IMG/VR virus record: IMGVR_UViG_3300045999_013278
Span: 1 to 64,000 of that record
From: a virus
Direction: 5' to 3' (one strand)
Length of the DNA: 64,000 nt
In this document: positions 1 to 64,000 of the stretch, piece by piece
Layout of the letters: each line of letters starts with the position of its first letter
Numbering within the stretch: the stretch's first letter is position 1
Translations under genes and position numbers: made by a program
Notes under the pieces: model-generated
Databases searched by the model: none
Told to the model about the DNA's origin: nothing
What the model saw: the letters and a program-made list of their open reading frames with translations, nothing else

Positions 1-540
1 ATGTTGGCGTTTTGGGACGGAAACAAAGAGGGCGGAACGGCAAATTGTATTGAGTATTGCAAGAAAAAAAATATCCCCTGGATTAATCTTTATCCCACTA
101 AAAAAATAATTAAGGAAGAGGAAGAAAAAATAATAATAGGTAATTTAAAAAACCTTTCCCCAAAGTTGGGGTATATGGATATAATTTGTGACAGGAGTAG
201 CGCATTAGGTAATCCCTACGTCCTAGAGAGGGAAGAAGATAGGGAATTATTGGTAAAGGCTTTTAGTTTGTGGCTAGACACTAATTTTCAAGTATACAAA
301 GAAGTCGGCGTAAGAAATGCAAGACTACTTCCGTCGCTGGTTAATCCTGGTTTAAAAATTGCCCCAACTTACAAGCATCCTACCGTAGATGAAATAGTCT
401 CAAGTTTTATCAACCTCTTAAGAATGGTAAATAACGGGCAAAAAATAAGGCTTTTGTGTCATTGTTCACCTAAGCTATGCCACACCTCTGTAATTAAAAA
501 TAAATTACTGGAAATAATAAACAGTTACCCCAAGAATTAA
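1..540 (+). CDS. SLOG-like/DUF4326 protein, 5'-truncated by the window edge
   Basis: The first ~35 residues (AFWDGNKEGGTANCIEYCKK) resemble the end of a DUF2493/SLOG-type Rossmann domain. The rest resembles DUF4326: CDRSSALGNPYVL near residue 63 and a C-terminal LLCHCSPKLCHTSVI near 152. DUF2493-DUF4326 fusions are known in phages and bacteria; their biochemical role is not established, though SLOG domains bind nucleotides. Because the SLOG part is cut short and the frame is open at base 1, the true start is almost certainly upstream and the ATG at position 1 is internal. A strong terminator follows directly. I am fairly sure of the family and not of the function. Confidence 0.75.
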   Translation: MLAFWDGNKEGGTANCIEYCKKKNIPWINLYPTKKIIKEEEEKIIIGNLKNLSPKLGYMDIICDRSSALGNPYVLEREEDRELLVKAFSLWLDTNFQVYKEVGVRNARLLPSLVNPGLKIAPTYKHPTVDEIVSSFINLLRMVNNGQKIRLLCHCSPKLCHTSVIKNKLLEIINSYPKN

Positions 541-586
541 AATCAGACCTTAACTTATTTATTTTAAAGTTAAGTCCTGATTTTTT
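541..586 (+). terminator. Rho-independent terminator after the DUF4326 gene
   Basis: The inverted repeat AATCAG..CTTAACTT / AAGTTAAG..CTGATT is followed by a T run. It starts at the base after the TAA stop, so it ends the plus-strand transcript. Confidence 0.85.
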
Positions 587-599
587 AAGGATAGATATC

Positions 600-636
600 A
601 AAAAACCTTAATTAAATTAATAATTAAGGTTTTTTG
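600..636 (-). terminator. Terminator for the minus-strand Pro/Gln-rich gene
   Basis: Stem CCTTAATTA/TAATTAAGG is flanked by A and T runs, so it can act in both directions. It lies 20 bp beyond the stop of the converging minus-strand gene and back to back with the preceding terminator. Confidence 0.8.
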
Positions 637-656
637 ATTTAAGGATTTTTAAAGTT

Positions 657-1715
657 TTACCAGTTTACCTTACCGCTGCCATTTTGTACGGGCGCAGGTG
701 GTGGGGTAGGTGCGACACTTCCCCATTGTGGAGGTTGTGCAATACTTTGTTGAGCCTGTTCTAAAGGAGTAGATTGGGGTAAGTTTTGGGCTTGCTGCTG
801 TTGGAATGCCAGGAATTGCGCCATCATTTCAGGACTTAAGCCACCAACTACGGGAGGGGTTTGTACTTGGGGCTGTTGAGATGGCTGGGGGGTAGTCTGA
901 GGTTGAGGTAAGTTTTGAGGCTGTTGATATTGTTGATAATTTTGGGGAATAGGTTGCTGGGGTTGAACTACAGGGGTTGGTTGTTGATATTGTTGGGGTA
1001 AAGATTGAAATTGTTGTCCCCACTGTTGTTGTACTGGAGGTTGGGGCTGGGGAGTGGGTGTAGTTTTTGGCTTAGGTTGTCTTGGTGTAAGTACAGCCTG
1101 TCCAGTTAGATGTTGATTAATTCTTACGATCACGCCAGCCGCAGCATTAGCATCCATGTGACCCTGTTCAGAAAAAACTCTCTCGCCGGAGTTTTTCCAA
1201 ACGTCAACTAGTAATACTTTTGTTGCGCCGATACTAGCCTTAGTAGGATCGTAAGAAGGCTTGTCAACTAATCGGGAAAGTGTGAAAGTGAATGGTTCTA
1301 ACAATTCATCTGGCGTTAATGAAGCCAGAGCCTTAAGGAATGACTCAGTAGCTTTATTTAACTTGCCGTTATCATCATCAGACCAACCCAGATAAATAAC
1401 GTAAGTTCTGTTGCCGCAGTCAATCCAAAATTCTAACTTCTGTTTGTCAACTCCACCTGTAGTAGTGTCAATTAAATTAAGAAACTTAAGCTTACATTTA
1501 ATCGCAGGTTGAGGAATAGGAACGCGGACGTTGTTATCTAAAGCAACTAAATAAGGCGGACGACCCGCGCTACATTCTTCGTAGCCAGGGAAAAGGTATT
1601 TTACGGCGTTTTGGTTTTCTGGGATTGGGCAAAAGCCCAATCCATTACTATTGCTGCCGCCACCTAAGACTTGGGTTAGTGCTTGGGCTAATTGTTGGAG
1701 TAGTTCGTTGGACAT
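657..1715 (-). CDS. Hypothetical protein with globular N-terminus and Pro/Gln-rich tail
   Basis: The protein has about 352 residues. The first ~200 look globular (mixed alpha/beta, e.g. KLEFWIDCGNRTYVIYLGW). The remaining ~150 are low-complexity, rich in Pro and Gln with many PQQ/QPQ runs, and probably disordered, ending GSGKVNW. The upstream ATG at 1751 lies inside the -10 box of the promoter at 1747-1775, so it cannot be the start; the ATG at 1715 (MSNELLQQ) is the sensible one. A globular domain followed by a disordered tail is seen in single-stranded DNA-binding and recombination-mediator proteins, but I recognise no family and assign no function. It is a single-gene transcription unit with its own promoter and terminator. 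Confidence 0.7.
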   Translation of the reverse strand: MSNELLQQLAQALTQVLGGGSNSNGLGFCPIPENQNAVKYLFPGYEECSAGRPPYLVALDNNVRVPIPQPAIKCKLKFLNLIDTTTGGVDKQKLEFWIDCGNRTYVIYLGWSDDDNGKLNKATESFLKALASLTPDELLEPFTFTLSRLVDKPSYDPTKASIGATKVLLVDVWKNSGERVFSEQGHMDANAAAGVIVRINQHLTGQAVLTPRQPKPKTTPTPQPQPPVQQQWGQQFQSLPQQYQQPTPVVQPQQPIPQNYQQYQQPQNLPQPQTTPQPSQQPQVQTPPVVGGLSPEMMAQFLAFQQQQAQNLPQSTPLEQAQQSIAQPPQWGSVAPTPPPAPVQNGSGKVNW

Positions 1716-1746
1716 AATCTTTAATTTTCTTGAGCTTATATAAAAT

Positions 1747-1775
1747 ATCATACTCTATCCCTATACCGTCGTCAA
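1747..1775 (-). promoter_or_regulatory. Promoter of the TTGACGACGGTA family
   Basis: Read on the minus strand: TTGACG, a 17-bp spacer starting ACGGTATAG, then TATGAT. It matches at least nine other sites in the window and drives the Pro/Gln-rich gene. Confidence 0.8.
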
Positions 1776-1892
1776 GTAGTTTTAGTAAAATTATTTTAAA
1801 AGCATATACTTAATGTAATTGTAAAAAAAGAGGTATGGTAGTATGCAAGGACATTTTTTTAACCTTGTTAGGTGTCCTGGGCAAATAAACAA

Positions 1893-1920
1893 TAAAAAAC
1901 CCGCCATTTCTGACGGGTTG
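1893..1920 (-). terminator. Terminator downstream of the DGR target remnant
   Basis: On the minus strand the stem AACCCG/CGGGTT is followed by a T run. It closes the minus-strand transcript that carries the 2H phosphoesterase and the variable-region fragment. The stretch from 1776 to 1890 otherwise shows only an imperfect GGACA..TGTCC repeat and no gene. Confidence 0.65.
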
Positions 1921-2041
1921 GGGTGATACTTTTTAAAATCCTTGTCATTCCAACTTCATAAGCTTCGCTAATTTCCGGTTTAATAGTTGAATATCAGTTT
2001 CATCCTTTAATCGGTAGATATCCTGATTCTGACAAAAATTT

Positions 2042-2056
2042 TCTCGCTATGCGAGA
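2042..2056 (-). repeat. Hairpin downstream of the DGR variable region
   Basis: A perfect 6-bp inverted repeat, TCTCGC-TAT-GCGAGA, lies about 40 bp past the stop codon of the variable-region frame. In characterised DGRs, a hairpin/cruciform just downstream of the variable region is needed for efficient retrohoming. Position and form fit that element; the activity is inferred. Confidence 0.6.
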
Positions 2057-2094
2057 GGGATAAGACAAGAAAAGAGCAAAAGTGCATAGTGCTA

Positions 2095-2256
2095 TTAAGT
2101 CCACGCCGCACCACTACATACAACCCGAAAACCGATATTGTAGCTGCCGTAGTCGAGATTGAAGTAGTCACGATAAGCAGAACGGCAATTTTCAGGATTG
2201 CTGCCCCACGAACCACCGCGCAGCAGCCTTCTGTGTAGACGCTTTATTCTATCCAC
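2095..2256 (-). pseudogene. C-terminal fragment of a DGR target (FGE-sulfatase/C-type lectin fold) carrying a variable region
   Basis: The frame ends LLRGGSWGSNPENCRSAYRD...IGFRVVCSGAAWT. RGGSW..NP..CRSA and IGFRVV are the hallmark C-terminus of FGE-sulfatase-domain proteins that serve as DGR targets in cyanobacteria. From 2208 to 2131 most residues that vary in such targets use NNC or NNT codons (GGC, AGC, GAC, TAC, TTC, CTC, TAT), as expected when AAC/AAT template codons have undergone adenine mutagenesis. The frame is open only from about 2304 and has no ATG; GTG at 2256 is a possible start. It overlaps the end of the upstream gene in another frame, so most of the target gene is missing. 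No template repeat or reverse transcriptase is visible in the window. Confidence 0.75.
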
Positions 2257-2609
2257 TCTAAAAACTCTATTTTCATCTTTACAGATTGCTTGAACAGTCT
2301 GTAGTCAAACTTAGATGACAGCATCAGGTTCGATTCATAGGGCTTTATGCCTTTACACCAACTAACAGATATGTGAGGATATTTGTTAGCGCAGGGAATA
2401 TGATCAGGAAGTTTGACAGCTACAGCTTGTATTTTGCCGTTCCAAGCTTCATATAAAGTTGTGGCTTGGAACTCTAAACCCTCCCACTCTTTCCAGTCTT
2501 GGCGGCCAACCCCAAACTGGAGTGTTGTATGGTGGGGACTCCCCACGGGGTAGAGTGGGGAAATTATTAGGGGCGACTGGATAACACCCCACAGGATACC
2601 GTTAGTCAT
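2244..2609 (-). CDS. Putative 2H phosphoesterase
   Basis: A 121-residue protein with two H-x-T/S motifs: PHHTTLQFG near residue 28 and PHISVSW near residue 78. This pair is the catalytic signature of the 2H phosphoesterase superfamily (LigT, CPDase-like, Acb1), which cleaves or ligates 2',3'- or 3',5'-linked nucleotides. The start ATG overlaps the stop of the upstream gene (ATGACTAA), so translation is probably coupled. Phage 2H proteins include anti-CBASS cyclic-nucleotide phosphodiesterases and RNA-repair enzymes; the sequence alone does not decide between them. The spacing between the motifs is short (~50 residues), so this would be a compact member. Its 3' end overlaps the DGR target fragment. 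Confidence 0.55.
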   Translation of the reverse strand: MTNGILWGVIQSPLIISPLYPVGSPHHTTLQFGVGRQDWKEWEGLEFQATTLYEAWNGKIQAVAVKLPDHIPCANKYPHISVSWCKGIKPYESNLMLSSKFDYRLFKQSVKMKIEFLEWIE

Positions 2610-2967
2610 CTAAAGACACTAACGAATATACAATCCTTGTTTTTATGTCGGTACTTTGTTCTGTTAGTGGTAAGTCCACTAACTCGGAATCAAACAAACT
2701 GACTTTGATTCCTAAGTTTGTTAACTTAATTAAAGTCAGTCCCGTGACTGAAGAGGTTATTATTTGATCGCCTATGTTTAAGGCGATTTTAATCGTGCGG
2801 ATTATATCTTTATCATCGTAACAATATTCTATCTCTTCGACAATTAAATAATTTCCTTCTTCCAAATAAAGGTCGAAAGTATTACCTTGACTTTCTCGCT
2901 CGTAGGAAAAGTCGGGATTAATCCCGAAAAGTTCGTTAAACTCTTGTGAAATAAAAGAATAAATCAT
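2602..2967 (-). CDS. Hypothetical protein, translationally coupled to the 2H gene
   Basis: About 121 residues from the start MIYSFISQEF. This start has a good Shine-Dalgarno (TTAGGAGTAACA), while an upstream in-frame ATG at 3006 runs back into a structured stretch and has none. The protein is acidic with alternating hydrophobic strands (NYLIVEEIEYCYDD). I recognise no family. Its stop overlaps the start of the 2H phosphoesterase by 8 bp. Confidence 0.65.
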   Translation of the reverse strand: MIYSFISQEFNELFGINPDFSYERESQGNTFDLYLEEGNYLIVEEIEYCYDDKDIIRTIKIALNIGDQIITSSVTGLTLIKLTNLGIKVSLFDSELVDLPLTEQSTDIKTRIVYSLVSLDD

Positions 2968-3001
2968 TGTTACTCCTAAGTGGGTGTATGTAAAGTGACT
3001 T

Positions 3002-3059
3002 CCCACGACTACCGGGGTGGTAGTTTCGGACGGTAGTCAGCCGTCCATCATCAGGTGGG
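3002..3059 (-). ncRNA. Candidate structured RNA: outer stem enclosing two hairpins
   Basis: An outer stem CCCAC/GTGGG (3002-3006 with 3055-3059) encloses two perfect 6-bp hairpins, ACTACC/GGTAGT (3008-3024) and GGACGG/CCGTCC (3028-3046). This would fold as a three-way junction. It lies between two minus-strand genes, about 35 nt upstream of the start codon at 2967, where it could affect processing or translation of the downstream genes. No known riboswitch class is recognised. Confidence 0.45.
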
Positions 3060-3065
3060 TTGAAG

Positions 3066-3386
3066 CTAAAAAGTAAAAGGTTGCCAGCCCGGCTTTATCC
3101 TACGCCTTTTGAGACTTTCTTCTTCTTCTTTTAATTGTTCCTCTAAGAAATGTCTGGAATAAGTATCCATCCCGTCTTCCATTACAAAGGTGTCGCCCAA
3201 GGGGGCGCGTTCTATTGGAGTCAGTGGTGTCAGCCACTCATGATCATGATCCACTTTTCTCAACTCCCCAGCAAATTTTAAGCTGGGTGACTTGTGCTGT
3301 CCTATGTAATCTTTATTACTTACTGTTACGTAAGCATACGAAATCAAATGATAAGTATATCCATCTACTACCAGTATTGTTTCCAT
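3066..3386 (-). CDS. Hypothetical protein, 106 residues
   Basis: Starts METILVVDGYTYHLISYAYV and ends with a strongly charged helical region (EEQLKEEEESLKRRR). I recognise no family. It is part of the minus-strand run of small genes between 3.7 and 2.2 kb. The ribosome-binding site is weak (AAAGAG). Confidence 0.6.
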   Translation of the reverse strand: METILVVDGYTYHLISYAYVTVSNKDYIGQHKSPSLKFAGELRKVDHDHEWLTPLTPIERAPLGDTFVMEDGMDTYSRHFLEEQLKEEEESLKRRRIKPGWQPFTF

Positions 3387-3447
3387 TTTATTTTGCTCTT
3401 TATTTACAAAAGCAGTTTACCGACGTGCTTAGGTCGTTTGCAATCAG

Positions 3448-3473
3448 TTTGCGGATCTTTCATGATCCGCAAA
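3448..3473 (-). repeat. Inverted repeat between two small genes
   Basis: Ten-base arms TTTGCGGATC/GATCCGCAAA surround a 6-base loop. It lies just beyond the stop of the 75-residue gene. There is no T run, so it is either a transcript-stabilising hairpin or a protein-binding site, not a canonical terminator. Confidence 0.5.
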
Positions 3474-3478
3474 TAACA

Positions 3479-3706
3479 CTAAAAGACATCTACAACAGGA
3501 CTGCTGTAGCCATAACGGGCTGACCAGCTTAAACCTGACCATGTAGTGACACGGGTGATTTTCCCGTTTTTCACTTCAAGTCTTGCTTGTTCTGTGGGAA
3601 CTTCACCAAAGTGAAACTCGTCATTTTTGGGAAAATCAGCACCCAGTAAAGTCTTGAGTGCTTCAGCACTTTTCCAATTAGCGATTATAAATTCTTTAAC
3701 GTCCAT
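3479..3706 (-). CDS. Hypothetical protein, 75 residues
   Basis: MDVKEFIIANWKSAEALKTL then a short beta-rich C-terminus (RLEVKNGKITRVTTWSGLSW). No family recognised. AGGA lies 4 bases before the ATG and a sigma70-type promoter lies just upstream. Confidence 0.6.
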   Translation of the reverse strand: MDVKEFIIANWKSAEALKTLLGADFPKNDEFHFGEVPTEQARLEVKNGKITRVTTWSGLSWSARYGYSSPVVDVF

Positions 3707-3736
3707 GTCCTGTAATTTGTTTCACTCTATATTTAG

Positions 3737-3765
3737 AGTCTAGTAGACTTATTCCAATTTGTCAA
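3737..3765 (-). promoter_or_regulatory. Sigma70-type promoter
   Basis: On the minus strand: TTGACA, 17 bp, TAGACT. It lacks the ACGACGGTA extension found at the other promoters. It overlaps the stop region of the upstream gene and would drive the 75-residue gene and those that follow. Confidence 0.5.
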
Positions 3766-3974
3766 GTGGTTTTAGAAAATATTTTCAGGATAACCAATAA
3801 CGCCCTAGGATCACCATCTAGCAGTGCTTCTAGAAATTCCCCATACATAGGATAAATGTTTTCTTTTTGCCGAAAGAAAAAGCCGCCATTTATCAGCAAC
3901 TCGTCCCAGTGTGCTTTCTTGTCTCTGGGCAGACGACACTGGATCTTAACTCTATCTTCACTCGGTCGGGGCAT
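3762..3974 (-). CDS. Small basic protein, possibly DNA-binding
   Basis: Seventy residues: MPRPSEDRVKIQCRLPRDKK then helical segments. A short beta strand followed by helices is reminiscent of ribbon-helix-helix proteins (VKIQCRLPRDKKAHWDELL), but the match is weak. A good GGAG Shine-Dalgarno lies 10 bases upstream of the ATG. It begins the leftward run of small genes. Confidence 0.5.
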   Translation of the reverse strand: MPRPSEDRVKIQCRLPRDKKAHWDELLINGGFFFRQKENIYPMYGEFLEALLDGDPRALLVILKIFSKTT

Positions 3975-4188
3975 TTGGGATTAACTCCACTAGATATATC
4001 TAAACTATAGACTATAGCAGAAAATCTGTAGATGATCCGACATTTGAATTGCGGCTTTAGTTTTGCTTAAATGCTATTCTCCATGTTGCGGATCAGCTTA
4101 CCAGATGGACAATCTCCATAATTATCTGTTTCAATGGGTAATGGGTATCGGCATTTTAGAGGCTTTTGCCCGTTTTTATATTTGAGCG

Positions 4189-4293
4189 CGATCGCAAAAT
4201 GGTAAAAATCTTAAAACGCAGAGCGTCATGCAATGGGGTCAGACAGTTTTCTTTACTATAAGGATTTTGACTGACGCTTCATATAACTTTACA
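4189..4293 (-). repeat. Dispersed intergenic element, copy 1
   Basis: Read on the minus strand it contains GAAGCGTCAGTCAAAATCC, a TATAGTAAAGAAAA block, CTGACCCCATT, TGACGCTCTGCG and then a HIP1 site. Close relatives occur at 10753-10845, 28531-28607 and 57397-57460. It sits just beyond the dnaE terminator. The rest of 3975-4188 holds no gene that I can support. Confidence 0.75.
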
Positions 4294-4299
4294 TATTTT

Positions 4300-4343
4300 A
4301 AAATCCTCCAAAACCTTACTGTATAAAGATTTGGAGGATTTAG
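4300..4343 (-). terminator. Terminator of dnaE
   Basis: AAATCCTCCAAA / TTTGGAGGATTT stem with a T run on the minus strand. Stem and flanks (GCGTCAGG..AAATTACA) closely match the terminator of the ribonucleotide reductase gene at 57318-57361. Confidence 0.85.
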
Positions 4344-4367
4344 TGTAATTTGCCTGACGCTTTTAGT

Positions 4368-7300
4368 TTACCAAAAACCTGCCGGCGCAGTTTGGGGATG
4401 TTCCCACATATTTACCTGACGTGGCGCGAACTCATATCCTAAAATTGTCATTTCTATGATTTTTGGCCTATCACCGTCACTTAAATTTACGGTTATTCCC
4501 GCCGTCAAACATGATGTTAAAAATTCTTTCCCCTGAGTGCCGTCACGCAAAAATACCTCCAAAACACACCCTGTTTTTTGCATAATTCTAAGGAAATGGT
4601 CAGTCCCTCCCGTCTGTTTGTTTGTGAGAACTTTATTTTGGATGATTTTGCCTGACGCTATGCGATCGCCATATTCCCCCTCAAAGGCTACTATTAAATT
4701 TAATTCATCTAAGCACTTTTTAACTTCATTTAAGCTTAGGACTGCTTTGCAAGTATTACTGACCTTACCGTTATATTCACCCTTAGTTACGTTAAAAGCT
4801 AAAGGTTTATATTCCAATACTGAAGTTTGGATTAGGGTATTAAACTTGGTTAATTCTTCGTTAAACACAGTAATGTCATGACTTTCCCCATTTTCATCAT
4901 TCACCATGAGAAATACCATTAAGTCGCCATTTCTTGTCGTAAAGGGCTTGTAATTCGTGACAATTCCCGTTACCCATTCACTTTGGGGTAAGTTTAAATT
5001 TAAGTTTTGGAACGGGTTGACGCTTACGACCGTCCCGATCAGATCCTTCTCCACTTCTACTATTTTTTCCGTAGTCCTTAAAGTAGGTTGGGGAAAATTA
5101 AAATCCTTACTCACAAGGTAAGTTTTAAATTCTTCTACGTTTAAAGTTACTTCCCCCTCTCCCCCGTTTTTTAATGCCCGACGTTTTAGTGTTCCCTTAA
5201 AATAACTTAAGGCTTTAAATAAAACCACTAAACTTTCTTCTGGAAAAATTTCATCCCCAAAAAACCCTAAATTATTTAAGCTAATTACTACACCTTTATC
5301 ACCACCACTTCTTAGGCAAAAATCCACAACGCCACTATAAGGGTAATTCTTAACTATTTCCTCCGCAACGCTTACGCCCAGTCCCTTAATATTAGCTAAA
5401 CCTAAATTAATTCCCTCTGGAGTTAGGAAACATTTAACCCTTAATTCTGCCCACATTTTAGGGAGGATTATATTAAAGTGGCGTTTTGTATTTTTAATCC
5501 ACTCTGCTGACTTCTCAAATGATTTTGAGGACACGGTAATTCCGGCTGCCCAAAATTCCCTCGGTGCATAAACCTTATAAAATGCACTAATTAAGGCTTG
5601 ATACCCATAAGCATAAGTGTGGGATTTATTAAAACTGTACTCAGCCGAAGCTTTAACTTCTGACCATAAAGCTAATGCTAATTCTTCACTTACCCCGCTA
5701 TGAGTAATTGCGCCCCCCACAAATTTTTCCTCTTGCGCGGGCATATCCTTAATTTTTTTCTTCCCAATTATTTTCCGTAAATCATCAGCTTCAGCTAAAG
5801 AATACCCTGAAAGTTTTTGAGCCATAAGCATAATTTCCTCTTGGTAAAGCATAATCCCAAAAGTATCTTTAAGCACTTCATCTACGATGGGGTGAACCTT
5901 TGGAGTACCCAAAACCCTGTTTCTGACATAAACCCTATCGCTGCCACTGTCTAAACATCCTGGACGATTTAGAGCGTTTACCGCCGATAAGTCTTCAAAG
6001 TTATTTGCCCCTATTTCTCGCAATAAATTTGAAGGAACTTTACCCTCCATCTGGAATACGCCAAAAGTATCCCCCTGTTTTAACATGGCGTAAACTTCGG
6101 GATAATTCCCTAACTCATTAATTACAGGAATTGTACAATTACTTTCTTTAAGTAATGCCTCTATTTCTAATTCTTGGGATAAACCTGTAAGTCCTAGAAC
6201 GTCAAATTTAATAACGCCCATTTCCTCAAGTTCGTCTTTATCGTAAACGGTGGTAATTTTTTCCTCGCCGCCGTCCCAGACTAGGGGAACGTAATCCTGT
6301 AATTCTTCCGAAATACAAATTCCGCCCGCATGAACTCCGCTTTGTCTTTCCCGTCCCTCTATAAATTGTGCTGCATGAGTTATGGCTATTCTTTCCTCTT
6401 CTGATAATTCATCGGAGTGGAAAAATTTATAAAATTCCCCACCCTCATCCACTAATAATTTACTAATTTTTGGAGGAACGCCCCTAATAGTTTTGAAATA
6501 CCTCTTGGATATTTCCGTAGCCTTACGCCAACTTAAGTTGTGTGTCCTGAAGGAATCTGCTAAGGCACTGCCAGCCGCACTTTTAGTGACTGTACCGACG
6601 GCTGCAACATTGTACCGACCCCATCTTTCCCTTAAATGTTCCACTACGGCATCCTTCCCTTCGCCGTTCATATCCGTGTCAATGTCGGGCATTGCTTTAC
6701 GCCCAGGATTGAGGAATCGCTCGAACATTAGCCCGTGTTTGATTGGGTCAATATCAGTAATTTTTAAACAGTAAGCCACAATTGACCCAGCCGCAGAACC
6801 CCGTCCTTTCCCAACTTTATGGCCAATTCCCCTCACAAAACTACAAAAATCTTCCACGATTAAAAAATAATCTGCGAAACCCATTTCTGAGATTACTCTC
6901 ATTTCATAGTCCAGTCGTTCCCATAACCCAGGACTTAAAGCTTCGGGAGGGTAACGGTTAAACATCCCGTCAGCGCACTTTTGCTTAAATATTGCCTCGG
7001 CATTGGGAGAAAATTTAATTGGCTTAACAACGTTAAATAAGCTGTAATCCTCAAACTTATCCGCGATTTTTAGGGTATTATCTAGGGCTACGTTAATCTC
7101 CTCTGACGATAACCCAGAATTGTCATAGAAGTGTTGGAAAATTTCTTCCCTCGTTTTTACATACTCCTCACCGGTGTACTCGAAGTTATTAAGCCTTTCC
7201 GATCCTAAAGTGGCATTACCCTTCATGCCTATACTTAACGCGAGTGTTTGACTAAACCAATCTTCCTTACCCAAGAAGTGAGCGTCGTTGGTAATTATTC

Positions 7301-7910
7301 TCGCAACATTTAATTTTTTACCTAACTCGACAATTTTTTGAGTATGACTTGGCCAACTTTTCCTTATGCCGTAGTGGCAGTGCAATTCTAGATAAAGCCT
7401 GTCCTTAAAGACGGCGCGGTATTTAATGATCCACTTCTTAGCCCTAAGCTCATCTCCCGCGCTAAGGCTTTGGTTTAGCTCGGAGCTAATGCAGCCACTT
7501 AAAATTATCAACCCAGCATTATGGGAGAAAATTTGAGCATTAGTAACACAAGGCTTTTTAGCCTTCCCGCGTACTTGCTCTAAACTGGCTATCGTGCTTA
7601 AACGGCATAAGTTTTTGTAACCCTCTAGGTTAATTGCAATAGCGGTTAAGTGGTAATAGTCTTTTCCGTTGGCGGTTTTTTCCCCACCCTCTTCCATTAC
7701 GTATAACTCGCAGCCTATCAGGTGCTTAATCCCCTCTTTTCGGCACTCCTTAAATAGCTCAAAAGCCGCAGACATACTCCCATGATCGGTAATGCAAGCT
7801 GCGGGTAAGCCCTGTACCTTACTAAACTCAACTAATCTCTTAACGTCTATGTCACCATCAAAGTTTGAGCCTCTGCGGGTGTGGTTATGAAGAGATATGT
7901 ACTGCTGCAT
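4368..7910 (-). CDS. dnaE: DNA polymerase III alpha subunit (complete, intein-free)
   Basis: 1,180 residues, full length for bacterial DnaE. The N-terminal PHP domain keeps its likely metal ligands: HNH at 8-10, ITDHGS near 42, an LHCH motif near 178 and NDAHF near 208. The polymerase palm has PDIDTD near 406 and KFDVLG near 568, giving the catalytic aspartates. GKGRGSAAGS, SGVHAGG and NALNRPG are standard DnaE motifs. A helix-hairpin-helix (IKGLGVSVAEEI) lies near 843 and an OB-like fold near 980-1010. An intact PHP site suggests possible intrinsic proofreading. Host cyanobacterial DnaE is often split by an intein; this one is a single chain. It has its own promoter and terminator and would be the replicative polymerase of the element. 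Confidence 0.96.
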   Translation of the reverse strand: MQQYISLHNHTRRGSNFDGDIDVKRLVEFSKVQGLPAACITDHGSMSAAFELFKECRKEGIKHLIGCELYVMEEGGEKTANGKDYYHLTAIAINLEGYKNLCRLSTIASLEQVRGKAKKPCVTNAQIFSHNAGLIILSGCISSELNQSLSAGDELRAKKWIIKYRAVFKDRLYLELHCHYGIRKSWPSHTQKIVELGKKLNVARIITNDAHFLGKEDWFSQTLALSIGMKGNATLGSERLNNFEYTGEEYVKTREEIFQHFYDNSGLSSEEINVALDNTLKIADKFEDYSLFNVVKPIKFSPNAEAIFKQKCADGMFNRYPPEALSPGLWERLDYEMRVISEMGFADYFLIVEDFCSFVRGIGHKVGKGRGSAAGSIVAYCLKITDIDPIKHGLMFERFLNPGRKAMPDIDTDMNGEGKDAVVEHLRERWGRYNVAAVGTVTKSAAGSALADSFRTHNLSWRKATEISKRYFKTIRGVPPKISKLLVDEGGEFYKFFHSDELSEEERIAITHAAQFIEGRERQSGVHAGGICISEELQDYVPLVWDGGEEKITTVYDKDELEEMGVIKFDVLGLTGLSQELEIEALLKESNCTIPVINELGNYPEVYAMLKQGDTFGVFQMEGKVPSNLLREIGANNFEDLSAVNALNRPGCLDSGSDRVYVRNRVLGTPKVHPIVDEVLKDTFGIMLYQEEIMLMAQKLSGYSLAEADDLRKIIGKKKIKDMPAQEEKFVGGAITHSGVSEELALALWSEVKASAEYSFNKSHTYAYGYQALISAFYKVYAPREFWAAGITVSSKSFEKSAEWIKNTKRHFNIILPKMWAELRVKCFLTPEGINLGLANIKGLGVSVAEEIVKNYPYSGVVDFCLRSGGDKGVVISLNNLGFFGDEIFPEESLVVLFKALSYFKGTLKRRALKNGGEGEVTLNVEEFKTYLVSKDFNFPQPTLRTTEKIVEVEKDLIGTVVSVNPFQNLNLNLPQSEWVTGIVTNYKPFTTRNGDLMVFLMVNDENGESHDITVFNEELTKFNTLIQTSVLEYKPLAFNVTKGEYNGKVSNTCKAVLSLNEVKKCLDELNLIVAFEGEYGDRIASGKIIQNKVLTNKQTGGTDHFLRIMQKTGCVLEVFLRDGTQGKEFLTSCLTAGITVNLSDGDRPKIIEMTILGYEFAPRQVNMWEHPQTAPAGFW

Positions 7911-7937
7911 ATTTTTAAAAATGTTTTGTGTAAATTT

Positions 7938-7967
7938 ACCCTAGCACACTCTACCGTCGTTAGGCAA
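7938..7967 (-). promoter_or_regulatory. Variant promoter of the ACGACGGTA family upstream of dnaE
   Basis: On the minus strand TTGCCT is followed by AACGACGGTAGAG and a poor -10 (TAGGGT at 18 bp). The conserved extension is kept while both core boxes are weak, which suggests that dnaE needs an activator or is expressed at a low level. Confidence 0.6.
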
Positions 7968-7990
7968 CTATTTTTATTTACAAAAACTAC

Positions 7991-8019
7991 TTGACATCCC
8001 TACCGTTGTCAAGTAGGAT
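7991..8019 (+). promoter_or_regulatory. Palindromic promoter upstream of the 8045 gene
   Basis: TTGACA, 17 bp, TAGGAT on the plus strand. The spacer holds the family motif inverted (CTACCGTTGTCAAG), so the same DNA reads TTGACAACGGTAGGG on the minus strand. Two promoters or half-sites are therefore superimposed face to face. Confidence 0.6.
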
Positions 8020-8044
8020 GAGGAAAGAAATTAACTTAGCGATT

Positions 8045-8617
8045 ATGACCACAAAACCAATCAAGTCCAACGGGATCAACCTGTCGCGTCCAATAGTAAT
8101 GGCCGACGAATTGGGGCTAAACATTTCCCAAACTAACGAGAATGCTTTAAATACTTACGTATTTAAAACCTTTAAAAAGTGGGGATTTGTCCCACTTTCT
8201 AAAGGTTTATTTCCCATTCAAAAGGAAGATGCCAGATATCCATCTGAAGAAAAATTAACTCAATCCATAGTCCAGAGTTATTTCAACTTTACATTATTTA
8301 ATGGAACGTTTGGCAGACCTAGCAAAGAAAAATTAGACGCTTCTAGTTTAGCTATAAGTATGGGGTATCCAGGACAAATAAGCAGAAGTAGTTTAAATGC
8401 TTATGTAGTGGGGGAATTAAAAACACTGGGCTTATCTCCCAACCAAGGAAGGCTTGGCGCAATAGGCTTAGGATTAGGGTTAAACGCTTTTGATGGGGGA
8501 GTCTATCCCGTAAATAATCCCATCATAAAACGTATTATCCGCGAGTTTTTTGAAGATATCCAGGGACAAGGCTTCAACGATGAAGTTGAACGGTACGCCA
8601 TAAGAATTTCCGCATAA
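8045..8617 (+). CDS. Hypothetical protein, about 190 residues
   Basis: Start chosen at MTTKPIKSNG: the TTG at 7991 is the -35 box and the ATG at 8018 overlaps the -10 box, so both precede the transcript start. The protein seems to contain two related halves, each with an EKL-x(2)-S pattern followed by a short helical stretch and a Gly-rich segment (SEEKLTQSIV and SKEKLDASSLA). I recognise no family. It begins the plus-strand block up to 10.5 kb and is followed by a terminator. Confidence 0.6.
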   Translation: MTTKPIKSNGINLSRPIVMADELGLNISQTNENALNTYVFKTFKKWGFVPLSKGLFPIQKEDARYPSEEKLTQSIVQSYFNFTLFNGTFGRPSKEKLDASSLAISMGYPGQISRSSLNAYVVGELKTLGLSPNQGRLGAIGLGLGLNAFDGGVYPVNNPIIKRIIREFFEDIQGQGFNDEVERYAIRISA

Positions 8618-8623
8618 TTCGCA

Positions 8624-8660
8624 CCCTAACTTAAAAAATAAAATTAAGTTAGGGGGTTTC
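8624..8660 (+). terminator. Terminator after the 8045 gene
   Basis: CCCTAACTTAA / TTAAGTTAGGG stem followed by GGTTT. The T run is short, so termination may be partial and allow read-through into the next genes. Confidence 0.65.
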
Positions 8661-8682
8661 TTAAATAAGGATAGGGTAAAAA

Positions 8683-9018
8683 ATGACAGTGTTTTTAAAT
8701 CTTCCGTACAAATTAATAAGATTGGGAGAAAAGGATAGAGAAGTCTGCCAGATGGTAGCTTACACGCTGGAAGAATTGCATGATTTTGCAAAAAAACTAG
8801 GACTTAGCAAAAAGGATGACTTTGAAGATTGTGTCGTACCCCATTACTTAGTTCCTTTGGAATTAAGAGACAAGGCATTTAACTTGGGCGCACAATCTTC
8901 ACTAATACAAGACCTTAGCCAAATTACGACAATAAGAAAACGCCAAACGGTACAAAGCGCAATACAAAAAGAAGTAAGGAAACGCGGGAGAAAGAAAAAA
9001 TGTACAAGTATTTCCTAG
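8683..9018 (+). CDS. DUF4031-like protein
   Basis: 111 residues. AYTLEELHDFAKKLGL followed by HYLVPLELRDKAFNLGA matches the DUF4031 pattern (ELHxFAxxLGL ... HYxL ... R..A...GA). Members are small phage and bacterial proteins of unknown function. The C-terminus is a basic tail (EVRKRGRKKK) that could contact nucleic acid. AGGATAGGG lies upstream of the ATG. The 3' end overlaps the RuvC-like gene by 19 bp, which suggests a shared transcript and coupled translation. Confidence 0.7.
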   Translation: MTVFLNLPYKLIRLGEKDREVCQMVAYTLEELHDFAKKLGLSKKDDFEDCVVPHYLVPLELRDKAFNLGAQSSLIQDLSQITTIRKRQTVQSAIQKEVRKRGRKKKCTSIS

Positions 9019-9527
9019 GAATTGACCCAGGACAAAGCGGCGCAATTTCTATAATTAATTCCGAGGGAGTATTAATTAAGGTTATTTCTTTCAAGAATCA
9101 TATTAGGGTTTTGTGGGGATTTAAAATAATTAACGCTAGAACTATTGCTGAAGAACTTCGGGGATTAATTAAAGATTTCTCGGAAGTGACCGCCCTTATT
9201 GAGAGGGTTAACTCTTATAACCAGGGCAGAAATAGCGCATTTAACTTTGGCGCTAATGCCATAGGATTAGTCTTAATATTAGAAGTGTTGGGAGTTGGAG
9301 AAATTAACTCAACTCCGCCAACTGAGTGGAAAGATTTAATGGGCGTATCTGTAAAAAATTTAGGGACTTTTAACGGTAAGGATAAAGATAAGGCTCTTAA
9401 AAAGTTAAGTGAAGCGAGAGCTAATAAGCTTTTTCCTTACTTTAAATTTAATCCTTCTGCTACAGCAGATGAGGAAGAGTCGGCACTTTTGGCTTATTTA
9501 TGTTGGAATAGTAATAAAGGAAAATAA
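9000..9527 (+). CDS. RuvC-like Holliday junction resolvase
   Basis: 175 residues with an RNase H-like fold. LGIDPGQSGAI at 6-16 gives the first catalytic Asp, ALIERV near 66 the Glu, and ADEEESALLAYL near 155 the last acidic cluster. NFGANAIGL and TPPTEWK are typical of the phage RuvC subfamily. It would resolve branched recombination or replication intermediates, which fits RecJ, the helicase and DnaE elsewhere in the window. GGGAG precedes the ATG. Confidence 0.88.
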   Translation: MYKYFLGIDPGQSGAISIINSEGVLIKVISFKNHIRVLWGFKIINARTIAEELRGLIKDFSEVTALIERVNSYNQGRNSAFNFGANAIGLVLILEVLGVGEINSTPPTEWKDLMGVSVKNLGTFNGKDKDKALKKLSEARANKLFPYFKFNPSATADEEESALLAYLCWNSNKGK

Positions 9528-9531
9528 AAAA

Positions 9532-10017
9532 ATGCAACCATCTCAGTCGGAATTAGAGTTTTATCAAGATCGCTGTCCGGCGTTGATAGATAGCGGATGG
9601 GAGTGGAGTGATCACCAATCATTCCTTTCGTCAATGGCTATTCGCAAACTGGAAGATATTTCATACAGGGGAAAGCTCGTTTGCGTCAGCGTCCATTACC
9701 ACAATAACGGAACACAGTCTCGTTTTTGGGTACAAATTAGAAACATGGAGTACCCATCTTTTGTCTACAATGATTGGGTTAGTGTAGATGCCTACAAAGC
9801 CACAAGTCAAGAGTTGTTTGACGCAGCTACCAATGCCGCTTCTTCCTTATTAAAAAGTAAATTAGAAGAGATATTGGACGCGGAAAAAGAGATTGAGCAA
9901 ATAAAACTAGAACAAAGGAAAATAAAATGGAAATTAAAATTAAACCAAATGGCGAAAAAGTTTTTATTTTTAGCAAGGATCAGGACTGTGCTAAAAGAGT
10001 TTTTGAGAGTTCTTTAA
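9532..10017 (+). CDS. Hypothetical protein, about 161 residues
   Basis: Start chosen at MQPSQSELEFYQ, preceded by AAGGAAA; the longer frame would overlap the RuvC-like gene. The C-terminal third is a coiled, Lys/Glu-rich helix. The last 91 bp overlap the next gene in another frame, and the residues there (KWKLKLNQMAKKFLF) look less natural than those of the neighbour. A small deletion may have removed the original stop codon. No family recognised. Confidence 0.55.
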   Translation: MQPSQSELEFYQDRCPALIDSGWEWSDHQSFLSSMAIRKLEDISYRGKLVCVSVHYHNNGTQSRFWVQIRNMEYPSFVYNDWVSVDAYKATSQELFDAATNAASSLLKSKLEEILDAEKEIEQIKLEQRKIKWKLKLNQMAKKFLFLARIRTVLKEFLRVL

Positions 10018-10211
10018 TGCTAGGCAATATAGGGTTAGAAGGTTTAATTAAAGCCGCAGTTTCCGCCCACGTTGAACTATTAAAAGAAAAAGATAAAGCT
10101 TGGGACACAATAACGGAATTAATTAAGGAAATACATCCGTTAGAAAACGATGAAGAACTTGAATACAATCACATCAGCGGCGAGTTTCGTGTAATTAAAA
10201 ACAAGGGATAG
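9927..10211 (+). CDS. Hypothetical protein, 94 residues
   Basis: MEIKIKPNGEKVFIFSKDQD then helical segments (LIKAAVSAHVELLKEKDKAW). AAGGAAA lies 4 bases before the ATG, which supports this start despite the long overlap with the upstream frame. No family recognised. Confidence 0.55.
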   Translation: MEIKIKPNGEKVFIFSKDQDCAKRVFESSLMLGNIGLEGLIKAAVSAHVELLKEKDKAWDTITELIKEIHPLENDEELEYNHISGEFRVIKNKG

Positions 10212-10217
10212 TAAAAA

Positions 10218-10547
10218 ATGTTTGATTTTTCTGGGATAAAACCAAGTTACGATGTTTTAGTCTGGGCTTCAGAAGATACCAATATGTTTTGGATGGAGTT
10301 CTCTACTAGTGCAGAATTAAAAATATCTGTACAGAAAGATCTTAGAGAAAAAGCTTTCGGGGTGATCGGAATGCCCTGCGATGAGATTCTGTGGATACAG
10401 TCGCCTGTTGGGATGGACAGGCGACAAGTAATGGAAAGAATTTGCACGACTCTTGAATTAGAAGGTTTCAAGATCGAGCGGAAATTGATTCCAGAACACA
10501 AAACCTCTTCAGAGGTTGCGCCAATACAAAGTTTTATAATAGGGTAA
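10218..10547 (+). CDS. Hypothetical protein, 109 residues
   Basis: MFDFSGIKPSYDVLVWASED; mixed alpha/beta, no recognised motif. It follows the previous gene by 6 bp and ends the block that starts near 8 kb. Confidence 0.55.
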   Translation: MFDFSGIKPSYDVLVWASEDTNMFWMEFSTSAELKISVQKDLREKAFGVIGMPCDEILWIQSPVGMDRRQVMERICTTLELEGFKIERKLIPEHKTSSEVAPIQSFIIG

Positions 10548-10555
10548 AATTACCG

Positions 10556-10583
10556 CTCCCATATTTTTTTAATTTATGGGAGT
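10556..10583 (+). terminator. Terminator-like hairpin
   Basis: CTCCCATA / TATGGGAG stem just after the stop codon at 10547. The T run is in the loop rather than after the stem, so efficiency is uncertain. Confidence 0.45.
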
Positions 10584-10635
10584 AAATTTATATTGTCCCA
10601 CAGATTTAAAATTTGATAATGGTGGCAGAAGTAGG

Positions 10636-10719
10636 ATGAAGAGAAAAATAACTAAACCTAGACCCGCGCCAAAAAATATTATTATTCCAAATAAATTAAG
10701 GAAATATGCTATTAACTAA
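10636..10719 (+). CDS. Possible 27-residue basic peptide
   Basis: MKRKITKPRPAPKNIIIPNK, strongly basic. GTAGG precedes the ATG at close distance. Too short to judge by composition alone; reported because the surrounding 390 bp (10548-10937) has no other gene. Confidence 0.25.
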   Translation: MKRKITKPRPAPKNIIIPNKLRKYAIN

Positions 10720-10752
10720 GACTTCTTCTCTGCGCCATCCCATCATAACAGA

Positions 10753-10845
10753 TACGCGATCGCAAAAAAATCTTAAAACGCAGAGTCAGGTGAATGGTGT
10801 CAAAGGATTTTTCTTTTAATAAGGATTTCTCTTGACGTTTTTTAA
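10753..10845 (-). repeat. Dispersed intergenic element, copy 2
   Basis: On the minus strand: ACGTCAAGAGAAATCCTTA, TTAAAAGAAAAATCC, TTTGACACCATTCACC, TGACTCTGCGTTTTAAG and a HIP1 site. It matches copy 1 over its whole length, including CTGCGTTTTAAGATTTTT before the HIP1 octamer. Confidence 0.7.
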
Positions 10846-10899
10846 TCTACCATTGCGGCGCGCTGTATTACGTAAATTAAGTAAGTAAAAATACTTTGC

Positions 10900-10929
10900 T
10901 ATAATGTAAAGAATTATACTCATTTACAT
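10900..10929 (+). promoter_or_regulatory. -10 element with overlapping inverted repeat
   Basis: TATAAT at 10900-10905 is overlapped by the inverted repeat ATGTAAA (10904-10910) / TTTACAT (10923-10929), directly upstream of the ATG at 10938. A repressor bound here would cover the start of transcription. The -35 is poor. Confidence 0.45.
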
Positions 10930-10937
10930 TTACTCTA

Positions 10938-11750
10938 ATGGATGACTTTAAGTTTTTGGAGATCATAGAATTGATGCCTGGATATGTCTCTGCAATAAGC
11001 TTGGATTTAAGATATATTGCCGTTAGCCCAGGATTAAAAAAATTTGCCTCGGAAAAAACTCTTAACGGACAATCAATTGATTGCGAAGTTGGATGCGAGG
11101 GTCTACCGCAAAGGATGAAGGTTTTGATTAACACACCCGTCGGAACTGAGGATAAATGGATTTATAGGCAAGAAAGGTATCCGAAAACCCAAGTTTTAAT
11201 GGTGGTAAGTAAAAAATTTGAGTGGGGAATCTTAAACGTAGCGACAGACATAACGGAAGTTATTGCTAACGAAGAAAGGCTTTTCAATATATTAAATTAC
11301 CTCCCTTCTGCATTAGCTTTAAGTAACGAGAGGAATGATCTTAAGGCTTTAATCCTCGCACTAAATCCTAGCGTAAGTGGGGAAAAACCCCAAAACACTA
11401 GCGTGGTAGAAGTAGAAATTTTATCAAAGCAAGCCTTGGCTAAATATTCCCAATTAGAAAGGGATATTTTTATAGACCAGGATAGCCTCATGGCTAGACT
11501 AAATAAATTAGAAGTGCGCCAAAGTAATGACGATGAGGAGTGGGAGAAATTCACAGAAAATAGAGACGAAATCCAAAAACTAGCATCATTAGCTCGGTTT
11601 TTTAACAACATCCCAGGAGGTAAAAAAACAATAATCATAATAATTATTATGATTAACATTACAGCTACTATAGTAGTAAATGCAGTTGTTAAATATTGGG
11701 GAATCTCACAATTTATTATTCCTAGTGAAATTAAGGAATTAATTAAGTAA
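10938..11750 (+). CDS. PAS-like protein with C-terminal membrane anchor
   Basis: 270 residues. The first ~110 resemble a PAS domain: LMPGYVSAISLDLRYIAVSP at the start and GILNVATDITE at the end, where PAS domains classically close with a DITE motif. A helical linker follows, rich in Glu, Lys and Leu (150-225). Then comes one hydrophobic segment near 232-255 with an unusual run of isoleucines coded by ATA/ATC/ATT, and a short tail. This implies a membrane-anchored ligand- or redox-sensing protein with no kinase or cyclase output domain. It has its own promoter region and converges with the tail gene block. Function in the phage is unknown; superinfection control is one possibility. Confidence 0.6.
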   Translation: MDDFKFLEIIELMPGYVSAISLDLRYIAVSPGLKKFASEKTLNGQSIDCEVGCEGLPQRMKVLINTPVGTEDKWIYRQERYPKTQVLMVVSKKFEWGILNVATDITEVIANEERLFNILNYLPSALALSNERNDLKALILALNPSVSGEKPQNTSVVEVEILSKQALAKYSQLERDIFIDQDSLMARLNKLEVRQSNDDEEWEKFTENRDEIQKLASLARFFNNIPGGKKTIIIIIIMINITATIVVNAVVKYWGISQFIIPSEIKELIK

Positions 11751-11756
11751 ATAAAT

Positions 11757-12395
11757 TTAATTATTCCTAAAAATACCTGGAAAACCACCATACCTTAATA
11801 AGTTTTGGTATCTTCCGCAACTATCTAAATCTTTACCGCAAACGCTATTAACTAAAGTTGTAGCATTGCCAAAGATATCAAAGTTTAGCGCAGTTGTGGC
11901 TGCACAGTTAGAGTCCCTAAACTCCCAGCCACAACGCCTTAAGTAAGTTCTTCCAGGAATTTTTCTTCTCTCTAGTGAAGCTAGTGGGATTAAATTAAAT
12001 TCAAACCCTATGCCATATTGCCCAGTCCAACTGTTTATTCTTAAGCTAAACTCTACAAACTGTGTAGGATCTTCTGAACTTTCCCCATCCAAAAACATTT
12101 TTAAAGTTCTTTTAACGTTAACGGATGCACCAATTACATCTTCTTCGTAATTGTCAATTAATATTCCAACTACTCCATCAATATCCGACACATTTAATTT
12201 ACTACTTAATTCTGTACCCTCTCCTGATTGCCCCAGCCAAGATATTTCGCAAGGTCTAGCTAAATAAGTCAAGCCTTGGAAGTTAACCGTAGATAAATTA
12301 CAAAATCTTAAAATCTGGGAGTTTGCTGTAACTGTAATTAAGTCTATAGGACTTTCTACATCCAAAGATTGTAATTCTTTTGCTAAATTAGTCAT
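11757..12395 (-). CDS. Minor tail protein, lambda L-like
   Basis: 212 residues. The C-terminal pattern GRTYLRRCGWEFRDSNC, CGKDLDSCGRY and YGGFPG matches the cysteine-bearing domain of lambda gpL, which holds an iron-sulfur cluster at the tail tip. Four conserved cysteines are present. The N-terminal half fits the beta-sandwich part. It is the last gene of the minus-strand tail-tip block, separated from K, I and J by the fibre genes, an order that differs from lambda (M-L-K-I-J). Confidence 0.85.
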   Translation of the reverse strand: MTNLAKELQSLDVESPIDLITVTANSQILRFCNLSTVNFQGLTYLARPCEISWLGQSGEGTELSSKLNVSDIDGVVGILIDNYEEDVIGASVNVKRTLKMFLDGESSEDPTQFVEFSLRINSWTGQYGIGFEFNLIPLASLERRKIPGRTYLRRCGWEFRDSNCAATTALNFDIFGNATTLVNSVCGKDLDSCGRYQNLLRYGGFPGIFRNN

Positions 12396-12409
12396 AAATT
12401 ATTTAAACC

Positions 12410-13180
12410 CTAAAATATTAATTTTTTTCTGAAATAAACGAGGTCGTCTGATTCACTTGAAGACCATATCCACTTAGCTGTTGTCCCATCCATGTTAGCT
12501 ATAGTAGGCCACCTTCCCCCTTGGTAATTCGATACTTCCGTGGCATTAGTCCACGAACTTTCATTAAAACCTAATTCTTTCCATCCAGTTTGCTCTGTAA
12601 GAGAATATTTCCAACTAGAGTCGGTATTAATTCTACTTCCGTTAACCGATATGTCGCCCAACAGTCCAGAAATAACCCCAAAATCACGGCAAGCAACAGC
12701 TATCTGATTCTCATACAAAAAATCCACAGAAAAAACATTGGCAACATACCAATTACTCCCACTTCCTACTTCCACACCATTTAGGAAAAGAGTGAATGCG
12801 TTATCGCAAGTCATACGAATAACTCCGATAAACTCCGACGGACTCGGACTCGTTTCCTTTAAAATTAGCCTTAATTCCCAACAATCCAAACCTTGAGGAA
12901 TAACTTGCGGCTCACCATCAAAAACATAAGTTTTGTAATCTTGCCAAGAAAATTCTCGCCATCCAAAGGTTTTGTAGCCCGCAAAATCCTTAATTATCGC
13001 CCAAATCTCATTAAATTTTACAGTGGTTAATCCCGGTATCGTAATGTTAAAAGTATCTCTGCCTGAGAAGGGGACACTTCCGGTTAAGGTATATCCATCA
13101 CCTAACCCGTCTCCGTTACTTTCTATTTTTTTAACCTTAGTTAACTCCCATTTAACGGGAGGTAATTCTAAAATTGCCAT
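12410..13180 (-). CDS. Tail protein: M-like N-terminus fused to an adhesin-like beta domain
   Basis: 256 residues. Residues ~20-110 (GDGYTLTGSVPFSGRDTFNI ... YKTFGWREFS ... CWELRLILKET) resemble the small M-type minor tail proteins. Residues ~110-256 look like a galactose-binding-type beta-sandwich: FTLFLNGVEVGSGSNWYVAN and repeated Trp-containing strands (GWKELGFNESSWTNATEVS). The combination suggests an adsorption protein at the tail tip. A second M-like protein lies at 33738-34079. Domain identity is inferred from the pattern of motifs. Confidence 0.55.
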   Translation of the reverse strand: MAILELPPVKWELTKVKKIESNGDGLGDGYTLTGSVPFSGRDTFNITIPGLTTVKFNEIWAIIKDFAGYKTFGWREFSWQDYKTYVFDGEPQVIPQGLDCWELRLILKETSPSPSEFIGVIRMTCDNAFTLFLNGVEVGSGSNWYVANVFSVDFLYENQIAVACRDFGVISGLLGDISVNGSRINTDSSWKYSLTEQTGWKELGFNESSWTNATEVSNYQGGRWPTIANMDGTTAKWIWSSSESDDLVYFRKKLIF

Positions 13181-13250
13181 ATTTGTATACCTGCGCGAAC
13201 CGAGCTATGGTTTTTTGAATAAATCAGATAGTAGTTGTTGAATTTCATAA

Positions 13251-13964
13251 CTAAACATTCAAGTAAGTGTCAGTTTCGGGGTTAAAATTACCTGTGTATC
13301 TGACCGCTTTTGTTAACCGCAGGTGAGATAAATAGAATTGAGCAAATGCTAAATAACCATTTACACCATTTGTACCTATCACAATTCTTTCACCTGTGAA
13401 GCTTTCAGTTGAGCTAAAACTGACGGTTAATGTACCGTTTAAAAACCATTTAAAGTTATTGCCACTTCTAACTAAGGCGTGATGTTGCCATGTATTAATA
13501 GTTAATTGCTGCAATTCTGCTACAGTTGCGTTTTGTCTCCAGAAAGAAAAAGTACCACCAAAGTTAGAATACACAGGATTAAGTGTTGCTAGGCTAGGCA
13601 TTGTCGCGTTGGCATTCCAAGCCATGATCCCGTTAGGGGAAGTGGAGTAAGGATACACCCACATCTCTAAAGTGAAATTATCTGACCCTAGAGTATAAAT
13701 GCTATCTACTGGTGTACCTATAAAACAATTGTTTGTGCCATCAAAATAAAGACTACTGCCACCATATTTACTTTGCGCTGTACTAATTTGAGCAGTGCCA
13801 AAAACAGAAATTGTTTTAGGAGTTGGTGAACTGTCAATAATACTTGATCCATTTCCTTTCAGGAACAGAACTACGTTTGCGGCAAAAGGATCTGCACCAC
13901 CGCCACCACCCCCGCCACCTAAGCTTTTACCCGACTGAATAATTCCATTATTACTTAATATCAT
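13251..13964 (-). CDS. LamG/concanavalin-like tail adhesin
   Basis: The start MILSNNGIIQ overlaps the previous stop as ATGA, so it is preferred over the ATG 27 bp upstream. After a poly-Gly hinge (8 Gly near residue 20) comes a LamG-like jelly-roll: VVLFLKGNGSSIIDSS, KYGGSSLYFDGT, DNFTLEMWVYP, WQHHALVRSGNNF and WFLNGTL are classical strands of this fold. Such domains bind glycans, so this protein probably recognises the host surface. It is the second gene of the fibre cluster after J. Confidence 0.8.
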   Translation of the reverse strand: MILSNNGIIQSGKSLGGGGGGGGADPFAANVVLFLKGNGSSIIDSSPTPKTISVFGTAQISTAQSKYGGSSLYFDGTNNCFIGTPVDSIYTLGSDNFTLEMWVYPYSTSPNGIMAWNANATMPSLATLNPVYSNFGGTFSFWRQNATVAELQQLTINTWQHHALVRSGNNFKWFLNGTLTVSFSSTESFTGERIVIGTNGVNGYLAFAQFYLSHLRLTKAVRYTGNFNPETDTYLNV

Positions 13965-14593
13965 GCCGCCAAACTCCCGAACACATACCACTCATTAACA
14001 CCTCTTTTAACTAAAGTTACACCTGAGTATTGTGTGGAGATTTTCAACTTATTACCATCGCTTCTTAAATTCACGCCAACTCCTCCTACCAAAGTTGTTT
14101 GTCCCGATCCATATTGGGCAATTAAAATTTGTGTCCCAATAGGGAAAGCCGCATCTACATTGGGCGGAATTGTTAAGTTATTGCTTGCGGAGACATTCAT
14201 TTCTACTAACTTGTCTGCGTCACTTAAAACTAGGGTATAAGATGCGGTTTGGGAATTAATTACCAATAACTTATCCGTCTTAGAATTAAGCAAGGACTGG
14301 ATCTTTCCAAAGGCTTGCAAAATAGTGTCGGTTGCGGCTATTGCTATCGCGCTTCCTACAGAAAATCCCGTTAATAAAGTGGTTAAAACTCCTGTTGCGT
14401 TTTGATCAGGAAACCACCGCCCCGTACTGGGGTTGTCGTCAGGAGCGAATCCTCCAGTCGATGCTGAAGATTCAAACTGAAACCAACTCCTAAGACTTAG
14501 GACTTTTATATTTAATCCGTTTGCTCTTTTATCGGCGGGAATCGCTAATAAATCCGCTAAAGTATCCCTTTTATATCCCGTTAAAGTGGGCAT
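13961..14593 (-). CDS. Tail fibre-like structural protein
   Basis: 210 residues. The middle (VLTTLLTGFSVGSAIAIAAT then DTILQAFGKIQ) is a motif common in phage tail fibres. The C-terminus (SNNLTIPPNVDAAFPIGTQI ... YGSGQTTLVGG) is a small beta domain seen at the ends of many phage structural proteins. It is located between J and the LamG adhesin, with a 4-bp overlap to the latter. Confidence 0.65.
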   Translation of the reverse strand: MPTLTGYKRDTLADLLAIPADKRANGLNIKVLSLRSWFQFESSASTGGFAPDDNPSTGRWFPDQNATGVLTTLLTGFSVGSAIAIAATDTILQAFGKIQSLLNSKTDKLLVINSQTASYTLVLSDADKLVEMNVSASNNLTIPPNVDAAFPIGTQILIAQYGSGQTTLVGGVGVNLRSDGNKLKISTQYSGVTLVKRGVNEWYVFGSLAA

Positions 14594-14628
14594 ATTTAAT
14601 TACCTCCTTAGTATTGTTTAGTATTGTA

Positions 14629-16863
14629 TTATACACCCATTCCGAACCATTCATCTTCTCCCACAGTAAGCCAGGAATCCTCACTTAATCCAGTCCAACT
14701 TATCTGTGCATAAGCTTTGGATTGTACGACCCATTGGGAAGTTTTACCTTCCGTTGAAATAGCAGCGACCCTAACGTAATAAGTGGTAGTTAAAATTGTG
14801 GGAAAATTCCAAGAAGCATATAAATTTACGGTACTAATTCTGTTTCCCCAACTTCCGTTTAGCCCAATCTTATATTCTGCAATATAAGATTTTGTATAAC
14901 TTTCTAACCCTCCGCCTATTCTTGTAGGTTGTTCCCAATAAGACTCTATCCCTACTTCATCACTTAAAATATTTACGACAAGGTTATTGGGAGGAGTCAT
15001 AACGGCAGGAGGTCTGTTAATGGCAGGCCATTCCGTAATACTTATTCCAGACTCTATTTTACTTTCTAAATCCGGATCATAAAGTTTAGCAGTAATGCTA
15101 AAAAATAATGGATTGTCGGATGGACTAATATCTAAAATTTGGTAACGATGCAAAGTTACCGATCCGTCTACTATTTGCCACGTTGAGTGTGGCAATGGCA
15201 ATACCGAAAGGGACTGCGAAACATTAATTATCGTATGCGTTCCTGCTGCATTTGAGATATCTCTTTCTAAGGTATAGATATTATTAGATTCGTCGGTTAA
15301 AGTTAAAACAATTACCGCATCACTTCCACTAACAGACGTTGGAGCATCTAAAGTAATAGCCGTAGAAGTGGCAGATGAAATAAGCCCAGCTTTTCTTTGC
15401 CTACCTCTAGCACTATCGGCGATTTGTACCACCTCTCCAGGTTTAAAAAATATTGCATGAGGTCTACACTCAAAAGTAATTTGCTTATTATATTTAGGTA
15501 GCGAATTGTAAATAATTCTGCGCCCCGCTCTAATAGCCGCGCCGCGAGTAATAACTCCTAAAGCTGTAAATTCTTCCTGATGATATCCATATTTAGTTAT
15601 TGCCTCAGCTACTTCCACTGGTTCAGGACTTTGTTCATAATCATTAGTTGGATCGGTGTACCAAACTTTGCAAGCTGTGGTTATCGCTTGGTACTCACCT
15701 TGTGATGGAGAAAATTTCCCGTCTCTTACGTCAGCGTTACACAAAATTCTTGGCAACACAGTCGTAGGTCGCTGTTGCCAAAAACGCCACTGAGTTCCGT
15801 CCCAATAAGGTTTTGTTGCAAAAGTCGCACAAATTCCCCTAATTGTTTCAATTGTTACTTGCTGCTGAGTTATTAAGCCGTTAAAACTGTAACGCCTTTC
15901 TGTACCACCAAAACCATTGCTTATTAATACATTATTATAAACGGAGCATTGGTATAAATCCCACTTATTAACTTGAGTAGTGGAATAACCTAAACCGCCG
16001 TCCTGCCTACTCCTAGTAAATAAAGCATAAACCGCCCAAGCTGGGTCAGTCGTCGCCAAAGTTGGAGTAAAAAAGTTTCCATCCCAACCACCGCTAAAAG
16101 TTAATCCTCTATCTGTCCTTAAAGTATTAATAGTGGAATTAGTGGGAATAGAAAAAATACTGCCAGCTAAAAATAACGAAACTTCTGGATCGGATGTGAA
16201 CAACTCACTATTAAAATTGTAGGCAATTAAGGCTGTGCCGATATAAGCAATTTGTTTCTGAACAACTTCAGTAAAAGTTAACCATTGTAAGGATCTTACT
16301 AAATCTGTTGTTACAGAATCATCAGAGATTTTTTCTACTCTTACGGAATACTCGTCTAAAGTTTCATCTACTTGGTAGAAGTATTGGAAAGTAGTAAATG
16401 TAGGAAATCTCCCACTAATAGTAGGGACGGCTTTCTCAATAAAAGAACCGCCGCTACCTTCCTTAACTAAAATCCTAAAAGTTATGCTATCTTCCTGCCC
16501 TTTATTATCTAATTGAATAGCCAGCCTAATCCTTAAAGCTGTAACATCTGCATTAAATACGGTGCGGGTTGCGCTTAAAGAATTGGTTACTTCAACATTT
16601 ATAGTGTTGTCTATTGAAGTTTCGTTTAAGCCATTCGGAAAAGCTGTTTGATCTTTAGTCCCAACTCTTAAATCCCAAGAAAAATTCAGGAAATTAAAGC
16701 TGTCGTCACTGTTTTGTAAGGGAGTCCCGTTTAGGGAAATATCCTTACTTCCATTGGGTAAACCCTCAATCACTCCCTCGCAAAGTCCGGCAATGCCTCT
16801 AATATAATCTTTAGTTGTGCCACTAACGGGCGCATTTTCCCTCTCTTTCCTACCAAATCCCAT
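14629..16863 (-). CDS. Tail tip/host-specificity protein, lambda J-like
   Basis: 744 residues. The N-terminus (KDYIRGIAGLCEGVIEGLPN then GSKDISLNGTPL) is the characteristic start of gpJ-family central tail-tip proteins. GGLGYSTTQVNKWDLYQCSV, RGICATFATKPYWDGTQWRF and RPHAIFFKPGEVVQIA follow the usual order. A fibronectin type III-like domain lies near 640-735. It is shorter than lambda J (1,132 residues), the missing adsorption regions being plausibly supplied by the three separate fibre genes that follow. It forms the central hub of the tail tip. Confidence 0.9.
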   Translation of the reverse strand: MGFGRKERENAPVSGTTKDYIRGIAGLCEGVIEGLPNGSKDISLNGTPLQNSDDSFNFLNFSWDLRVGTKDQTAFPNGLNETSIDNTINVEVTNSLSATRTVFNADVTALRIRLAIQLDNKGQEDSITFRILVKEGSGGSFIEKAVPTISGRFPTFTTFQYFYQVDETLDEYSVRVEKISDDSVTTDLVRSLQWLTFTEVVQKQIAYIGTALIAYNFNSELFTSDPEVSLFLAGSIFSIPTNSTINTLRTDRGLTFSGGWDGNFFTPTLATTDPAWAVYALFTRSRQDGGLGYSTTQVNKWDLYQCSVYNNVLISNGFGGTERRYSFNGLITQQQVTIETIRGICATFATKPYWDGTQWRFWQQRPTTVLPRILCNADVRDGKFSPSQGEYQAITTACKVWYTDPTNDYEQSPEPVEVAEAITKYGYHQEEFTALGVITRGAAIRAGRRIIYNSLPKYNKQITFECRPHAIFFKPGEVVQIADSARGRQRKAGLISSATSTAITLDAPTSVSGSDAVIVLTLTDESNNIYTLERDISNAAGTHTIINVSQSLSVLPLPHSTWQIVDGSVTLHRYQILDISPSDNPLFFSITAKLYDPDLESKIESGISITEWPAINRPPAVMTPPNNLVVNILSDEVGIESYWEQPTRIGGGLESYTKSYIAEYKIGLNGSWGNRISTVNLYASWNFPTILTTTYYVRVAAISTEGKTSQWVVQSKAYAQISWTGLSEDSWLTVGEDEWFGMGV

Positions 16864-16865
16864 AA

Positions 16866-17453
16866 TTATTTACCCTTTCCGCCACTACCGCCGCCACCGA
16901 CATTAGTATATTCCGACACTATATCGTAAGTCAATATCATCACATCCTTAATTTTTACCTGACTGCCAATAGCTATCGGGATAGGCGTTCCCTCTTGAGT
17001 TCTAGTGCTGCCTCCCTGGAAATTTACACTACGCTTGTCTTCCGTTGGTTTAGGTGGGTATCCAAATAAAATACTTTGGAGTCCTTGGACAATTCCGCCA
17101 ACAATTAGAGCCGTATTACTAGTTATAATCCCCACACTAATTAATAATATGGGTGAAAGAAATCGCATAAACCCATCCCCGCTACCCTCGAAAACCTCTT
17201 CTATGATTATTGTTTTGCCAGAAATAGGGAAGAGTTGGAGATTGGGGTCATGCGGCGTTAATTCTTTTTCCCAATTTTCGCCAACGCAAGTTATCTTATA
17301 TTGAGATTCCCTTTGGGAAAGTACAAAGTTTTTAAAGTCGGGGAATTGCGAGGATAAAAAATCAATTACCTCTTTAGGATTTTCTACGCTTGCATTAAAC
17401 TCTTCCCCAAACTTTTCCCCTAAATTTCCCTTAAGGATTATTTTAGTTAACAT
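16866..17453 (-). CDS. Tail assembly protein, lambda I-like
   Basis: 195 residues. A ubiquitin-like N-terminal part is followed by a hydrophobic segment near 97-121 (FLSPILLISVGIITSNTALI) and SVNFQGGSTRTQEGTPIPIA, which corresponds to the conserved gpI motif. It ends with a Gly-rich tail. The start ATG shares its A with the stop of the upstream K-like gene (TAATG), and J follows 2 bp downstream, as in lambda. Confidence 0.85.
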   Translation of the reverse strand: MLTKIILKGNLGEKFGEEFNASVENPKEVIDFLSSQFPDFKNFVLSQRESQYKITCVGENWEKELTPHDPNLQLFPISGKTIIIEEVFEGSGDGFMRFLSPILLISVGIITSNTALIVGGIVQGLQSILFGYPPKPTEDKRSVNFQGGSTRTQEGTPIPIAIGSQVKIKDVMILTYDIVSEYTNVGGGGSGGKGK

Positions 17454-18271
17454 TATTTTAGCCTCCCGTGATTAACCACTAATTTTCGCCAATTATCGTC
17501 AAAAACATCCAACCTGCTTTTTTGGCGCACACCAGGACTGTGAAGGATTAAGTTTAATTCTGGGTTAATTAATACAGCTAAGTGATTAGCTTTTCCGCCA
17601 CCTCTTAAGGCAATGCCAAAAATATCATTTAGCTTAAATTGGGAAGAATGTAATGGTAATTTATTAAAACTTTGGGAGAAATCCCAATAATCCTCAAATG
17701 ACCAATTAAGATTACCGTTACTGGGCGGTTCTTCTGGGCGTTTCCATTCCCCAATTTCTATATTTAAAGCACCTAAGAAATATCTACGGACTAATGCAAA
17801 GCAATCTGTCCGCCCCCAATCAAAACGCCATCCTAAGTAAAATTCTATTTCATCGGGACTATAATTAATTTTATTTAATGGATAAGGATTGGGGTTTGAA
17901 GGTTCGTAATAATCCCAGTTATTAAAATCTTCATGGGCGTGGTAAAGCAAAGATGGTATGTTTAAATAATTAGCTAAGGCTAAATCTTGGGACGTAAAAC
18001 TTCCTTGATGAGAGTCCTTAAAGTGCGAGTGCCAAAATAATAAAATATCTTCTTTTTTAAAGTCAGTTAAGGTAATTCTAAAGCTATCCTCTGGGACAGG
18101 GTGAGCGTTCCTTAAATTTAAAACTTCCTTATTATTTTTAAGGATAATTCCACAAGCTTCTTCGTTATTTTCCCTACCTTCTAAGGCATAAGATTTTACC
18201 CTATTTAATTCCTCTATCCCAATATTAGGAACATTGGGGACGTAATTGGGATTTTGATTAATTAATGGCAT
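17453..18271 (-). CDS. Tail assembly protein, lambda K-like (JAMM plus NlpC/P60)
   Basis: 272 residues. The N-terminal JAMM/MPN domain has EACGII near 39 and HSHFKDSHQGSFTSQD near 81, giving the zinc-binding H-x-H...S...D set. The C-terminal NlpC/P60 domain has RTDCFALVRRY near 154 (catalytic Cys), NHLAVLI near 230 (His) and LHSPG. In lambda K the same two domains process and remodel the tail tip, and the P60 part cleaves cell-wall peptides. First gene of the tail-tip block K-I-J. Confidence 0.9.
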   Translation of the reverse strand: MPLINQNPNYVPNVPNIGIEELNRVKSYALEGRENNEEACGIILKNNKEVLNLRNAHPVPEDSFRITLTDFKKEDILLFWHSHFKDSHQGSFTSQDLALANYLNIPSLLYHAHEDFNNWDYYEPSNPNPYPLNKINYSPDEIEFYLGWRFDWGRTDCFALVRRYFLGALNIEIGEWKRPEEPPSNGNLNWSFEDYWDFSQSFNKLPLHSSQFKLNDIFGIALRGGGKANHLAVLINPELNLILHSPGVRQKSRLDVFDDNWRKLVVNHGRLK

Positions 18272-18346
18272 TTTAACTTTTTATTTGGGTATATCTATAG
18301 TATAGTATAATATAAAATATCCCACAAGTTAAAGAAGATTAGGAAA

Positions 18347-18514
18347 ATGCAAAACAAACTACAAATATTCACAATGACCGTCCCAAGGATAAGATCGCGC
18401 AAGGGCAAAAATAACCCATTAATATACCCATTAATATTAAGTAACGACAGGGAAGAAATTACAGAAAGGCGGTTGCCTGGAGACGACTTGTACCTTCCTC
18501 CTGAAGTTAATTAA
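18347..18514 (+). CDS. Small hypothetical protein, 55 residues
   Basis: MQNKLQIFTMTVPRIRSRKG then a charged C-terminus (EEITERRLPGDDLYLPPEVN). AGGAAA lies just before the ATG, and an AT-rich TATAAT-containing stretch precedes it near 18310. It runs opposite to the tail genes and directly precedes the tRNA-like element. No family recognised. Confidence 0.5.
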   Translation: MQNKLQIFTMTVPRIRSRKGKNNPLIYPLILSNDREEITERRLPGDDLYLPPEVN

Positions 18515-18530
18515 TGTAACAATATAAACC

Positions 18531-18611
18531 TGCGAGTTGGCGGAATGAAGATTTTCCGCACAGAGAGGATAACAAATGCGGTGCAAGCGGGTTCGACTCC
18601 CGTACTCGTAG
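18531..18611 (+). ncRNA. Degenerate tRNA-like element
   Basis: A 7-bp acceptor stem TGCGAGT/ACTCGTA (one G-T pair) brackets a well-formed T arm GCGGG-TTCGACT-CCCGT (18587-18603). TGGCGGAAT after the acceptor resembles the D-arm start of Leu/Ser tRNAs, with GCGG/CCGC as a possible D stem. I cannot build a normal 7-base anticodon loop: CCGCA/TGCGG encloses 16 bases. It is therefore a tRNA remnant or a tRNA mimic. A strong terminator follows 12 bp later, which supports its transcription. No CCA end is encoded. Confidence 0.45.
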
Positions 18612-18622
18612 GCAAAAACTTT

Positions 18623-18662
18623 AAAACCCCTTCTAAAAATAAAACTTTAGAAGGGGTTTTTA
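18623..18662. terminator. Bidirectional terminator
   Basis: AAAACCCCTTCTAAA / TTTAGAAGGGGTTTTT stem, with A run and T run on the two sides. It serves the tRNA-like transcript on the plus strand and the helicase operon on the minus strand. Confidence 0.9.
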
Positions 18663-18663
18663 A

Positions 18664-18960
18664 TTATTCCTCTACAGCTACTACGCTACTAATTTTTAAT
18701 CCGCCAAAGATAAACGATAACAAATCCTTATCATCACTAAATTCTATATCATCCAAATCACCGTCCCAATTCTGTACCCCTAATTTTCTTAGCTCAACAT
18801 TAGGGGTGCTAATGCTTAATTTCTTTTCTTTACTATACCAGCGCGACTGATAAAACCCGACTTTCTCATCATTAATATAAATTAATTTAGTCGGAATATC
18901 CTCTAAGGAGAAGGTGTTAATGACTTTTACGATATGTCCCTTAATTATGTATTTTGACAT
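18664..18960 (-). CDS. Hypothetical protein, 98 residues
   Basis: MSKYIIKGHIVKVINTFSLE; beta-rich N-terminus with an acidic C-terminal half (DGDLDDIEFSDDKD). Last gene of the helicase operon; its start overlaps the end of the previous gene by 16 bp. No family recognised. Confidence 0.6.
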   Translation of the reverse strand: MSKYIIKGHIVKVINTFSLEDIPTKLIYINDEKVGFYQSRWYSKEKKLSISTPNVELRKLGVQNWDGDLDDIEFSDDKDLLSFIFGGLKISSVVAVEE

Positions 18961-19235
18961 TTTTTTAACCTTGTATGTTTTTTTAAAAGTAAAGTCCCGA
19001 AATCACTACGCCAACCTAAGACATTCACTCTTTCTGTTAACTCATCCAACTTTAAGTGAAAGTTTTTTTTAGTAAACTTAGTGGTGACGACGTAAAATAA
19101 TCCATTCATGAATGTGCAATAAATAGGCAATTCACTACCGGAAGTCATTACTAAACACATTTCACCCTCTCTTGGCAATTCTTTTTTAGGGATTTTCCAA
19201 TCACTACTAACTTTAACTTTTTCTTGCACTTGCAT
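18945..19235 (-). CDS. Small beta-barrel-like protein, 96 residues
   Basis: The pattern EGEMCLVMTSG ... NGLFYVVTTKF ... KLDELTERV resembles a family of small phage proteins in the window (see 21194-21538 and 60071-60475): a leading G-x-x-Y/C motif, a central F/Y-rich strand and a C-terminal helix. Function unknown. Part of the operon led by the promoter at 22559. Confidence 0.55.
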   Translation of the reverse strand: MQVQEKVKVSSDWKIPKKELPREGEMCLVMTSGSELPIYCTFMNGLFYVVTTKFTKKNFHLKLDELTERVNVLGWRSDFGTLLLKKHTRLKKCQNT

Positions 19236-19242
19236 ATTTCCC

Positions 19243-20949
19243 TTACCCTGCTAAAACTACTTTCAGATTATTCGTGAGATGCGATCGCCAAATTGGAGTT
19301 AAAGCTTCTCCAAATTCCCCTTCCATTTTTTGCCAAACCCATTTCTCTGATTTATTAGAAAAGCTTTGGATTTTTCTTAAATATGCAAAATAGTGAGTAA
19401 CGTCATTAAAACTAGGATCTGTACCAAAAACAGCGTGAGTAACCCAACTAGGATGAGGGTCAAACTTTTTAACCGTGCGAAATTCGTAGTAACCTTTGTC
19501 TGGATTTTTGCTTGACGCATAAAGTCTTTTTAGAATTAATTGGTAAAATTCTTGCGGTGGCGCATTCCTGTCCAAGAAAGGAATCTCTTCCATCTCCCTA
19601 TCGTCTTCTTCTACATCATCTTCTAAGGTTAATCCCACTAATTCCAAACTATTTTCTTCTTTAGGTTTAGGTTTAGCTTTGGGAAATTCGTAGCCGCAGT
19701 CGGGGCATTTATGTTGGGACTTTCCGCAAATGTATGAACAAGTGGGACATTCTTTACCCTCATTTATTTTAACATCGTTCCAATCTTCAATTTCATCTGG
19801 CCTTCCTAAAAGAACCATAGAGCCAGTAAAATCCAGGATTAAAGAGGAAGTTTTGGGAGGTAAAAATTCATTACCCTTAAATAACCTCAAGACACGCCCA
19901 ACACATTGAGTTAGTTGCCCAGGTGATTTCGTAGCACTTAAAAAGAGCATTGCTTGAGCGCAAGGCTCGTCAAAACCAATCGTCAAAACCCTTACCGACC
20001 AAAGCATAATTCTACCTTGGCGGAACAAAGCGCAAGCCCCGCGCCGAGTTTTTGGTAAAGTTCCACTTAAATAAAATTCTTTAATTTCCTCCTCTTCTTT
20101 ACTAGCGTTACCCTCTGGTGTTTCATCAGCAACAACTATAGAAGGGACTCCTTGGGAAATAAAGTAATCGGAGTATTTTTTGCACTGCGCTTTTGATGGT
20201 GCAACTCCAATGGTGGGCATTTCCCTACAACCGTTCTTAAGCCACTCCTCATATACTTTTTCTGGACTACACTTCTCGAAAACTTGTTCAATTTCTGCTG
20301 TAGTGTAGTCGCTCCCATCGTTTTTATTTACCTTAGCGGAGACTTTAAAATCACCAATTCTTTTAGCTCGGAAGGGAACTAAATAGCTTTGCGAAATTAA
20401 TTCTCTTAACGAAATAACTTGGTTAATCTCTACATTTCTGCCAAACTCTTGACCGTCTAATCTATGGGGAGTGGCTGTTAAAAGTATGTGGTTGGCGTTT
20501 GGGGCTAAATTAAAAATTACCTCTTTACAGATTTGGCGAAACCAACTTAAATGAGCCTCATCCCAAATTACAACTGAAACATTAGAGGGTATCCATTTTC
20601 TTGACTCAATGGTTTGAGCCATCGCAATGATGATTTTTTTACTCTCTAAATAACTTTCTGACCTATTTTTCTTACCCCAAAGAAAATCAGTAAAGGCACT
20701 AGCTTCCGCACCTAAAAATCCATAAACTGATTCATCCCACTGTGACATTAACGGAGATAAATTTGAGATTATTAGGACTTTTGAGTTGGGATTAAATGTA
20801 ATTGCTTTTTCTGCAATATCAACCCCAACTAAAGTTTTACCTCCGCCAGTGGGGATAGTTAGGCAGGGAATTTTGCCTCTGTTTAAAATGTCCCTAGCTA
20901 CCTCCAGTGCTTTAATTTGATGTGGTCTTCTTTGGATGTGTGGGAGCAT
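19243..20949 (-). CDS. SF2 DEAH-type helicase with zinc finger
   Basis: 568 residues. HQIKAL (Q-like motif) near 11, Walker A IPTGGGKT near 30, DEAH in WDEAHLSWF near 128 and motif III LLTATPHR near 155. Motifs V/VI are RVLTIGFDEP and QLTQCVGRVLRLF near 320-360. A CPTC...C...CPDC zinc finger lies near 400. This architecture matches phage UvsW-like/type III restriction-like helicases that remodel branched DNA or assist replication. It is the largest gene of a minus-strand operon of small genes whose promoter is at 22559-22587. Confidence 0.9.
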   Translation of the reverse strand: MLPHIQRRPHQIKALEVARDILNRGKIPCLTIPTGGGKTLVGVDIAEKAITFNPNSKVLIISNLSPLMSQWDESVYGFLGAEASAFTDFLWGKKNRSESYLESKKIIIAMAQTIESRKWIPSNVSVVIWDEAHLSWFRQICKEVIFNLAPNANHILLTATPHRLDGQEFGRNVEINQVISLRELISQSYLVPFRAKRIGDFKVSAKVNKNDGSDYTTAEIEQVFEKCSPEKVYEEWLKNGCREMPTIGVAPSKAQCKKYSDYFISQGVPSIVVADETPEGNASKEEEEIKEFYLSGTLPKTRRGACALFRQGRIMLWSVRVLTIGFDEPCAQAMLFLSATKSPGQLTQCVGRVLRLFKGNEFLPPKTSSLILDFTGSMVLLGRPDEIEDWNDVKINEGKECPTCSYICGKSQHKCPDCGYEFPKAKPKPKEENSLELVGLTLEDDVEEDDREMEEIPFLDRNAPPQEFYQLILKRLYASSKNPDKGYYEFRTVKKFDPHPSWVTHAVFGTDPSFNDVTHYFAYLRKIQSFSNKSEKWVWQKMEGEFGEALTPIWRSHLTNNLKVVLAG

Positions 20950-20954
20950 ATTAC

Positions 20955-21206
20955 CTAATAAGTATCGTGTCCTAATGTTTTACCTTTCGGCTCAGGTCTG
21001 TTAACCCGCCATTTTTTAACATCTTGCGGGAGAAATTTTTTAGGAGCGTTTCCATTCCAAGAAGCCATCACATATCTTTCTTCTAGATTTACTCCCATTA
21101 TCGTTACCTCAAATAAAAAGTTTCTTTTAATGGTTGTCTTGCCCATTCTTTGACGCTCAATACTAAATACAATTTGCCCCGGTTTTAGTCTGTTTATGCT
21201 TGCCAT
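20955..21206 (-). CDS. Small basic hypothetical protein, 83 residues
   Basis: MASINRLKPGQIVFSIERQR, with KPGQIV near the start and strands typical of an SH3-like barrel. Related in outline to the neighbouring 114-residue protein. Overlaps that gene by 13 bp and precedes the helicase by 5 bp. Confidence 0.55.
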   Translation of the reverse strand: MASINRLKPGQIVFSIERQRMGKTTIKRNFLFEVTIMGVNLEERYVMASWNGNAPKKFLPQDVKKWRVNRPEPKGKTLGHDTY

Positions 21207-21538
21207 AATCCTAAAATCTTACCTGCTTCTTTTAATTTCTCTAAAGGGATATCGTTAAAGTTTTTGTTTTTAACTTTCCAATTAAACTCGCGCCTAAAGT
21301 TTTTCTCCTGCCAATCTTCTTTAGTAAGAAAAATTGTTATGTAATAGCTAAGTCCGTAATGAGGGAAAGTTATGGTTAGGGGAAGCCGTTCTTCTCTACC
21401 CTCCACCATAATGTAAAAAAATTTAGTCCCCACTTTTATGATTGGGGTGTAATATTCTGCTTTTACTTTATCATTTCTGCCATCCTTTGTGACAATATAT
21501 AGCTTGTCACCAACTTTTAACTTTAACTTTTCTGCCAC
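21194..21538 (-). CDS. Small beta-barrel-like protein of the KVGTKF family
   Basis: 114 residues. LKVGDKLYIV, then PIIKVGTKFFYI and FLTKEDWQEKNF. The KVGTKF-Y strand followed by a (S/T)x(E)xWxxK segment recurs in the 134-residue protein at 60071, so the two are distant paralogues. Such proteins are common in phages and unstudied. Confidence 0.6.
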   Translation of the reverse strand: MAEKLKLKVGDKLYIVTKDGRNDKVKAEYYTPIIKVGTKFFYIMVEGREERLPLTITFPHYGLSYYITIFLTKEDWQEKNFRREFNWKVKNKNFNDIPLEKLKEAGKILGLWQA

Positions 21539-21540
21539 TT

Positions 21541-22200
21541 TTATTTGTCTCCTAAACTAAAGTTATTTAATCCTTCTCCTTCCCCATCCTTAATAATTTC
21601 TAGGATTTTATTAAGCTTTTCTTGGGACAGATGTACTAATTCTTCACTAATCACAAATGCACGAATTTCATTAACGGCTTCAGTTTTTTCTTTTCCGTAT
21701 TCTTTAATCGTCCAATCGTCGTCTATCCCACCTGCGGGGTTATTTAAGTTGTTTATTAGCCAACTCTTGTTTTTCGGAGTAAGTCTGTCCGCGAAGTTTT
21801 TTAAGTTTGCATAAATTTCAGCTTTCAGTCCAGAACTATCTAAGATAAAAGATTTTTCATCCTCAGATAGATTACGGATACCACTTTCTTGACCGTCACC
21901 AAACAATGCCAAAATAATACCCAATCTTTTGTCATCTTTCGTTAGAGTCTCACTAGACTTGTTGTGATATTTCCAGTATTTAAACAAACTAAGAAAACTA
22001 ATCTCAAAATCCTCATCGGCTTCATGAGTAAAGTAGCCAAAACTCCTATCCCACAAGTCGTAAACGCCAACAAAAGTTAATTTCTCAAAAACTATTCTGT
22101 CTTCATCAGGAAAAAAGTGATGAGGATAACTTTTAACTAATTCCGAACGTAAGAACACTTTAATTTCTTGACCTAAGAAATGTCTTTCTGTTTTAGCCAT
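21541..22200 (-). CDS. Hypothetical acidic protein, 219 residues
   Basis: MAKTERHFLGQEIKVFLRSE; acidic and mostly helical (LSQEKLNKILEIIKDGEGEG near the end). The N-terminus (GQEIKVFLRSELVKSYPHHF ... VYDLWDRSFGYF) aligns in outline with the adjacent 109-residue protein (GIEIKEFLKDGFPEGFIHDF ... VYDLSDSMFGWL), so the two genes appear to be tandem paralogues. No known family. Confidence 0.6.
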   Translation of the reverse strand: MAKTERHFLGQEIKVFLRSELVKSYPHHFFPDEDRIVFEKLTFVGVYDLWDRSFGYFTHEADEDFEISFLSLFKYWKYHNKSSETLTKDDKRLGIILALFGDGQESGIRNLSEDEKSFILDSSGLKAEIYANLKNFADRLTPKNKSWLINNLNNPAGGIDDDWTIKEYGKEKTEAVNEIRAFVISEELVHLSQEKLNKILEIIKDGEGEGLNNFSLGDK

Positions 22201-22201
22201 T

Positions 22202-22531
22202 TTACCCCTTAATCTTGTATCCTAATTCGATAATTTTCGTTTTCGCTTCATCTAGCTTATTTTTGGGAACTTCAACAAGCAAATAGCTTACAGCCGTTTT
22301 TCTTTTCCAAGCAGAAAAAGCTTGGGAAAAAGTTTTTTTAACCAAATCATCATCCTCCAAGACCAACCAGCCAAACATACTATCTGACAAATCGTAAACT
22401 TCCTCGTCTATTAAAACTTCCTCAAGTTCTAAGTCCGAGTCACCAGATTCATCAAAATCATGGATAAACCCTTCTGGGAATCCATCTTTCAAGAACTCTT
22501 TAATTTCAATTCCTAATGCTTTTTTAGCCAT
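22202..22531 (-). CDS. Hypothetical acidic protein, 109 residues
   Basis: MAKKALGIEIKEFLKDGFPE and VYDLSDSMFGWLVLEDDD match the N-terminus of the next gene. First gene of the operon, about 28 bp downstream of the promoter's -10 box. Function unknown. Confidence 0.6.
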   Translation of the reverse strand: MAKKALGIEIKEFLKDGFPEGFIHDFDESGDSDLELEEVLIDEEVYDLSDSMFGWLVLEDDDLVKKTFSQAFSAWKRKTAVSYLLVEVPKNKLDEAKTKIIELGYKIKG

Positions 22532-22558
22532 TTTCTTATGTTTAACTTACTTTCTCTA

Positions 22559-22587
22559 ACTATACACAACTTCTATACCGTCGTCAA
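22559..22587 (-). promoter_or_regulatory. Promoter of the TTGACGACGGTA family (helicase operon)
   Basis: On the minus strand TTGACG, 17 bp beginning ACGGTATAG, then TATAGT. It lies 28 bp from the left boundary of the IS element, so the insertion left the promoter intact. Confidence 0.85.
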
Positions 22588-22651
22588 GTACCTTATGGAA
22601 AATAATTTTGACACTCTCAGGGCTAAAGCCGCTGAGATTCTGCGGACAGAA

Positions 22652-23965
22652 TTAATTTAATTTAATTCTCGCTACGATTGCCAAAGATCGTCTACTGAGT
22701 TGATCAAGTGATAGACTCAACCTTCCCGATACTTTTCTTAAAATATTAGCTGCTCCGTTCAAATCTGCATTTACGAATGAACCATCGCCCGATTCATACA
22801 ATCCACGCTTAACACGCTTTCCTGATGCTTTCCACCCGTCTGGTTTTTGACCATAAACAGGTAGGGAGTCTCCATCGAGAAAACTAGCTTTTGATGTATA
22901 AGCCTCTTCGGTTTCTTGAAATCTAATACCGTGTAAATCGCATAGTTGCATCAGCCGGGTTTTGAGTTTACCTAACGGCATTTGGACAAACTTTTGATTA
23001 TTAATTCGCCCCATGTTAGCGTTAGATTTAAAACCCTCGTTCCAACCAATAACTAATGTACCAATGCCGTATTTTAAGCAATGATCAATAATTAATTTTG
23101 CAGCTTTATTAACACCATCCCGCATTTGATGGTTACGTTTACGGGTTACACAGTCTAACCAATTGTCCCAATAATCCCCCGGTTTCCCTTCTTTTCGTGT
23201 TGATACTTTTTTATTCCAAAGCTGGTTCATTGACTTCATCGAACGGGCATCAATCAAGAGGGAATTACCCAATGTATCAACACAAGCTGCTAAATTATCA
23301 GCCGTTCCCAAGTCAATAGATAGAGCTTGATTAATGTCTAAATCATGCTGTTGTTTCTCAACTTCGTAAGACATCTCTAGATAAAAAGCACCGTTTTTAG
23401 GTAGGATAGTAAACTCCTTAACATGAGCTATATCTAAATTTGACGGCATCGGTAGAAAAAATTCAGAAATTCCAAACCATCTTTTAACCGTTAGTCCCAA
23501 CGAAAATCTAAGTTGTCCATTAACTAGAGTTGGTTTCTGTCCTCCACTATGAGGATAAGCAACCTTGAAAAGTTTAGAACCTGTTAGATAGCCGGGTACT
23601 TTAGGCTTAAAGTGTAATTGTCCTTTGATAAACAAAGAACGTAATTCTTTAAAAGATTTGAAGGCTTCTGTTACAGATAATAAAGTTTGTTGTGCGGGGA
23701 TAGATGGCATCGATTGAGCAACCATAGTTTTAGACACTGAAGGCTCGTAAATCAAGTCGAACTTACCCGTTAACAACTTTCCAGTTTTTAAAAATGTTTG
23801 TCTAGCGAAATAAACACCACTGTTATACAGCTTCCCTGACTGCTGACAGAGATATTCTAATACTGCCTTTGTTTCATTATCGGGAGACAACAAAACCTGT
23901 TGTACTCCCATTGCTTTTTTATTTTTTGCCACCAAGTTACGATTTATGAGAAGTTGACTTCTCAA
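22652..23965 (-). CDS. tnpB: TnpB RNA-guided nuclease (IS605 OrfB)
   Basis: 437 residues. The RuvC-like catalytic residues are in SIDLGTADN (Asp near 222), IGWNEGF (Glu near 310) and NADLNGAANI (Asp near 400). The region that normally holds the CxxC zinc ribbon reads YTSKASFLDGDSLPVYGQ, without cysteine pairs, as in a cyanobacterial TnpB branch. TnpB is a guide-RNA-directed nuclease that favours retention of the element; the guide (omega) RNA would be encoded across the 3' end of this gene and the adjacent element end (about 22600-22720). The frame is intact, so it may be active. Confidence 0.9.
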   Translation of the reverse strand: MRSQLLINRNLVAKNKKAMGVQQVLLSPDNETKAVLEYLCQQSGKLYNSGVYFARQTFLKTGKLLTGKFDLIYEPSVSKTMVAQSMPSIPAQQTLLSVTEAFKSFKELRSLFIKGQLHFKPKVPGYLTGSKLFKVAYPHSGGQKPTLVNGQLRFSLGLTVKRWFGISEFFLPMPSNLDIAHVKEFTILPKNGAFYLEMSYEVEKQQHDLDINQALSIDLGTADNLAACVDTLGNSLLIDARSMKSMNQLWNKKVSTRKEGKPGDYWDNWLDCVTRKRNHQMRDGVNKAAKLIIDHCLKYGIGTLVIGWNEGFKSNANMGRINNQKFVQMPLGKLKTRLMQLCDLHGIRFQETEEAYTSKASFLDGDSLPVYGQKPDGWKASGKRVKRGLYESGDGSFVNADLNGAANILRKVSGRLSLSLDQLSRRSLAIVARIKLN

Positions 23966-24020
23966 GAATAATTGATTAAGCTAGTATTGTCAATAGCTAT
24001 CAAGAAAACAACAAGAGAAT

Positions 24021-24422
24021 ATGTTAACGCAAGAAGACTATAAAACCCACAACCACGTTAAATTCCTGGTTAATTACCATTTTGTTTGGATACCTAAACG
24101 ACGGAAAAAAGTTTTAGTAGGAGAAATAGCAACAAGAGCGAGACAGATTTTTGCTGAACTGGCTATAGAAAAAGGTTGGGATATTTTAGCTTTAGAAGTA
24201 GCTCCAGACCATATCCACTTATTTATTAGCGTTAAGCCCACAGATACCCCACATTTAGTTATCAAGGCATTTAAAGGTCGTTCTAGCTTCTACTTGAGAA
24301 AAGAATTTCCCCAATTAAAAAAACTACCGTCTCTTTGGACAAGTAGTTATTTTATAAGCACCGCAGGGAATGTTAGTAGCGAATCCGTGAGGAGATATAT
24401 TGAAGACCCGCATCACGGTTAA
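24021..24422 (+). CDS. tnpA: IS200-like Y1 transposase TnpA
   Basis: 133 residues, full length. HUH motif DHIHLFI near 63-69 and catalytic tyrosine in SVRRYIED near 126. This enzyme cuts and joins single-stranded element ends. It is divergent from tnpB with 55 bp between them. Confidence 0.93.
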   Translation: MLTQEDYKTHNHVKFLVNYHFVWIPKRRKKVLVGEIATRARQIFAELAIEKGWDILALEVAPDHIHLFISVKPTDTPHLVIKAFKGRSSFYLRKEFPQLKKLPSLWTSSYFISTAGNVSSESVRRYIEDPHHG

Positions 24423-24529
24423 TATAGAAAATACCAAAGCGGTTAAAACCGCTCGTGTCGCTTATATCTCAGGGCTAAAGCCGCTGAGTTTTACGCTTAC
24501 CGCGAGGTCTTATAAAATTACCACACCCC

Positions 24530-24558
24530 TTGACGACGGTACAGAGTGATGGTAATAT
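24530..24558 (+). promoter_or_regulatory. Promoter of the TTGACGACGGTA family (rep leader)
   Basis: TTGACG, 17 bp starting ACGGTACAG, then TAATAT. Transcription would begin near 24565 and meet a terminator about 65 nt later, before the replication gene. Confidence 0.85.
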
Positions 24559-24628
24559 ATGTTATGTAAAGAAAGAATAATTTTTTTAAAACTATGGATA
24601 GAGCATCAGGTAGGTAAAACTGGACACC

Positions 24629-24663
24629 AAAAAGCCCGCAGCGACTCAGGCGACGGGCTTTTT
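24629..24663. terminator. Leader terminator/attenuator upstream of the rep gene
   Basis: CCAAAAAGCCCG / CGGGCTTTTTGG stem with A and T runs, active in either direction by sequence. It lies between the promoter at 24530 and the replication gene at 24834, so expression of that gene would need read-through or a second promoter. The tiny frame before it (ATGGATAGAGCATCAGG...) codes only seven residues. Confidence 0.8.
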
Positions 24664-24833
24664 GGCAGTTAAGTAAAAAGTAAAGTCCGATTAGGGAAAA
24701 TGCTTATTCTCAAATCATAGCACAAAAAAATTTACAGCGCAAGTCTACCCTTTTATAAAAAAATGGAGTAGAATCAGCATAAGTCTAAACCGCTACTCGG
24801 TACACACACATCTAAAATCAGAGGACTGGAATC

Positions 24834-27800
24834 ATGAGAGGTAAATTTAGCAAAAAAAATTCTACCGCGCCAACGGTAGAATTTTCTAAAAATATTAATT
24901 GTTTAGATAACGACGCGGAATTAACAGCCGTTAAGGATAATGATAATACCTCTCTACCGTCGTTGTCAAGTGATTTTAATACTGAAATTACGGATAAAGT
25001 AATTAAATCGTTAAAAAAACTAGAATTACCGCACCTTAAGGAATTAGTGGAAGGATCAGGGATTCATCCAGAAGTCCTTAAAGCTAATAAAATTTTCTCC
25101 CTCGTAACTTTACCTGGTGAACTTAACGACGCTCACAGTTATTTAAACACTTACGGCGACGGCAACAAAAACGTTAACGCCAACGGAACTTTAAGGAAGA
25201 ACGTTGCCGATAAATATTGGAACTTAGACTTAGGCGGATGGTGGGTGAGCGGCGCAGAAGTTACTTTTAACGGTTCTACATTTAATTGTGCGGAAATTGA
25301 GTGGGGGCAATTTAAGCCAGATACTCCCAGACAATATACAGAAAAAGATAAAAAAGACCATGAGCATATCTGGTTTGATTTAGAACTGATCAATCCAAAA
25401 TTAGGCGAAGCCTTAAGCCCTAAGAAAAAAATAATTAAATATGAGTCCCCAATTGGTGAAGCAGCAAGGCTAATGCTCTTGTCACCATCAGAGCAGAGTT
25501 TTAGAGCTTACGTTAAAAAGTTCTCGGACAAAGACAAATTAAATATAGCTAAGAATTTAGATTATAAAGTGGTTAGAGAGTTCTGGAAATTTGTGGCCAA
25601 AACAAATATGCCAATAATTATTTGTGAGGGTGCAAAAAAAGCTCTTAAGCTCTTATCGCATGGTTATGCGGCCATTTCGGTAGCTGGGATTTACGGCGGA
25701 TACCGTAACCACGAAACTCGGATTTGGGAACTAAGAAAACTACATAAAGATTTTCACGCATTCATGGTCAACTACCGTGAATGGTACTTCTGTTTTGATG
25801 GGGAGTCTAAACCCCACGTTAAGCACAATATAGAAGTGGCCATTACCCGGACTGGCGATTTAATCAAAAAAGCCAACGGGAAAAATACCATCCGCGTAAT
25901 AGAATTACCTGCGCCTAAGCTGTGGGGTGAAAAAACTGGAGTAGATGACTTTATCATTAAAGAAGGGGTTGGGGAATTTGATAAGTTATTTTATAACGCC
26001 CCAACCTTAATGGAATGGAAGAGTATTAGTACAGAATTACTAACCAAATCCTTAGATCCAGAAAAATCCCTTCATTTAACAAAAGAAGATTTAACTTACT
26101 CAGAGTTAATGGGTAGACACTATTTACCTGAAGACTTATTTAGAAGAATCCCCAAGGATGAGCAGTTCATTGGGCTAAAAGCCCCAATGGGTTCAGGTAA
26201 AACACACTCCTTTAAAAATTTAGTTGGAGATACTCTAAAACTGGGCGGCGCACCACTGCTTATTACTCACCGCGTCCAGTTAGGTCAAGCCTTAGCTGAA
26301 AAATTAGGCGTGCATTACCTCTCTGAAATTAAGAACGAAGACGACCGCACCCAAGCCCTGAATGGTGGGTTAGGCTTGTGTATTGACTCTCTCCATGCCG
26401 CTTCTAAACTACGCTTCCATCCCTATGAGTGGCAACGTCCTTGCGTAATTATTGATGAAGTTGAGCAGGTCGTCCAACACTTAATATTTAGTAAAACTTC
26501 TGTTAAAAATAACCGCGACTTAGTCATAAGAAATTTAGGCGAGTTATTAAAAAATTGCCTTAACTCAGGGCAAAGAATAGTCGTTGCAGATGCTCACCTT
26601 ACAGATATCTCCCTAAGATTTTTACGTGGCATTATCCAAGAAGCCAGTGGTCAAGACATTGAACCATTCATTGTTACAGCGGATGAATTTTATCTCTTAG
26701 GCGACGGTGAAAGACTGTGCTACTACTATAAGCACACACAGCCCGTAGCTTGGTTTGAAAACTTACTTTTACACATTCAAAAAGAGGGTGGGGCGTATGT
26801 TTGTACTGATGGGCAAAACGTTTGCGCCACTTATGGAACACAAGCTTTAGGGAAAATTTTAAAAGGACGCTTCCCTCATTTAAGAGTTTTAGTAATTGAT
26901 AGTGATACATCTCAAGATCCTAACCACCCCGCTTTTGGGATTATGGATAGGCTAAATGAGGAAATAGTAAATTGGGACATTGTTATAACGTCACCTTCTG
27001 TTGGGACGGGAATCAGTATTGATGTTCGCGGACATTTTAAAGCCGTTTTTGGTCGGTTTTCGGGAATGATTACGCCAAAACAAGCTGTTCAGCAACTTGG
27101 AAGGGTCAGAGAAGATGTTCCACGCCACGTTTTTGCTGCAACTAGGGGATTGCAGGAAATTAGCGGCGGATCAACTTCCATAAAATTAATTAAGGCTCAT
27201 GAAGAGTTTAAGTATGGTGAAGTTATCCAGCAGTTAAAATCTTCTGGTAACTTTATCTATGATGAAGAGTCAGAAAAGCACATGGGTGGAAGTTGCACAG
27301 CCCTTGATACCTATTGTGAACTAGCATTAAGGAGTAATGCTGGTAACAAGGGATACAGGGATTTCGTTATGACTGCGCTAAAAAATGAAGGATATGAAAT
27401 AGTTGAGCCGGACGATTTAGACGGCGATCGCAAAAAAGAACTTAAGGATGAAGTTAAGCAAAATAAGGAAGAGCTTAATTCCCAAGACACGGGATTAAAA
27501 TTCAATGCGGACATTAGTGTTGCTGAAGATAAAATCGAAAAATTAAATTTTAATGGTGAAGAAATTGCAATAGTAAATCGGGAAGGGGTCAAGAAACTTA
27601 AGGATGAGCGGAAAATAGATAAATACCAAACTGAAAAATTAAACATTATTGCAAGGTACAATACTACGAGGTTAAGCGAAGAATTAATTCAATTAGATAA
27701 AGATGGGATGTATAACGATTTACGCTTACGCTATTGGTTTAACCAGGGTAATGAGTTTTTAGCGGATAGAGATTTTAGGGTTTTAGATAAAGCTTTAACC

Positions 27801-28343
27801 TTTGGGCGCAGCTTTAAGCCCGACTTAAACCACGACGTGATTAGTCCCAAGATTAAGAAATTAAAAAGCATGGGGATAGAGTTTTTGTTTGAGAAGAAAA
27901 TTATCCACAATAACGATGAAGGATTACGGGCATGGATTAGTGACTTAAAAGAGACTAACCTAGTTGAGTTAAAAGCCTTGACTGGGTTAAATATAGGAGC
28001 GATGGAAAGTCCTGTAGAGATAGTCAGGAAGATTTACAAGTTATTTGGCTACAAGCTAAATGCAGTAAAAAGAAGTGGTCGCAAGGATGCCTTTGGTAAA
28101 CGCCACATCTTCTATGAAATCCTGGATAAATACCAAAATTATGGTGGGGAAATTTTAAATAGATGGCTAACTTTGGATAAGAAAAATTCATTGGAAAAGA
28201 AAGTAACTAAGATTTGTCTGGAGAATGGTAAGAGAGTTGACCCACCCACAGATGAAGAATTAGCACTATTAAAATTGTCCACAGCATCAGAGGTGGCAGA
28301 TTACTTAGCTTGGTGCGAGAAGTACGAATACGACGCAGCTTAA
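24834..28343 (+). CDS. CyRepA1-like plasmid replication protein (DUF3854 plus helicase)
   Basis: 1,169 residues. The N-terminal region HLKELVEGSGI is followed by a TOPRIM-like DUF3854 domain: IICEGAKKALKLL near 263, CFDGES near 320 and KTGVDDFI near 368. A helicase core follows with Walker A APMGSGKTHSF near 450, IIDEVEQ near 540 and the motif VI region QLGRVRED near 757. The combination is that of cyanobacterial plasmid replication proteins annotated as the CyRepA1 family, with primase and helicase functions on one chain. It would initiate replication of this element and supply primers for DnaE. GAGGAC precedes the ATG. A terminator lies in the leader and a possible antisense promoter lies inside the first 140 bp. 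Confidence 0.8.
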   Translation: MRGKFSKKNSTAPTVEFSKNINCLDNDAELTAVKDNDNTSLPSLSSDFNTEITDKVIKSLKKLELPHLKELVEGSGIHPEVLKANKIFSLVTLPGELNDAHSYLNTYGDGNKNVNANGTLRKNVADKYWNLDLGGWWVSGAEVTFNGSTFNCAEIEWGQFKPDTPRQYTEKDKKDHEHIWFDLELINPKLGEALSPKKKIIKYESPIGEAARLMLLSPSEQSFRAYVKKFSDKDKLNIAKNLDYKVVREFWKFVAKTNMPIIICEGAKKALKLLSHGYAAISVAGIYGGYRNHETRIWELRKLHKDFHAFMVNYREWYFCFDGESKPHVKHNIEVAITRTGDLIKKANGKNTIRVIELPAPKLWGEKTGVDDFIIKEGVGEFDKLFYNAPTLMEWKSISTELLTKSLDPEKSLHLTKEDLTYSELMGRHYLPEDLFRRIPKDEQFIGLKAPMGSGKTHSFKNLVGDTLKLGGAPLLITHRVQLGQALAEKLGVHYLSEIKNEDDRTQALNGGLGLCIDSLHAASKLRFHPYEWQRPCVIIDEVEQVVQHLIFSKTSVKNNRDLVIRNLGELLKNCLNSGQRIVVADAHLTDISLRFLRGIIQEASGQDIEPFIVTADEFYLLGDGERLCYYYKHTQPVAWFENLLLHIQKEGGAYVCTDGQNVCATYGTQALGKILKGRFPHLRVLVIDSDTSQDPNHPAFGIMDRLNEEIVNWDIVITSPSVGTGISIDVRGHFKAVFGRFSGMITPKQAVQQLGRVREDVPRHVFAATRGLQEISGGSTSIKLIKAHEEFKYGEVIQQLKSSGNFIYDEESEKHMGGSCTALDTYCELALRSNAGNKGYRDFVMTALKNEGYEIVEPDDLDGDRKKELKDEVKQNKEELNSQDTGLKFNADISVAEDKIEKLNFNGEEIAIVNREGVKKLKDERKIDKYQTEKLNIIARYNTTRLSEELIQLDKDGMYNDLRLRYWFNQGNEFLADRDFRVLDKALTFGRSFKPDLNHDVISPKIKKLKSMGIEFLFEKKIIHNNDEGLRAWISDLKETNLVELKALTGLNIGAMESPVEIVRKIYKLFGYKLNAVKRSGRKDAFGKRHIFYEILDKYQNYGGEILNRWLTLDKKNSLEKKVTKICLENGKRVDPPTDEELALLKLSTASEVADYLAWCEKYEYDAA
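24940..24969 (-). promoter_or_regulatory. Candidate antisense promoter within the rep gene
   Basis: On the minus strand TTGACA is followed by ACGACGGTAGAG and TATCAT at an 18-bp spacing. It points back across the rep start codon toward the leader terminator. The conserved family motif appearing in reverse inside a coding region is unlikely to be chance. Function is inferred. Confidence 0.5.
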
Positions 28344-28383
28344 TCCTCCTTAACTTAAAAATAAATATTATTTAAACTCAACT

Positions 28384-28407
28384 CCGGCTTAACTTTAATT
28401 CAGCCGG
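28384..28407 (+). terminator. Weak terminator-like hairpin after rep
   Basis: CCGGCT/AGCCGG stem with an AT-rich loop 40 bp after the stop. No T run follows, so it may be a processing hairpin. The stretch from 28408 to 28530 holds an imperfect GCCCGC repeat and no gene. Confidence 0.35.
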
Positions 28408-28530
28408 GGCAAAAGTCATGATTATATAAATTTAGGGAGAATAAGCCCAAACGCCCGCGCAATAAGGGTTTTGAGTTTTCCTGTTTTAAAAACGCCGGCG
28501 GGCAAATTGTCTTAGGAGTTAGGTTTTGGT

Positions 28531-28607
28531 TTGTAAAGTTTTATGAAGCGTCAGGCAAAATCCCTATTATAAGAAAAAAACCTTGACACCATTAATGACG
28601 CTCACCC
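28531..28607 (+). repeat. Dispersed intergenic element, copy 3
   Basis: TTGTAAAGTTTTATGAAGCG, TCAGGCAAAATCCCTATTA, then CTTGACACCATTAATGACGC. The match to copy 1 (minus strand) is nearly continuous over 75 bp, starting at GTAAAGTT-TATGAAGCGTCAG. Confidence 0.8.
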
Positions 28608-28630
28608 GACGGCGTAAAATTTTTAATTAC

Positions 28631-28659
28631 TTGACGACGGTAGATAACTAATGTATAAT
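28631..28659 (+). promoter_or_regulatory. Promoter of the TTGACGACGGTA family (recJ operon)
   Basis: TTGACG, 17 bp starting ACGGTAGATA, then a perfect TATAAT. The best sigma70 match of the family and placed to drive the small gene, recJ and the nucleotide genes to 33.4 kb. Confidence 0.9.
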
Positions 28660-28685
28660 AGTTAATAAATCCTACCCTATGATTT

Positions 28686-28838
28686 ATGCTAATGCTAAAG
28701 ATTTTTTACTTTTGGCTTATTGCCATTACTTACGGCGTTTCCTATAAGGAAGCTCGGGAAGTGGTTTGGGAAGAATACTCGCGCCCCCAAAATAAAACCC
28801 CAATTTTAACTTTGTGCAAAAACTTACTTAAAAAATAA
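28686..28838 (+). CDS. Small protein with hydrophobic N-terminus, 50 residues
   Basis: MLMLKIFYFWLIAITYGVSY then a charged C-terminus (EAREVVWEEYSRPQ). The first 20 residues could span a membrane. It is the first gene after the promoter, 5 bp before recJ. No ribosome-binding site stands out, so it could also be an untranslated leader. Confidence 0.4.
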   Translation: MLMLKIFYFWLIAITYGVSYKEAREVVWEEYSRPQNKTPILTLCKNLLKK

Positions 28839-28843
28839 AATCC

Positions 28844-30565
28844 ATGCCCCAACCTAAACATAAGTGGTCAATTAAAAACACGCCACCCCGACCTAATACA
28901 CAATCTCGTTTTTACCATCCTTGCCTTGATGTTTTAGACCAATTAATCCAAAAGCGTAATTTAAGGGATGATTTTATAGATCCTGAGTTAATGCAACTCT
29001 GTGACCCTCAAGAAGTTTTTACGGACTTGGAAAAAGCGGCCACATTATGCCAATTTGGTATTATGTCCGGTTACAAAATTGGCATAAGCGGTGACTACGA
29101 CGTAGACGGCATGACCTCTACTGCCCTATTACTTAGGACTTTTAAGGAACTTAATGCCACCGCGACTTATGCTATCCCTTCCAGAACAGGCGAGGGTTAT
29201 GGATTAAATAACAGAATAGTCGAGGAATTTTATAATGAGGGCTATAAAATCCTTATTACGGTAGACAATGGTACAAGTGCAATAGAGCCTATTAAACGGG
29301 CTAAGGAATTAGGATTAATAGTAATCATTACCGACCACCACGAACCCAGTTTAACTGGCGAACTGCCTATAGCTGATGCCATCCTTAACCCTAAATTTGT
29401 GCCACAGGACAATGAGTGGTCGCAGGTTTCGGGAGTGGGGATGGCATTTATCCTGGCCATGTCTGTTTTGGAGAGGTTTAATCTTCATGAAAAGTTAATG
29501 GGAGAGTGCCTAGAGCTTTTAACGCTGGGAACGATCGCTGATATGGTTGCCTTAACTGGAGTAAACCGCCGATGGGTTAAGCGTGGGTTAAAACTTATCC
29601 CTAATTCCCAAAATTTAGGCATCCAAGCTTTGATGGCGGTCGCAGGGATGGAGTTGGGCGGTAAGGATGGACTAAAGCCAGATGATATAGGATTTAAATT
29701 AGCCCCAAGAATTAATAGCGTAGGTCGGATTGGCGAACCGCAACAAGTTATTAACCTTCTTTCCTCAACTAATGTTGTTGAGGCTATGGAATTAGCTCAC
29801 GAAATAGAAGCTTTAAATGAAGAAAGACAAGGATTGGTTAAAACTTGGGAGCAGATTGTTTTTGATCATATAAATTTACAGCTAGAAGCTGATCCGGAAA
29901 AGTTTGAAAGGGAAAAAGTTATTTACTACTTTGAAAAGGGAATCCATAAAGGGATCGTCGGATTGATTGCCAACAAAGTTGTAGAAAAATATGGTTATCC
30001 TGCTTTTGTCGGAAGCGTTTCTGAAGAATATAAAATCTCAGGATCGTGTAGAGGCGGAATGTTTTTTGATGTTTTCGCAGCATTAAATTATTGTTCTGAA
30101 TATTTAGCTACTTTTGGCGGTCACAAAGCTGCGGGTGGTTTTAGTCTTTGGTGGGATGTTAATAATAACTTCCATGAAAGATTAATTAAATACGCCAACT
30201 TAGTAAGTAAATCTGAAGAGTTAGGTACAAAATTAGTCTTCGTAGATCACCATTTAGACTTTACTCAAATTTCCCTAAGCACTTTCCAAGAAGTCCAAGT
30301 TTTGCAGCCGTTTGGGATGAAAAATCCTGAGCCAATTTTTTACACCACTAAGGTTAAAGTCTTAAAACAAGATAAGCTTAATTTTCCCGGTGCTGTAAAA
30401 TTTACTTTTGAACAGGCGGGGATTAGTGTTAAGGCTATTGGTTGGGATTTTCAGAAATATTTACCACTTCCTTCCGAGGTTGACATAGCCTATAAGTTGA
30501 AAGAAAATTTATGGAATGGTAAAATTACAATAGAATTAAATTTGGAGAGTTTTAAGTCATGTTAA
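28844..30565 (+). CDS. recJ: RecJ-type single-stranded DNA exonuclease
   Basis: 573 residues. DHH domain: DYDVDGMTS near 85, TVDNGTS near 138 and TDHHEPS near 161. The DHHA1 domain has SCRGGMFFD near 403 and FGGHKAAGGFS near 424, and an OB-fold follows. RecJ degrades single-stranded DNA 5' to 3' in recombination and repair. All metal-binding motifs are intact. It overlaps the next gene by 7 bp and is in the same operon as the thymidylate-type genes. Confidence 0.95.
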   Translation: MPQPKHKWSIKNTPPRPNTQSRFYHPCLDVLDQLIQKRNLRDDFIDPELMQLCDPQEVFTDLEKAATLCQFGIMSGYKIGISGDYDVDGMTSTALLLRTFKELNATATYAIPSRTGEGYGLNNRIVEEFYNEGYKILITVDNGTSAIEPIKRAKELGLIVIITDHHEPSLTGELPIADAILNPKFVPQDNEWSQVSGVGMAFILAMSVLERFNLHEKLMGECLELLTLGTIADMVALTGVNRRWVKRGLKLIPNSQNLGIQALMAVAGMELGGKDGLKPDDIGFKLAPRINSVGRIGEPQQVINLLSSTNVVEAMELAHEIEALNEERQGLVKTWEQIVFDHINLQLEADPEKFEREKVIYYFEKGIHKGIVGLIANKVVEKYGYPAFVGSVSEEYKISGSCRGGMFFDVFAALNYCSEYLATFGGHKAAGGFSLWWDVNNNFHERLIKYANLVSKSEELGTKLVFVDHHLDFTQISLSTFQEVQVLQPFGMKNPEPIFYTTKVKVLKQDKLNFPGAVKFTFEQAGISVKAIGWDFQKYLPLPSEVDIAYKLKENLWNGKITIELNLESFKSC

Positions 30566-30816
30566 ATCTAGATATTTGGGTTTTTAATAGAGCTAAACTA
30601 ACCAAGGAACACACAAGTTATTTAGTGGAACATTACAAAAATTTCGTTCCTGTTACTGCAAAACTTTATAACATGACAGAAGTTGAGTTTTTAGAAAAAG
30701 TAGAAGGTGGCGAGATTTATATTAGGGATGTTTTCTTTAAGCTTGCGGCAGATTTAGTGGTGGCTATATTTTTTAATGTTTTTGCTGCATTTTTTAAGGG
30801 AGTGGAAAATAAATAG
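30559..30816 (+). CDS. Small protein with C-terminal membrane segment, 85 residues
   Basis: MLNLDIWVFNRAKLTKEHTS, then one hydrophobic stretch near 62-80 (LAADLVVAIFFNVFAAFF). It overlaps the end of recJ (ATG inside TCATGTTAA). Likely a tail-anchored membrane protein. Function unknown. Confidence 0.6.
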   Translation: MLNLDIWVFNRAKLTKEHTSYLVEHYKNFVPVTAKLYNMTEVEFLEKVEGGEIYIRDVFFKLAADLVVAIFFNVFAAFFKGVENK

Positions 30817-30862
30817 CAAACTATGTCCACGAATTAGCTCAAGAAATAATTAGGTTAAATAA

Positions 30863-32335
30863 ATGCTAAAAACGTACACGGCACAGCACAAACCCAATCA
30901 GTTAATTTACGGAAGTGGACAAACTGCGGTAATTACGGGATGGGCAGTAAAAGAAACCCTACGCAAGCACTTAAAAGATAATGAATACGCTGTAATTGGA
31001 CAGCTATACTCACCTACTAGAGGTATCAACTTACTAATTCGTAATTTGTTACTAAATCCTCATGTGCGGTATTTAGTTATTCTCAACGCTACTAAAGAAG
31101 ATAAAAACGCGGGTGCTTGTCAATGTTTAGGTGATTTTTTCCGTTATGGTGTAGAAGCAAGTATTAGTGATACCGGGCGAAAATCTTGGGTAATTCGTTC
31201 TTTAATTCCGGGTTATATTGATATTGATATTGATATCAATGCTTTAGAAAAATTACGGCGTTCTGTAGAAATTCAAGACGCAATATCAATTTCTGATGCT
31301 GTTGAAAAAATCCAATATTATGGAAATAAAGAAATAGTTGCACCCTGGGGAACACCTGTAGAATTTCCCATGACGACAATTGAACCAACAGTTTTTCCAG
31401 GAACACGATATGGACATAGAATAGAAGGTAAAACCATTGCTGAAACCTGGGTAAAAATCATCCACAGAATTAAAACAACAGGGACAATTAGACCAACTGG
31501 TTATGATGGAAAATGGCAAGAATTGATAGATTTAATGGCAGTTGTCACCGACGAACCTGATGATTTTTATTTTCCCGAACCTAATTATTTACCAATAGAT
31601 AGGAGTTTTTTAGAAGAATATATTTCGCAAATATTAGATGATGCAATTAATCAAGAAGGGGTAAAATACACCTATGGACAAAGGTTGCGTTCTTGGTTTG
31701 GAAGAGATCAAATTGAACAGGTAATTGAAAAATTAATTGGAGAAATTGATGCTGCTAGTGCGGTCATGACTTTATGGGATGTTAAAGATCATGAAAAAGG
31801 TGGTAGTCCGTGTTTAAATCATATTTGGTTAAGAGTAGTTGATAATGAATTATCATTAACTGCTGTTTTGAGAAGTAACGATATGTTTGCAGCTTGGCCA
31901 GCTAATGCTATGGGATTGAGGGCTTTACAAAAACATATTAGAAATGAGATTTGTCAACGTTCTCAATATGATTTGAAACTTGCTCCCTTAATAACCTTGA
32001 GTCAGTCTGCTCATATTTATGATGATACTTGGAGTAATGCGGAACAGCTAATTAAAGAACAATATTCTGCAATTTGTAAAAAATTAGATTATTATGATCC
32101 TGCGGGTAATTTTTTAATAGAAATAGCAGATGATAAGATAGTTGTTACCCATACAACCCCTGGAAGTGGTGAAATTGTCGGTTGCTATTCTGGGAAAAAT
32201 CCTTTGAAAATGATTAAAGAAATTTGTGCTGCATCCCCTTCGGTGTGTCCAGATCATGCAGGATATTTAGGTATGGAATTACAAAAAGCCAGTGAGTGTT
32301 TAACAAACGGTATTGAATACATCCAGGATAGGTGA
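30863..32335 (+). CDS. ThyA-like enzyme with MtrA-like N-terminus and DUF4346
   Basis: 490 residues. Residues ~20-150 (NPHVRYLVILNATKE ... CQCLGDFFRYGVE) resemble the MtrA-like domain found fused to some thymidylate synthases. The catalytic core has YGQRLRSW near 274, GGSPCLNHIW with the active-site Cys near 317, and LRSNDMFAAWPANAMGLRAL near 342. The Asn in PAN aligns with the Asn that selects dUMP in ThyA rather than the Asp of dCMP hydroxymethylases. The C-terminal ~80 residues resemble DUF4346. It probably methylates or hydroxymethylates dUMP using folate. dCMP deaminase follows 3 bp downstream and would supply dUMP. Composition here shifts slightly toward repetitive GAT/ATT codons. Confidence 0.8.
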   Translation: MLKTYTAQHKPNQLIYGSGQTAVITGWAVKETLRKHLKDNEYAVIGQLYSPTRGINLLIRNLLLNPHVRYLVILNATKEDKNAGACQCLGDFFRYGVEASISDTGRKSWVIRSLIPGYIDIDIDINALEKLRRSVEIQDAISISDAVEKIQYYGNKEIVAPWGTPVEFPMTTIEPTVFPGTRYGHRIEGKTIAETWVKIIHRIKTTGTIRPTGYDGKWQELIDLMAVVTDEPDDFYFPEPNYLPIDRSFLEEYISQILDDAINQEGVKYTYGQRLRSWFGRDQIEQVIEKLIGEIDAASAVMTLWDVKDHEKGGSPCLNHIWLRVVDNELSLTAVLRSNDMFAAWPANAMGLRALQKHIRNEICQRSQYDLKLAPLITLSQSAHIYDDTWSNAEQLIKEQYSAICKKLDYYDPAGNFLIEIADDKIVVTHTTPGSGEIVGCYSGKNPLKMIKEICAASPSVCPDHAGYLGMELQKASECLTNGIEYIQDR

Positions 32336-32338
32336 ATA

Positions 32339-32866
32339 ATGATTACTTACCAAAGACCAACATGGGATGAATATTTCCTCATGTTGGCTAAATTAGCCGC
32401 AACTCGCTCAACTTGTCTTGCTTTTCCAGTTGGTGCTGTAATTGTTAAAAATAAGCAAGTTGTAGCCACAGGTTATAATGGTTCACCGTCAGGCTCGGCT
32501 CATTGTATAACCCAAGGATACTGTTATCCAGGCTTAAATAGCTGTGATGCTAGTAAAATACTACCATCAAGGGCTGTACACGCAGAAGCAAATGCGATCG
32601 CTCAAGCCTCAAAGTATGGTATATCTACAGATGGATCAAGTATATACGTAACATTAGAACCCTGTTTATCTTGTTTGAAGTTAATTATCTCCGCTGGAAT
32701 TAAAGAAGTATTTTATGAAACTTCTTTTAATAGTGGAGAAAAAGCTTTAGTTAGAGATTCTTTTGTTAACGAAGGTTTAGTTACAATTAAGCAAGTTCAA
32801 CTTTCTGAAAATATAGCCAAAAAAGCTGCTTCTATCTTTATGGAAGGTGGGTTAAATTATGGCTAG
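32339..32866 (+). CDS. dCMP deaminase
   Basis: 175 residues, typical length. VHAEANAIAQ near 80 (zinc-binding His and catalytic Glu) and LEPCLSCLKLI near 108 (two zinc-binding Cys). An extra Cys/His-bearing insert (AHCITQGYCYPGLNSC near 52) is the second zinc site seen in T4-type dCMP deaminases. It converts dCMP to dUMP for the ThyA-like enzyme just upstream. Confidence 0.93.
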   Translation: MITYQRPTWDEYFLMLAKLAATRSTCLAFPVGAVIVKNKQVVATGYNGSPSGSAHCITQGYCYPGLNSCDASKILPSRAVHAEANAIAQASKYGISTDGSSIYVTLEPCLSCLKLIISAGIKEVFYETSFNSGEKALVRDSFVNEGLVTIKQVQLSENIAKKAASIFMEGGLNYG

Positions 32867-33254
32867 TTGGGTGAGATGGAGTAAAAAGGAAGATGAAATA
32901 TTAGAGGAATATGTAGGATTCCACAGCCCTGAAGACATATCTCTAATATTAAAAAAACAGGGATTTAATAGAACTCCAGAAGCCGTTAGATCAAGGTTTA
33001 AGGTTTTAAAAATATCTTACGCAAGAGAGTTTGATGATCTATCTCTTTCCAGGATAGGAAAATTATTAGGAGTAAGCCGTAGCACAACATCTTCTTGGCA
33101 TAGGACAGGAAAAATAAAAGGTAAACCTTTAGGGAAGGGTAGGGAAATTGTTGTAAAATATGAAGAAGTGAGGAATTTTTTAAAGAAATATTCCCAGAAA
33201 CTTAAAACTGTTTTAGACAAAGACGGATTAAACTTTTTCTTAGGAGGAGAATAG
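32859..33254 (+). CDS. DNA-binding protein with SANT/Myb-like and HTH segments
   Basis: 131 residues. WSKKEDEILEEYVGFHSPED followed by RTPEAVRSRFKVL is a Myb/SANT-like helix set. A second helix-turn-helix follows (LSRIGKLLGVSRSTTSSWHR then TGKIKGKPLGKG), resembling excisionase/MerR-type recognition. It overlaps dCMP deaminase by 8 bp. It may regulate phage genes; it is one candidate for binding the conserved promoter extension. Confidence 0.7.
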   Translation: MASWVRWSKKEDEILEEYVGFHSPEDISLILKKQGFNRTPEAVRSRFKVLKISYAREFDDLSLSRIGKLLGVSRSTTSSWHRTGKIKGKPLGKGREIVVKYEEVRNFLKKYSQKLKTVLDKDGLNFFLGGE

Positions 33255-33260
33255 AACCTT

Positions 33261-33440
33261 ATGCTTTACTTTTACGCTTACCTTATTTTTGGATTAGGTT
33301 TTACTTTCCATGCAGCCTTGAATGATTTTTCTAATTTAATCTCAACCCCGATAAAATCATTCTTCTACCTACTTGCACTCATCGCCTTTTACCCAATCTT
33401 TGCTATTTACGGGATTTATCTCAGAGTATTCACGCCCTAA
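33261..33440 (+). CDS. Small two-helix membrane protein, 59 residues
   Basis: MLYFYAYLIFGLGFTFHAAL, a polar loop NDFSNLISTPIKS, then FFYLLALIAFYPIFAIYGIY. Two membrane segments in 59 residues fit a small holin or a membrane-protein partner. AGGAGG lies 14 bases before the ATG. Last gene of the recJ operon. Function is inferred only. Confidence 0.5.
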   Translation: MLYFYAYLIFGLGFTFHAALNDFSNLISTPIKSFFYLLALIAFYPIFAIYGIYLRVFTP

Positions 33441-33469
33441 ACCCTTGTTTTTTAACTTTTAACTTACTA

Positions 33470-33520
33470 CTTGACGACGATATAGGAAGTGTGTAAAAAT
33501 TCTTTTATATCGTCGTCAAG
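33470..33520. promoter_or_regulatory. Palindromic pair of family promoters
   Basis: CTTGACGACGATATA (33470-33484) and its perfect reverse complement TATATCGTCGTCAAG (33506-33520) are separated by 21 bp. Plus-strand TTGACG has TAAAAA at 17 bp and would drive the next gene at 33532; the minus-strand copy has only a poor -10 (TTACAC). Confidence 0.7.
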
Positions 33521-33531
33521 TTTTTTTTAAA

Positions 33532-33741
33532 ATGAAAGCCAAAAAAGAGCCTTGGATTATTGTCACAGAAAAGAACGGTAATGTTCATAGATTTAATTAT
33601 TACACCATTTGTAGTTTACACAACATAAAAGAGGATGTGGTTCTTACGCAAACTAATGGGAAGTCACATACATTCGTTGGCGATGCTGCTAAGAGTTGTT
33701 TAGAACAATGGGAAAGAATTGTAAATAAAGAGGAAAATTAA
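33532..33741 (+). CDS. Hypothetical protein, 69 residues
   Basis: MKAKKEPWIIVTEKNGNVHR; small, beta-rich, no family recognised. Driven by the palindromic promoter and converging with the M-like tail gene, whose stop it overlaps by 4 bp. Confidence 0.55.
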   Translation: MKAKKEPWIIVTEKNGNVHRFNYYTICSLHNIKEDVVLTQTNGKSHTFVGDAAKSCLEQWERIVNKEEN

Positions 33742-34079
33742 GGACGAAACTCCTGTTTTAAGCTTAAATTAAGCTCAAAAACGTCATTACCCTTAAATAT
33801 CCAATTCCACTCTAAACAACTCCATAATTGGGAGTTAAAGTTAAATGGCGCACCATTTCTGGAAGTTAAAAACTCTTCAATTTCTTCATAATCATCCCTT
33901 GTTACTGCCATTACTTTAGCTTCTTGCATTTCCCTAACTAAGTTTAGTTGAAAATTAGTCCCCCTTAATTCAGTCCCGCCCTTACGCCTATCTGCGTTTG
34001 TGGCGGGACTTTGCTTTAGGGATAGGGGATTCTCCCAAGTTAAAACAAAACTTTGTGGTGCTGTGGGGTATACTGGCAT
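33738..34079 (-). CDS. Minor tail protein, lambda M-like
   Basis: 113 residues. The pattern FQLNLVREMQEAKVMAVT, then NGAPFNFNSQLWSC, W-x-W and FELNLSLKQEFRP corresponds to the small M-type tail proteins located just after the tape measure gene in lambda-like phages. It plugs between the tape measure/tail tube and the tip. Confidence 0.75.
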   Translation of the reverse strand: MPVYPTAPQSFVLTWENPLSLKQSPATNADRRKGGTELRGTNFQLNLVREMQEAKVMAVTRDDYEEIEEFLTSRNGAPFNFNSQLWSCLEWNWIFKGNDVFELNLSLKQEFRP

Positions 34080-34102
34080 AAAAGTTAAAATTTAATAAGG
34101 TT

Positions 34103-34255
34103 ATGGACATTAAGAAGAGGAATGAGGAAATTAAGGGGTGCGTAGGATTAATAATTCTAATGGGCTTGGTATTTTTCATTAAAGGTGTTGTAGATGGGGA
34201 TATTAACCTCAATCCTCCTACGAGAGTAATCAAGATTGAGGTTAATAAAAGATAA
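34103..34255 (+). CDS. Small single-pass membrane protein, 50 residues
   Basis: MDIKKRNEEIKGCVGLIILM then GLVFFIKGV and a polar tail NLNPPTRVIKIEVNKR. It fills the gap between the tape measure stop (34257) and the M-like gene (34079) on the opposite strand. AAGG lies 4 bases upstream of the ATG. A holin-like or antiholin role is possible but unproven. Confidence 0.4.
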   Translation: MDIKKRNEEIKGCVGLIILMGLVFFIKGVVDGDINLNPPTRVIKIEVNKR

Positions 34256-34256
34256 A

Positions 34257-37200
34257 TTACCTATCATATAAACCACCTCTATTTAAGCTACCTCCAGGAC
34301 GACGCTCTTGCTTGATTGTCTCCTGGATTTTTGCTTCTAAAGCTTTTTCAAACAAGGCTTTGTTAATGTTGCCGTTGCCACCCTCGCTATTATTAATGTT
34401 CACGTTAGGCGTAATGTTAATCGTATCTCCACTTCTTCCTACGTTATTAATATTCCCTAAACCTTCACCTATCATACCGCCGCTACTGAAACTCTCCAAT
34501 TTATTACTACTGTTTAGTTGATTCCATAACTTAGTTTCTTTTGGAGTTAAAACCCGTTCACCTTCGTTAGCGATAATTAAGCGTGGGTTAAACCCACTTA
34601 TCGCCCTTTCCTTGTTTAATAAATCCCCAACCATTCCGCCTTTAGCAAAACTAGGGAGCGTAGCTGAACCAAAGTCTAATCCGCCGTCTAAACCACCTAA
34701 GCTAAAACCATCGCTAAAGTCAAATGCTCCGCTAGAACTAAATGGGATTGCGCTACTGCCTTCGAGTATTCCAAAACTACTCTCTCCAAACGCTCCAAAA
34801 ATACTATCTAGCACTCCGCCATCTTTGCTACCTGCGCCCATAATATTTTGCAAGACTAAAGCCGCTTGTTGTAGCATTGTAGCGGACACACTTAGATTAG
34901 CTCCCGCGTTATTTAAAGCGATCGCGCCCACGTCTTTAGCTTTATTGCCAAAAATAATTTCAGTTAATTTACCAAATAGTTGGTTAGACAGTTCCTTACT
35001 TGCAACAGCAGCTAAATTGCTTAAAATACTTTTTGCAATCTCGCTAAAAGCATCGACTATACTTCTTTTACTCAACTCCGTCTTTTTCTTTTCTAAGTCT
35101 CTCTGCGCTCTATCTAATTCTTTTAGTTGTTTGTTATTGCCAGAATTTTGGTATGCGTTTCTTACTTCCTGAATATTACCGGACGTATTCATTATAATGT
35201 CGCGGCGTTTCTTAGCAATCTCATCTAGGGATTTATTAATATCCTGTAAATCGCCAGCGTTTTTATTAACAGAGTCGTTCATGAAAAATCCCTTTAGGAT
35301 ATTGTCAAAATCTCCTTTAATTCCGCTAATAGCCTCGGTGAACATATTAAATTCTTTCGCAACATTGTCTAGTTTTAACTCGTTTAGCTTAAGTAAATTT
35401 TCACTAAGTACAGATATTTCTTCTGCTGAATAATTACTTGATAATCCTAGTTTAGCTATTTCGTTTTTTTCCTTCTCAAAATCCATCTTAATTTGTGATA
35501 AAAGCTGTGCTTTTTGCAATTCCTTGTCTCTAACTCCGAACAAACCCCGACCTCTTATTATCTCGGAAGAAATTGCACTACCGGATGAATTTAATTTTTC
35601 CATCCTGCCGAGTTCAATGCCTCTATTTGTAATCGGCGCGAGCTTAGTTTGGTAAGAATTTTCTGCGTCAAGGTTAGATTTTTCTTTTCCGTAATTACGG
35701 AAAGCTTTTAGTCGTTCTATTAATTTTTCTTGTGGACTAAGTAAGGCGTTACCTTGAATTTCCAATAATTGTTTCTTGTAAGCATTAGTTAGCTCGTTAG
35801 TTTTTATTGTTAATTCATTGGTTAAGCTGACTAAACTAACCATCCCATCCTTATTGTCAATCGCAAACCGTTCATTGTCTAGTTGCAATGATTTCATTTG
35901 CGAGGCTTGGATAGTTTGCGATTTAGTTAATTCAATGCCTCTATTTGTAATCGGGGCGAGCTTAGTTTGGTAAGAATTTTCTGCGTCAAGGTTAGATTTT
36001 TCTTTTCCGTAATTACGGAAAGCTTTTTGTCGTTCTATTAATTTTTCTTGTGGACTAAGTAAGGCGTTACCTTGAATTTCCAATAATTGTTTCTTGTAAG
36101 CATTAGTTAGCTCGTTAGTTTTTATTGTTAATTCATTGGTTAAGCTGACTAAACTAACCATCCCATCCTTATTGTCAATCGCAAACCGTTCATTGTCTAG
36201 TTGCAATGATTTCATTTGCGAGGCTTGGATAGTTTGCGATTTAGTTAATTCGTCGTTAGCTTGCTTAATTCGCTTAACTGTATCGGCATAATTAAAGTTA
36301 AGATCAACGCCCTCTCTTTTAACAGAATTAACATTGAGAATGGCTTTAAATTCCTTCTGAAAAGCTGCTTCACTCATGTTACCGCCCTTACCTCCGCCAT
36401 CATAATAACGTCTTTGGAGGTCTAGTAATTGTTGGTATTGGTCACGGGTTAATTCTAGTAAGCTAATATTTCTTTGAAGTGATGGAATTTTTAAAACCAA
36501 CGGATTTAGCGGGTCAATTTCCTCAAGTTTTTGAACTAACTGTAACTGTTGTTGTAGTTGTTCAATAACTTTTGATTGTTGCGATATATCCTGCTCGCTT
36601 AATCTGAAAAACTCTTTTTTGTCAAAATCTTTCATTGACGCTTTGAGGATGCTATCAATATTGGATTTTAAAAATTTCAAGCTATTTTTAGCTTCTGCAT
36701 TTTTAAAAGCTGTAGCTTTAAAACTTAGATCGTTTGTCTGGATTGCGGCTGCGGCTAATCTCGGATCATTAGGAAATCTCTTCATTGCCAGATTAAATGC
36801 GGCTTGTAAGTCCGGTTTTTGCGCGATCGCTCCATCCGTTTCTCTAACAATTTGCTCTAACAACTCAACATCTTTCTCTAATTTGCGGCGTAATTCATTA
36901 AATTGGAGACTAAACATATCCGCATTACTCATGGTAGGAGATAAACCTTTTAACACCGTTATTCTAGTCCCTAGAGTAGAATCTTTCGTACTGCTGATGT
37001 CTCCTATCGCGGTTTTTTGAGAGGACATAATAAGCCTGTAAGCCTCTAGCCTTTGTTTTAGCTCATTTTCTCTGATTTGTTCAGGATTTAGGTTGCTGTT
37101 AGTTTGATTAGTTTGATATTGTTGGGCAGCGGTGTTTAATTTAAGTCTACTAGCTTGTGTTACCACTTCCTGCATTTGGTTGGGTTGAATACTTCCGCCT

Positions 37201-40200
37201 TGCATAACAATCTGCACCAATTGTCGCGCTGTATTGCCGTACCGATTTTCTGCTTTGGGGAGGTAATTACCTAGCGTAATATCACCATCCCCTACTCCTA
37301 ATGATGCGTTAGGATTCCCCGCAAAAACGGTAGATAAAACTTTTCGGAAGGAGTCTAGCTTTTGCCCTCTACTGTTCTGTTTTAAGTATTTCTGAACAAA
37401 GACTAATTGCTCTTGTGGACTCATTTGAGACAGAGCATCTATGTTTGTACCCAGTCCTCTAGCCGTAGCGGGCATGAACTGAATTAAACCTGTTGCGTTT
37501 GTGCGTTTGTTCCTAGCAGATGGCGAAAGTGTACCACCTGTTTCATACAGCATCGTTTTAAGTAGGTCTTCAGGGTTTGCTCCTACGCTTTGAGCTATTT
37601 TAGCCACGCTTTGCAGGAACTTGGTATCTATACGTGGATCTAGCCCTGGAACAAGCGGAACTGATTGGCGTTGTTTTGTTGGCCGTTGTTGAGGCATCGG
37701 CCAATCTGCTACCCTGTTCAGCCTCTTGTTGTCTTGTGTGGTATCAACAACCTTTTTGGTTGTATCCAATTTAATCCCAGGTACTTTAAAAGTTTTACCT
37801 AACTGGGTAGTTGGGTTTATCCTTTGACCGTTGATCGTTACCTCCCAATGTAAATGCGATCCTGTGCCACGCCCAGTGCTTCCAACTTTACCTATTACAT
37901 CACCTTGTTGTACAACGTCCCCAACCTTTTTAAGTAATTCAGATAAGTGAAAAAAGCGGTTTACAACTTTTTTACCTTCTGCGGTGATGGTTTCAACTTC
38001 GACCATATTGCCCGCACCACCATTCCAACCACCTTTAGATGTGATAACCGTGCCTGTCAGTGGTGCTTTAATTGGTGTTCCTGTAGCGTCTTCAAAATCA
38101 ACACCGTTGTGCATTTTTCTAGTGCCGTCCAATGGGTCTGTACGCATTCCGTACTTAGATGTTACGCGCCCCGGCGTAGGTCTAAGCAAAGTTTGATTAA
38201 CAGTCTGTAAATTATCCAATCCGTAGAACTTTTTGACAGCCCCTAACGGATTACTAACGAACTCTTTAGCACCCTGCTCTAACTGTTGCCCAGCTTTTTC
38301 CCCAAACACCGTGCTAACCGCCGATTGAACACCGCCCGCTAAATTTTGTAACAAGCCTTGTCCGGTAGCCAGGGAAGCTAACCAGTTGGAGGTTTTTATT
38401 CCCATATCAGCGATCGCAGTCCCCACGCGATCAAAGCCGTTCTCAAAAGACTTAACTAAATCTGCAAACTTAGTACCAAGACCTTCTATCCATGAGTTGC
38501 TAGTTTTACTTAAGTCTTTAATACTATCTTCAGCTTTTTTAGTTGCGTCTACAACACTGTTAGATAAGTTATTTATATTCTTATTAATTTCATCAACCGT
38601 CCTGTTTACGTTTTTAAGACTGAGATTAAAGTTATCGGCAATACTAGAATCTATCGGGATAATTTTTCCTGGTAAACTCCGTTGTAGTTCTATAGCTTGT
38701 AGCTGAATATCTTGGACGTTATTCTGGTAGTCAATCCTCTGTTTTCTTGCTTCTAGTTGTTGTTTCTCTATTTCGGTTGTTTGGGAAATTACATTAATAA
38801 TTCCCTCAATAAACTGAGTGTAGATATTGTCCCCAGCACCAATTAAAGCCTCTCTAAGTTTATTCTGTACTTTAGAGTTTTCAAAGGTCTTTTGTGCTTT
38901 CTCAAATTCAATACCCACAGCTTGAGATTCTCGAACGGCTGCGCGATAATAGTCGGTGACTTGCTTTGTTTGTTGGTAGAGGCTTTGGATTAAGTTATAT
39001 TTCTGCTCTGCAATTTGTTGTTGCATATCAACAGTTTGGATTTGCATTTCCTTAACTTTTATAAAGCCACTTAAAATCTCTTTTTCTTTACTTCCATCAA
39101 TACTTCTTTCTTGTGCAGCCTTTAAGGTGTCTATACCGCTTCTTTTATTTAAATTAAGTGTGCCTAAGACTCTATCTAAATCATTAACTTCCAATTGAGC
39201 GGACATCTCTTGGATTTGTTTTAAATTATCGGCAATTTTACCAGTCAGAGTGGCTTGAGTTTTTAAGTTGTTCGTATATTCCAGTTGCCCTGGTAAAACG
39301 TCCCCACTGCTGCCAAGGTTAAATAAATTAGTTTTCTCTAAACTTAATGCTGTATCTCTATATTGTCTTAGATCGTTAAACTTAGCTTCTAAGTTCCTTA
39401 TTTCAATTGCAAATTTTTGCATTTCTGTTAAGGAATTTTTAATAGCCTTAGTCATCTTGTCTTGTTCTTGAATAACTGTAGCTAAATCTTGTTCAGTTAC
39501 CTTAATTATTTTATTAATGTCGTCAATTTCACTTTGGTAAAGTTTGGGATTTTTCTTTAGTTCTTCCCAATACTCCAAATAAGTTTTTAAAGTTTCTACT
39601 TGTTTGTCTAAATTAGCTTTAGTTCCGCCAAACAATTCTAAGGGCTTTTCTCTCACCCCGCTTATTCTCTTTTCCCATTCTTGCAGAGATCTCAACGCTT
39701 CACTATTGCCGGGATCGTTGGCAATAATCGCCCGACGTTCCATTTTAATATTATCCAAAGATTTGTCTAGGAATTGAATGTCTTGGATAGCGTTTTTAAT
39801 AGCGGGAGAGTTACTATCTTTCAAAATATCGAAAGTGTTTTGTTGCCCAATAGTTGTTTGTTTGGCACTATCCTCCATTTGTTTTATTAGTTTTTTTGTA
39901 TCGTTATCAAATGGGTTAAGCGTAAATCCTTCTCTAAATGCTGAAAAGTTATCACGGCTAACTTTAGAGGATGGATTTAATAATTTTCTTTGTTCATTAA
40001 TAGACTGAGTAACGTTTCTAGTCTGTTCGCCAATTGCGCCGCTGCTATCCTTGAAATTCATCATTGTTTCATCAATAGCTTTCATCGCCATTGATAAAAC
40101 AAACATCTGAGCGGCTAAAGTTGCAATACTTTGACTCATTCCCAGCAATGCACCCTTAGCCCCTCCCGCAGAGAATAAAATTCCTTTTAAATACGTCGCA

Positions 40201-43200
40201 AACATTAACCAAACAGGACTTCCTAATTTAATTAAGGTAATCAGTAAGACACTTTTTAAGAGTTGGAGATTCTTAGTTACTAAATCTATACCAGACGCAA
40301 AAACACTTAAAGAAAAGTTTCTGAAAGGCAGTAAAGTTTTACCAATACTTTCCTGTAACTCAATTAAGGAATTATTGAATTTATTAGTTATCGCCACTGA
40401 AGAATTAACGGCATCTCCTACACCTGATGAAGTTTGCGCTTTTAATTGTTGAGCAAATTTTGGCAAAAAGTCCTCAGCTAAAACCCTGCCTGTACTTAAT
40501 AATTGGTTCATGGACTGGGTGGTTGTTCCGTAAGCATTTGCGGCGATTTGCGAAGCGTTGGGGATTGCTTCAGCGAGTTGTTGTCTTAATTCTTCTTGAG
40601 ATACAACCGTTTTTCCAGACATTTGCTCAAGCGCGGTAAAAGTCCTTTGCTGCTTGTCTAAATCTAAACCATAGACAGCCGAAGCTTGAGTGACTGCGCT
40701 AACGATCTGGCGAGATTGATAGCCTTCTATGGGAGTATCCTTAGTTGCCTGGAAGAATTTACTGCCACTTTCTAAAGTTTGGCTTAAGTCAACGTTGAGT
40801 CTTTTTGCTTCCGATCTTAAAAATGCAATATTTTTAGCACCCTCTGAAATGCTTCCAGAAGTGAACTTAATCCGTCTCTCTAAATTCTCAAAGTTAGCAG
40901 CGACTTCTATGCTTGCGGGAGCTAAATCTAAGATAATTTTCCCTACGGCCAACAAAGCTAGGACTTTAACAACATTACCTATAGAAGATTTAACAAAGTC
41001 CATCATCTCGCCAAATTTCTGGACTTTACTCATTCCCTCTACAAAACTATCAAAAGCCACCTTAGCCTGGATGAACCCTTCCTTAATTTTTTCTGGCATC
41101 TTAAGGAAATCTACAAATAATTCCTTAGCTGCAACAATACCGTTAGCTAACCCCTCGCCTAATGCTGCCGATACGTTAGGATTGGCGATTTCCTTAAGGA
41201 AATCTAAATAACCCTTAAATCTTTCCTTAGCTTCCTTAAATCCTGGGATACTTCCTAATCCTTTACTAAAGCCTCGGCTTAATCTTTCTTTATCTTTTTC
41301 TACGTCAGATGTAATTGTGCCATTTTCTACAGATTCTTTAATTCTGTTTATTTGTCTAATGAGCGATGGAATTATGCCATTGTTACCACCTTCTAAGAAT
41401 TGCAGACCCTTAGTGAAACCTTCACCTACGTATTTGCCCAACATTATGCCAAGTCTTACAAATGACTGGGAATTTTTCTTTACGCCATTTTCTATCGTAG
41501 ATTGTGGAACTTGGGGAATACCATTTGGTAGGAATGGGGGTAGTTGAGGGTTCACACCTCCGACGGTCGTGTTTGGAATCTTAAAAGATATAGAAGGTTG
41601 TGGAACTTGGGGAATTGGCGGTACGTAAGAATTTGGTAGGATTAGGTGACGTGAAGGATTTTGATTACTATTGGGAAGAATCAATGATTGATAAGAAGGC
41701 TGTGGAATATTTTTAGGAAGAATTGAATTGTATCCTCCTTGCGCCCATCCCATTCTGCCAGATGCAGCTAAAGTAGTTAGTGGGTTTGGCGAACTCCAGC
41801 CCCTTCCTCTTGGAAGAATTAGAGAAAAGTTAGTTACCGCATTTCCTGCACTTAAAAGCACATTTTTAAATGACTCTTGCGCTTCTGTTAACCGTACTAC
41901 ATGAGGCTGTTTTTCAGGAGGCAGTATTAGAGGCAGACCGCTTCCGGATCTTTGTCCTGGGAGTATTAAGTTATTGCCATTGTTAGAGTTGTTGTTATTA
42001 GGGAGAATTAATCCTTGGTAGGGTTTAAGAGGATTTGCCAACGGAATAGAACCGCTATATGGATTTAGCTGACTAGATGATGTAATTATTGGCGAAACGT
42101 TATTTTGTTTTTTATATTTAGCGTAGCTATCTGGAAGGATTACGGGAGACAGCCCCAAAGACCTATTTATCTCATCCGTAGAAACTACAGAAGATAAATT
42201 TTTAGAGATTTGTTTAGCAAAAGTTTTCCTTAACTCTTCTGTAGAAATGTTAGGGTTGTATAGTTTAGAGAACTCACCCGTTGGTGCTGAAAATACGCTA
42301 GTCGTTCGGGGAGAATTTAATCTTGTTGAGTCAACGCCAGAAGAAGGTTGGAGTAGTCCATTAATAGGAAGATTTGCTAAACTGCCTTTATTTATGTGCG
42401 GAAGTTTATTATATCCTGACGGTAAAACTAATCCGTTTTCTGCGCCTTTCCTTATCTCATCTACCCTTGAGGTAATTATTTTCTTAGCGTTATTTAAGGA
42501 TTCGTCCGCACCCACCCCCATAGCATTGCCTATATTTTGACCAGTTCTAATAGCCCATCTTGAGGGTGATTTAATTTCTAATTTTTCTTCTACTGTATCT
42601 ATTACTGTCTCTGCTAATTTTTCAGAAGATGTACGTAAATCACCTATGCTATTTTCTACACCTTTACTTACGCCCGCTCCTATATTTTCGCCAATTCTAA
42701 CTCCTCCATGCAACGCACTTATTCTCGCTGCTTTATTTTGAACAGAAGTTATTTGTGATAAAGAATTGCTTAGTTGTGAACTCTCTCTGCTTTTTGCAAA
42801 ATTAGGATCTATTCCTGCACTATTTCTTAATTTTGTTATATCAGCTTTGGCTTTATCTCCATACTGCTTAATCGCCGCAGATAACTCAATAACTGGAGCG
42901 AAGTTACCAGTTGTTTCTGCATCTTTTAACAGGGATCTTAGTTTAGCGAAATTAGCATTAAATTTAGCGGCTAATTCTTGCGCTGATTTTACCGCAAGCT
43001 TGGCTTTTTCTGACACCTCAATATCTTTACCGGATGTAGATTGAGTAACTGGGTTAACTCTAGTTACTTGATATCCGTTGGGGGTTGCGCTTACGGATGT
43101 AGATTGAGTAACTGGGTTAACTTTAATTACTTGATATCCCTTGGGGATTGTGCTTACTGGAGTTGGAGTATAAGATTTTTCAACAGTATAAGTTGGTAAA

Positions 43201-46200
43201 ATGGCCGTTGGTTTAAATTGTGGTAAATCCCCAACAGTTTCTTGCAGTAACGATTTGCCCGAATAACCTATCGGTATTTCTTTAGCAGGATTTAGCGGTA
43301 TAAGTAACGAAGGATCTATTTGCCTAGCTTCGGGTATGGGCAGGGCTTTTTTGTACCCTTTCTTTATACTGTTCCTTATTTTGTTAGCATCTAATATTCC
43401 CCACAATGAAATGTCTATTAAAGCTCTTTGAATAGTTGTCGCCTCATCCTCAGCTTTCTGCTTGGCAGAGGGCATAGTTGTGGACATACCTAAATCAATT
43501 GCTGATATTTTCCCAGGATCTACTTTGTTTGTTACTGGATCGATTTTATAGTCTTTAAAAAATACATTGGCGGAAGCTAGATCGTTATGAACAACACCCA
43601 TGTCTTGCATAGCCCTACCCAAACTTCCGACATAACGATAGAACTGTGAAAATATTTCATTAAATTGCTTTATATCCTTTCGGATTTGTCTGTCTAATAA
43701 TTTGTTGGCGTTTTCTAAATCCTCTATAGCTTTTTTTATTTCTTTCCTTCTCTCAGGGTTTTTTTCGTTTTCTAATTCATTTTCTAATTTCGCTATCCTT
43801 GGTTTTGTCTCTTTCTTTAACTTTGCTTGTTCTTCTTTCGAGGCTCTTATGGGTGCTGCATAGTCCTCCATAATTTTCTTCAAGTCCCTCCCTTCTATTT
43901 TTTCTACAATCATAGATTCTTTTTCGTTCGCCGCATAAAGTAACGGGGCGTATCTGCCCTGTAGTCTTTCATAAGCTTTAACTTCCTGTTTTGATGCTAT
44001 TTTTTTTGCACCTTCAGGATCTAAATCAGTTTTGTAAACCAATTTATCGGTTATCAAAGCCATAGCTCCAGACCATCCATGACCTACAGCTTTAATTTCT
44101 TTAGCGTCCGGCATCATCGGAGCTATAGTTTTAAGCATTTTATTAAACCCTAAAATTGACGCTGGGTGTTCTCTCATAGCATCCGAAATCGGTAGTTTTT
44201 TTAAGTTTAAATTTTCTTCAAAGTATTCCGATAAATTGCGAAACTCAGGACTTTGCTCAGAAGCATACTTTGGTATTTTTTCTGACCCTGGAATTGTCGG
44301 TAAATACTCAATTTTATCTAAAAAGTCAGGCGATATATTTCCTTTGGTTTTAATAAATTCTTCTTGTAACGACAGAATTACTTTAAATCCTTGAACGATT
44401 TTTTTTCCGTACTCTTCAAACTGTTTTTGTGATTCAAACCAAGGAATTGTTGCTATAGACAAATCTCGCTTGCGTTCCGCAACTTTGCCAACGTTCAGTC
44501 CGCCAGCCCACCAACCCTTATCAGGGATTGCTTTATTTTCTTTAAAAGTTTGAATAGACTCATTAATGCCACTAACTTCATCCACATACCTCATAAATCC
44601 GGGATCGGTAACATTATCCGGGAACTTAATCTTTTCCATAACGTCGGTTTTGAGATTTTCGGTAGGCAAATAATCAATCTTGTCTAAAAATTTTGGCGAT
44701 ATATTGCCGTGAGTTCTAACAAACTCTTCTTGCAGTTTTGCAACAATTTCAAGCCCTTTAATTATTTCTCTTCCGTATTCCTCGAACTGTTTTTGTGATT
44801 TAAACCAAGGGATAGTTTTTTGTGAAAGTTCTTGGTTTCTTGCAGCAACATCTTCTCTTTTCAAACCACCTGCGAAGTAAGCTCCTGGTACAACCGTTCT
44901 AGTTTTAAAAGATTCAATAGATTGATTGATAATCGATGCCTCTTGTTTATATCTTTGATATCCAGGATGAGATTCATCATTGGGCAAATCTTTCAATTGC
45001 CCTGTAGGACGTTCTGTTTTTTCTGCATTTGATAGCATTAATGTGCCAGCGTCCACAGCCTGACCTCGAAGTATGGTTGCCATTGATCTCACCTGTTCCG
45101 GCATCCGTTCGTTGGATAATTGTCCAAAAAGGTATTTAGAATCAAATAAGTTTTTTATTACACCTTGACTGTATTGCCCCTTAGAGGCTAAATCCTTAGC
45201 GTGCATCGTAGAAATGACTACTTGGTGAACCTGCAACATGAGTCTTTGCAAGTCAGACATAGTATCTCTTGATGTCTTGTCTGTAGGTAAACTACTACCT
45301 ACAGTGTCATTAAATTTTTCGACAAAACCAGGAGATCGAAATAAGTGATGTGTCGCATGAACGTTTGCCCCTGACGATCTTAGACCTGAATCATCAAGGA
45401 TGTTCATTGCACTGCTCGGATTATAAACACCTATTTTAAACGGGAAAGTTAAGGGATCTTTTTCTAAAATTGCAGATGCAAAACCTTTAGGTGTTGCATT
45501 TGATAAATTTGAAAAAGGATAAGCCATAGCTAGTGCTTTTGTCTTAGTCCCTTCATACTCCGCCGCTTTTGCATACCTGTAAGCACTTGCGCCACCAAGA
45601 GAGAAGCTGATAGCCGAAGCGTCGTTTCCTTGTTCTCTAGCCAGCCTTGTGTGAGCTAAAGCTTGAGCGGCGGCTACGTCCGATCCTAGAGGATTTAGCG
45701 AATAGGCGATCTGTCTTACCGCATTCTTTATAGTTGGAGATAACGATCCCATCCCAGGGAGAAGTTTTTTTATTAATACGTCATCAGTCCACTTATCTAT
45801 TTCAGCAGTCCTTTTGCTAACATCTGTGTCCAAATTTTCCACTGGTAACAATTTTATATTCTTCCCAACAATAGGTTCTAAGGAAGTAGCGAGTGCGCGG
45901 CCACCCTGTCCGAACTTATCCTCAGCACCCCCGATTACAGAAACCACCTTTTGTCCAGGCTCTAGTATAGGGAAGGTTGCTTTTCTTGCTTGGTAGTGAG
46001 ATTCGGACAGCTTGCTTGTATGATAGGACTGCATCCCCTGTATAAAATTAAGAATTGGTTGAACTTCTTTCATCAAAGGGAGAATAACTTTGTTCGACAA
46101 GTCAGTGGGTTGAGCTTCTTTTATGATTGTCGGAATAAATCTCCTCTTGTGTTCATCCAACGACAAGCTTGATTTTTTGGAAGAAATTGTTTCAAACTTT

Positions 46201-47024
46201 TTCTTTAATTCAGGCTCTTCGGACAAAATTCGGTCAACAGCTTCAATAGAGGATGGAGTGTTTTTATTAGATTTATACTCTTCCTCAAGATTTGCGATTA
46301 CTTGTAAATCTCCTAGCCTATTAAGCTGTTTTTGCATTTTAGTTCTTTTTCCGGCAGCAAATTTAGCTTTATCGAAACTACCGCTACTGATTAATTCTGC
46401 AAAAAAAGTTTCATAGACCTGGGACTTTCCTATAATTTCTTCATCAACTAGCCTAAATCCATCTTGAATTTTTTTAGCAAACTGTTTTGTACTTTTCCCT
46501 GTTAATTTAATAGACATCGATCTACCGATTTCTTCAGTAAATCCAACTGCAATATTATCAATACCTTTACCTATGGCATCAGCTACTTTTCCTACAGCCC
46601 TAAACGGCGACATGGCTATATTCGCAGCCATATTCACAGGTGACATAATTACACCCTTTACGACATCTCCTACAGTATTGTTTTTATTTCCACTGCCGTT
46701 ATTGTTAACGCTAACATTAGCTGTAACCTTTCTTTGCCCTAATTTATCTAATTCCTTATTTAAGTTAGTTAATTCCCCGTCATCAACAAAAACTTTTAAA
46801 GGATTGTTTTTAAAATAAGTTTGTGTTTGCTTAAAGTGAGTTACCTTTAAGTCAAAATGTTTATTAAGGTTTTTTAGCGAGTCATCATTAACGCCTATGG
46901 TTAAATTAAGATCTTTCTCTAGAAATTGAGCTTGTTTAATAGCCTCGACCCTAGCCTTTTTTATATCTTCCATTAGCTTGGAGTAATCACCAACTAACTC
47001 AACAACTAATTGTGGTAATTCCAT
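34257..47024 (-). CDS. Giant tape measure protein with kinase-like, hydrolase-like and two cell-wall-lytic domains
   Basis: 4,255 residues. Approximate order: helical N-terminus (1-340); alpha/beta-hydrolase-like domain (350-600) with nucleophile elbow ISFSLGGAS near 474 and VHATHHLF near 558; two diverged ~120-residue repeats (680-920); protein-kinase-like domain (975-1230) with VGHGWSGAMAL, VYKTDL, VEKIEGRDL, VVHNDLASANVFF near 1146 and AIDLGMS near 1176; disordered region with repeated LILP motifs; canonical tape measure domain near 2040-2180 (ENLERRIKFTSGS, SGKTVVSQEELRQQLAEAIP); hydrophobic helices 2240-2310; M23 peptidase 2950-3080 (HNGVD, HLHWE); SLT lytic transglycosylase 3145-3260 (MLYETGG, GLIQFMPA); coiled coils and a duplicated 106-residue unit. 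It sets tail length and helps to penetrate the cell wall. Confidence 0.93.
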   Translation of the reverse strand: MELPQLVVELVGDYSKLMEDIKKARVEAIKQAQFLEKDLNLTIGVNDDSLKNLNKHFDLKVTHFKQTQTYFKNNPLKVFVDDGELTNLNKELDKLGQRKVTANVSVNNNGSGNKNNTVGDVVKGVIMSPVNMAANIAMSPFRAVGKVADAIGKGIDNIAVGFTEEIGRSMSIKLTGKSTKQFAKKIQDGFRLVDEEIIGKSQVYETFFAELISSGSFDKAKFAAGKRTKMQKQLNRLGDLQVIANLEEEYKSNKNTPSSIEAVDRILSEEPELKKKFETISSKKSSLSLDEHKRRFIPTIIKEAQPTDLSNKVILPLMKEVQPILNFIQGMQSYHTSKLSESHYQARKATFPILEPGQKVVSVIGGAEDKFGQGGRALATSLEPIVGKNIKLLPVENLDTDVSKRTAEIDKWTDDVLIKKLLPGMGSLSPTIKNAVRQIAYSLNPLGSDVAAAQALAHTRLAREQGNDASAISFSLGGASAYRYAKAAEYEGTKTKALAMAYPFSNLSNATPKGFASAILEKDPLTFPFKIGVYNPSSAMNILDDSGLRSSGANVHATHHLFRSPGFVEKFNDTVGSSLPTDKTSRDTMSDLQRLMLQVHQVVISTMHAKDLASKGQYSQGVIKNLFDSKYLFGQLSNERMPEQVRSMATILRGQAVDAGTLMLSNAEKTERPTGQLKDLPNDESHPGYQRYKQEASIINQSIESFKTRTVVPGAYFAGGLKREDVAARNQELSQKTIPWFKSQKQFEEYGREIIKGLEIVAKLQEEFVRTHGNISPKFLDKIDYLPTENLKTDVMEKIKFPDNVTDPGFMRYVDEVSGINESIQTFKENKAIPDKGWWAGGLNVGKVAERKRDLSIATIPWFESQKQFEEYGKKIVQGFKVILSLQEEFIKTKGNISPDFLDKIEYLPTIPGSEKIPKYASEQSPEFRNLSEYFEENLNLKKLPISDAMREHPASILGFNKMLKTIAPMMPDAKEIKAVGHGWSGAMALITDKLVYKTDLDPEGAKKIASKQEVKAYERLQGRYAPLLYAANEKESMIVEKIEGRDLKKIMEDYAAPIRASKEEQAKLKKETKPRIAKLENELENEKNPERRKEIKKAIEDLENANKLLDRQIRKDIKQFNEIFSQFYRYVGSLGRAMQDMGVVHNDLASANVFFKDYKIDPVTNKVDPGKISAIDLGMSTTMPSAKQKAEDEATTIQRALIDISLWGILDANKIRNSIKKGYKKALPIPEARQIDPSLLIPLNPAKEIPIGYSGKSLLQETVGDLPQFKPTAILPTYTVEKSYTPTPVSTIPKGYQVIKVNPVTQSTSVSATPNGYQVTRVNPVTQSTSGKDIEVSEKAKLAVKSAQELAAKFNANFAKLRSLLKDAETTGNFAPVIELSAAIKQYGDKAKADITKLRNSAGIDPNFAKSRESSQLSNSLSQITSVQNKAARISALHGGVRIGENIGAGVSKGVENSIGDLRTSSEKLAETVIDTVEEKLEIKSPSRWAIRTGQNIGNAMGVGADESLNNAKKIITSRVDEIRKGAENGLVLPSGYNKLPHINKGSLANLPINGLLQPSSGVDSTRLNSPRTTSVFSAPTGEFSKLYNPNISTEELRKTFAKQISKNLSSVVSTDEINRSLGLSPVILPDSYAKYKKQNNVSPIITSSSQLNPYSGSIPLANPLKPYQGLILPNNNNSNNGNNLILPGQRSGSGLPLILPPEKQPHVVRLTEAQESFKNVLLSAGNAVTNFSLILPRGRGWSSPNPLTTLAASGRMGWAQGGYNSILPKNIPQPSYQSLILPNSNQNPSRHLILPNSYVPPIPQVPQPSISFKIPNTTVGGVNPQLPPFLPNGIPQVPQSTIENGVKKNSQSFVRLGIMLGKYVGEGFTKGLQFLEGGNNGIIPSLIRQINRIKESVENGTITSDVEKDKERLSRGFSKGLGSIPGFKEAKERFKGYLDFLKEIANPNVSAALGEGLANGIVAAKELFVDFLKMPEKIKEGFIQAKVAFDSFVEGMSKVQKFGEMMDFVKSSIGNVVKVLALLAVGKIILDLAPASIEVAANFENLERRIKFTSGSISEGAKNIAFLRSEAKRLNVDLSQTLESGSKFFQATKDTPIEGYQSRQIVSAVTQASAVYGLDLDKQQRTFTALEQMSGKTVVSQEELRQQLAEAIPNASQIAANAYGTTTQSMNQLLSTGRVLAEDFLPKFAQQLKAQTSSGVGDAVNSSVAITNKFNNSLIELQESIGKTLLPFRNFSLSVFASGIDLVTKNLQLLKSVLLITLIKLGSPVWLMFATYLKGILFSAGGAKGALLGMSQSIATLAAQMFVLSMAMKAIDETMMNFKDSSGAIGEQTRNVTQSINEQRKLLNPSSKVSRDNFSAFREGFTLNPFDNDTKKLIKQMEDSAKQTTIGQQNTFDILKDSNSPAIKNAIQDIQFLDKSLDNIKMERRAIIANDPGNSEALRSLQEWEKRISGVREKPLELFGGTKANLDKQVETLKTYLEYWEELKKNPKLYQSEIDDINKIIKVTEQDLATVIQEQDKMTKAIKNSLTEMQKFAIEIRNLEAKFNDLRQYRDTALSLEKTNLFNLGSSGDVLPGQLEYTNNLKTQATLTGKIADNLKQIQEMSAQLEVNDLDRVLGTLNLNKRSGIDTLKAAQERSIDGSKEKEILSGFIKVKEMQIQTVDMQQQIAEQKYNLIQSLYQQTKQVTDYYRAAVRESQAVGIEFEKAQKTFENSKVQNKLREALIGAGDNIYTQFIEGIINVISQTTEIEKQQLEARKQRIDYQNNVQDIQLQAIELQRSLPGKIIPIDSSIADNFNLSLKNVNRTVDEINKNINNLSNSVVDATKKAEDSIKDLSKTSNSWIEGLGTKFADLVKSFENGFDRVGTAIADMGIKTSNWLASLATGQGLLQNLAGGVQSAVSTVFGEKAGQQLEQGAKEFVSNPLGAVKKFYGLDNLQTVNQTLLRPTPGRVTSKYGMRTDPLDGTRKMHNGVDFEDATGTPIKAPLTGTVITSKGGWNGGAGNMVEVETITAEGKKVVNRFFHLSELLKKVGDVVQQGDVIGKVGSTGRGTGSHLHWEVTINGQRINPTTQLGKTFKVPGIKLDTTKKVVDTTQDNKRLNRVADWPMPQQRPTKQRQSVPLVPGLDPRIDTKFLQSVAKIAQSVGANPEDLLKTMLYETGGTLSPSARNKRTNATGLIQFMPATARGLGTNIDALSQMSPQEQLVFVQKYLKQNSRGQKLDSFRKVLSTVFAGNPNASLGVGDGDITLGNYLPKAENRYGNTARQLVQIVMQGGSIQPNQMQEVVTQASRLKLNTAAQQYQTNQTNSNLNPEQIRENELKQRLEAYRLIMSSQKTAIGDISSTKDSTLGTRITVLKGLSPTMSNADMFSLQFNELRRKLEKDVELLEQIVRETDGAIAQKPDLQAAFNLAMKRFPNDPRLAAAAIQTNDLSFKATAFKNAEAKNSLKFLKSNIDSILKASMKDFDKKEFFRLSEQDISQQSKVIEQLQQQLQLVQKLEEIDPLNPLVLKIPSLQRNISLLELTRDQYQQLLDLQRRYYDGGGKGGNMSEAAFQKEFKAILNVNSVKREGVDLNFNYADTVKRIKQANDELTKSQTIQASQMKSLQLDNERFAIDNKDGMVSLVSLTNELTIKTNELTNAYKKQLLEIQGNALLSPQEKLIERQKAFRNYGKEKSNLDAENSYQTKLAPITNRGIELTKSQTIQASQMKSLQLDNERFAIDNKDGMVSLVSLTNELTIKTNELTNAYKKQLLEIQGNALLSPQEKLIERLKAFRNYGKEKSNLDAENSYQTKLAPITNRGIELGRMEKLNSSGSAISSEIIRGRGLFGVRDKELQKAQLLSQIKMDFEKEKNEIAKLGLSSNYSAEEISVLSENLLKLNELKLDNVAKEFNMFTEAISGIKGDFDNILKGFFMNDSVNKNAGDLQDINKSLDEIAKKRRDIIMNTSGNIQEVRNAYQNSGNNKQLKELDRAQRDLEKKKTELSKRSIVDAFSEIAKSILSNLAAVASKELSNQLFGKLTEIIFGNKAKDVGAIALNNAGANLSVSATMLQQAALVLQNIMGAGSKDGGVLDSIFGAFGESSFGILEGSSAIPFSSSGAFDFSDGFSLGGLDGGLDFGSATLPSFAKGGMVGDLLNKERAISGFNPRLIIANEGERVLTPKETKLWNQLNSSNKLESFSSGGMIGEGLGNINNVGRSGDTINITPNVNINNSEGGNGNINKALFEKALEAKIQETIKQERRPGGSLNRGGLYDR
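35613..36248 (-). repeat. 318-bp tandem duplication in the tape measure gene
   Basis: Two adjacent 318-bp units (35613-35930 and 35931-36248) are identical except at two positions that I can see. Each codes 106 residues, so the frame is kept. The near identity indicates a recent duplication. Confidence 0.95.
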
Positions 47025-47029
47025 ATAAT

Positions 47030-47458
47030 TTACTCTTCTAATAATAAACTGATTGAGGCTAGAACTTGAGGACTAACTAAACTATTCTCAAAGGCAAACT
47101 TAATACAAGATTTTGTTTCTTCACTAATGCCCGCCTTGTCGGTTTTAACTTCATTCTTGAACGGTAAAAAATCAGTCCACGAAATATTTTTACCGCCCAA
47201 GAACCCATAAACCACTTCCGCCAACCTTGCTGTTGCAAAGCTTTTTTCGTTAGACTTGACCCTATCAATTTTTTCCAGTCTTGATAGGGTGTCTAAAATT
47301 ACAAAAGGCGGAAGTTGGAGGAAATTTACCCAGCTACTAAATCTACTGTCTTGGATTCCGTGCTTTTGGATCTGGAGGTAGATGGTGTACCAGTCAATGT
47401 CTTGTCCGCTTCCACTTCCATATCCATCTTCTTCACTTCCTCCAGTGGAGTTAGTGCT
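47030..47458 (-). CDS. Tail assembly chaperone, T-like frame reached by -1 frameshift
   Basis: About 142 codons open in the -1 frame relative to the upstream G-like gene, starting at the slippery site and ending 6 bp before the tape measure start. The frame reads sensibly right through the G stop codon: a Gly/Ser linker, then DIDWYTIYLQIQKHGIQDSR, LPPFVILDTLSRLEKIDRVK and EVVYGFLGGKNISWTDFLPF. In lambda-like phages, G and the G-T fusion made by -1 frameshifting are tail chaperones located exactly here. The product is a fusion of about 407 residues, not a separately started protein. Confidence 0.85.
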   Translation of the reverse strand, partial: STNSTGGSEEDGYGSGSGQDIDWYTIYLQIQKHGIQDSRFSSWVNFLQLPPFVILDTLSRLEKIDRVKSNEKSFATARLAEVVYGFLGGKNISWTDFLPFKNEVKTDKAGISEETKSCIKFAFENSLVSPQVLASISLLLEE

Positions 47459-48252
47459 TTTTTTTCACCTTCAGGATCTTCTATAATGTTGAGGCTTTCG
47501 GATTGGTAAAACTCAAAGACGGCTTGGATTAATTCTTGGGGAAGTCCTGCAATGTCAGCAAAGCTTAAATTCTCGCAACCTAGGACATACTGGCGGTCAA
47601 AATTATCGTACAAGAATCCAAGTTCTCCGTCTTTAATTTTTCCGGGAGATTTCTCAATCACTACGTCCTGGACTTCAGAATCGTGATTTCCTTTAACTAC
47701 CAGAATTACATCACCGAATTTAATATTTGTCCCATCAGGAAGAGGGTATCCTAACTCTTCGATCTTAATTTTTTCACTATTTATTAAGACACTTTCTAGT
47801 AGTTCTACATGATAAGCGAGTCGTCCCGGAACAAATACGGGTTCGGGATTACCTTCGACGTAAAAACCTCCCATGATGGTTTTGGCGACAAAATTCCAAA
47901 TTTCTAAAGTTGGAACTTCATTCTTGTTTAATTCGCTTAATTCTTCTTCGTACTCACTTAATACTGTATCTTGATCACTGGGAAAAACTCTAGTCCCGTC
48001 AACTTCCTTACCAAAAATGTATTCCGAAGCTTCTTCCCTGCTTATATCTTTATCCTTAGCAATACCTTTAATTACGGCATTAATTACGCCAGTAACTTGT
48101 TTTTTAGTAGCCGAATATTTTTTAACTTGTAACGACTCACCGGCTTTTACATAGCCCAATCTTTGCAAATACAAATAGCCGTGATTTTCTGTACCGACAG
48201 CGACGATTTCTGCCTTTTTTTTCTTGGAATTGGAAGGTTTTACTTTTAGCAC
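47326..48252 (-). CDS. Tail assembly chaperone, G-like
   Basis: 308 residues from a GTG start with GGAG 8 bases upstream. Charged N-terminus (KVKPSNSKKKKAEIVAVG), then mixed alpha/beta; the last 43 residues beyond the frameshift site are low complexity (TLTGTPSTSRSKSTESKTVD). It is longer than lambda G (140 residues) but sits between tail tube and tape measure genes as G does. The N-terminal part includes VKAGESLQVKKYSATKKQVT, which may be an added domain. Confidence 0.75.
   Translation of the reverse strand: MLKVKPSNSKKKKAEIVAVGTENHGYLYLQRLGYVKAGESLQVKKYSATKKQVTGVINAVIKGIAKDKDISREEASEYIFGKEVDGTRVFPSDQDTVLSEYEEELSELNKNEVPTLEIWNFVAKTIMGGFYVEGNPEPVFVPGRLAYHVELLESVLINSEKIKIEELGYPLPDGTNIKFGDVILVVKGNHDSEVQDVVIEKSPGKIKDGELGFLYDNFDRQYVLGCENLSFADIAGLPQELIQAVFEFYQSESLNIIEDPEGEKKALTPLEEVKKMDMEVEADKTLTGTPSTSRSKSTESKTVDLVAG
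47458..47464 (-). promoter_or_regulatory. Programmed -1 frameshift slippery site A_AAA_AAA
   Basis: On the minus strand the zero-frame codons GAA-AAA-AAA are followed by GCA. The heptamer A_AAA_AAA is a known strong -1 slip site. Shifting here enters the frame that stays open to 47030. Confidence 0.85.
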
Positions 48253-48476
48253 AATTCTATCTCCAGGTTTGTGTTAATTATGGTTGTGTTGTTGTCTTTA
48301 ACTTCTGGGGGAATTTTTATCTTAAATTCTTCCCCCGTTTCTGAGAATAATGAAAGTTCTCCAGATAATCCGCCCCTAAAAAACGCCGCGCCACATAAAA
48401 TTTTTGTCTCGCTAGAATTAAGTCGGCAGTTAAATAACGCAACAATGTTTTTAGATATATCTGCAAGGACTTTCAT
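48246..48476 (-). CDS. Hypothetical protein in the tail operon, 76 residues
   Basis: MKVLADISKNIVALFNCRLN; small and beta-rich. Located between tail tube and G-like genes, overlapping the latter by 7 bp. Probably a tail component or assembly factor; no family recognised. Confidence 0.55.
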   Translation of the reverse strand: MKVLADISKNIVALFNCRLNSSETKILCGAAFFRGGLSGELSLFSETGEEFKIKIPPEVKDNNTTIINTNLEIELC

Positions 48477-48494
48477 TTAAAATTAGTATCCTGA

Positions 48495-49208
48495 TTATGA
48501 GTAAGGGTCGACCCAAGTAAAGGAAGTCCCTTGCAAGTGAGCGGTAAAGGAATACTTTTTAACTTCGTTGTAACTACCGGGCTGGCTGTAGTCCGTAATT
48601 AAAATAGCCGCTTCAATAATTTCGCCGTCTGGATAGACAGCGTAGAAATACAATTCGCGTCCAAAATAGCCGCCATCTCTTTGGGTTTGCTTAATAAGCT
48701 GTAGCGCAGGATCTCCGCCAACTGGGGAATCGTAATGGTTTTCTACGCCAGAGAATTGGATGGTTCTATCGCTACGGATGGCCTTTTTCTCAGTTCCAGT
48801 GCCACTTAAAGTATTGGTTGTGTCCACTGTGGTTGTTTGAGCGGCCAAGGGGAACTCTTGAATCCCGTACATGGGGAGCAAATCATCAACAATCCTTGCT
48901 GTACTTGCGGTAGCGATCGCGTATTTTGAACTAAAGATGGGAATGTTAGTCGCTGTAGTCGCTACGGTCACATCTTCCGAAATGAGGACATAAGTTCGCG
49001 CTTTATCCCCATCCTTGAAGAAGGATAGTGCCATACCTGCTTTTAAGTCTGTCGCTACAGAAGCAGTACAAGTAATTACGGTCGCGCCAACAGCGACGGC
49101 TACTGTAGACGTAAGAGTTCTTGCGACTACAGTTCTTGTGCCTTTGGGCAATAGTAAGATTCCTGCACTAAAACCCTCTAAAGATGTAGTGTTGTAAGCT
49201 AAAGGCAT
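48495..49208 (-). CDS. Major tail tube protein
   Basis: 237 residues. Starts MPLAYNTTSLEGFSAGILLL and has a central beta-rich core; the C-terminal part (YFYAVYPDGEIIEAAILITD ... YNEVKKYSFTAHLQGTSFTW) matches the tail tube fold of lambda gpV-type proteins. An N-terminal insertion of ~60 residues (TVAVAVGATVITCTASV) forms an extra small beta domain. Its place upstream of the G/GT genes and after the tail terminator fits. Confidence 0.82.
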   Translation of the reverse strand: MPLAYNTTSLEGFSAGILLLPKGTRTVVARTLTSTVAVAVGATVITCTASVATDLKAGMALSFFKDGDKARTYVLISEDVTVATTATNIPIFSSKYAIATASTARIVDDLLPMYGIQEFPLAAQTTTVDTTNTLSGTGTEKKAIRSDRTIQFSGVENHYDSPVGGDPALQLIKQTQRDGGYFGRELYFYAVYPDGEIIEAAILITDYSQPGSYNEVKKYSFTAHLQGTSFTWVDPYS

Positions 49209-49231
49209 AGTTATTTTTTCCTTTAAAAAAA

Positions 49232-49606
49232 TTAAATCATCACCCTGTCGGCAATATAAATTCTTGCCTGTTCAATCACCTTTTCATCTGCCGGGGTATT
49301 CGTAAATCTTGAAGTTACATAAGCCCTTCTAATCCTCTCTACCGCTAAACTTAAATTAGGCGTTGCTGCCCAATTTTTAAGGGTGATTTCCCAAAGTCTA
49401 GGGTGATATTTCATCCCAGCAGAAGATGAGCGAGGATCGCCAGATGGGATGTGGTTAATCAAAATCTCTAATCCGTTACTACTAGATGGCGGATTTACTC
49501 CGCTACCGGATACCCAAATACTAGGAATAGGAACTCCGCCTTTATATGTCCCCACAAGTCCTGTGAGCAAATTTAAAAGTTCCGTCCTTAGTTCTTTTGA
49601 GGTCAT
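49232..49606 (-). CDS. Tail terminator-like protein (U-like)
   Basis: 124 residues. MTSKELRTELLNLLTGLVGT and the strand RLWEITLKNW fit the small alpha/beta tail terminator proteins found between connector and tail tube genes. Assigned mainly from position and size. Confidence 0.6.
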   Translation of the reverse strand: MTSKELRTELLNLLTGLVGTYKGGVPIPSIWVSGSGVNPPSSSNGLEILINHIPSGDPRSSSAGMKYHPRLWEITLKNWAATPNLSLAVERIRRAYVTSRFTNTPADEKVIEQARIYIADRVMI

Positions 49607-49608
49607 TT

Positions 49609-50025
49609 TTATCTAACGGTAAGGGAGTAAGAGTTAATTAAGCCGCCTAAATCTACGATATCTCGTGGACTTCCCACCAAGTCACCACTTTTACGAAGGG
49701 TGTATCGTGGCCAGTTCCAAATGGGACTTTTTATGGAATCTTGCATCTCGTTGCCGAAATTACTACTAAGTTCAAAAAAAGAGTTTTTAATCGCATCCCC
49801 TAATCTCTTACTTTTACTAGAGTTAAGAATTGTTCTTGAAAATTCTTCCTTAAAATTAAAGCTATCGGCAGTTACCCAAACCCAAGGCCTTGCTGGTGCG
49901 GATTCACCACTCTTAAGAGTCCATCCCTCATGCAGTTTAGCTGCATAATCAACGTCCCACTTAAAAGTCGCTACCTGAGATTTGGGTAAATTTACAAGTT
50001 TTTCCCAATCGTTTGTTTTTACCAT
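49609..50025 (-). CDS. Tail completion/HK97 gp10-like protein
   Basis: 138 residues. YAAKLHEGW followed by PARPWVWVTADSFNFKEEF is the pattern of gp10/Z-type neck proteins. Located directly upstream of the tail terminator. Confidence 0.7.
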   Translation of the reverse strand: MVKTNDWEKLVNLPKSQVATFKWDVDYAAKLHEGWTLKSGESAPARPWVWVTADSFNFKEEFSRTILNSSKSKRLGDAIKNSFFELSSNFGNEMQDSIKSPIWNWPRYTLRKSGDLVGSPRDIVDLGGLINSYSLTVR

Positions 50026-50052
50026 TATATCACAAGGTATAAAAAATTACAT

Positions 50053-50457
50053 TTAATTTCTCAGGGAAAGGTTTAAATATCCAAAAATAACCTCTCCAAA
50101 CCTCATAGTTAAAGACGAAAAAATAGGCTGTACTATGGGTAAGAATTTAAACTTACCTACATATTCTCTATCGCCTAAATCCAAGACAGCGTTAGCCTCA
50201 ATCTCTAAGTCAAAAACTAGAGGAAGAGTTGAAGGCATCCAAATATTATTATTGTTTAAAGTTAAAATATTACCCTTAAGAAAAATATCAGTAATTTGGA
50301 TACCTGGCATTTGATAATGAATAGGGTTTTTGGATTGCGCCACCCTAGCAAAAACTTCTACATTAGTTTTCTCCTCAATGGGGTTGCCGTAATCATCTTC
50401 TGTAAAGCTCCCATTACCTGCGAGTAAGTTAATTTTTAAATTAGGGTTATTTAACAT
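50053..50457 (-). CDS. Head-tail joining protein
   Basis: About 134 residues from MLNNPNLKINLLAG; this start directly follows the upstream stop. Beta-rich core (VEVFARVAQSKNPIHYQMPG ... LDLGDREYVGKFKFLP). Order and size fit a stopper-type connector protein. Confidence 0.6.
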   Translation of the reverse strand: MLNNPNLKINLLAGNGSFTEDDYGNPIEEKTNVEVFARVAQSKNPIHYQMPGIQITDIFLKGNILTLNNNNIWMPSTLPLVFDLEIEANAVLDLGDREYVGKFKFLPIVQPIFSSLTMRFGEVIFGYLNLSLRN

Positions 50458-50458
50458 C

Positions 50459-51094
50459 TTAAGTCCGAGGTCTATATTTATAAAATAACGGCAAAAGATT
50501 AGCAAATGGTTTTAAATCATTAAAATCTTGGTAGACTATTTTCGCTCCCTGCGAACTCTCTTCTTTAATTATCTTCTGCTCTCTATATAGAACTTCTGCG
50601 ATAGCTGCAATTACAGATTTAATTTTTAATATCTCTTGGGATTGGGAAGTTGCGGAAAAATTTAAACCTGCGCTGTAAGTAATTCTTATTTCTTGAGTTA
50701 CGTTATTGCTACGACTCCTTCGTATACCTCTAATAATATTGGCATTTATATAGTTAAAATTATTAAGTTCTAAACAATCTCCAATTAAAAAGTAATTTTC
50801 TGATGGTAAAACTTCCCAATTTTGGCTAACTGGGATATCACCAAAACTAACAAATAAATTATTATACCTAACTTCTACTAAATTAATTGCCGTTACGGGT
50901 GCATAAACTAAGGCTATTTTATTTAAACCTAAAACCCTTTCTAATACATAATCCTTAATTACCAATTCCCGATTTGCGCCCAAGGATGATTCGCACAGAG
51001 ATTGAGATCGCAAAATAAGTCCTTCTAATTCTAGATTACCAAGGACGGACAGCGATGGCGAAAAATTTCTCAATTCCTGTACGGTTAAAATCAT
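50459..51094 (-). CDS. Head-tail adaptor-like protein
   Basis: About 211 residues from MILTVQELRNFSPS, which has AGGAAA upstream; an in-frame ATG 27 bp earlier overlaps the previous gene. The sequence alternates helices and strands (VYAPVTAINLVEVRYNNLFV ... EIRITYSAGLNF), as in gp6-type adaptor proteins that dock on the portal. Assigned from order and fold impression. Confidence 0.65.
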   Translation of the reverse strand: MILTVQELRNFSPSLSVLGNLELEGLILRSQSLCESSLGANRELVIKDYVLERVLGLNKIALVYAPVTAINLVEVRYNNLFVSFGDIPVSQNWEVLPSENYFLIGDCLELNNFNYINANIIRGIRRSRSNNVTQEIRITYSAGLNFSATSQSQEILKIKSVIAAIAEVLYREQKIIKEESSQGAKIVYQDFNDLKPFANLLPLFYKYRPRT

Positions 51095-51099
51095 CTTAA

Positions 51100-51345
51100 T
51101 TAATTTCCTAGCCTTGGGCAATTATCTTTGGAAAAATTTTCTGCACAAACAGGTTCGCCTGTCTGGTTAGTTTGGTATTGCGCCCCACAATTTTGGCAGT
51201 AGGGAATTTTGTTTCTTTTGAAGTATTCTGTAGAATAAACGCCCATTGCTTTTTTTATTACTTTTGCTTCTACCGCTGGCGTTTTAGTTTTGGTTGGAGG
51301 TTTTTTAGTTTCCTCAACCGGAATATTTTCGTTTTCTTCTGGCAC
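51100..51345 (-). CDS. Zinc-ribbon protein, 81 residues
   Basis: A disordered Lys/Pro/Glu-rich N-terminus (VEETKKPPTKTKTPAVEAKV) is followed by CQNCGAQY ... PVCAENFSKDNC, four cysteines that could hold zinc. It is located just after the capsid gene. Role unknown; perhaps head completion. Confidence 0.6.
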   Translation of the reverse strand: MPEENENIPVEETKKPPTKTKTPAVEAKVIKKAMGVYSTEYFKRNKIPYCQNCGAQYQTNQTGEPVCAENFSKDNCPRLGN

Positions 51346-51374
51346 TTTCTTATCCTTAAATTTAATCTTAAAAG

Positions 51375-51400
51375 TTACCCTTAACTTAAGTTAAGGGTAA
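51375..51400 (-). terminator. Perfect 26-bp palindrome after the capsid gene
   Basis: TTACCCTTAACTT joined to AAGTTAAGGGTAA. On the minus strand it is followed by ACTTTTAAG, a short T run. Probably a partial terminator that sets the capsid level above that of the downstream connector genes. Confidence 0.6.
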
Positions 51401-51405
51401 AAAAC

Positions 51406-53817
51406 TTAAACAGCCCTACGCGCAACTCTTAATTTAGCGCAACGGGTTTGTTGTCCTGCTGGGGAAGCTAAAGCTGCATCCAAGTCAATAACGCCAGTTT
51501 GTTCACGGCTAATCCAGATAAAAGATTCTCCCATGTTAAATGGAGTTGTACCAGAAGCGCGAACTTCCATTGGTAATGCAATACCGCGACCGACCGCACC
51601 GTAGCTAAATACGAAACAGTCTTCAGTAACGGTTGCACCCGCGCCAAAAGTAGTTGTGTTTACGGTTGGATCAGATCCACCTGGCGCACCAACACCCCAT
51701 GTATTGCCTGAGAAAATTTCAAAGCCGCAATATTGACCGACGTAACCTGAGCTTTGTCCGATTTCAATTCCAGAAGCCGCACGGAGAACGTTAGAAATAT
51801 TCTGGCGTTGTTCTTCAGTTACAGGAGAGTAAAGCTTGCCTAAAGATTTCTTTAGATTGTCTAAGGATTTAGGGGGAACTGTCAAAATGTAACTGTTGTT
51901 AGGCAAAGTTGGCCATTGGTCGGCGTAAAGCTGGGAATAAACAGAAGACAGGAAGTCTTCAGTTAAAGTACCGTCATCTGTTGCGGCAACGTTAGCCGGA
52001 ACGGACGTTACTTCACCCTTATCGTTGTAATAAACTTTAGTTGTCTTAAAGTATTCCTTACGCACCATCAAATCTTCAAATTTGAAGTAGTGCTGCATTA
52101 ATACTTTATCCAGAACTGCCATTAAGTCAATTAATGACGTAGCTTCAGTAAATTCTGGAATAAATACAGGGCGGTTGCCTACTCCTGTGCTCAAACCTAG
52201 ACCCCATTGAGCAATAGTTAATGGGACTGTGGTAATTTCCAAGCCTTGAGAATCCGTAGAAGTACCACGAGAATAATTAATGCTGGTATAGGTGTCGGTT
52301 GTGCTGATCAGGAAGTCGTTAACATCTGTAGGATCGGCTAAATTATTAGCGCGAGGAATCAGGATGGATTTATTGGGCGCAGATGTTGAGTCATATATAG
52401 TGGAAGCAAACTGCCACCAAATATTATTGGAGTTGTGAGTTTCTCTCATTAAAGCTGAGAGAACATCCAAGAAAATTGCGCCAATGCTGCCGCTCGATCC
52501 GATAGTTGGCCCGGCCGCACGACCAGAAAGAAATCCGCCACCCTCAGAAGATTTAAAGTAATTTTCTAATTCTTTAACCAAAGGAGAGTGTTTCCAATTA
52601 CGCAAACCCTTAGTGGCTTGCTCTTCACGGAAGTGATCGTGCATGAATCTAGCTAAAACATTATGATTCCGTTGGACTGCAACCATTCCATCGTGGCGAA
52701 CTTCTGTAGGTTCGGCTTTGGAACTGTTAAATAAGTCAATAAATTCTTTAGCTAAACCTTGCATGGCAAACTTTGGGGTATTTTTAACGGCGGGGACGAC
52801 TTCAGATCCGGGGCGGCCAATTAACTGCGAAATATCTTTAAGGGTATCAGCTAATTGCTGGGCTTTTAATCTCTCGGCGCGTTCTTGGTCTAATTCTTGT
52901 TTTAAGCTTGAATTTTCTGCTAAGGCTTGAGATTTTTCTTGTTCTAGAACTAAATTCATTTCCCGAACTGGAGTTACTGTTTCAAGAATTAATTTTCTAA
53001 CGGCTTCTAAATCTAAGCCTTGAGGCTTCAACTCTGCTACGGCTACAATCTCCCTTTCCTCTAGCGCAGGAACGGGGTCGGGAGTTGAAGATTTAACTTC
53101 TTCTAAAGGTGTTAGTGGAGGCATATCTTTACCTTTAATTTGAATAATTTTAGGCTCATCTTTTCCATTGCGCTGTAGGCTTTTACCTACTCCTACCGTC
53201 GGGTCGGCGGGTACGCTTGCATGGGATATCTCAAATATTTCCCAATTTTTACTTATCCTGACTGGGTAATAACCCCTGTCTGCGAGTCCGTATTTTTCAA
53301 TAAGAGCGGCGGCTTCTTTCTTGGGAAGTTCGGTGTATTCATCCTGTACTTGGTACATGAACGAAACACCTTTACGAGTACCCTTTTGGACTAAGTTATA
53401 TAAGTCTCTACCCTCTGCGTTGTCGTCGTACTGGACATCGCAAATAGCCTTACCTTGGGAGAAATTTACCCCCATTACTAGGCCGCGTTGCAAATCCCAA
53501 TTATGATTCCAAAGAATTGGGCAGACACCTTCTGTAACCCTTTGAGTATTGCAACAGCCTGGCTCATGGGAAAGAACTTCGTAATATCTCTCATCTTCCC
53601 AGTAATCGTATCTAAGGATTGGATATTCGGAAGAAAAAACAAAACTTGCGGTTAAGTTTCCTACTACTTCTTCCCCACTCTCCTCTTCCTCCATATCCTT
53701 ATTTAAATTTAAAGATTTTGAGAAGTTGGGAAGAATTTCCAAATTAAAATATCGCGTAGCTTGACCTACGGCAATTTCACCATCCTTAAGTTCTAACCTT
53801 GCATTTTTCTCTGACAC
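51406..53817 (-). CDS. Prohead protease-scaffold-major capsid polyprotein (HK97 type)
   Basis: 803 residues. The N-terminal ~220 form an HK97-family prohead protease: LWNHNWDLQRG near 102 (His), GVSFMYQV near 150 (Ser) and EISHASVPADPTVGVGKS near 197. A coiled coil at ~280-340 (SLKQELDQERAERLKAQQLA) acts as the delta/scaffold domain. From ~400 the HK97-like major capsid fold follows, with GAIFLDVLSALMRETHNSNN and a C-terminal IALPMEVRASGTTPFNMG. Most phages code protease and capsid separately; here one chain must cleave itself. The gene is transcribed away from the reductase gene. Confidence 0.88.
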   Translation of the reverse strand: MSEKNARLELKDGEIAVGQATRYFNLEILPNFSKSLNLNKDMEEEESGEEVVGNLTASFVFSSEYPILRYDYWEDERYYEVLSHEPGCCNTQRVTEGVCPILWNHNWDLQRGLVMGVNFSQGKAICDVQYDDNAEGRDLYNLVQKGTRKGVSFMYQVQDEYTELPKKEAAALIEKYGLADRGYYPVRISKNWEIFEISHASVPADPTVGVGKSLQRNGKDEPKIIQIKGKDMPPLTPLEEVKSSTPDPVPALEEREIVAVAELKPQGLDLEAVRKLILETVTPVREMNLVLEQEKSQALAENSSLKQELDQERAERLKAQQLADTLKDISQLIGRPGSEVVPAVKNTPKFAMQGLAKEFIDLFNSSKAEPTEVRHDGMVAVQRNHNVLARFMHDHFREEQATKGLRNWKHSPLVKELENYFKSSEGGGFLSGRAAGPTIGSSGSIGAIFLDVLSALMRETHNSNNIWWQFASTIYDSTSAPNKSILIPRANNLADPTDVNDFLISTTDTYTSINYSRGTSTDSQGLEITTVPLTIAQWGLGLSTGVGNRPVFIPEFTEATSLIDLMAVLDKVLMQHYFKFEDLMVRKEYFKTTKVYYNDKGEVTSVPANVAATDDGTLTEDFLSSVYSQLYADQWPTLPNNSYILTVPPKSLDNLKKSLGKLYSPVTEEQRQNISNVLRAASGIEIGQSSGYVGQYCGFEIFSGNTWGVGAPGGSDPTVNTTTFGAGATVTEDCFVFSYGAVGRGIALPMEVRASGTTPFNMGESFIWISREQTGVIDLDAALASPAGQQTRCAKLRVARRAV

Positions 53818-53912
53818 TTTTTTTAAGGTTAAAAAAACTGATTAGTGCTTATTATAACATTCTTTATGGGAATGTGCTATAAACAAGTATAAATCTTTAC
53901 TCCTCTAAGAAA
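53818..53912. promoter_or_regulatory. Divergent promoter region between capsid and reductase genes
   Basis: An inverted repeat ACATTC (53857-53862) / GAATGT (53870-53875), flanked by TATAAC and TATAAA, lies between the two divergent starts. It could be a shared operator. The family motif TTGACGACGGTA is absent here. Confidence 0.5.
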
Positions 53913-56900
53913 ATGTTTAACGAAGTTTATGCTCCGTCCGCAAAACCTGTGTTTTACCGCACTTATTCAAGAAGTAAAAAAGAGACATGGCAAGATGTTT
54001 GTGACCGGACAATTACGGCATTAATTTCTCTGGGAAAATTAACTAAGACTGAGGGTGACTTAATTAGGCGATCGCAGGAAGAATTTAAAGTATTAAGTAG
54101 TGGAAGATGGCTGTGGTGTGGTGGTACAGATTGGTTAAAAAAGCCAGAAAACGTTTACGGTGCTTATAATTGCTCATCCACAAACATTACAGACTGGGAA
54201 GCATTAAGCTTAATGATGAATTTGGCTATGCAGGGATGCGGGACTGGCGCAGTGTTGGAAGATAAATATATTAAAAATCTTCCTATTATAAGGAATAATT
54301 TAAGCGTAGAGATTGTTAATTTACCTGGCACTGTAAAAAAAGAAAACAGGCACGATGACACTATCGTTAGCGGCGCGCGCGGACAAGTTAACATTTTTGT
54401 TGGAGATAGCCGTAAGGGTTGGGTAGACTCTTACCTTACACTTCTAGAGTTGTCTTCAAGGGAAGATTTAGCGAAAAACGTTAAAGTTTTCGTTTGCTTA
54501 GGTGCGGTAAGAAGTAGTGGGGAAAAACTTAAAGGCTTTGGCGGAAAAGCTAATCCCATAGCTTTAGCTGGGATGTATGGAAAATTAGCTAAGATTTTAA
54601 ACGGGGCTATAGGTCGCCAACTTACCGCTTTAGAGTTATGCAAGTTAATTGATGAGGCTAGTGTTACAATTGTAGCCGGAAATATAAGAAGGTCGGCGGG
54701 CATGAGACAGGGTTCGCCAGAAGATATAGAGTTTGCGACCGCTAAAGATAACTTGTGGCAACAAGACAATGAGGGTAACTGGAAAATAGATCCTGACAAA
54801 GATTGCTTAAGAATGGCTAATCATACGTTAGTTTATCACCGTCGCCCAACTTTAGAAGAGGTCAAAAAAAGTGTGCAAAAACAATTCCACAGCGGTGAAG
54901 GTGCAATTCAATGGGCTGGCGAAGCGGTAGCTAGAGCTAACGTGGATTTACTCTCTAATAAGGATTTAAAAAATAAGTTTTTAGACTTATACAATAAGTC
55001 CTTAAATGAAGCATTAAATTTTTTAGCTAAGTTAGGGCTGTTGAGTATTGCTGAAGCGGAAGAAAGGATGTCTAGGTACGCTACCAACCCTTGTTTTCGT
55101 GGGGATATGAAAATATTAACTAAAGATGGTTACAGAGCATTCGAGTCGTTGGACGGTCAAGATGTAGAGATAATTAACGCAGAGGGCAATGTTTCTCTAT
55201 CTCATATATGGTGTTCAGGTGAAAAGGAAACCGTAAGGGTAGGAATGGGGGCTTATGGAAGTATTCACTGCACTCCAGATCACTCTTTTTTAAATATTGA
55301 TGGCAAAAGAGTTGACGCATCTGAATTAAGACCGGGTGACAGATTAATGCCATTCTTAAAAGTGCCAGAGCATAAGAATAAAATATTCGTTTGTTTAGGA
55401 TTTGTCCAAGGTGATGGTCAATTATCTGATTTATCTGATTTGAAAGGCGACAAAAAAGGGCAACTAGGTGTTGCTGTCAACATAGGTAAAAAGGATCAAG
55501 AAATCCTAGAATTTTTCCAAGAAACGGAAGGTTTGAAATGCAAGAAACATGGCGAAAGGCGTATTTATGTTAACGGACTGAATGAGTTAATTGACAAATA
55601 CGACTTTTCTCTTTACACCCTTCCATTTCGCGCACTCCCATCCACTTATAAAGGCTGGGACTTAGACATAAAAGCATCGTTCTTGTCTGGACTTTATTCA
55701 GCTAACGGCAGTGTTCTAAAAAACGGCAGAGTGACCTTAAAGACGACCTGTAGAGAAATGGGCGAACAGGTTGTTGATTCTTTAAAAGCAGACTTTGGCA
55801 TAGAAGCTTATATTACCATCAACCGACCGTCAACCGTATCGTTTCCTAACGGTATTTACCAATGTAGAGAAAGTTACGACGTAAATATTCAGCAATACAA
55901 AGGGAGACTTTCATTCTTCAACCAAATCAACTTTATTCATTCGTACAAGATTGATAAATTTGCCAAAACTCTCTTGGCAACCTCTCCCTCAATATCGGTA
56001 GTAGAAAAACAAGGGATTGTAAAAGTTTATGATTTTTCTGAACCAATAACGCACTGGGGTGTAGTAGAGGGCTTTGTCGCGCATAATTGCGGAGAAATTG
56101 TGGGTAACAATTTTTTCTGCGATCTCGCTGAAGTACACCTAAACACGCTAGATGGAAAAGACTTAAATAGTTTAAGAGACTCATTTAGGGCTGCGGGTTT
56201 AATTGCAGCCGTACTATTAAATGACAAATTCCCTGACGAGAGATATCAAAAATCTAGGGAGTTAGACCCTATTGTTGGCGTTAGCTTTACTGGCTTATTT
56301 GACTTTTTCGTTAATTTATTTGGGGAAAGTTGGTTGCGCTGGTGGGAAGGCGGCAGGGAGGAATACTCAGACAGAGACTTTATCACATCAAAGGATTTAG
56401 AAAATTGGATAGAAACATTCCCAGATGAGGTAGTTGAAATTATTAACGATTGGAATAAAAGCCAAGGGAAATTTGCTATAAAACACCCCGGCGTTTGCAA
56501 CGGACTACTTTTTAAAGCCTTGGAAGAATTTTACCTGACGCTTTTTAAAGATGAAGCCCATAAAGCAGTTTGGGAATACTGTCATGCACATTCGCTTAAA
56601 CGCCCCAATAGATGTACTACGGTGCAACCAAGCGGGACTAAGAGCCTCTTAACTGGCGCGTCTCCTGGCTGGCATCCTCCAAAAGCTGCTAGATTTATCC
56701 GTCGGATTACTTTTGGCAGAGACGACGCAGTAGCTTTAGCTTGTATGGACTATGGCTACGGTATTATTCCTTCCCAATCTTGTAAAGATGCTGAGGGTAA
56801 TTTATTAAACGATCCATTTGACCCAAGAGTTACGGAATGGTTGGTAGAAATTCCCACAAAAACTAGCTGGGCGGATAACATCGGGGAAGATGTAGATATA

Positions 56901-57296
56901 AGCAAATTTAGCGCAAAAGCCCAATTTGACTTTTACCTACAAGTACAAAATTACTACGCAACTCACAATACTTCAGCAACTTTGGAAATACGTCAAGAGG
57001 AAATTGGGGAATATGCACAACTCCTTTACCAGAACATCCAAAATTGTGGCGGATATAGTTCTGCGGCACTTTTGGCAAGATTTGACAGTGGCGAAACTTT
57101 CCCTCGTCTGCCATTTGAGCCAATTTCTAAGGAAAAATATGAAGATTTATGGGGAGAGGTTTTAGCTCGCCGTAAAAATAGTAGTTTTGATAAACTTTTG
57201 CAAATAAGGTTAAGCGCAGCGGAAGTGGAAGATTCTCAAGTTGGCCCGGCCGGATGCGACTCGGATAAGTGCTTATTTAAGGAAGTGGGCAAATAA
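53913..57296 (+). CDS. nrdJ: Class II (B12-dependent) ribonucleotide reductase with intein
   Basis: 1,127 residues including a 332-residue intein (394-725). After splicing the host protein is about 795 residues. It matches monomeric class II ribonucleoside-triphosphate reductases: SSGRWLWCGG near 65, YNCSSTNITD near 88, NP/CGEIVGNNFFCDLAEVHLN across the splice junction and TVQPSGTKSLLTGASPG near 900. The active-site motif NPCGEI is rebuilt only when the intein leaves, so splicing is required for activity. The enzyme reduces ribonucleotides with adenosylcobalamin and supplies dNTPs for DnaE. It lies as a plus-strand gene inside the minus-strand virion block and has the same type of downstream terminator and dispersed element as dnaE. 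Confidence 0.95.
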   Translation: MFNEVYAPSAKPVFYRTYSRSKKETWQDVCDRTITALISLGKLTKTEGDLIRRSQEEFKVLSSGRWLWCGGTDWLKKPENVYGAYNCSSTNITDWEALSLMMNLAMQGCGTGAVLEDKYIKNLPIIRNNLSVEIVNLPGTVKKENRHDDTIVSGARGQVNIFVGDSRKGWVDSYLTLLELSSREDLAKNVKVFVCLGAVRSSGEKLKGFGGKANPIALAGMYGKLAKILNGAIGRQLTALELCKLIDEASVTIVAGNIRRSAGMRQGSPEDIEFATAKDNLWQQDNEGNWKIDPDKDCLRMANHTLVYHRRPTLEEVKKSVQKQFHSGEGAIQWAGEAVARANVDLLSNKDLKNKFLDLYNKSLNEALNFLAKLGLLSIAEAEERMSRYATNPCFRGDMKILTKDGYRAFESLDGQDVEIINAEGNVSLSHIWCSGEKETVRVGMGAYGSIHCTPDHSFLNIDGKRVDASELRPGDRLMPFLKVPEHKNKIFVCLGFVQGDGQLSDLSDLKGDKKGQLGVAVNIGKKDQEILEFFQETEGLKCKKHGERRIYVNGLNELIDKYDFSLYTLPFRALPSTYKGWDLDIKASFLSGLYSANGSVLKNGRVTLKTTCREMGEQVVDSLKADFGIEAYITINRPSTVSFPNGIYQCRESYDVNIQQYKGRLSFFNQINFIHSYKIDKFAKTLLATSPSISVVEKQGIVKVYDFSEPITHWGVVEGFVAHNCGEIVGNNFFCDLAEVHLNTLDGKDLNSLRDSFRAAGLIAAVLLNDKFPDERYQKSRELDPIVGVSFTGLFDFFVNLFGESWLRWWEGGREEYSDRDFITSKDLENWIETFPDEVVEIINDWNKSQGKFAIKHPGVCNGLLFKALEEFYLTLFKDEAHKAVWEYCHAHSLKRPNRCTTVQPSGTKSLLTGASPGWHPPKAARFIRRITFGRDDAVALACMDYGYGIIPSQSCKDAEGNLLNDPFDPRVTEWLVEIPTKTSWADNIGEDVDISKFSAKAQFDFYLQVQNYYATHNTSATLEIRQEEIGEYAQLLYQNIQNCGGYSSAALLARFDSGETFPRLPFEPISKEKYEDLWGEVLARRKNSSFDKLLQIRLSAAEVEDSQVGPAGCDSDKCLFKEVGK
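55092..56087 (+). other. Intein with LAGLIDADG homing endonuclease domain
   Basis: Residues 394-725 of the reductase. It starts CFRGDMKILTKDGYRAFESL (block A, Cys1) and has HCTPDHS (block B) near 452. It ends VVEGFVAHN followed by Cys of the C-extein (blocks F/G). Two dodecapeptide-like motifs, CLGFVQGDGQL near 495 and FLSGLYSANGSVL near 590, mark a LAGLIDADG endonuclease. Insertion is within NP^CGEI, the catalytic loop, a typical highly conserved target. Confidence 0.95.
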
Positions 57297-57317
57297 ACCC
57301 GTCAGGTAAATTACAAT

Positions 57318-57361
57318 AAATCCTCCAAAGGCTTATACAAAAGCACTTTGGAGGATTTTTA
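57318..57361 (+). terminator. Terminator of the ribonucleotide reductase gene
   Basis: AAATCCTCCAAAG / CTTTGGAGGATTTTT stem with T run. Same stem sequence as the dnaE terminator. Confidence 0.9.
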
Positions 57362-57396
57362 ACTTTAAGCCCACGTCAGGTAAAAAGGGGTATTTT

Positions 57397-57460
57397 TGTA
57401 AAAGCGTCAGGTAAAATCCTTATTAGAGAAGAAAACGCTTGACGCGATTTGTGTGACGTT
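57397..57460 (+). repeat. Dispersed intergenic element, copy 4
   Basis: AAAAGCGTCAGGTAAAATCC, TTATTAGAGAAGAAAACG, then CTTGACGCGATTTGTGTGACG. Additional CGTCAGGTAAA units lie at 57301 and 57374, and TTGACGTTTTTTA at 57483 resembles the edge of copy 2. Confidence 0.75.
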
Positions 57461-57492
57461 TCCCTAAAAACTCCATTTTTACTTGACGTTTT

Positions 57493-58017
57493 TTAGACTA
57501 TTTCTACCCAACCCTCGCCGCCGTAAACAAAAAATTTAGTCAAGGTTGAGTTAAAATAAATCTGATATTGAGCCAAACTTGTAGTTGGCGCAGCACTTAA
57601 TACTCCTAAAAATCTATAAGTATGTTGGGCAACTGATGATGCGGTAATAACTTGAATTTTATCCGCCGGCGTAATATTGGCGGAAAAGTTAAATGAATCA
57701 ATTTGGCTCAATGGCGTAATAAGCTGAATCTCTCCCGAATAGGCAATTGGGATTTGTCCACTCATGGCTATAGTTTGCCCCGCGCTAATTACTAAATCTA
57801 ATTTGCTGCCAACCGCGGGGATTTTAAATAAGTAATAGCCACTGGGGAATAAACCCAGTCTTTGCTGTGTGTCGCCTATAAAAATAATTCCCAACGATCC
57901 GTAAAACTGTTGGATATTTTGGAGTGTGAATGTAAAAGTGTCACCGGGGCTTATGGTGAGGTTTATAAATTCCGCAGATTGGGAAGTTAAATCTATTTGT
58001 TTTTGACGCTTAGGCAT
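57493..58017 (-). CDS. Probable virion protein, beta-rich, 174 residues
   Basis: MPKRQKQIDLTSQSAEFINL then many short beta strands (DTFTFTLQNIQQFYGSLGII ... SGYYLFKIPAVGSKLDLVIS) ending YGGEGWVEIV. It lies between portal and capsid genes on the virion strand. Sequence style suggests a head decoration or fibre protein. No family recognised. Confidence 0.55.
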   Translation of the reverse strand: MPKRQKQIDLTSQSAEFINLTISPGDTFTFTLQNIQQFYGSLGIIFIGDTQQRLGLFPSGYYLFKIPAVGSKLDLVISAGQTIAMSGQIPIAYSGEIQLITPLSQIDSFNFSANITPADKIQVITASSVAQHTYRFLGVLSAAPTTSLAQYQIYFNSTLTKFFVYGGEGWVEIV

Positions 58018-58080
58018 ATCTATAAAGTAAGTAATTATTTATATCAGTATATCCTAAATTTATATTTTTTAATTTACCTA

Positions 58081-58110
58081 TTGACCGACGATAGAAAGGT
58101 GTGGTATAAC
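58081..58110 (+). promoter_or_regulatory. Variant promoter of the TTGACGACGGTA family
   Basis: TTGACCGACGATAG with TATAAC at 18 bp. One extra base within the motif compared with the others. Drives the two small genes that follow. Confidence 0.65.
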
Positions 58111-58146
58111 CAGAATGAAGTTAAAGAGTAAGAGAGGAATATAAAG

Positions 58147-58254
58147 ATGACTAAAACAGAAGTAATTGAATTGATGAAGTCCGCGTCTAGCGAAGAAGAT
58201 TGGAATAACAAATGCGATCAAGTAAAATCTGCTTGCGGCGGATATCCCGATTAG
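58147..58254 (+). CDS. Small protein, 35 residues, possibly truncated
   Basis: MTKTEVIELMKSASSEEDWN then NKCDQVKSACGGYPD and a stop. GAGAGGA precedes the ATG. The pattern EVIxLMKSxxSxxxWNxxCDxVKxxxGGYPD recalls small cyanobacterial proteins that normally continue past YPD, so this may be cut short by a mutation. The downstream stretch to 58326 stays open in another frame (GNVPNKECCKLGQV). Confidence 0.5.
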   Translation: MTKTEVIELMKSASSEEDWNNKCDQVKSACGGYPD

Positions 58255-58345
58255 GGAATGTTCCGAACAAAGAATGTTGCAAACTTGGACAAGTAATAAA
58301 AATTGTCGCGGTAGAAATTTTAAAATAGTCAGGTAATTAAAAAGT

Positions 58346-58582
58346 ATGCCAGAAATAAAATACATAAAATGCCCTAGTTGCGGATGGGTTGGGGATTCCA
58401 ATCCTACGCCAGCAGAAATTTATGGAAGTTTAAAAACTGAAGTTCCGACAGTAATAAAAACTTTACAATTAAACAGATCTCTTGGCAATTACGGTTTTAG
58501 CGGGAGTTATGCTGAATGTCCAAATTGCGGAAAAGATTTATCGGACGGAAAATTTAACGTAAACCCCGATTATTTATGCTAA
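58346..58582 (+). CDS. Zinc-ribbon protein, 78 residues
   Basis: Two CxxC knuckles: IKCPSCGWVG near 9 and ECPNCGKDL near 57. Small phage zinc ribbons often bind nucleic acid or RNA polymerase; no specific role can be given. A terminator follows. Confidence 0.65.
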   Translation: MPEIKYIKCPSCGWVGDSNPTPAEIYGSLKTEVPTVIKTLQLNRSLGNYGFSGSYAECPNCGKDLSDGKFNVNPDYLC

Positions 58583-58632
58583 AATATTATCGTGGTTCTT
58601 AGCTTGAGTCACTCCTCACTATTTACTATGGT

Positions 58633-58672
58633 AATCCCTTAACTCAGCACCAGAAGTTAAGGGATTTTTTTT
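58633..58672 (+). terminator. Terminator after the zinc-ribbon gene
   Basis: AATCCCTTAACT / AGTTAAGGGATT stem followed by a run of eight T. It also lies just beyond the portal stop on the other strand. Confidence 0.9.
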
Positions 58673-58677
58673 ATTAA

Positions 58678-59979
58678 TTATTCCTTCCCTGCGCCCGCAC
58701 TTAACTGTTGATTTTGGGTTGATTGGTTTTGAGCTTTCATTAAAAACTCTTGTCCGTTAACTGCCCAAATTCCCCAATCTAATTCAAAGCCACCCCTTTT
58801 AATGACATTTTCATAGTACGATTCATACCCGAATTTCATGCAATACTCTAGGCTAATGCACCACTTAACCTGAGTTCCGACCAACCCACGCAAAGCTTGG
58901 ATATTTCTTGAGTACATCAATGCGGGTTGGTTAGCTATATCCTTACCTGAGTTTGATTCCATTCCCAACCCTGGGAAAAACCATAGCGGTACGCCAGGCG
59001 GCACTAACTCTTCCCTAAGCTTCATCCAATAATCAAAAACGCCCTTAAGACTTTCATTACCATTACTATAAGCTTTTCTTACGTCAGCTTTATTTAACAA
59101 GTAAAGGTTGGAAATTAAGCCTTGTGCTAATTGCGATTTATGCTCAAGCATATAAGCTTCTTTGTATTCTTCATCCGCGCCTTCGGGCATGAGATGAAGC
59201 CAAGGAGAAATTGCGGCGGCTCGGACAGCTTGGGCGACATCTGGACGGTGTTCTTTTAAGTATTCGTAAGCTTCAACTGACTGTAAAAATAAGGGGTCGC
59301 CATACCTTCCTGAAGCTCCTAATTCTTCATATTTAAAATGCAATATTTTCCAATCAGGAAATACCCTATCGTCAGGGCTTTCGCTAATCATTTTCCTTTG
59401 TGAATAAGTTCCTTTTAGTTCCCCTTCACTATTTACATCCACAAACATAGAGAAAGTTGGGAGGTATTGGATTTTTTCTATAAAGTAATCTTTCTTATTT
59501 TTACTGTCGAAGTTTAATCCTAATTCTGCAAAACTATCGCCAGACCTCAGCATCCTCCTTACGCCTGGCTCTAAGGCATTACCTCCTAGAACTAAATCTT
59601 TTCCAAATTGCCTTGATGCCATTTCTTTACTAATCGCAATTAAATTTTTATCTACTTCTACGTCATCCATCTTAGAATTAACTTTCCAACTACGAACTTC
59701 GCCATTTTCTCTAATAAAAACATCCCTAGCTAAAATACTACTAGAGTGCCTTACTTCTTGATTCCAAATTGACATCTCGATCAATTGGTGAGTTAAATAG
59801 CCATCCCCCATAATTGTTCTAACGGGAATTTCCGGTAATCCTAAGCTTAAATTTCTCTTAGAAGCTAACCCCAAACGTAAAGACTCAGAAGATCCTGTAA
59901 ACCCTCGCGGTTTTCTTATCCTTGCAAGGATTTGCGTGAAAATGTTTTTTACTCTTTGGAAAAAATTAATACTAGGCAT
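58678..59979 (-). CDS. Portal protein
   Basis: About 433 residues. Start at MPSINFFQRVKNIF, since the upstream ATG at 60027 would place the promoter at 60006-60034 inside the gene in antisense and has no ribosome-binding site. WKILHFKYEELGASGRYGDP followed by LFLQSVEAYEYLKEH is a portal hallmark, as is the long helix near 300. The Gln-rich C-terminus is disordered. It forms the dodecameric DNA gate of the capsid. No terminase is visible upstream; plus-strand genes occupy 60-64 kb. Confidence 0.88.
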   Translation of the reverse strand: MPSINFFQRVKNIFTQILARIRKPRGFTGSSESLRLGLASKRNLSLGLPEIPVRTIMGDGYLTHQLIEMSIWNQEVRHSSSILARDVFIRENGEVRSWKVNSKMDDVEVDKNLIAISKEMASRQFGKDLVLGGNALEPGVRRMLRSGDSFAELGLNFDSKNKKDYFIEKIQYLPTFSMFVDVNSEGELKGTYSQRKMISESPDDRVFPDWKILHFKYEELGASGRYGDPLFLQSVEAYEYLKEHRPDVAQAVRAAAISPWLHLMPEGADEEYKEAYMLEHKSQLAQGLISNLYLLNKADVRKAYSNGNESLKGVFDYWMKLREELVPPGVPLWFFPGLGMESNSGKDIANQPALMYSRNIQALRGLVGTQVKWCISLEYCMKFGYESYYENVIKRGGFELDWGIWAVNGQEFLMKAQNQSTQNQQLSAGAGKE

Positions 59980-60005
59980 AATTTTTATTTTTTTACTTTT
60001 GGGAC

Positions 60006-60034
60006 TTGACGACGGTATATAAACCATGTATTAT
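60006..60034 (+). promoter_or_regulatory. Promoter of the TTGACGACGGTA family (methyltransferase operon)
   Basis: TTGACG, 17 bp starting ACGGTATATAA, then TATTAT. It lies divergent from the portal gene and drives the genes from 60071 to 62614. Confidence 0.88.
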
Positions 60035-60070
60035 ATAATTATACTTTTAAATGTATAAAGAGAGGTAACT

Positions 60071-60475
60071 ATGGAAGGATTAAAAAAAATAAACATTGGC
60101 GACATTTACTGGATGCCTGGCGACATTTACTGGATGCCTTCAAATAAACCTATTGATAAAAAATCAATAGATATTAAATTAATAGTTACTAAAGTAGGCA
60201 CTAAGTTTATCTATGCTAATAATGAAGATACAAATTGGGAGTATAAGTTTACTTTTAAATCTGATGGTGTACTGGATTTAGTAAATAATATGTGTTCCGG
60301 TAAAGCTTATTCTGAGGAGCAATGGGAGAAGCAAAAGCTAATTATCAAGTTGGATAAATTAACTCAAAAATTCAAACAAGAGTTTTCGCAAATTAATAAT
60401 TCTACAGACTTTAAAAAATATCAAGAGTTGGTTAGCGAAATGAATGAATTGTCTCAAAAGATTTTAAATCTATGA
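60071..60475 (+). CDS. Small protein of the KVGTKF family with a duplicated motif
   Basis: 134 residues. GDIYWMP occurs twice in tandem (GDIYWMPGDIYWMP), caused by a perfect 21-bp repeat in the DNA. Then LIVTKVGTKFIYAN and YSEEQWEKQKLI, matching the 114-residue protein at 21194. A C-terminal helix follows. Overlaps the next gene by 4 bp (ATGA). Function unknown. Confidence 0.6.
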   Translation: MEGLKKINIGDIYWMPGDIYWMPSNKPIDKKSIDIKLIVTKVGTKFIYANNEDTNWEYKFTFKSDGVLDLVNNMCSGKAYSEEQWEKQKLIIKLDKLTQKFKQEFSQINNSTDFKKYQELVSEMNELSQKILNL

Positions 60476-61392
60476 AGATCGCATACAACAACCCTCAAGC
60501 TATAACCGTCCTTCCCAATAATGCAAAATTAAAATACGAACATGACTTTAATTGTTTAACAGAAATAGTTAAAGATAAAAATTTTAAACCATTCCTTAAG
60601 TGGGTAGGAGGCAAAACTAGATTAATTCCTCAATACGAAGAATTAGGATTAATCCCCGCCGAATTTAATACTTATTTTGAGCCATTTTTAGGTGGCGGCG
60701 CAATGTTTTTCCATTTACAAAATATAGGATTAATTAACCGCGCACTTTTAAGTGACTTAAATAAAGACTTAGTTAATACTTACAAAGAAGTTAAGGATAA
60801 TTTAAGTAAATTAAAACAAGTTCTTTTAAAGGATTTCGCAGAAGCTCACAATAAAGAGTTTTTTGAAGAAGTTAGAAATAAGCAATTTAAGAGTGATGTT
60901 TATAATGCTGCAAAATTTATCTACTTAAACAAAGCTTGTAGATCGGGAATGTACCGCGTTAATAAAAGCGGCAGTTTTAATGTTCCTTTCGGACTGCCGG
61001 GACAAACTATTTACCAACCTGAACTTTTAACTAACAGTAATTTAGCCTTAAATACTAATAATGTAGCGGTAGTTAATACATCTTTCTTTAATATTAGTCA
61101 TTTGCCTCAACCTGGCGATTTTGTATTTTTAGATCCGCCTTATCATGGGACTTTTAATGGTTATAACAAAAGCCCGTTTGGGGAAGATGAGCAAGTTAAA
61201 TTAAGAGACGTATGTAGGGAATACAGTGAAAATAAAATAAAGTTTTTACTTTGCAATTCTCACAATAGTTTTATTTTAGATTTATATGCAAGTAAGAAGT
61301 TTAAGATAAGTGAAGTTTGGAGAAATGGTACGATAAATAGCAACAGTAAAGAAAGAGAAAAAGTTAAGGAATTGGTAATATGCAATTTTTAA
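60472..61392 (+). CDS. DNA N6-adenine methyltransferase (D12 class)
   Basis: 306 residues. PFLKWVGGKTRLIPQY near 38 and FEPFLGGGAMFFHL near 66 (AdoMet-binding FxGxG), then the catalytic motif FLDPPYHGTF near 218. This is the Dam/M.DpnII-type arrangement; the likely target is GATC, which is inferred only from the family. No cognate nuclease is nearby, so it is an orphan enzyme that probably protects phage DNA or marks it for regulation. HIP1 octamers contain GATC. Confidence 0.9.
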   Translation: MKIAYNNPQAITVLPNNAKLKYEHDFNCLTEIVKDKNFKPFLKWVGGKTRLIPQYEELGLIPAEFNTYFEPFLGGGAMFFHLQNIGLINRALLSDLNKDLVNTYKEVKDNLSKLKQVLLKDFAEAHNKEFFEEVRNKQFKSDVYNAAKFIYLNKACRSGMYRVNKSGSFNVPFGLPGQTIYQPELLTNSNLALNTNNVAVVNTSFFNISHLPQPGDFVFLDPPYHGTFNGYNKSPFGEDEQVKLRDVCREYSENKIKFLLCNSHNSFILDLYASKKFKISEVWRNGTINSNSKEREKVKELVICNF

Positions 61393-61598
61393 ACACAATA
61401 AAAATACTTCATATAGAGGTATTGTGGCAGATGCTTTATAACATAAAAGAAAGCGTAGAAATATTGGAAAAACAATCTGTGGCGCAGGAGAAAAGTAAGG
61501 ATTATAAAAATTATTATAAATCCTTTAAATACCTAAATCAGTGCCGCTGGAAAGTTTTGGAGATTAGCAAAGAAATAGAAAGTAGGGTTTTGAAATAA
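61380..61598 (+). CDS. Small helical protein, 72 residues
   Basis: MQFLNTIKILHIEVLWQMLY then charged helix (ESVEILEKQSVAQEKSKDYK). It overlaps both neighbours (13 bp and 1 bp), so it belongs to the methyltransferase operon. No family recognised. Confidence 0.6.
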   Translation: MQFLNTIKILHIEVLWQMLYNIKESVEILEKQSVAQEKSKDYKNYYKSFKYLNQCRWKVLEISKEIESRVLK

Positions 61599-62614
61599 TG
61601 AAAAAGTTTTTATGGTTTTCGCATTTTAGCGGCGGTGGCGGCTCAACTTTGGGAGCAATCCAAGCTGGGTTTATGCCTTTGCTGGGGATTGAGTGGGATA
61701 AGAAAGTGGCGGAATTATATGAGAAGAATTTAGGTAAAGTAATTTGCCAAGATATAGGAGAGGTAAGTATCCTAAGTGTTATAAAACATATTCCATTAAA
61801 AGAGGCAAGGGAAAAGAATAATGAGATTTTAGTAATCCAAACTTCGCCACCATGTCAGGAGTATTCCCAATTAAAACTAAATAAAAATCCTAATTCCGAA
61901 AGTGCAAAAGTCATTTGGAAGACAAGGAAGTTTTATGCTTTATTTAGACCTGAATATGTAATTTTAGAAAACGTTAGGGCTTATGCTAAAAGCGAGGTTT
62001 ATATTAAATTTAAAAATTACCTTAAGGAATTAGGCTATGAAATAAGTTTTGAGGAGATAGTTAACTGTGCTGACTATGGCGTGCCACAAACTCGCCAAAG
62101 ATTAATTACTATTTTTAACTATAGAAATTTCCCTGCCGTAAGGATTAGTTCTACGCATAGTAAAAATAATGGTGAATGGGTAGGATGGTACTCAGCAATT
62201 GAAGATTTAATCCCTAATTTAAAAGAAGTTAGTTTAACCAGAAAACAACTTAACTCTCTAAGTTTAAGGAATAAAGGCTTTAGTAATGCCAAGGTAGTCG
62301 TAGAAAGAGTTGGCGCAAGAAGTAAGGTGAATAAAATCCGTGAGGAAGATTCACCAATTTGGACAATAAAAGCATCTTTAGGAAGCGATGGAAAGGGTGC
62401 GAATAGGGAAAAGTTAATAGACGTAAGCATAAATGGCGTTGTAAAAACCTTAAACGTGGCGTGTTTGGCCAGATTGCAGACTTTTCCGCCAAGTTATGAA
62501 TTTTCTGGCAAAAACGCCTTGGATGTTCATGTAATTGGCAATTCTGTACCACCATTACTTATTAAAGTAATTTGCGAGGAGATAAAAAATACTTTTAATA
62601 CTTTTGGGGATTGA
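61598..62614 (+). CDS. DNA cytosine-C5 methyltransferase
   Basis: 338 residues. Motif I FSGGGGSTLGAIQAGF near 10, motif IV TSPPCQEYS near 85 with catalytic Cys, motif VI ILENVRA near 124 and motif VIII YGVPQTRQRL near 163. Motifs IX/X are ACLARLQTFPPSY and GNSVPPLLIK near 285-320. All key residues are present. The target-recognition region near 200-270 is short. Its stop codon TGA lies inside the -35 box of the next promoter. Confidence 0.92.
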   Translation: MKKFLWFSHFSGGGGSTLGAIQAGFMPLLGIEWDKKVAELYEKNLGKVICQDIGEVSILSVIKHIPLKEAREKNNEILVIQTSPPCQEYSQLKLNKNPNSESAKVIWKTRKFYALFRPEYVILENVRAYAKSEVYIKFKNYLKELGYEISFEEIVNCADYGVPQTRQRLITIFNYRNFPAVRISSTHSKNNGEWVGWYSAIEDLIPNLKEVSLTRKQLNSLSLRNKGFSNAKVVVERVGARSKVNKIREEDSPIWTIKASLGSDGKGANREKLIDVSINGVVKTLNVACLARLQTFPPSYEFSGKNALDVHVIGNSVPPLLIKVICEEIKNTFNTFGD

Positions 62615-62639
62615 CGGCGGTATATAAAAAGTATATAGT
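62611..62639 (+). promoter_or_regulatory. Promoter of the TTGACGACGGTA family
   Basis: TTGACG, 17 bp starting GCGGTATATAA, then TATAGT. One base differs from the consensus extension (GCGG for ACGG). Drives the last genes of the window. Confidence 0.85.
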
Positions 62640-62663
62640 AGGATTAAGTTAAAGTTAAAAAAA

Positions 62664-62930
62664 ATGCAACTTAAAATCTTTGAGATAACTGGTGAGTATG
62701 CTATATGTCACGGCGACGGGCATATCCTTTATGATCACCCTGGGGAAATTGTAGAATTAAGTTTCGAGGGAGTTAGAGTTTTTCATTTTAGTTTCTTTAG
62801 GATATTTTTTAGCCAATTAATTAAGGAATTTTCTTTAGTTGATGTTAAAGATAAATTGGAGACTACTAATATAACGGGAGACGGTTGGGAAGTTTTACAA
62901 GGAGTTTTTAAAAGCTATGCTAATAACTAA
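62664..62930 (+). CDS. STAS-like (DUF4325-type) protein
   Basis: 88 residues. PGEIVELSFEGVRVFHFSFF followed by LIKEFSLVDVKDKLETTNIT matches the DUF4325/STAS-like pattern (GExVxLxFxGV-x(4)-SF). These proteins often accompany defence-type or signalling ATPases, which are not seen here. Function unknown. Confidence 0.7.
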   Translation: MQLKIFEITGEYAICHGDGHILYDHPGEIVELSFEGVRVFHFSFFRIFFSQLIKEFSLVDVKDKLETTNITGDGWEVLQGVFKSYANN

Positions 62931-63042
62931 AAATACTAGGGAAAGATGAGGAAGATGAGAATTTAGTAATTAGCTTAGATGATAGGCTAGAAGTCGTAAG
63001 TCAATATCCTAATTTAAAAATAGTCGTAAGTGAGAAAGTAAA

Positions 63043-63465
63043 ATGCTAATACTAAAATTTGTGGGGAAAATAACTCCTGAAGTAAATCCTGGGATTTATA
63101 TAGAACATCGTTACGAAATAACTAAGGACAGCCCGCAAATATTTATTTTGCCAAAACCTTCAATATTTGATTCCGTTTGTGTAAGTGATGGCGTTAAATT
63201 TAAGCCACTGGCTATGGATTTTTCTTATTATCGTGTGCCGGGTTTTTGGAATGATGATTTGTACGTAAGGACAGATGTTTATCCATTACTTTGGTTATTT
63301 TACGCATTTATTGTTTTTTTAGATAGGTGTAACTTAAAGCTCAAAAAAGTAGTCTATAAATTTTTACTGTGGACAAAACAAGGTAAAGATTTTCTTCCCG
63401 TTGGCGAGAGAGTTAGTTCTTGGAGAGAGTTTTTTAAGTTTTATTTAATTAGTTTAGGAGGATAA
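63043..63465 (+). CDS. Hypothetical protein with one membrane segment, 140 residues
   Basis: MLILKFVGKITPEVNPGIYI; a hydrophobic segment near 81-95 (VYPLLWLFYAFIVFL) may span the membrane. No family recognised. Upstream, 62950-63046 carries a 35-codon open stretch without a start codon. Confidence 0.55.
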   Translation: MLILKFVGKITPEVNPGIYIEHRYEITKDSPQIFILPKPSIFDSVCVSDGVKFKPLAMDFSYYRVPGFWNDDLYVRTDVYPLLWLFYAFIVFLDRCNLKLKKVVYKFLLWTKQGKDFLPVGERVSSWREFFKFYLISLGG

Positions 63466-63468
63466 AAA

Positions 63469-63762
63469 ATGTTAATTAATTTACCGAAATGCAGAACCCA
63501 TATTAAGTTTGAGGAAATGTATGAGTATTTCTTTACAGAGGCTAACTTCCCAGAATTAGTGGAGCGAAACCTCAATTACGGATGGGAAGGTTTGAACACA
63601 TATAAGTTTATTAAATTCCTCCAAAATAACAAAATCCAGGGCGTGAATGCAGGGGTAGACAAGCTTTATAGCGTCGCACAGCTTGAAGAGTTGTATAAAC
63701 AAATTAAGTCTATCGATCCTGAAGACTGGAAGTCAGGCAATTTAAGTTTTCTAGAAAGTTAA
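63469..63762 (+). CDS. Hypothetical protein, 97 residues
   Basis: MLINLPKCRTHIKFEEMYEY; helical, acidic. TAGGAGG lies before the ATG. No family recognised. Confidence 0.6.
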   Translation: MLINLPKCRTHIKFEEMYEYFFTEANFPELVERNLNYGWEGLNTYKFIKFLQNNKIQGVNAGVDKLYSVAQLEELYKQIKSIDPEDWKSGNLSFLES

Positions 63763-63786
63763 AGGTTAAAGTAAAGGTAATTTAAA

Positions 63787-64000
63787 ATGTCTCATGAATT
63801 TAGACTCGCTTGCAAAACCTGTAATTTAGAAACAGAAGAAGTTAATCACGCTCAAGAAAGTATTAAAAATTTCTTGAGTAAGTGGGAGGAAAATAAAAAC
63901 GCCCTAACTAAAGTATTAGATTTAGGGTTGTTTGATATTGGTGATGTGCGCGAAAGTTTTAGGTCTAAATCACTTCCTGTAGATATTTATGAATTTATGC
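63787..64000 (+). CDS. Hypothetical protein, 3'-truncated by the window edge
   Basis: MSHEFRLACKTCNLETEEVN with a CxxC pair near residue 9, then a helical part (SIKNFLSKWEENKNALTKVL). About 71 residues are visible and the frame runs off the window. No family recognised. Confidence 0.6.
   Translation, partial: MSHEFRLACKTCNLETEEVNHAQESIKNFLSKWEENKNALTKVLDLGLFDIGDVRESFRSKSLPVDIYEFM

Follow-up and report, generated by a model that had tools for sequence, protein, structure and literature searches.

Type I hammerhead ribozymes are known from bacteria and prophages, and in the available sections of Perreault et al. (2011; PMC3088659) it was already proposed that they process long phage transcripts into mRNAs of single-gene or operon length. 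According to the same sections, three tandem arrangements were cleaved in vitro and one in E. coli. The CUGAnGA motif and the definition of type I are given in the available text of PMC10085705, where one or two nucleotides between residue A9 and stem II are allowed in known alignments. Among synthetic elements, the insulator RiboJ ends in a hairpin that, in the available text of PMC6206723, is suggested to raise mRNA stability or to help expose the ribosome-binding site. A review (PMC6155905) describes the role of prokaryotic hammerheads as still open.

Here, an element of this kind appears to be carried by a cyanobacterial virus between two small genes, where it would cut the message that both share. 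It lies at positions 3002-3059 of the window, that is, the whole stretch of 64,000 nucleotides analysed (positions 1 to 64,000 of the IMG/VR record IMGVR_UViG_3300045999_013278).

Architecture and class of the element

Read 5' to 3' on the minus strand, the element is composed of the segments CCCAC CUGAUGA U GGACGG CUGACUA CCGUCC GAA ACUACC ACCCC GGUAGU C GUGGG. The hammerhead residue numbers used below (C3-A9, G12-A14, A15.1, U16.1 and C17) are those which we take to apply to the window copy. The following features can be differentiated:

3066-3386, minus strand: upstream gene (106 aa), with its stop codon UAG at 3066-3068, 11 nt ahead of the ribozyme core
3055-3059, minus strand: 5' strand of stem I, CCCAC (from sequence and fold)
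3048-3054, minus strand: hammerhead core CUGAUGA, C3 to A9 (from sequence)
3047, minus strand: extra U between A9 and stem II (from sequence)
3028-3046, minus strand: stem II, GGACGG (3041-3046) with CCGUCC (3028-3033), closed by loop II CUGACUA (3034-3040)
3025-3027, minus strand: core GAA (G12, A13, A14), followed by A15.1 at 3024
3008-3024, minus strand: stem III, ACUACC (3019-3024) with GGUAGU (3008-3013), closed by loop III ACCCC (3014-3018)
3007, minus strand: C17, immediately before the bond predicted to be cut (3007/3006)
3002-3006, minus strand: 3' strand of stem I, GUGGG, which is the first five nucleotides of the downstream product
2996-3000, minus strand: AGUCA, able to pair over 5 bp with the loop II segment UGACU (3035-3039) in a predicted tertiary pseudoknot
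2980-2984, minus strand: CCCAC, complement of GUGGG; possible hairpin at the 5' end of the downstream mRNA after cleavage
2973-2977, minus strand: Shine-Dalgarno sequence AGGAG of the downstream gene
2602-2967, minus strand: downstream gene (121 aa), with its AUG 39 nt past the predicted cleavage site

The original prediction had described an outer 5-bp stem closing over two perfect 6-bp hairpins in locally GC-rich DNA, and each of these points was borne out: CCCAC/GTGGG joins 3002-3006 with 3055-3059, the hairpins occupy 3008-3013/3019-3024 and 3028-3033/3041-3046, and the G+C content is 62.1% against 37.9% in the window, a value reached by 0.07% of the 58-nt windows. It had also proposed a three-way-junction RNA between small genes. 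The structured character and the position between small genes stand, whereas the strand does not, for on the minus strand the residues of the junction form the catalytic core of a hammerhead; consequently, the element is a self-cleaving ribozyme motif and goes beyond a mere three-way junction.

Regarding the class, the minus strand carries (i) CUGANGA, as CUGAUGA at 3054-3048; (ii) GAA followed by A15.1 pairing with U16.1 (3027-3024 with the U at 3008), this A-U pair (A 3024, U 3008) closing stem III; (iii) a nucleotide other than G at position 17, namely the C at 3007; and (iv) three stems meeting at the core, with stems II and III closed by loops and stem I open. On these grounds, the minus-strand element almost certainly adopts the fold of a type I hammerhead ribozyme. 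As a motif the hammerhead is near certain; as a catalyst it is a prediction. The usual start of stem II at position 10.1 directly after A9, which is not strictly defining, is absent in the window, where one extra U intervenes at 3047; apart from it, the core residues are canonical. One relative (L005) has no insertion at this point.

The claim that stems so placed are improbable by chance fared differently according to the measure. The 58-mer folds at -26.6 kcal/mol on the plus strand (none of 200 dinucleotide shuffles as low) and at -22.7 kcal/mol on the minus strand (1 of 200 as low). By folding energy alone, however, it is not unique, given that 7 of 2205 minus-strand 58-mers of the window, sampled every 29 nt on a grid that did not include the exact element, are as low. 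The claim does hold for the combination of the hammerhead core with three stems: the real window contains one match whose stems reach 5, 6 and 6 bp or more, while 100 dinucleotide shuffles of it, both strands included, gave none of that quality and two weak ones. With the strict finder, no other hammerhead was found in the window or in the last 8.7 kb of the contig (L217), and no tRNA or tmRNA was found in the window. A possible extension of stem I (GCUU/AAGU) was discarded, since it is not conserved and competes with the pseudoknot.

Relatives and a probable second partner for the stem I strand

Related copies were collected with pattern scans and a structure finder, yielding at least 199 rows, of which at least 173 were distinct, at least 172 passed the filters and at least 137 were left after clustering. 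Of the 137 copies listed, five come from bacterial genome contigs and the rest from viral records, and a few may be spurious, as is the case for a few rows of an earlier list of 103 rows, 79 of them distinct (e.g. the second matches in L031, L075 and L079). Two of the scan patterns fixed GUGGG (one as GUGGGAAAC) and, in consequence, GUGGG heads (the first nucleotides of the downstream product) are over-represented; a third pattern, whose matches are listed, left stem I free and fixed the outer pairs of stem II. The finder required paired stems and an A-U pair at 15.1/16.1, and excluded G at position 17. Pairing percentages are thus partly a matter of construction, and the real signal is the variety of pair types.

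Among the 137 listed copies, the nucleotide between A9 and stem II is U in 92 and G in six, and is lacking in 39; position 17 is occupied by C in 118 copies, by A in 18 and by U in one (G being excluded by the finder); and A15.1-U16.1 occurs in all 137, as the finder demanded. Twelve non-redundant copies were picked by resemblance as cyanophage-type, a label for which a named cyanobacterial host exists only in the case of phage CL131. In all twelve of them, pairs 2, 3 and 4 of stem II are paired, with three pair types each. The covariation search that the original prediction had suggested therefore supports a structured RNA. Compensatory stem changes are present among homologues; unpaired substitutions, which had been named as evidence against the prediction, do occur in two inspected copies, namely L004, with one mismatch in stem II (visible in its sequence, the strict finder omitting this copy), and the second copy of CL131, with one in stem I. 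As to the pseudoknot, a complementarity of at least 3 bp between loop II and the strand following stem I was found in 118 of the 137 listed copies, compared to 65.7±4.7 in 1000 permutations; in the window, the UGACU/AGUCA contact between stems I and II is predicted from complementarity.

By Blast, the element was found in the cultured Aphanizomenon phage vB_AphaS-CL131, at the gp142-gp141 junction (89.1% identity over 84% of the query, E 2e-14). In this first copy, GUGGG is matched by CCCGC in stem I and by CCCAC downstream. A second hammerhead-like copy lies around 8240 on the minus strand of the same phage (L002), where the base responsible for the stem I mismatch (GCAGU versus GCCGC) spoils the complementarity with an ACCGC further downstream as well. 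Neither "hammerhead" nor "ribozyme" occurs in the available main text of the CL131 genome paper (PMC6293099).

The downstream complement of the stem I strand is not peculiar to CL131. In the window, the predicted GUGGG/CCCAC hairpin amounts to -4.9 kcal/mol (first 27 nt of the product) and, because it reuses the stem I strand GUGGG, the hairpin and the ribozyme fold are mutually exclusive. At least four Watson-Crick pairs counted from product nucleotide 1 can be formed in 86 of the 137 listed copies, compared to 41.3±4.6 (maximum 58 in 1000 rounds) when tails are permuted. In the minimum-energy fold of the first 40 nt of the product, nucleotide 1 or 2 is paired in 114 of the 137 listed copies versus 95.8±4.2 in 30 rounds of swaps. 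All these statistics are to be read bearing in mind that the relatedness of the copies was only partly removed. In the cyanophage-type copies, GUGGG followed after 11-19 nt by CCCAC occurs in 11 of 12 (it is missing in L086), and as they have GUGGG heads only, CCCAC represents conservation there, not covariation.

It could be argued that this is an ordinary phage hammerhead in which the downstream complement has no role, the pairing being a by-product of common ancestry, of G+C content and of the conservation of pseudoknot nucleotides. The CC of CCAC does overlap the pseudoknot partner; swaps that ignore G+C content and head type already account for roughly half of the pairings seen (41.3 of 86); and swaps within the same contig are weak (13 of 26 own pairs versus 9.0). 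Besides, the strict helix of four pairs from nucleotide 1 is absent in 51 of the 137 listed copies, among them 35 of the 50 with heads other than GUGG and GCGG, and rare heads without a matching complement include those of L105, L112 and L121. Against this explanation, 85 of 135 copies pair with their own tail, versus 23.1±4.3 (maximum 38 in 2000 rounds) in GC-matched swaps between different heads. GUGG heads go with CCAC in 40 of 50 cases (with CCGC in six) and GCGG heads go with CCGC in 31 of 37 (with CCAC in nine). In the class with fixed spacing, both outer pairs are formed in 37 of 61 copies versus 17.4±3.2. Some rare heads also have matching complements: once GUGG and GCGG heads are set aside, 15 of 49 copies pair with their own tail versus 5.6±2.1 (maximum 13) in the GC-matched swaps. 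Examples are ACGGG in L028, L051, L139 and L195 (e.g. ACGG..CCGU in L051), GCGAG..CUCGC in L090, GCAG(G)..CUGC in L080 and AUGGG..CCCAU in L096. On balance, a roleless complement is rather unlikely, and it is probable that the downstream complement has been selected across the family as an alternative partner of stem I.

One further locus (L123) contains six hammerheads within 4 kb whose products begin with GCGGAAGCCAACCAAUCCGC (one with an extra A), so that the same 5-bp 5'-terminal hairpin is possible there before different downstream sequences.

Gene context and predicted course of cleavage

Neither of the two flanking genes could be assigned: the upstream 106-aa gene has no PHROGs family and no Pfam family over the cut-off, and the downstream 121-aa gene has neither a PHROGs nor a Pfam family. 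Nine viral loci proved to have a homologue of the upstream gene, and in all nine a hammerhead directly follows it (in L004, with the stem II mismatch), although some of these ribozymes are identical (L006 and L008; L009, L010 and L011). A further copy besides this one is present in L007. For the downstream gene, a homologue was found at a single locus (L003, on the same contig as L012), and by inspection a homologue of the window's 75-aa gene (3479-3706) comes after the ribozyme in L004 and L006. The gene located 3' of the ribozyme varies, then, among relatives while the ribozyme persists.

Elsewhere in the window, the following were observed: (i) a phage protein like the alpha subunit of DNA polymerase III (4368-7910, minus strand; PHROG 405, E 2.2e-236); (ii) by inspection, an IS200/IS605-like element at 22652-24422, with a TnpB-like frame (437 aa, minus strand) beside a TnpA-like one (133 aa, plus strand); (iii) also by inspection, a large open reading frame resembling a ribonucleotide reductase interrupted by an intein (53913-57296, plus strand); and (iv) an isolated 53-aa frame (2095-2256, minus strand) like the C-terminal part of an FGE-sulfatase domain, the remainder of the gene being absent (Pfam PF03781, E 0.00044, under its cut-off). 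C-terminal ends of this kind are typical targets of diversity-generating retroelements; such an element at 2095-2256 was discarded, no convincing second copy having been found in the contig.

In the family as a whole, there is a tendency for a stop codon to precede the copy and for a ribosome-binding site to follow it. Upstream frames were analysed in 128 of the 137 listed copies, excluding nine too close to the end of their locus. In 114 of them, an open reading frame of at least 60 codons ends no more than 60 nt from the core. Taking the longest such frame, its stop codon is the UGA of the core itself in 26 of the 114, begins 3-13 nt ahead of the core in 56, and lies elsewhere within the ribozyme in three. 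Among the 128 copies, open frames of at least 60 codons enter the core 32 times in the UGA frame versus 10 and 17 times in the other two. On the other side, a start codon with a Shine-Dalgarno sequence (loosely defined) is found within 70 nt past the cut in 62.8% of the 137 listed copies, compared to 17.8% at random positions. Due to this placement, transcript processing is the most likely role.

The following course of events can be envisaged. The ribozyme would fold as RNA polymerase advances and cut between C3007 and G3006. Of the two mRNAs into which the bicistronic transcript would thereby be split, the upstream one would end in the ribozyme, bearing a 2',3'-cyclic phosphate, and the downstream one would start with a 5'-hydroxyl and have a leader of 39 nt. 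The freed GUGGG would then pair with CCCAC (2980-2984) to give a 5'-terminal hairpin just ahead of the ribosome-binding site, which would hinder re-ligation and may slow decay that depends on the 5' end. We consider it quite likely, as predicted from sequence, that the ribozyme cleaves in the cell, and we give similar credit to the reading of the element as a type I hammerhead in a cyanophage minus-strand transcript, cutting mRNA, with the freed end then forming a hairpin. Whether its purpose is mRNA maturation or stability rather than control of cleavage is an evenly balanced matter.

For the 104-nt precursor, minimum-energy folding with no pseudoknot favours the downstream hairpin (-27.3 kcal/mol) over stem I (-26.5 kcal/mol) by 0.8 kcal/mol, and only 40 of the 137 listed precursors keep stem I in their fold of lowest energy. 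Since the model without the pseudoknot favours the downstream hairpin, one of three things must apply: cutting outruns transcription of the complement; the pseudoknot holds the active fold; or the hairpin is an off-switch. According to the last option, the downstream CCCAC would inhibit the ribozyme, capturing GUGGG if the RNA has not been cut by the time some 22 nt past it have been transcribed, and cut and uncut mRNA would coexist in a ratio set by the speed of the polymerase or the ribosome. Apart from the precursor folds, the frequent location of upstream stop codons on or just before the ribozyme agrees with such a timer, as terminating ribosomes could delay folding. However, 4-nt loop hairpins (GUGGGAAACCAC in 11 and GCGGGAAGCCGC in 10 of the 61 fixed-spacing copies) would leave almost no time for prior cleavage, and the pseudoknot, expected to stabilise the active fold, is missing from the energy model. 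The off-switch is a rather unlikely option, and cleavage followed by formation of the product hairpin is the reading retained here. A pairing of GCUUC with the Shine-Dalgarno region in the predicted uncleaved fold was rejected, because the upstream CUUC is missing in L003.

Annotation and comparison with known systems

The element is not recovered with Rfam. A search of the window at the gathering score missed the hammerhead, and at E 10 the region 2900-3160 gave nothing but a chance snoRNA match. The model RF00163 (Hammerhead_1, cut-off 34 bits) finds nothing in this contig, even with the threshold relaxed to E 10; across five records it is never over the cut-off, with sub-threshold matches in three (best 24.3 bits, E 2.5e-5) despite the canonical cores of the relatives. 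Neither did any of 13 relative loci have a match over the Rfam cut-off, and three bacterial loci carrying hammerheads from the pattern scan gave no Rfam hammerhead match up to E 1. The RAGATH-1 hammerhead (RF03152) weakly matches one relative (L046) below threshold (18 bits versus a cut-off of 56.3, E 3.2) and does not match the window copy. As none of the tested copies is over the cut-off of the Rfam hammerhead models, such elements are probably under-annotated.

The lack of an Rfam match, together with the additional nucleotide after A9 and the stem I mismatch in the second CL131 copy, might be taken as signs of a decayed, inactive remnant. This is very improbable for the window, where all core residues and pairs are intact, and the extra nucleotide is common to 98 of the 137 listed copies. 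A plus-strand three-way-junction RNA, as originally predicted, is hardly credible even though the plus strand folds lower than the minus strand (-26.6 kcal/mol), for the minus strand is the one that encodes the two flanking genes, and the conserved unpaired residues match the hammerhead core solely there.

With the bacterial and prophage type I hammerheads, as presented in the available sections of PMC3088659, the element shares (i) the core and three stems; and (ii) the intergenic position in phages and the several copies flanking genes. A pseudoknot between stems I and II, which occurs in many representatives of all three types, is predicted here too. Unlike them, the records tested here fall under the Rfam cut-off and the window copy has an extra U before stem II; the covarying downstream complement and the upstream stop at or on the core are features not found in those sections. 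More generally, no description of a downstream complement of stem I (PMC3088659 included), or of a stop codon on the hammerhead core, was found in the literature searched, in part available as extracts only and with scarce coverage of subscription journals, by which an absence is not proven.

The hammerhead kind is already known; what this analysis adds is the probable second partner of stem I. This partner, along with the close fit between an upstream stop codon and the ribosome-binding site that follows, makes the idea of mRNA processing specifically testable, and a cultured host-phage pair bearing the element exists in Aphanizomenon flos-aquae and vB_AphaS-CL131. An upstream frame ending on the catalytic UGA, as in the 26 copies mentioned, would let terminating ribosomes time the cut.

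RiboJ offers the nearest parallel to the predicted product: in it, a hammerhead is followed by a 5' hairpin before the ribosome-binding site (PMC6206723, in its available text), an arrangement predicted here as well. But while RiboJ was engineered from a plant-virus satellite RNA and has a separate 23-nt hairpin, the element described here would reuse its own stem I strand, its two folds being exclusive, and it lies between natural phage genes. The chances are about equal for and against many phage type I hammerheads being two-state elements, in which the 3' strand of stem I has two selected partners. If so, the upstream partner would make the active ribozyme and the downstream partner the 5'-terminal hairpin of the cleaved mRNA; cleavage would be irreversible, and the downstream gene would receive a short leader starting in a hairpin, in other words, a natural RiboJ.
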